Source: Burkholderiaceae bacterium (GTDB lineage Bacteria > Pseudomonadota > Gammaproteobacteria > Burkholderiales > Burkholderiaceae). Taken from it: a DNA stretch of 11,222 nucleotides. The translations under genes and the position numbers were made by a program. A model generated the notes under the pieces. It searched no databases and was not told the DNA's origin. It was given only the letters and a program-made list of their open reading frames with translations. The number at the start of each line of letters is the position of its first letter. Position 1 is the first letter of the stretch. Shown piece by piece: positions 1 to 11,222 of the stretch. The DNA lies in assembly GCA_947380285.1 (NCBI GenBank), contig CANCQD010000076.1, positions 1 through 11,222 of the forward strand, written 5' to 3'.

Positions 1-2749
1 TAGCGTGCGCTTCAGTCGAGATAGAGCCTAAAGACATCGCACCCGTTGCAAAACGTTTTACGATTTCTTTTGCTGGCTCAACTTCGTCCAATGGAATTGC
101 TTTGCTTGGATCAATCTTGAACTCAAACAAGCCACGTAAAGTCATCTGACGCTTAGTTTGGTCATTAATGATGTTCGCGTACTCTTTATAAGTCTGGTAA
201 CCCTTCTCTGCACCGATACGCGTAGAGTGTTGCAACTTCGCAATCGTGTCAGGAGTCCACATATGGTTCTCGCCACGAATACGGAAAGCATACTCACCAC
301 CAGCGTCGAGCATATTCGTTAAGACTGGGTCATTACCAAATGCAGATGTATGCATGCGTAGGGCTTCTTCAGCCACTTCAAATACACCGATACCACCAAC
401 ATTTGATGGAGTACCTTTGAAGTATTGATCAATGATGTCGCTATTTAAACCAATTGCTTCAAAAATCTGCGAGCCGGTGTAAGACATATAAGTGGAGATG
501 CCCATTTTGGACATGACTTTTTGCAGTCCCTTACCAATTGCTTTCACAAAGTTCTTCACTGCTTTCTCAGCAGATAAATCACCAGACAAGCCTTTAGCCA
601 TTTCTGCCAAGGTTTCCATTGCGAGGTATGGATGAACGGCTTCGGCACCATAGCCCGCAAGAAGTGCGAAGTGATGTGTCTCACGCGCGCTGCCAGTTTC
701 AACTACTAATCCAACGCTGGTACGTAAACCTTTTTGCACCAAATGCTGATGAATAGCAGAAGTTGCCAACAATGCAGGAATGGCCACATGCTCTTCATCA
801 ACCTGACGATCGCTCACGATCAAAATGTTGTAACCAGAACGTACAGCATCAGCTGCTTCAGCACACAAAGAGGCTAAGCGAGCTTCAATACCTGCTTTAC
901 CCCAAGAAGCTGGATAGCAAATATCCAACTCATATGAGCGGAACTTACCGTTGGTGTAATGACCTATATGACGAATCTTAGTGATGTCGTCAAAATCCAA
1001 AATGGGTTGGCTTACTTCCAAGCGCATTGGTGGATTGATATTGTTGGTATCCAATAAATTCGGCTTTGGTCCGATAAATGACACCAATGACATCACCATA
1101 TTCTCGCGAATCGGATCGATCGGAGGATTGGTAACTTGCGCAAATAATTGCTTGAAGTAGTTATAGAGTGGCTTGTTCTTATTTGAAAGAACTGCCAATG
1201 GGCTGTCGTTGCCCATCGAACCAATAGCCTCTTCACCATTCATAGCCATCGGCGCCATGAGGAACTTAATGTCTTCCTGGGTGTAACCAAACGCTTGTTG
1301 GCGATCTAATAACTTAGCTGCTGGACGAATGGTGGTTTTCTCATCTACCAAATCTGCCTTGCTGGCATCGACTTCATCCAACTTCACACGAACGGCATCA
1401 ATCCAGCTCTTGTATGGCTTAGCTTTAGATACCGCATTCTTGAGCTCAACGTCATCAATAATGCGACCTTGCTCCATATCGATCATGAACATCTTGCCTG
1501 GTTGCAAGCGCCACTTTTGAACAATTTTGCTCTCAGGAATTGGCAACACGCCAGCCTCAGAGCCCATGATGACAAGGTCATCATCGGTAACGTAATAACG
1601 CGCTGGACGCAAACCATTACGATCCAAAGTTGCGCCAATTTGACGACCATCGGTAAATGCCATTGCTGCAGGGCCATCCCATGGCTCCATCATTGCTGCA
1701 TGGTATTCGTAGAAAGCACGGCGATTGTCATCCATCAATGTATGCTGTTCCCATGCCTCTGGAATCATCATCATCATGGCTTGAGCTAATGGATAGCCAG
1801 ACATCACCAGTAACTCTAAGCAGTTATCAAAACACGCAGTGTCTGACTGACCTGGATAAATTAATGGCCAGAGTTTTTGTAAATCATCGCCAAGCACTGG
1901 GGAGCTAATCGCGCCCTCGCGTGCATTCACCCAGTTGACGTTACCTTTGACGGTATTAATCTCACCGTTGTGCGCAATCATGCGATAGGGGTGCGCCAAT
2001 TCCCAGGCTGGGAAGGTGTTAGTAGAGAATCGTTGGTGCACCAAAGCCAGCGCTGACACAGTGCGCTTATCTTGCAAGTCTTGGTAATAGGCGCCCACTT
2101 GGTTAGCTAATAGCAAACCCTTATAAACAATGGTTCTAGCAGACATCGAAGCAACGAAATATTCTTTACCATGCTTAAGATGTAAATCTTGAATTGCATG
2201 GCTAGCAGTTTTACGAATCACATACAACTTGCGCTCAAGAGCGTCGGTTGTCATGATGTCCCTGCCACGACCAATAAAAATTTGACGAATGAATGGCTCT
2301 GTCATTTGTACAGTTGGAGACATCGGCAATTTCACATCGACCGGAACATCTCTCCAACCCAAAACAACCTGACCTTCTAAACGCACGGTGCGCTCTAACT
2401 CTTGCTCACATGCCAAACGAGAAGCATGTTCTTTTGGCAAGAAAATCATACCAACGCCATACTCTCCCAAGGGTGGCAAGGCCACCCCTTGCTTTGCCAT
2501 TTCTTCGCGATACAAAGTATCTGGAATCTGGATCAAGATACCGGCACCGTCACCCATTAATGGATCGGCACCAACCGCTCCACGGTGATCTAGGTTCTCC
2601 AAAATCTGCAAACCCTGAGAAACGATCTCATGAGATTTCTTACCTTTGATATGCGCAACGAATCCTACGCCGCAAGCATCATGCTCATTACTAGGGTCGT
2701 ATAAACCTTGAGCGATTGGGCGAAGATCTGAATTTAATTTTGTAGTCAT
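1..2749 (-). CDS. gltB: Glutamate synthase (NADPH) large subunit, N-terminal 916 residues (3' end outside window)
   Basis: GltB makes two glutamates from glutamine and 2-oxoglutarate, working with the NADPH-oxidising small subunit GltD in the cytoplasm; it is the glutamate-forming half of the GS-GOGAT ammonium assimilation route. The reading frame is open from ATG 2749 to the left edge. Cys26 in HDACGVGF is the expected class II amidotransferase nucleophile, exposed after removal of a 25-residue propeptide. HNGEIN lies at residues 260-265, the glutaminase-domain stretch TDGRQIGATLDRNGLRPARY at roughly 365-385, then the central domain follows, and the last visible residues (GAMSLGSISTEAHA) open the FMN-binding TIM-barrel domain. 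About 1,500 residues are usual for the family, so roughly 60 percent is present. The start is supported by a promoter 47 bases upstream and the standard propeptide length; the ribosome site (GGAAA) is weak. No frameshift or stop is seen in the visible part. Confidence 0.97.
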   Translation of the reverse strand, partial: MTTKLNSDLRPIAQGLYDPSNEHDACGVGFVAHIKGKKSHEIVSQGLQILENLDHRGAVGADPLMGDGAGILIQIPDTLYREEMAKQGVALPPLGEYGVGMIFLPKEHASRLACEQELERTVRLEGQVVLGWRDVPVDVKLPMSPTVQMTEPFIRQIFIGRGRDIMTTDALERKLYVIRKTASHAIQDLHLKHGKEYFVASMSARTIVYKGLLLANQVGAYYQDLQDKRTVSALALVHQRFSTNTFPAWELAHPYRMIAHNGEINTVKGNVNWVNAREGAISSPVLGDDLQKLWPLIYPGQSDTACFDNCLELLVMSGYPLAQAMMMMIPEAWEQHTLMDDNRRAFYEYHAAMMEPWDGPAAMAFTDGRQIGATLDRNGLRPARYYVTDDDLVIMGSEAGVLPIPESKIVQKWRLQPGKMFMIDMEQGRIIDDVELKNAVSKAKPYKSWIDAVRVKLDEVDASKADLVDEKTTIRPAAKLLDRQQAFGYTQEDIKFLMAPMAMNGEEAIGSMGNDSPLAVLSNKNKPLYNYFKQLFAQVTNPPIDPIRENMVMSLVSFIGPKPNLLDTNNINPPMRLEVSQPILDFDDITKIRHIGHYTNGKFRSYELDICYPASWGKAGIEARLASLCAEAADAVRSGYNILIVSDRQVDEEHVAIPALLATSAIHQHLVQKGLRTSVGLVVETGSARETHHFALLAGYGAEAVHPYLAMETLAEMAKGLSGDLSAEKAVKNFVKAIGKGLQKVMSKMGISTYMSYTGSQIFEAIGLNSDIIDQYFKGTPSNVGGIGVFEVAEEALRMHTSAFGNDPVLTNMLDAGGEYAFRIRGENHMWTPDTIAKLQHSTRIGAEKGYQTYKEYANIINDQTKRQMTLRGLFEFKIDPSKAIPLDEVEPAKEIVKRFATGAMSLGSISTEAHA

Positions 2750-2795
2750 AGTATTTCCGAGGGGCGACAAAGGCCTGATTACTTTTGGAGGATCA

Positions 2796-2824
2796 AATAT
2801 AGGTGAATACCCACACTGATGCAA
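2796..2824 (-). promoter_or_regulatory. Sigma70-type promoter of gltB
   Basis: On the minus strand the sequence reads TTGCAT (2824-2819), a 17-base spacer, then TATATT (2801-2796). This is close to the TTGACA/TATAAT consensus at ideal spacing. Transcription would start near 2789, giving a leader of about 40 bases before the gltB ATG at 2749. The promoter lies downstream of the RAYT gene and of the REP-like repeat, so gltB does not depend on readthrough from mrcA. No operator could be identified with confidence. Confidence 0.7.
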
Positions 2825-2836
2825 TAGAAATAAAAT

Positions 2837-2897
2837 GAGTCTGTCCCGTTTATTTAGATATCGCACCAATATGAATTCTACATATGGGGACAGAGTC
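2837..2897. repeat. REP-like inverted repeat beside the RAYT gene
   Basis: GAGTCTGTCCC (2837-2847) and GGGGACAGAGTC (2886-2897) form an interrupted inverted repeat with a perfect 8-base core, TCTGTCCC/GGGACAGA (2840-2847 and 2887-2894). The 39-base interior contains a smaller inverted repeat ATATG/CATAT (2869-2873 and 2881-2885). Its position just beyond the stop of a RAYT transposase gene fits the known habit of RAYTs to sit next to the REP palindromes they recognise. Only one copy of the pair is visible in this window, so repetition in the genome is inferred. Confidence 0.5.
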
Positions 2898-2909
2898 GTA
2901 GTATTCAAG

Positions 2910-2930
2910 ACCCTAATTCAACTATAGGGT
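2910..2930. repeat. Short hairpin (ACCCTA/TAGGGT) downstream of the RAYT gene
   Basis: ACCCTA (2910-2915) and TAGGGT (2925-2930) can pair across a 9-base loop. It lies 14 bases after the RAYT stop codon. It could be part of the transposase-associated repeat structure. It is not a convincing intrinsic terminator for the RAYT/mrcA transcript, because the stem is short and no T-run follows on the minus strand. Confidence 0.3.
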
Positions 2931-2943
2931 AGGATTTTTCTAT

Positions 2944-3648
2944 CTAAGTTATTGAATTTAATGTATTTATTTTTCTAGGGCGTCCACGATGTCTTATAAG
3001 CGCTGTTTCTGGCGCCTCTTTAAAGAGTTTTTTTGCATAAATATCGCTCACCCAAGGCTTTGATCGAATAAGCGATTCTGTAATTTGGCGGTCTTCCCAG
3101 TGGGGTGCGCCCTCTTTTACAAAGTTAGACCAGTTCATCTGTCGCTCAAAAGGGGTATTACCCAGCTTCCAAAAGTGCTGATGATCTACCAACCAAGGTT
3201 CGGCGTTGCCGCCGATATGCGTTGCAAAACTAGTCCAAGCAGAACTTTGGGGATTGGATTCATATCCAGCTCTTACTGGGTTCAGTTCTATATAACGCTG
3301 GCAGCGCAAAAAATAATCCGGATCAATTAGAGATGATCGATACCTTCCTTCCCAAATAGTCCCCGATCGATGGTGTTGCTGATTAAAATATTGCGCATAA
3401 CGACGTCCGAGAGACTGCATGGTCTTTGCAAGCGAATCTTCTTTTTGGGGTGTCATTAATAAATGTACATGATTGGGCATCAAGGCAAAAGCGTGCACTG
3501 CGCAGGCAAACTGTCTGGCAGCTTCACGTAACCACTCTAAATAGATGCGGCGATCAGCATCAGCAAAGAAAAGCGTTTCGCGATTATTGCCGCGGACCAT
3601 CACATGCATTGCTTGGCCTGGAATTACTATGCGCGCTTGCCGTGCCAT
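2944..3648 (-). CDS. REP-associated tyrosine transposase (RAYT), Y1/HUH superfamily
   Basis: This 234-residue protein belongs to the IS200/IS605-like Y1 transposases that cut and join single-stranded DNA at REP palindromes, usually as single domesticated genes and not as full insertion sequences. The N-terminus ARQARIVIPGQAMHVMVRGNN is typical. The metal-binding HUH motif is MPNHVHLLM (His60 and His62). Candidate nucleophile tyrosines are Tyr84 and Tyr87 in RRYAQYFN, followed by the family stretch GTIWEGRYRSS (96-106) and YIELNPVRAGY (about 119-129). The C-terminus carries a basic RGRPRKI tail resembling an AT-hook. The frame is complete, so the enzyme may be active. Its ATG is 12 bases after the mrcA stop, with no clear ribosome site, which suggests transcription from the mrcA promoter and perhaps reinitiation. 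A REP-like inverted repeat lies downstream. No flanking direct repeats or second end were seen. Confidence 0.9.
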   Translation of the reverse strand: MARQARIVIPGQAMHVMVRGNNRETLFFADADRRIYLEWLREAARQFACAVHAFALMPNHVHLLMTPQKEDSLAKTMQSLGRRYAQYFNQQHHRSGTIWEGRYRSSLIDPDYFLRCQRYIELNPVRAGYESNPQSSAWTSFATHIGGNAEPWLVDHQHFWKLGNTPFERQMNWSNFVKEGAPHWEDRQITESLIRSKPWVSDIYAKKLFKEAPETALIRHRGRPRKINTLNSIT

Positions 3649-3660
3649 TTTGAAAACGAA

Positions 3661-5997
3661 CTATTGCAGTTCGCGCGCACCACCATTATTTGAGAATTCT
3701 GGAATAAACCAGTCCCCATCTACCTGAGTTACTCCGCTAGGCACTTCACGTGTTTCTTGCGGTACATCCTTTAAAGCCGTTGCCATGTAGGAGATCCACA
3801 TTGGTAGAGCGAGCCCGCCACCAGTTTCACGGTCACCCAGGCTTGCGGGCTTATCAAAACCAATCCATGCAATCGCAACTACCTTAGGGTTGTAGCCAGC
3901 AAACCAAGCATCATGAGAGTCATTGGTTGTCCCTGTTTTACCCGCAATATCGGTTCGGCCCAACTTGCCGCGTGCCGAAGCTGCGGTACCTGTCTTGGTT
4001 ACTTCTTGCAACATGCTATCCATCACAAAGGCGGTACGTGCATCTAGTACACGAGTCGCATCCTCACGTGCACGAGTAGGCTTTGCTTCGAACATCACAG
4101 TGCCTTTAGAGTCCACCATCTTGTCAATTAAAAATGGGTCTACACGATAGCCGCCATTAGCAAACACACTATAAGCAGAGGCCATCTGTAACGGCGTTAC
4201 TGAACCCGCACCCAACGCCATAGTTAAATAGGGGGGGTGCTTCTCTGGCTCAAAACCAAAACGCTGAATATATTCCTGGGCATAAGAAGGGCCGATGGCA
4301 CGAATGATGCGAACCGAAACCAAGTTCTTGGATTTTGCTAAAGCATTACGTAAGCGCATCATCCCGTCATATTTGCCATCGTAGTTTTTTGGCTCCCAAG
4401 CCTGACTGCCTGTTTCCATACTCCCAATTGATAAAGGCGCGTCATTCACCATAGTGCTAGGGGTAAAACCTTTTTCAATGGCTGCCGCATAGATGAATGG
4501 CTTAAATGAGGAGCCTGGTTGACGCAAAGCTTGCGTCACATGATTAAATTGATTGCGACGGAAATCGAAGCCACCTACTAAAGAGAGTATTGCCCCCGTC
4601 TCTGCGTTCATAGACACAAAAGCTGCCTCAACTTGCGGCAGTTGGGCTAGCTTCCAGAGACCCCCATCCGACAGAAGGCGCACTACAGCGCCAGGACGCA
4701 AACGTTTTTTAGGTTGAGTGCTGTCGGTAATAGATGCGGCCGCTAATTTCATTCCATCACCTTTAATGGTGATGGTATCTCCTGTAGCAATCATGACCTG
4801 CATTTCTTTTGGCTTAACATCAAGCACAACACCAGACTGCAAATCATCCAGTTGTGGGTAAGCTAGCAATGCTTCGTCAATCGCGCGCTGGCGCTTCACA
4901 GCATCTTCTGGAAGATTAATAAAACCTTCAGGTCCACGATAAGCATGTCGCAGGTCGTATTCAAAAATTCCGCGGCGAACGGCTTTATAGGCTGCATCTT
5001 GATCTGCCTTCAAGATGGTGGTGTAGACGTCGATTCCTTGTGAATAAATCGCCTCACCATATTGAGTGAATAACAATTGGCGAACCATTTCAGCCGGGAA
5101 GTCAGCTCGAACTGCAAATTCATTGCCTAGGCCGCGAATATGCAACTCTTCAATCATCGCTTTTTGGTATTCCTCTGGCGTGATGTACCCCAGATCGCGC
5201 ATGCGCTGCAGAATGTACTCTTGACGAATCTTGGCGCGACGGAAATTACTAACAGGGTTATATGCTGAAGGCGCTTTTGGCAAACCGGCCAACATGGCTG
5301 ACTCTGCAATAGTGATGTCTTTTAGTTCTTTGCCAAAATAAATCTGTGCCGCACTTGAGAAACCATAAGCCCGCTGTCCTAAGAAAATCTGGTTCATATA
5401 GATTTCCAGAATTTTATCTTTGGTTAACTGAGATTCAATTTCCCAAGCGAGTAGTACTTCGTATATTTTGCGACTAAAGGTTTTTTCGTTGCTGAGAAAG
5501 AAATTGCGTGCTACTTGCATAGTGATAGTTGAAGCACCCTGCGAAAGATGGCCACGCAAATTAGTTGCAGCTGCCCGCAAAATTCCGACGTAATCGACGC
5601 CGCCGTGCGAGTAGAAGCGATCATCCTCAATAGCTAAAACCGCATTACGCATGCTTTGAGGAATTTCATTTAATGGGATGACCTTGCGCCTCTCCTCACC
5701 AAACTCACCAATTAAGACCTTATCCGCCGTATAAATACGCAGAGGCGTTTTAGGGTTGTAATCCGTTAAGACCGAGATCTTGGGTAGATTGGGCTTAGCC
5801 ACCAAAAAGGCATAACCCATTAAGAGCGTAATCACTAAAGCAAATACCACGCCAATGATCAGCAAGGCTTTCATAAGCGGGTTGCTTGAATTTTTACGTG
5901 GCAGGCCTGGCTGTCCTCGCGTCTGCCGAGGACGTCTATCGGATGGGCGAATGGGACGCTGATTCAGCGGCGGCTTGTCTTTTGGAGGTAAGGCCAT
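3661..5997 (-). CDS. mrcA: Penicillin-binding protein 1A (bifunctional peptidoglycan glycosyltransferase/transpeptidase)
   Basis: This class A PBP polymerises lipid II into glycan strands and cross-links the stem peptides in the periplasm, anchored in the inner membrane. The 778 residues show a basic, proline-rich cytoplasmic N-terminus (1-40), a membrane helix (about 43-66), a GT51 glycosyltransferase domain with catalytic Glu124 in EDDRFYSH and GASTITMQVARNFFL (154-168), an OB-like linker domain (about 385-450), and the transpeptidase domain with SSFK (nucleophile Ser496, Lys499), SKN (556-558) and KTGT (687-690). All catalytic motifs are intact and the length is normal for the family. It is divergent from the secretin-aroK-aroB operon, the classic arrangement beside pilMNOPQ. 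The RAYT gene follows its TAG stop by 12 bases. The ATG at 5997 has no evident ribosome site, and a TATAAT box lies only 8 bases upstream. Also called ponA in this group. Confidence 0.97.
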   Translation of the reverse strand: MALPPKDKPPLNQRPIRPSDRRPRQTRGQPGLPRKNSSNPLMKALLIIGVVFALVITLLMGYAFLVAKPNLPKISVLTDYNPKTPLRIYTADKVLIGEFGEERRKVIPLNEIPQSMRNAVLAIEDDRFYSHGGVDYVGILRAAATNLRGHLSQGASTITMQVARNFFLSNEKTFSRKIYEVLLAWEIESQLTKDKILEIYMNQIFLGQRAYGFSSAAQIYFGKELKDITIAESAMLAGLPKAPSAYNPVSNFRRAKIRQEYILQRMRDLGYITPEEYQKAMIEELHIRGLGNEFAVRADFPAEMVRQLLFTQYGEAIYSQGIDVYTTILKADQDAAYKAVRRGIFEYDLRHAYRGPEGFINLPEDAVKRQRAIDEALLAYPQLDDLQSGVVLDVKPKEMQVMIATGDTITIKGDGMKLAAASITDSTQPKKRLRPGAVVRLLSDGGLWKLAQLPQVEAAFVSMNAETGAILSLVGGFDFRRNQFNHVTQALRQPGSSFKPFIYAAAIEKGFTPSTMVNDAPLSIGSMETGSQAWEPKNYDGKYDGMMRLRNALAKSKNLVSVRIIRAIGPSYAQEYIQRFGFEPEKHPPYLTMALGAGSVTPLQMASAYSVFANGGYRVDPFLIDKMVDSKGTVMFEAKPTRAREDATRVLDARTAFVMDSMLQEVTKTGTAASARGKLGRTDIAGKTGTTNDSHDAWFAGYNPKVVAIAWIGFDKPASLGDRETGGGLALPMWISYMATALKDVPQETREVPSGVTQVDGDWFIPEFSNNGGARELQ

Positions 5998-6005
5998 ATG
6001 TCTAA

Positions 6006-6011
6006 ATTATA
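6006..6011 (-). promoter_or_regulatory. Candidate -10 box of mrcA, very close to the start codon
   Basis: The minus strand reads a perfect TATAAT at 6011-6006. The -35 position is weak (TTTAGG or TTAGGG around 6035-6029, spacing 17-18). Only 8 bases lie between the -10 box and the mrcA ATG, so transcription from here would give a leader of about 0-3 bases. An 8-base palindrome TTGGCCAA (6018-6025) lies between the two boxes and could be an operator. The rest of the divergent intergenic region, to 6138, shows a short CAGTC/GACTG inverted repeat (6057-6061, 6069-6073) but no clear promoter for the plus-strand operon. Confidence 0.4.
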
Positions 6012-6138
6012 GGGTGCTTGGCCAATTTCCCTAAAAGCTCCAAAACCCTTGTTTTGCAGTCCGAAATAGACTGATTTCTGACACAAGGCTAAAGCCAGAC
6101 CGATAGATTTACAGCTCTTAAAACTAAAGAATGTGGGC

Positions 6139-6831
6139 ATGCCAGCTCGCCATATTTCTACCCAATCCTTTGATGATATTTTGAGTGATTTGGGTGATGA
6201 TCCCGCCATCCCAGATCCGCATGGAATACGTAAACCCCCTCCCCAGCAAAGCACTTCACCTAGGCCTTCAATTCAAGGCAAAGGCAGCTCCCTTTCAGAG
6301 CCCATCAACGGTGTTGCTATCAAACATTTATTCCAAAAATTGGGAAGCCCCGCCATTCTCATTGGGGTCTTAATAGCAGTATCTGCCACCTTTTTTGCTG
6401 CTTATAGCTTACTCAATAGCCAATCTCAAAATGCTCTTGAGGGAATTCAAAAGCAGTTGTCTGACCTGAAAAAGGAGATGACGTTAATGCGCGATGAAAT
6501 CCATCAAGATCAAGATGATCTATATCTGGCAATGGATGAAATTGAAGTAAGTGTTCACTCTTTAATAGATAAAAAGCCTGAAGTCAGAGTTTTCAGCAGG
6601 CCGCATATATCCACTCATGAGTCAGAGCTCCGCCGCTGGCGCTACCTTGGCGCCTCCATAATGGGCACTTCGCATCAAGCCTACTTTCATACGGGGAAAA
6701 GCCATCATAGCTTTGAAAAAGGAGCACAGGTTTTGGGAGATTGGCGCCTGAGCAATATCGAAAAAGAACTTGTAACTCTTAACAATTCCCAAGGTAAATC
6801 TTTAGTTCTAAGGGCCTTGAAAAGCGAATGA
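6139..6831 (+). CDS. Membrane-anchored coiled-coil protein with PilP/GspC-HR-like C-terminal domain, partner of the secretin
   Basis: I recognise no named family over the full length; the description is from sequence pattern. Residues, counted from the alternative GTG at 6133: a polar, proline-rich and probably disordered cytoplasmic part (1-65), one hydrophobic helix (about 73-94, IGVLIAVSATFFAAYSLL), a charged heptad-rich segment likely to be a coiled coil (about 98-145), and a small C-terminal domain (about 168-229). That last part, from RYLGAS through HTGKSHHSFEKGAQVL, GDWRLSNI and LVTLNN, has the beta-rich pattern of the homology region of PilP and GspC, which docks on secretin N0 domains. 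Topology would be N-in with the domain in the periplasm. It sits where pilMNOP normally precedes pilQ, and its TGA overlaps the next ATG (ATGA), implying translational coupling. The ATG at 6139 is preferred over GTG 6133 because AAAGA (6126-6130) then lies 8 bases upstream. Function as inner-membrane partner of the secretin is an inference. Confidence 0.75.
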   Translation: MPARHISTQSFDDILSDLGDDPAIPDPHGIRKPPPQQSTSPRPSIQGKGSSLSEPINGVAIKHLFQKLGSPAILIGVLIAVSATFFAAYSLLNSQSQNALEGIQKQLSDLKKEMTLMRDEIHQDQDDLYLAMDEIEVSVHSLIDKKPEVRVFSRPHISTHESELRRWRYLGASIMGTSHQAYFHTGKSHHSFEKGAQVLGDWRLSNIEKELVTLNNSQGKSLVLRALKSE

Positions 6832-7949
6832 AGATCGATCCAGAATGCATCAAGAAATACTTAAAACATAGCACCTCTTGGTTAGTCCTACTGCTGCTGT
6901 TATCAACCAATGCAACAGCTGGGCATCCGCCCTCACAAAATCATTTTCTGAGCCCAATCAGCCTGCAATTTACCGACATTGAAATAACAGAACTTTTACA
7001 AACAATGGCCAAATTGGGAAACACTAATTTTTTATTAAGTGAGGCCATTAAGGGAAATGTTTCGGTAGACCTTAGAAATACTCCCTGGCAAACAGCTCTC
7101 CACTCGATTTTGGCCAGCCGAGGATTGCGACTTTTGCGCAATGGCGAAATCTACTGGATAGGGCCTCATGCAGAAATACAAGCCTATCAGAAATTTCGTC
7201 GTGAGGATGCCGCCCTGCCCTTTGGAGGAGACCATATCAATAGTCCAAGGCAAATTCTCATTGAGGCTCGAATAGTCGAAGCAGATGAACGCTTTGCTCG
7301 AGAGTTAGGCGTTAAGCTTGGCTATCAAGCTAATGGCATTGGAGGCAACGTAGATCAAAAGCTGCTTGGCAATATCGACTTGGGAGGAGCTGGATTAGGT
7401 GGTTTTAACCCAGCCACGATGGCCGCCACCTTGGTCTCTAGAAATGCCAGTCGCATTCTTCAGGCAGAACTTTCTGCACTTGAATCAGAGGGCCAGGGAA
7501 AGATTCTTTCAAACCCTCGCATCATGACCGGCGACCAAGTAAAGGCCACTATTGAGCAAGGTACAGAGCTCCCATACCAAACGTCTAGTCAAAATGGCAG
7601 TAAATTGCAATTCAGAAAAGCTAATTTACGCTTAGAGGTACTTCCAAAAATTCATCCAGATGGAAAAATTTCAATGCTGGTTGGCATCAATAAAGACACT
7701 GTAGGCATGAAAACAGAGCAGGGCTATGCAATTGATACCAAAAGTCTGAGCTCAGAGGTGACTGTAGAAAACGGAGGAACAGCCATCATTGGTGGCATTT
7801 TTCAAACCACTGAAAGGGAGGATGAAGTCAAAATCCCTCTATTAGGAGATATACCCTTCATTGGTCATTTTTTTCGCCATAAATCCAAATTACAAGATAA
7901 AACAGAGCTACTTGTCTTTTTAACCCCGACCGTTCTCGACAAACCCTAA
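6828..7949 (+). CDS. pilQ: Short PilQ-like secretin (outer-membrane channel), N0 plus secretin domain only
   Basis: Secretins form large gated outer-membrane rings for type IV pili, competence or type II/III secretion. This 373-residue protein has a signal peptide (hydrophobic 18-31, likely cut after NATA near residue 31, no lipobox), an N0/STN domain (about 43-113, ending GEIYWIGP as in PilQ) and a secretin domain (about 141-370). The secretin domain shows PRQILIEARIVEADERFA (140-157), KILSNPRI (225-232), VKIPLLGDIPFIGHFF (334-349) and TELLVFLTP (359-367). PilQ proteins usually exceed 600 residues with AMIN and N1 domains. Both seem absent here: only about 27 residues separate N0 from the secretin core, too few for an N1 domain. 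Its ATG overlaps the upstream gene by 4 bases and aroK follows after 12 bases, as pilQ-aroK do in many proteobacteria. The name pilQ rests on position and N0 wording; the pathway served is not shown. Confidence 0.9.
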   Translation: MKIDPECIKKYLKHSTSWLVLLLLLSTNATAGHPPSQNHFLSPISLQFTDIEITELLQTMAKLGNTNFLLSEAIKGNVSVDLRNTPWQTALHSILASRGLRLLRNGEIYWIGPHAEIQAYQKFRREDAALPFGGDHINSPRQILIEARIVEADERFARELGVKLGYQANGIGGNVDQKLLGNIDLGGAGLGGFNPATMAATLVSRNASRILQAELSALESEGQGKILSNPRIMTGDQVKATIEQGTELPYQTSSQNGSKLQFRKANLRLEVLPKIHPDGKISMLVGINKDTVGMKTEQGYAIDTKSLSSEVTVENGGTAIIGGIFQTTEREDEVKIPLLGDIPFIGHFFRHKSKLQDKTELLVFLTPTVLDKP

Positions 7950-7961
7950 TAAAATCGAAGG

Positions 7962-8486
7962 GTGAACTCTTCGACAAACAATATCTTTCTGATCGGCCTC
8001 ATGGGCGCCGGGAAGTCGACCGTCGGGAAAGTCTTGGCAAAAAAATTAGGGCGTCGCTTTCTGGATGCCGACCATGTAATTGAAGAGCGTTGTGGCGTAA
8101 AAATTCCTGTCATCTTTGAGATGGAAGGTGAAAATGGCTTTCGCAAAAGAGAAGCTCAGGCTATCCGTGAAATTACTGCCGAGCAAGACATTATTTTGGC
8201 GACTGGCGGTGGTGCAATTCTATTGCCAGAAAATCGTCAAGCATTAAGTAAGCATGGCATTGTTATTTATCTTCATGCAAACCCAATGGAGCTTTGGCAT
8301 CGCACTAAAGGTGGCGAGGGACGACCTCTACTTAAAAACGGTGATGCCAAAAAAATCCTAGAGAATTTATATGCGATCCGCGATCCGCTCTATCGCGAAA
8401 TTGCCGACCATGTGATTGAGACTGGAAAGCCCAGCGTTAATCAACTAGTCAACACCTTAATCATGCAGCTTGAACTTTCCGCTTAA
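7962..8486 (+). CDS. aroK: Shikimate kinase
   Basis: AroK phosphorylates shikimate at the 3-hydroxyl with ATP, the fifth step of the shikimate pathway to chorismate and the aromatic amino acids, in the cytoplasm. The 174-residue length is typical. Seen motifs are the Walker A loop GLMGAGKST (12-20), the DAD motif with Asp35 and Asp37 for Mg and shikimate, Arg61 in FRKRE, the substrate loop ATGGGAI (80-86), and lid residue Arg121 in GRPLL. The start is GTG at 7962, since an in-frame TAA lies 12 bases upstream and no ATG precedes the Walker A loop. The only ribosome-site-like bases (GAAGG) directly touch the GTG, so initiation may rely on coupling to the secretin gene, whose stop is 12 bases upstream. 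It is followed by aroB in the same operon. Confidence 0.96.
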
Positions 8487-8499
8487 ATACATTGGCACT

Positions 8500-9585
8500 A
8501 TGATGAAAACACTTGAAGTGAATCTTGGCAATCGCAGTTACCCAATTTATATTGGTACAGATTTGATTGATCAAGCAAGCCTATTTAGCGCCTGTGAAAA
8601 AGCGACCTCTATCTATATCGTCAGTAACACTACGGTTGCTCCACTTTATGCTGAACGCCTGACTAAAACACTCAGCACCTTTGGTAAACCAGTTAGGACA
8701 ATTGTTCTGCCTGATGGTGAGTCATATAAGGACTGGAAAAATCTCCAACTGATTTTTGATGATCTATTAAAGTTTGGGGCTGATCGCCAAACCATGTTAG
8801 TTGCCTTGGGTGGCGGCGTCATCGGCGATATGACTGGGTTTGCTGCAGCTAGCTTCATGCGTGGCATTCGCTTTATCCAAGTACCCACTACCCTGCTTGC
8901 CCAAGTAGACTCTTCCGTTGGCGGCAAGACTGGGATCAATCACCCGCTTGGTAAAAATATGATTGGCGCCTTTCATCAGCCTGTTGCAGTAGTTGCGGAC
9001 CTGAACACTCTGAAAACTTTACCGCCAAGAGAACTTTCTGCGGGTCTTGCAGAAGTGGTCAAACATGGCGCCATTGCCGATGCCCAATTCTTAGATTGGA
9101 TTGAAGCAAATTCAAAAATATTATTGACTTGTGACAATGAAGCTATGGGACACGCAGTTTTGCGTTCATGCGAAATTAAATCTGCAGTGGTATCTGCCGA
9201 CGAAAGAGAAGGCGGCATTCGGGCAACCCTGAACTTTGGACATACCTTTGGTCATGCGATTGAAGCGGGAATGGGTTATGGCGAGTGGCTGCATGGAGAA
9301 GCTGTTGGTTGCGGTATGGTACTCGGGGCAGACTTATCGCGTCGCCTCAATTACATCAGCGAAGCAGACGTTCAGCGGCTCACCAAAATCATTCAATCCA
9401 TGAATTTACCCATTACACCGCCAAAATTTGGCGCAGAACGGTATATGGAGCTCATGCAAGTCGATAAAAAAACCGAGGGCGGGCAGATCCGCTACGTTGT
9501 TTTAGAAAGAATTGGTAAAGCCCAGATTAAAAGTGTTGCTGACGCCCAGGTAATTGAAACATTAAGTGCAACTGGTGCCGCTTAA
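8500..9585 (+). CDS. aroB: 3-dehydroquinate synthase
   Basis: AroB converts DAHP to 3-dehydroquinate, the second step of the shikimate pathway, using NAD and a divalent metal (Zn or Co). From ATG 8500 the protein is 361 residues, the usual length. Motifs are the NAD-binding [11 protein letters not shown] (104-114), [12 protein letters not shown] (136-147), and the metal ligands Glu185 in GLAEVVKHG, His248 in GHTFGH and His265 in HGEAVG. A second ATG directly follows at 8503 and either may be used; an upstream TTG at 8470 lies inside aroK and is unlikely. The gap to aroK is 13 bases, consistent with one operon. The TAA stop overlaps the stop of the convergent cyaY gene. Confidence 0.97.
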
Positions 9586-9959
9586 ATTAAGCCAATCTTA
9601 ACGGCTTGACCTGCCTGAGCACTCGCAAACTCAGTCAGATCGCTCAACAGCTCTTTTCCTGTTTTGGTATCAAGCCATAATGGCTTTGCCATAGTGCCAG
9701 CCCATCGATAGTGATATCCACCAGATTTGGCGGCAACCCAAATCTCATGCAAGGGTGGCTGAGTATTCACCACAATGACGCTTTTATCCTTAAAGCGAAT
9801 ATTGATGACATTGCCGCCCTGACGCTCAACATCCAAATCGAGGTCCAAGGCATCATCGGCAGCCTCTAATGCAACCTCTATAGATTGCAATAAATTACTT
9901 CCCAGTTGATAAAACTGCTTGTCATCAATGGTTTCTACACCTGAATTATTTGGATTCAT
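9582..9959 (-). CDS. cyaY: Iron donor/frataxin-like protein CyaY
   Basis: CyaY is the bacterial frataxin, an iron-binding cytoplasmic protein that interacts with the IscS/IscU machinery and modulates iron-sulfur cluster assembly. With the start at 9959 it is 125 residues, slightly longer than the roughly 106-residue E. coli protein. The alpha-beta frataxin pattern is clear: an acidic first helix and edge ([14 protein letters not shown]), then [25 protein letters not shown], the signature GGYHYRW, and a C-terminal helix ending in QAGQAV. The start was chosen because AGGA (9970-9967) lies 7 bases upstream of this ATG and the protein fits the family; an upstream in-frame ATG at 10004 would add 15 residues with no better ribosome site. 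It is divergent from lptM-lysA, a common arrangement in betaproteobacteria. Confidence 0.94.
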
Positions 9960-10006
9960 ACCGGAGTCCTGCATGCTATATTCAATCATTCGTTTTAGAG
10001 ACATTC
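9960..10006. promoter_or_regulatory. Divergent cyaY / lptM-lysA intergenic region with shared -10-like sequence
   Basis: The 47-base gap must hold or overlap the promoters of both units. TATATT (9977-9982) is a good plus-strand -10 box for lptM, and the same bases give TATAGC (9980-9975) on the minus strand for cyaY. Neither has a convincing -35 box at 17 bases, so both assignments are weak. The cyaY ribosome site (AGGA, 9970-9967) lies at the left side, and a GAGA element (9998-10001) precedes the lptM ATG. Confidence 0.3.
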
Positions 10007-10198
10007 ATGATAGCGATTCTTAATAGAACACTCTGCTTTAGCCTTCTAATATCCCTTGTAGGGTGTGGGGTAAGGGGGCCGCTATATTTACCAAATATAC
10101 CGCCAGCCCCACCCGCCCCTACAGAGCCAGAAACTAAAGGCAAACTATATCCGCCCCAACCTTCTGCTAGCCCAAGCAATTCTTCATCGGCCAAGTAA
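10007..10198 (+). CDS. lptM: LPS translocon maturation chaperone LptM-like small lipoprotein
   Basis: This 63-residue protein starts with a lipoprotein signal peptide (hydrophobic 9-19) and lipobox LVGC, with Cys20 as the predicted lipidated residue. The next residues, CGVRGPLYLP, match the short conserved LptM (formerly YifL) motif CGxxGPLYxP. LptM in E. coli binds the LptD-LptE outer-membrane LPS translocon and helps LptD acquire its correct disulfides. The rest is a proline- and serine-rich tail without defined structure. ATG 10007 is chosen because the signal peptide begins directly there; the longer open frame from 9950 would put polar residues first. Its TAA overlaps the lysA ATG by one base (TAATG), so the two are probably co-translated, and the lptM-lysA pair beside cyaY is a familiar arrangement. 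Confidence 0.9.
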   Translation: MIAILNRTLCFSLLISLVGCGVRGPLYLPNIPPAPPAPTEPETKGKLYPPQPSASPSNSSSAK

Positions 10199-11222
10199 TG
10201 ACAAGCAAAGCAATTCCTCTCCCTAAGTTATCCGGATTTACCGAGTGCGACGGCAATTGGTATGCCGAAGAAATTCTACTGGCTGATCTAGCAAAAGAAT
10301 TTGGCACGCCGCTTTATGTCTACAGCAAAAAAGCGCTCACTGAAACTTACCAAGCCTATGACAAGGCTTGCATTGATCCGCAAGGTAAACGCCGTGCACG
10401 TGTGCACTATGCGATGAAAGCTAATAGTAATTTAGCGGTAATTGATTGCTTTAAAAAATTGGGCGCTGGATTTGATTTGGTTAGCGGCGGTGAATTAGCT
10501 CGGGCCTTAGCGATTGGCGCTGACCCCAAAAGCTTAGTCTTTGCTGGTGTTGGTAAATCTGCTGATGAGATAGCTGCTGCGCTACAAGCTGGTGTTAAGT
10601 GCATCAACGTTGAATCCATTGCCGAACTTCACCAAATTAATCGTGTTGCGACAAAGCTCAACTGTCGCGCCCCAATTTCTATACGCGTCAATCCTGATGT
10701 AGATGCACAAACCCATCCTTATATTTCTACTGGACTCAAGGGTAATAAATTTGGCATTGCATATCACGAGGTTTTAAAAACCTATCGTGAAGCATCACAA
10801 CTTTCTCAAATAGATGTTGTGGGCATTGATTGCCATATTGGTTCGCAGATCACTACTACGGCACCCTATTTGGATGCCTTAGATAAGGTGCTAGATCTCG
10901 TGGCGCAATTGAAAAAAGAGGGTATTATTATTCACCATCTCGATCTTGGTGGTGGTCTTGGGATTTCTTATAGCGATGAAACCCCCCCAGATATTACTGA
11001 CTTTACGAATACCTTATTGAATCGAGTGGCTGAGCGCGGCTTTGGTCACTTAGATGTTGTACTTGAGCCAGGTAGGTCATTGGTAGGCAATGCTGGCGTG
11101 CTTCTAACGACGGTTGAGTATCTCAAGCCTGGTGCTGAGAAAAACTTTTGCATCGTTGATGCGGCGATGACTGAACTCATGCGACCCGCCCTATATGAGG
11201 CCCACCATGGCATCGTTCCGAC
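10198..11222 (+). CDS. lysA: Diaminopimelate decarboxylase, N-terminal 341 residues (3' end outside window)
   Basis: LysA decarboxylates meso-diaminopimelate to L-lysine, the last step of lysine synthesis, in the cytoplasm with pyridoxal phosphate. It is a fold-type III (alanine racemase-like) enzyme. Lys74 in HYAMKANSN is the PLP Schiff-base lysine; HIGSQ (213-217), GGGLGI (251-256) and EPGRSLVGNAG (290-300) are the family's cofactor and substrate motifs. About 415-420 residues are usual, so roughly 80 percent is visible; the C-terminal beta domain with the catalytic cysteine region lies beyond the window. The ATG at 10198 overlaps the lptM stop codon. No frameshift is seen; a run of seven C at 10982-10988 is read through in frame. 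Confidence 0.96.
   Translation, partial: MTSKAIPLPKLSGFTECDGNWYAEEILLADLAKEFGTPLYVYSKKALTETYQAYDKACIDPQGKRRARVHYAMKANSNLAVIDCFKKLGAGFDLVSGGELARALAIGADPKSLVFAGVGKSADEIAAALQAGVKCINVESIAELHQINRVATKLNCRAPISIRVNPDVDAQTHPYISTGLKGNKFGIAYHEVLKTYREASQLSQIDVVGIDCHIGSQITTTAPYLDALDKVLDLVAQLKKEGIIIHHLDLGGGLGISYSDETPPDITDFTNTLLNRVAERGFGHLDVVLEPGRSLVGNAGVLLTTVEYLKPGAEKNFCIVDAAMTELMRPALYEAHHGIVP

Follow-up and report, generated by a model that had tools for sequence, protein, structure and literature searches.

A conserved two-gene secretin module in the pilMNOPQ slot of Polynucleobacter and its likely place in a minimal competence pilus

Gene content of the mrcA to aroK-aroB interval

The sequence examined here (the window) is a stretch of 11,222 nucleotides from the genus Polynucleobacter, a group of widespread freshwater bacteria. 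The nearest relative record is that of Polynucleobacter sp. UB-Tiil-W10 (L001), with a secretin 97% and an orf1 88% identical to those of the window. Whole-genome statements beyond the window rest on the genomes of relatives, not on the window's own.

The interval from mrcA to aroK-aroB holds two genes only, orf1 and a mini secretin, both on the plus strand (Table 1). As an initial annotation of this DNA had claimed, the two are coupled by an ATGA overlap and the slot contains no PilM, PilN or PilO. The orf1 frame has its first GTG at 6133, before the conserved ATG. The equivalent slot of E. coli is filled by hofMNOPQ. Two bacteria from the same family, with genomes of 3.8 and 7.0 Mb (L260 and L263), have pilM, pilN, pilO, pilP and a pilQ of 715-725 aa there, and in a third with a genome of 2.0 Mb (L261) pilM-N-O-P-Q adjoin mrcA, aroK being unmatched in that locus. 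A Pfam check of these three loci found PilM and PilN in 3/3, PilO in both of the two scanned and PilP in the one scanned. Since L261 keeps pilM-N-O-P-Q at 2.0 Mb, small genome size by itself does not cause their loss. Of the features of a type IVa pilMNOPQ module, the window has the slot location and a PilQ-family secretin; absent from its slot are PilM, PilN and PilO and, from the secretin, the AMIN and N1 domains.

Table 1. Positions of the features described in the window and in the complete genome of P. alcilacus (G005)
Feature	Sequence	Position	Strand	Remarks
mrcA	window	3661..5997	-	flank defining the pilMNOPQ slot; divergent from orf1
mrcA/orf1 divergent intergenic region	window	5998..6138	no strand	141 bases
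orf1	window	6139..6831	+	230 aa from the conserved ATG; bitopic HR-domain protein, proposed single replacement of PilN/O/P
orf1 N-terminal motif, residues 1-24	window	6139..6210	+	R-x-[ILFV]-x4-[FY]-[DE]; presumed cytoplasmic
orf1 TM, residues 73-91	window	6355..6411	+	most hydrophobic 19-residue segment (hydropathy); within helix 60-144
orf1 coiled coil, ~residues 96-145	window	6424..6573	+	presumed periplasmic; limits approximate
orf1 HR (GspC/PilP/HofP-like) domain, residues 159-230	window	6613..6828	+	from fold search and profiles
ATGA overlap, orf1 stop and secretin start	window	6828..6831	+	
mini secretin, PilQ family	window	6828..7949	+	373 aa
secretin N0/STN region, residues 46-113	window	6963..7166	+	
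secretin pore domain, ~residues 139-373	window	7242..7946	+	joined to N0, no N1
aroK	window	7962..8486	+	flank
aroB reading frame	window	8470..9585	+	flank; true start not fixed
short PilB/PilC/PilD	G005	1455796-1458409		
major pilin	G005	1038311-1038835		Pfam Pilin PF00114 and N_methyl; also matches PpdD
four minor-pilin-like genes	G005	1539415-1541209		run between rib genes
ComEC	G005	1781872		
ComEA-type HHH_3 protein	G005	701891		
DprA	G005	1266714		
ComF-like protein	G005	1150934		

Outside the slot, an IS200-like (Y1_Tnp) transposase gene adjoins mrcA (2944-3648, minus strand). By eye, a similar-looking frame lies in the same place beside mrcA in a sister-clade locus (L258, 11987-12670), and given this counterpart the transposase may be domesticated. 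On the other side of the window a frataxin (CyaY) frame (9582-10004, minus strand) and a small LptM-like lipoprotein frame (9950-10198, plus strand) overlap head to head.

Orf1 carries an HR-like domain

The initial annotation had described the upstream gene product as a one-helix coiled-coil protein with a PilP/GspC-like domain, and had named the lack of an HR-like domain in this protein as part of what would refute its reading. Such a domain escapes Pfam and NCBIfam when the orf1 of the window is scanned; profiles and fold search both reveal it. GspC was the best Foldseek match to the HR fold of the C-terminal domain, in a search of orf1 that returned no E-value below 1e-3. When orf1 profiles were compared by hhalign with HR-domain families, we obtained 94.1% and 94.6%, and 80.4% with profile A2, against 0.2% for the one negative control. 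Profile A2 has 39 rows, namely the window orf1 and 38 of the 72 related loci described below, L066 being left out on account of a stop in its orf1. Alignment A1 comprises the window and 15 loci. A6 has 15 rows, with L276 left out for want of the N-terminal motif; four of them (L265, L266, L268, L275) begin at a chosen later in-frame codon, the motif being assumed there to lie at the very N-terminus. No orf1 protein scanned reached a curated Pfam cut-off: the HofP model matched six of 39, with E 0.046 at best, and one diverged member among ten further ones matched T2SSC weakly (E 0.015). HofP gave a weak 20.4 bits against orf1 alone in BLASTP. By the profile and fold evidence, orf1 is a homologue of the PilP, HofP and GspC HR-domain proteins and has their HR fold. 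In the clade of the window the N-terminal motif is followed by a conserved LGxDPAI.

Where orf1 members hit TssO, Fzo and other families we took this as a coiled-coil match, as we did for PDB matches to designed bundles and to cytochrome b562 chimeras (one of the latter, at 2.2e-5, above PilP). Weak A2 matches in three other genomes of the family (G120, G214 and G284; at most 24.9 bits) were taken as chance; G214 also appears weakly in the PilO list. By eye only, the orf1 N-terminus resembles that of PilO, and we make no claim from this. Among the 120 of 848 orf1 homologues listed, most are named 'hypothetical protein', and some bear misleading names: FtsB, gas vesicle protein, superinfection exclusion B, PulJ/GspJ and YhcB (P0019, P0021, P0055, P0081, P0100).

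The secretin is a reduced PilQ

The secretin scored 303.8 bits against the TIGR02515 PilQ model (cut-off 284.35) and 173.9 bits against the GspD model, far below the cut-off of 351.35. Aligned with the PilQ structure 9sh1, positions 17-104 of the secretin profile correspond to residues 331-418 (N0) and positions 121-352 to residues 503-752 (pore). The 84 residues of the 9sh1 N1 region between N0 and pore have no counterpart in the profile, and nothing in it aligns with the AMIN region. In a six-sequence alignment the same N1 gap, relative to HofQ and two PilQs, is shared by the secretin of the window and two secretins from deep branches. The reduced secretin originally proposed is thus a PilQ-family protein of N0 and pore, without AMIN or N1. 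An AF2 model of the secretin was discarded (pLDDT 45.6). Among 61 genus genomes, 37 had exactly one secretin match, 3 had none and 21 had two or more.

Conservation, selection and broken copies

Comparison of the locus in related genomes, as the initial annotation had advised, showed that the order mrcA, orf1, secretin, aroK, aroB recurs. Across 72 loci found by their secretin, aroK and aroB were present in 72/72, orf1 in 70/72 and mrcA in 68/72, and the loci missing orf1 or mrcA (L028, L035, L044, L059) are all at contig ends. The two-gene module is real and conserved. Its ATGA coupling is usual, not universal: of the 68 loci in which the start of orf1 is complete, 42 have the ATGA at the orf1 stop.

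The possibility that the module is a decaying, functionless remnant of a pilus operon was considered here. Orf1 does diverge fast, being 25-88% identical to the window in related loci that have 75-97% identity in the secretin, and broken copies exist. In L066, from a P. necessarius isolate (PPGSP2, from 9318), a stop follows after 125 codons of orf1; in L264 (G160, 7190-8727) orf1 and secretin are both in pieces; G030 (C1:24097-24722) has a stop in orf1 and its pilB is likewise in pieces; G300 (C1:81377-82066) has a stop in orf1; and in G036 the secretin, whose match lies in a frame of just 183 aa, is probably broken. Against this, dN/dS in six pairs was well below 1 for both genes (orf1, 0.16-0.38; secretin, 0.03-0.08); orf1 is open over at least 200 codons in 67 of the 68 loci with a full start; and in every deep-branch slot fetched (9/9) a short secretin is immediately preceded by a gene of 170-270 aa. 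Purifying selection acts on orf1 and the secretin, and we rejected the remnant reading, now highly improbable, on dN/dS. Four of the pairs were also compared region by region, and in these the N-terminal motif and the HR domain were the slowest-changing parts of orf1. P. necessarius includes bacteria of symbiotic lifestyle, and its broken orf1 would fit loss of DNA uptake.

Profile A2 found no match in 15 of the 61 genus genomes, which belong to deep branches. The nine deep slots fetched are those of 8 of these 15 A2-negative genomes and of G028. Phmmer to orf1 matched two of the nine deep-slot genes (L268, L269); the other seven are called orf1-like on their place, layout and alignment, and are best regarded as putative members. 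The N-terminal motif was seen in eight of the nine, L276 being the exception.

Other pilus parts across the genus

The reduction of the module in the pilMNOPQ slot, which the initial annotation had taken as possibly stripped, extends to PilB, PilC, PilD and PilT. In L098 a PilB of 359 aa, a PilC of 348 aa and a PilD of 166 aa adjoin coaE and zapD, and the pilB-pilC-pilD-coaE arrangement is also found in L271-L274. The short PilB matches the PilB model from position 175 onward only and lacks the MshEN domain, which E. coli HofB has; MshEN was detected in 10/61 genus genomes, never at the short pilB. The short PilD consists of Peptidase_A24 alone. A T2SSE-type ATPase match was present in all 61 genomes. 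In 39 of these, some of them draft, the short PilB was the sole ATPase above 100 bits and no PilT was seen; this count includes G011 (short PilB in an 815-aa frame) and G020 (stop inside), and rests on no more than 26 first-look candidates scored in each genome. When all candidates were scored in 14 genomes, 10 had one ATPase above 100 bits. The short PilB and PilC are below the cut-offs of the ComGA (250 of 300 bits) and ComGB (146.8 of 240) models.

In G011 (C6:3460-4398) the open frame that contains the short PilB is 815 aa long, compared with the usual ~375. In L098 a transporter-like gene ends right at the pilB start, and the two may be fused in G011. Several genomes (G002, G003, G015, G027 and others) have additional ATPase frames of ~470-490 aa and secretin frames of ~700-800 aa, sizes that suggest a type II secretion system.

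Could PilM, PilN and PilO be encoded elsewhere in an otherwise ordinary type IVa pilus, and have been missed? Some PilM_2 match was found in 47/61 genus genomes, but only three of those matches cover the N-terminal part of PilM. These three belong to the four genomes (4/61) in which PilN was found, and both they and the PilN matches fall in frames of 557-580 aa. The remaining PilM_2 matches (~18-28 bits) span only the actin-like core (~model positions 170-305); the one in G005 is MreB by scan, and the unscanned ones, in frames that are MreB-sized or ~410 aa long, were taken as MreB or FtsA. Among the 27 genomes that match orf1 strongly, none gave a PilO match, as against 80 of 249 family genomes, with a model (PF04350) that is insensitive and in a control misses E. 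coli HofO. The short PilB, without its N-terminal domain, also argues against missed PilMNO genes, as does the lack of HofM, HofN, HofO and HofP matches in a complete genome (below).

Support for this alternative comes from the closest relative (G001), which has a separate, accessory pilus island (L102, 9988-12934). In it PilM and PilN are fused in one protein of 571 aa, and a second protein, of 425 aa, resembles PilP at its end (E 0.001, below the cut-off). The island further encodes PilY1, a secretin with Secretin_N (N1), a PilB with MshEN, PilC, and a PilD with both Peptidase_A24 and A24_N. An island of this type could in principle supply PilM and PilN in a few strains. Since PilM/PilN, its marker, occurs in few of the genus genomes sampled and the island has its own parts, it does not explain the two-gene module. 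The original suggestion that pilMNO genes could lie elsewhere finds little support across the genus genomes searched (PilN in 4/61, the PilM N-terminal part in 3/61). The G001 island is nevertheless a second pilMNOPQ-like locus, and a second complete pilMNOPQ locus is what the initial annotation had named as refuting its reading. We regard an ordinary pilus with overlooked PilM, PilN and PilO as very unlikely.

The G001 fusion and the 425-aa protein join the alignment proteins together in another manner. Next to the island is a Tad-like cluster (L103, 4903-13047) encoding a secretin with T2SS-T3SS_pil_N and BON and a TadA-like ATPase.

Pilins and com genes in a complete genome

The genome of P. 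alcilacus (G005, the genome of L012) is a single contig of 1,999,960 bases, and we used it to list the parts encoded together with the module (Table 1). Of the four minor-pilin-like genes, the first gave weak matches to the ComGE/ComGF models, the second (213 aa) was scanned as its G018 copy only and had no match, the third (109 aa) had no family match, and the fourth matched GspH best and ComGD weakly. With the major pilin this makes five candidate pilins, and further ones are possible; across the genus, N_methyl pilin motifs were found in 39 of 41 genomes, with 0 to 7 in each. A minor-pilin-like run (109, 217, 109 and 184 aa) also lies between rib genes in L255 (7001-8780), where the third has neither a family nor a clear prepilin leader. 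HofM, HofN, HofO and HofP had no match in the whole of G005 in a search that can miss divergent proteins, since the HofP phmmer query also misses the G005 orf1. The PilT query found the short PilB only. ComM was not found in G005, the best candidate being a chelatase-type AAA protein of 344 aa.

These data bear on two further alternatives. In the first, the module would belong to a mini type II-like secretion system, with orf1 as a small GspC and the secretin as a small GspD serving a protein-exporting pseudopilus. The layout of orf1, with one TM and a C-terminal HR domain, is indeed that of GspC and unlike the lipoprotein PilP, and the Foldseek match to GspC, the T2SSC match of one diverged member (E 0.015) and the minor pilin that scores best with GspH all agree with it. 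However, the secretin passes the PilQ cut-off and reaches 173.9 of the 351.35 bits needed for GspD, the slot is that of pilMNOPQ, and in G005 the major pilin matches Pilin PF00114 and PpdD and com genes are present. We therefore consider a secretion system unlikely. In the second, the module would serve a minimal pilus for adhesion or surface sensing with no role in handling DNA. A major pilin of PilA type and the varying number of N_methyl pilins (0 to 7 across 41 genomes) are compatible with this; the 39/61 genomes without a second strong PilB/PilT-type ATPase, and ComEA, ComEC and DprA in G005, make this rather improbable. DNA uptake had been one of several roles offered in the initial annotation, and it is the one to which the pilin and com genes of this one complete genome point.

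Comparison with known systems

Passages of PMC3308952, PMC6668835, PMC7308576, PMC11283720 and PMC10191384 provided the background for our comparisons. In open-access literature listings we found no published description of the two-gene module, and the passages held no demonstration of transformation in Polynucleobacter.

The Hof/Com pilus genes of E. coli and relatives (HofMNOPQ, HofBC, PpdD) share with Polynucleobacter the mrcA/aroK-aroB slot, an AMIN-less HofQ-like secretin, a HofP-like HR domain and the location of pilB-pilC next to coaE-zapD. Polynucleobacter differs in having no HofM, HofN or HofO, no secretin N1 and no MshEN in PilB, and in carrying the HR domain on a transmembrane coiled-coil protein.

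The monoderm Com pilus (ComGA, ComGB, ComC, ComGC-G) is described in passages of PMC10191384 as having eight parts (a major pilin, four minor pilins, an ATPase, a platform and a prepilin peptidase) and no PilMNOP. G005 has candidates for all eight, and an ATPase, platform and prepilin peptidase with no PilMNOP-type protein set are found in both G005 and L098. Unlike monoderm bacteria, Polynucleobacter is bounded by an outer membrane and encodes a secretin and orf1, its PilD is without A24_N, and its PilB and PilC match best with T4aP/Hof models and remain under the ComGA/ComGB cut-offs. This preference for T4aP/Hof models points to a probable origin of the pilus from a T4aP that lost parts.

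The type II GspC-GspD pair resembles the module in orf1 layout and HR fold, whereas the Polynucleobacter secretin is PilQ-type, with only N0 before the pore. In type IVb and Tad pili PilMNOP are reduced or replaced, according to passages of PMC10191384. The replacement there is by other proteins, whereas Polynucleobacter keeps the type IVa slot and an HR domain of PilP type.

A probable minimal competence pilus in a diderm lineage

Taking these observations together, we think it likely that orf1 and the secretin are the envelope-spanning part of a minimal diderm competence (DNA-uptake) type IVa pilus in Polynucleobacter, and we infer DNA uptake as its most likely function. Such a machine would resemble the monoderm Com pilus with two proteins added as an adaptor to the outer membrane. 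In it the secretin would be the outer-membrane gate. Orf1 would be an inner-membrane protein whose N-terminus faces the cytoplasm, and its coiled coil would span the periplasm. Its HR domain would bind the secretin N0, as the HR domains of PilP and GspC do; the structure 3oss shows such HR-N0 docking. The conserved N-terminus of orf1 would bind the motor, that is, the short PilB and/or PilC, and this single bitopic protein would thereby do the alignment work of PilM-N-O-P. The short PilB, PilC and PilD would build the pilus from the major pilin together with a few minor pilins, and DNA would be handed on to ComEA and then ComEC. With no PilT, one ATPase would power both directions or retraction would be passive. 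We infer this topology, docking, motor contact and drive of retraction from the domain layout and gene content described above.

More specifically, and tentatively, the N-terminal motif of orf1 might bind the shortened PilB (or PilC) with the HR domain holding the secretin, in which case PilM-N-O and the N-terminal domain of PilB would be dispensable and one motor would both extend and retract the pilus. The joint loss of PilM and the PilB N-terminal domain would fit a contact of PilM-type proteins with the ATPase. Losable in this lineage are PilM, PilN, PilO, the N-terminal domains of PilB and PilD, the secretin N1 and AMIN domains, and PilT; it could not dispense with the HR domain or with an anchor in the inner membrane whose N-terminal end is conserved.

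High recombination rates are reported for Polynucleobacter paneuropaeus in passages of PMC11283720, where a word search of the text available to us returned none of the terms competence, pili, pilus or natural transformation; the pilus of the two-gene module may be a route for this recombination. In passages of the review PMC10191384 it is asked why PilMNOP-like proteins are needed elsewhere if the monoderm Com pilus works on platform and ATPase, with the suggestion that they are perhaps needed only for stabilising others. A diderm lineage without PilM, PilN and PilO but with the HR domain makes the necessity of PilMNOP testable, and the module is thus a natural test of which parts of the pilus machine are really needed.
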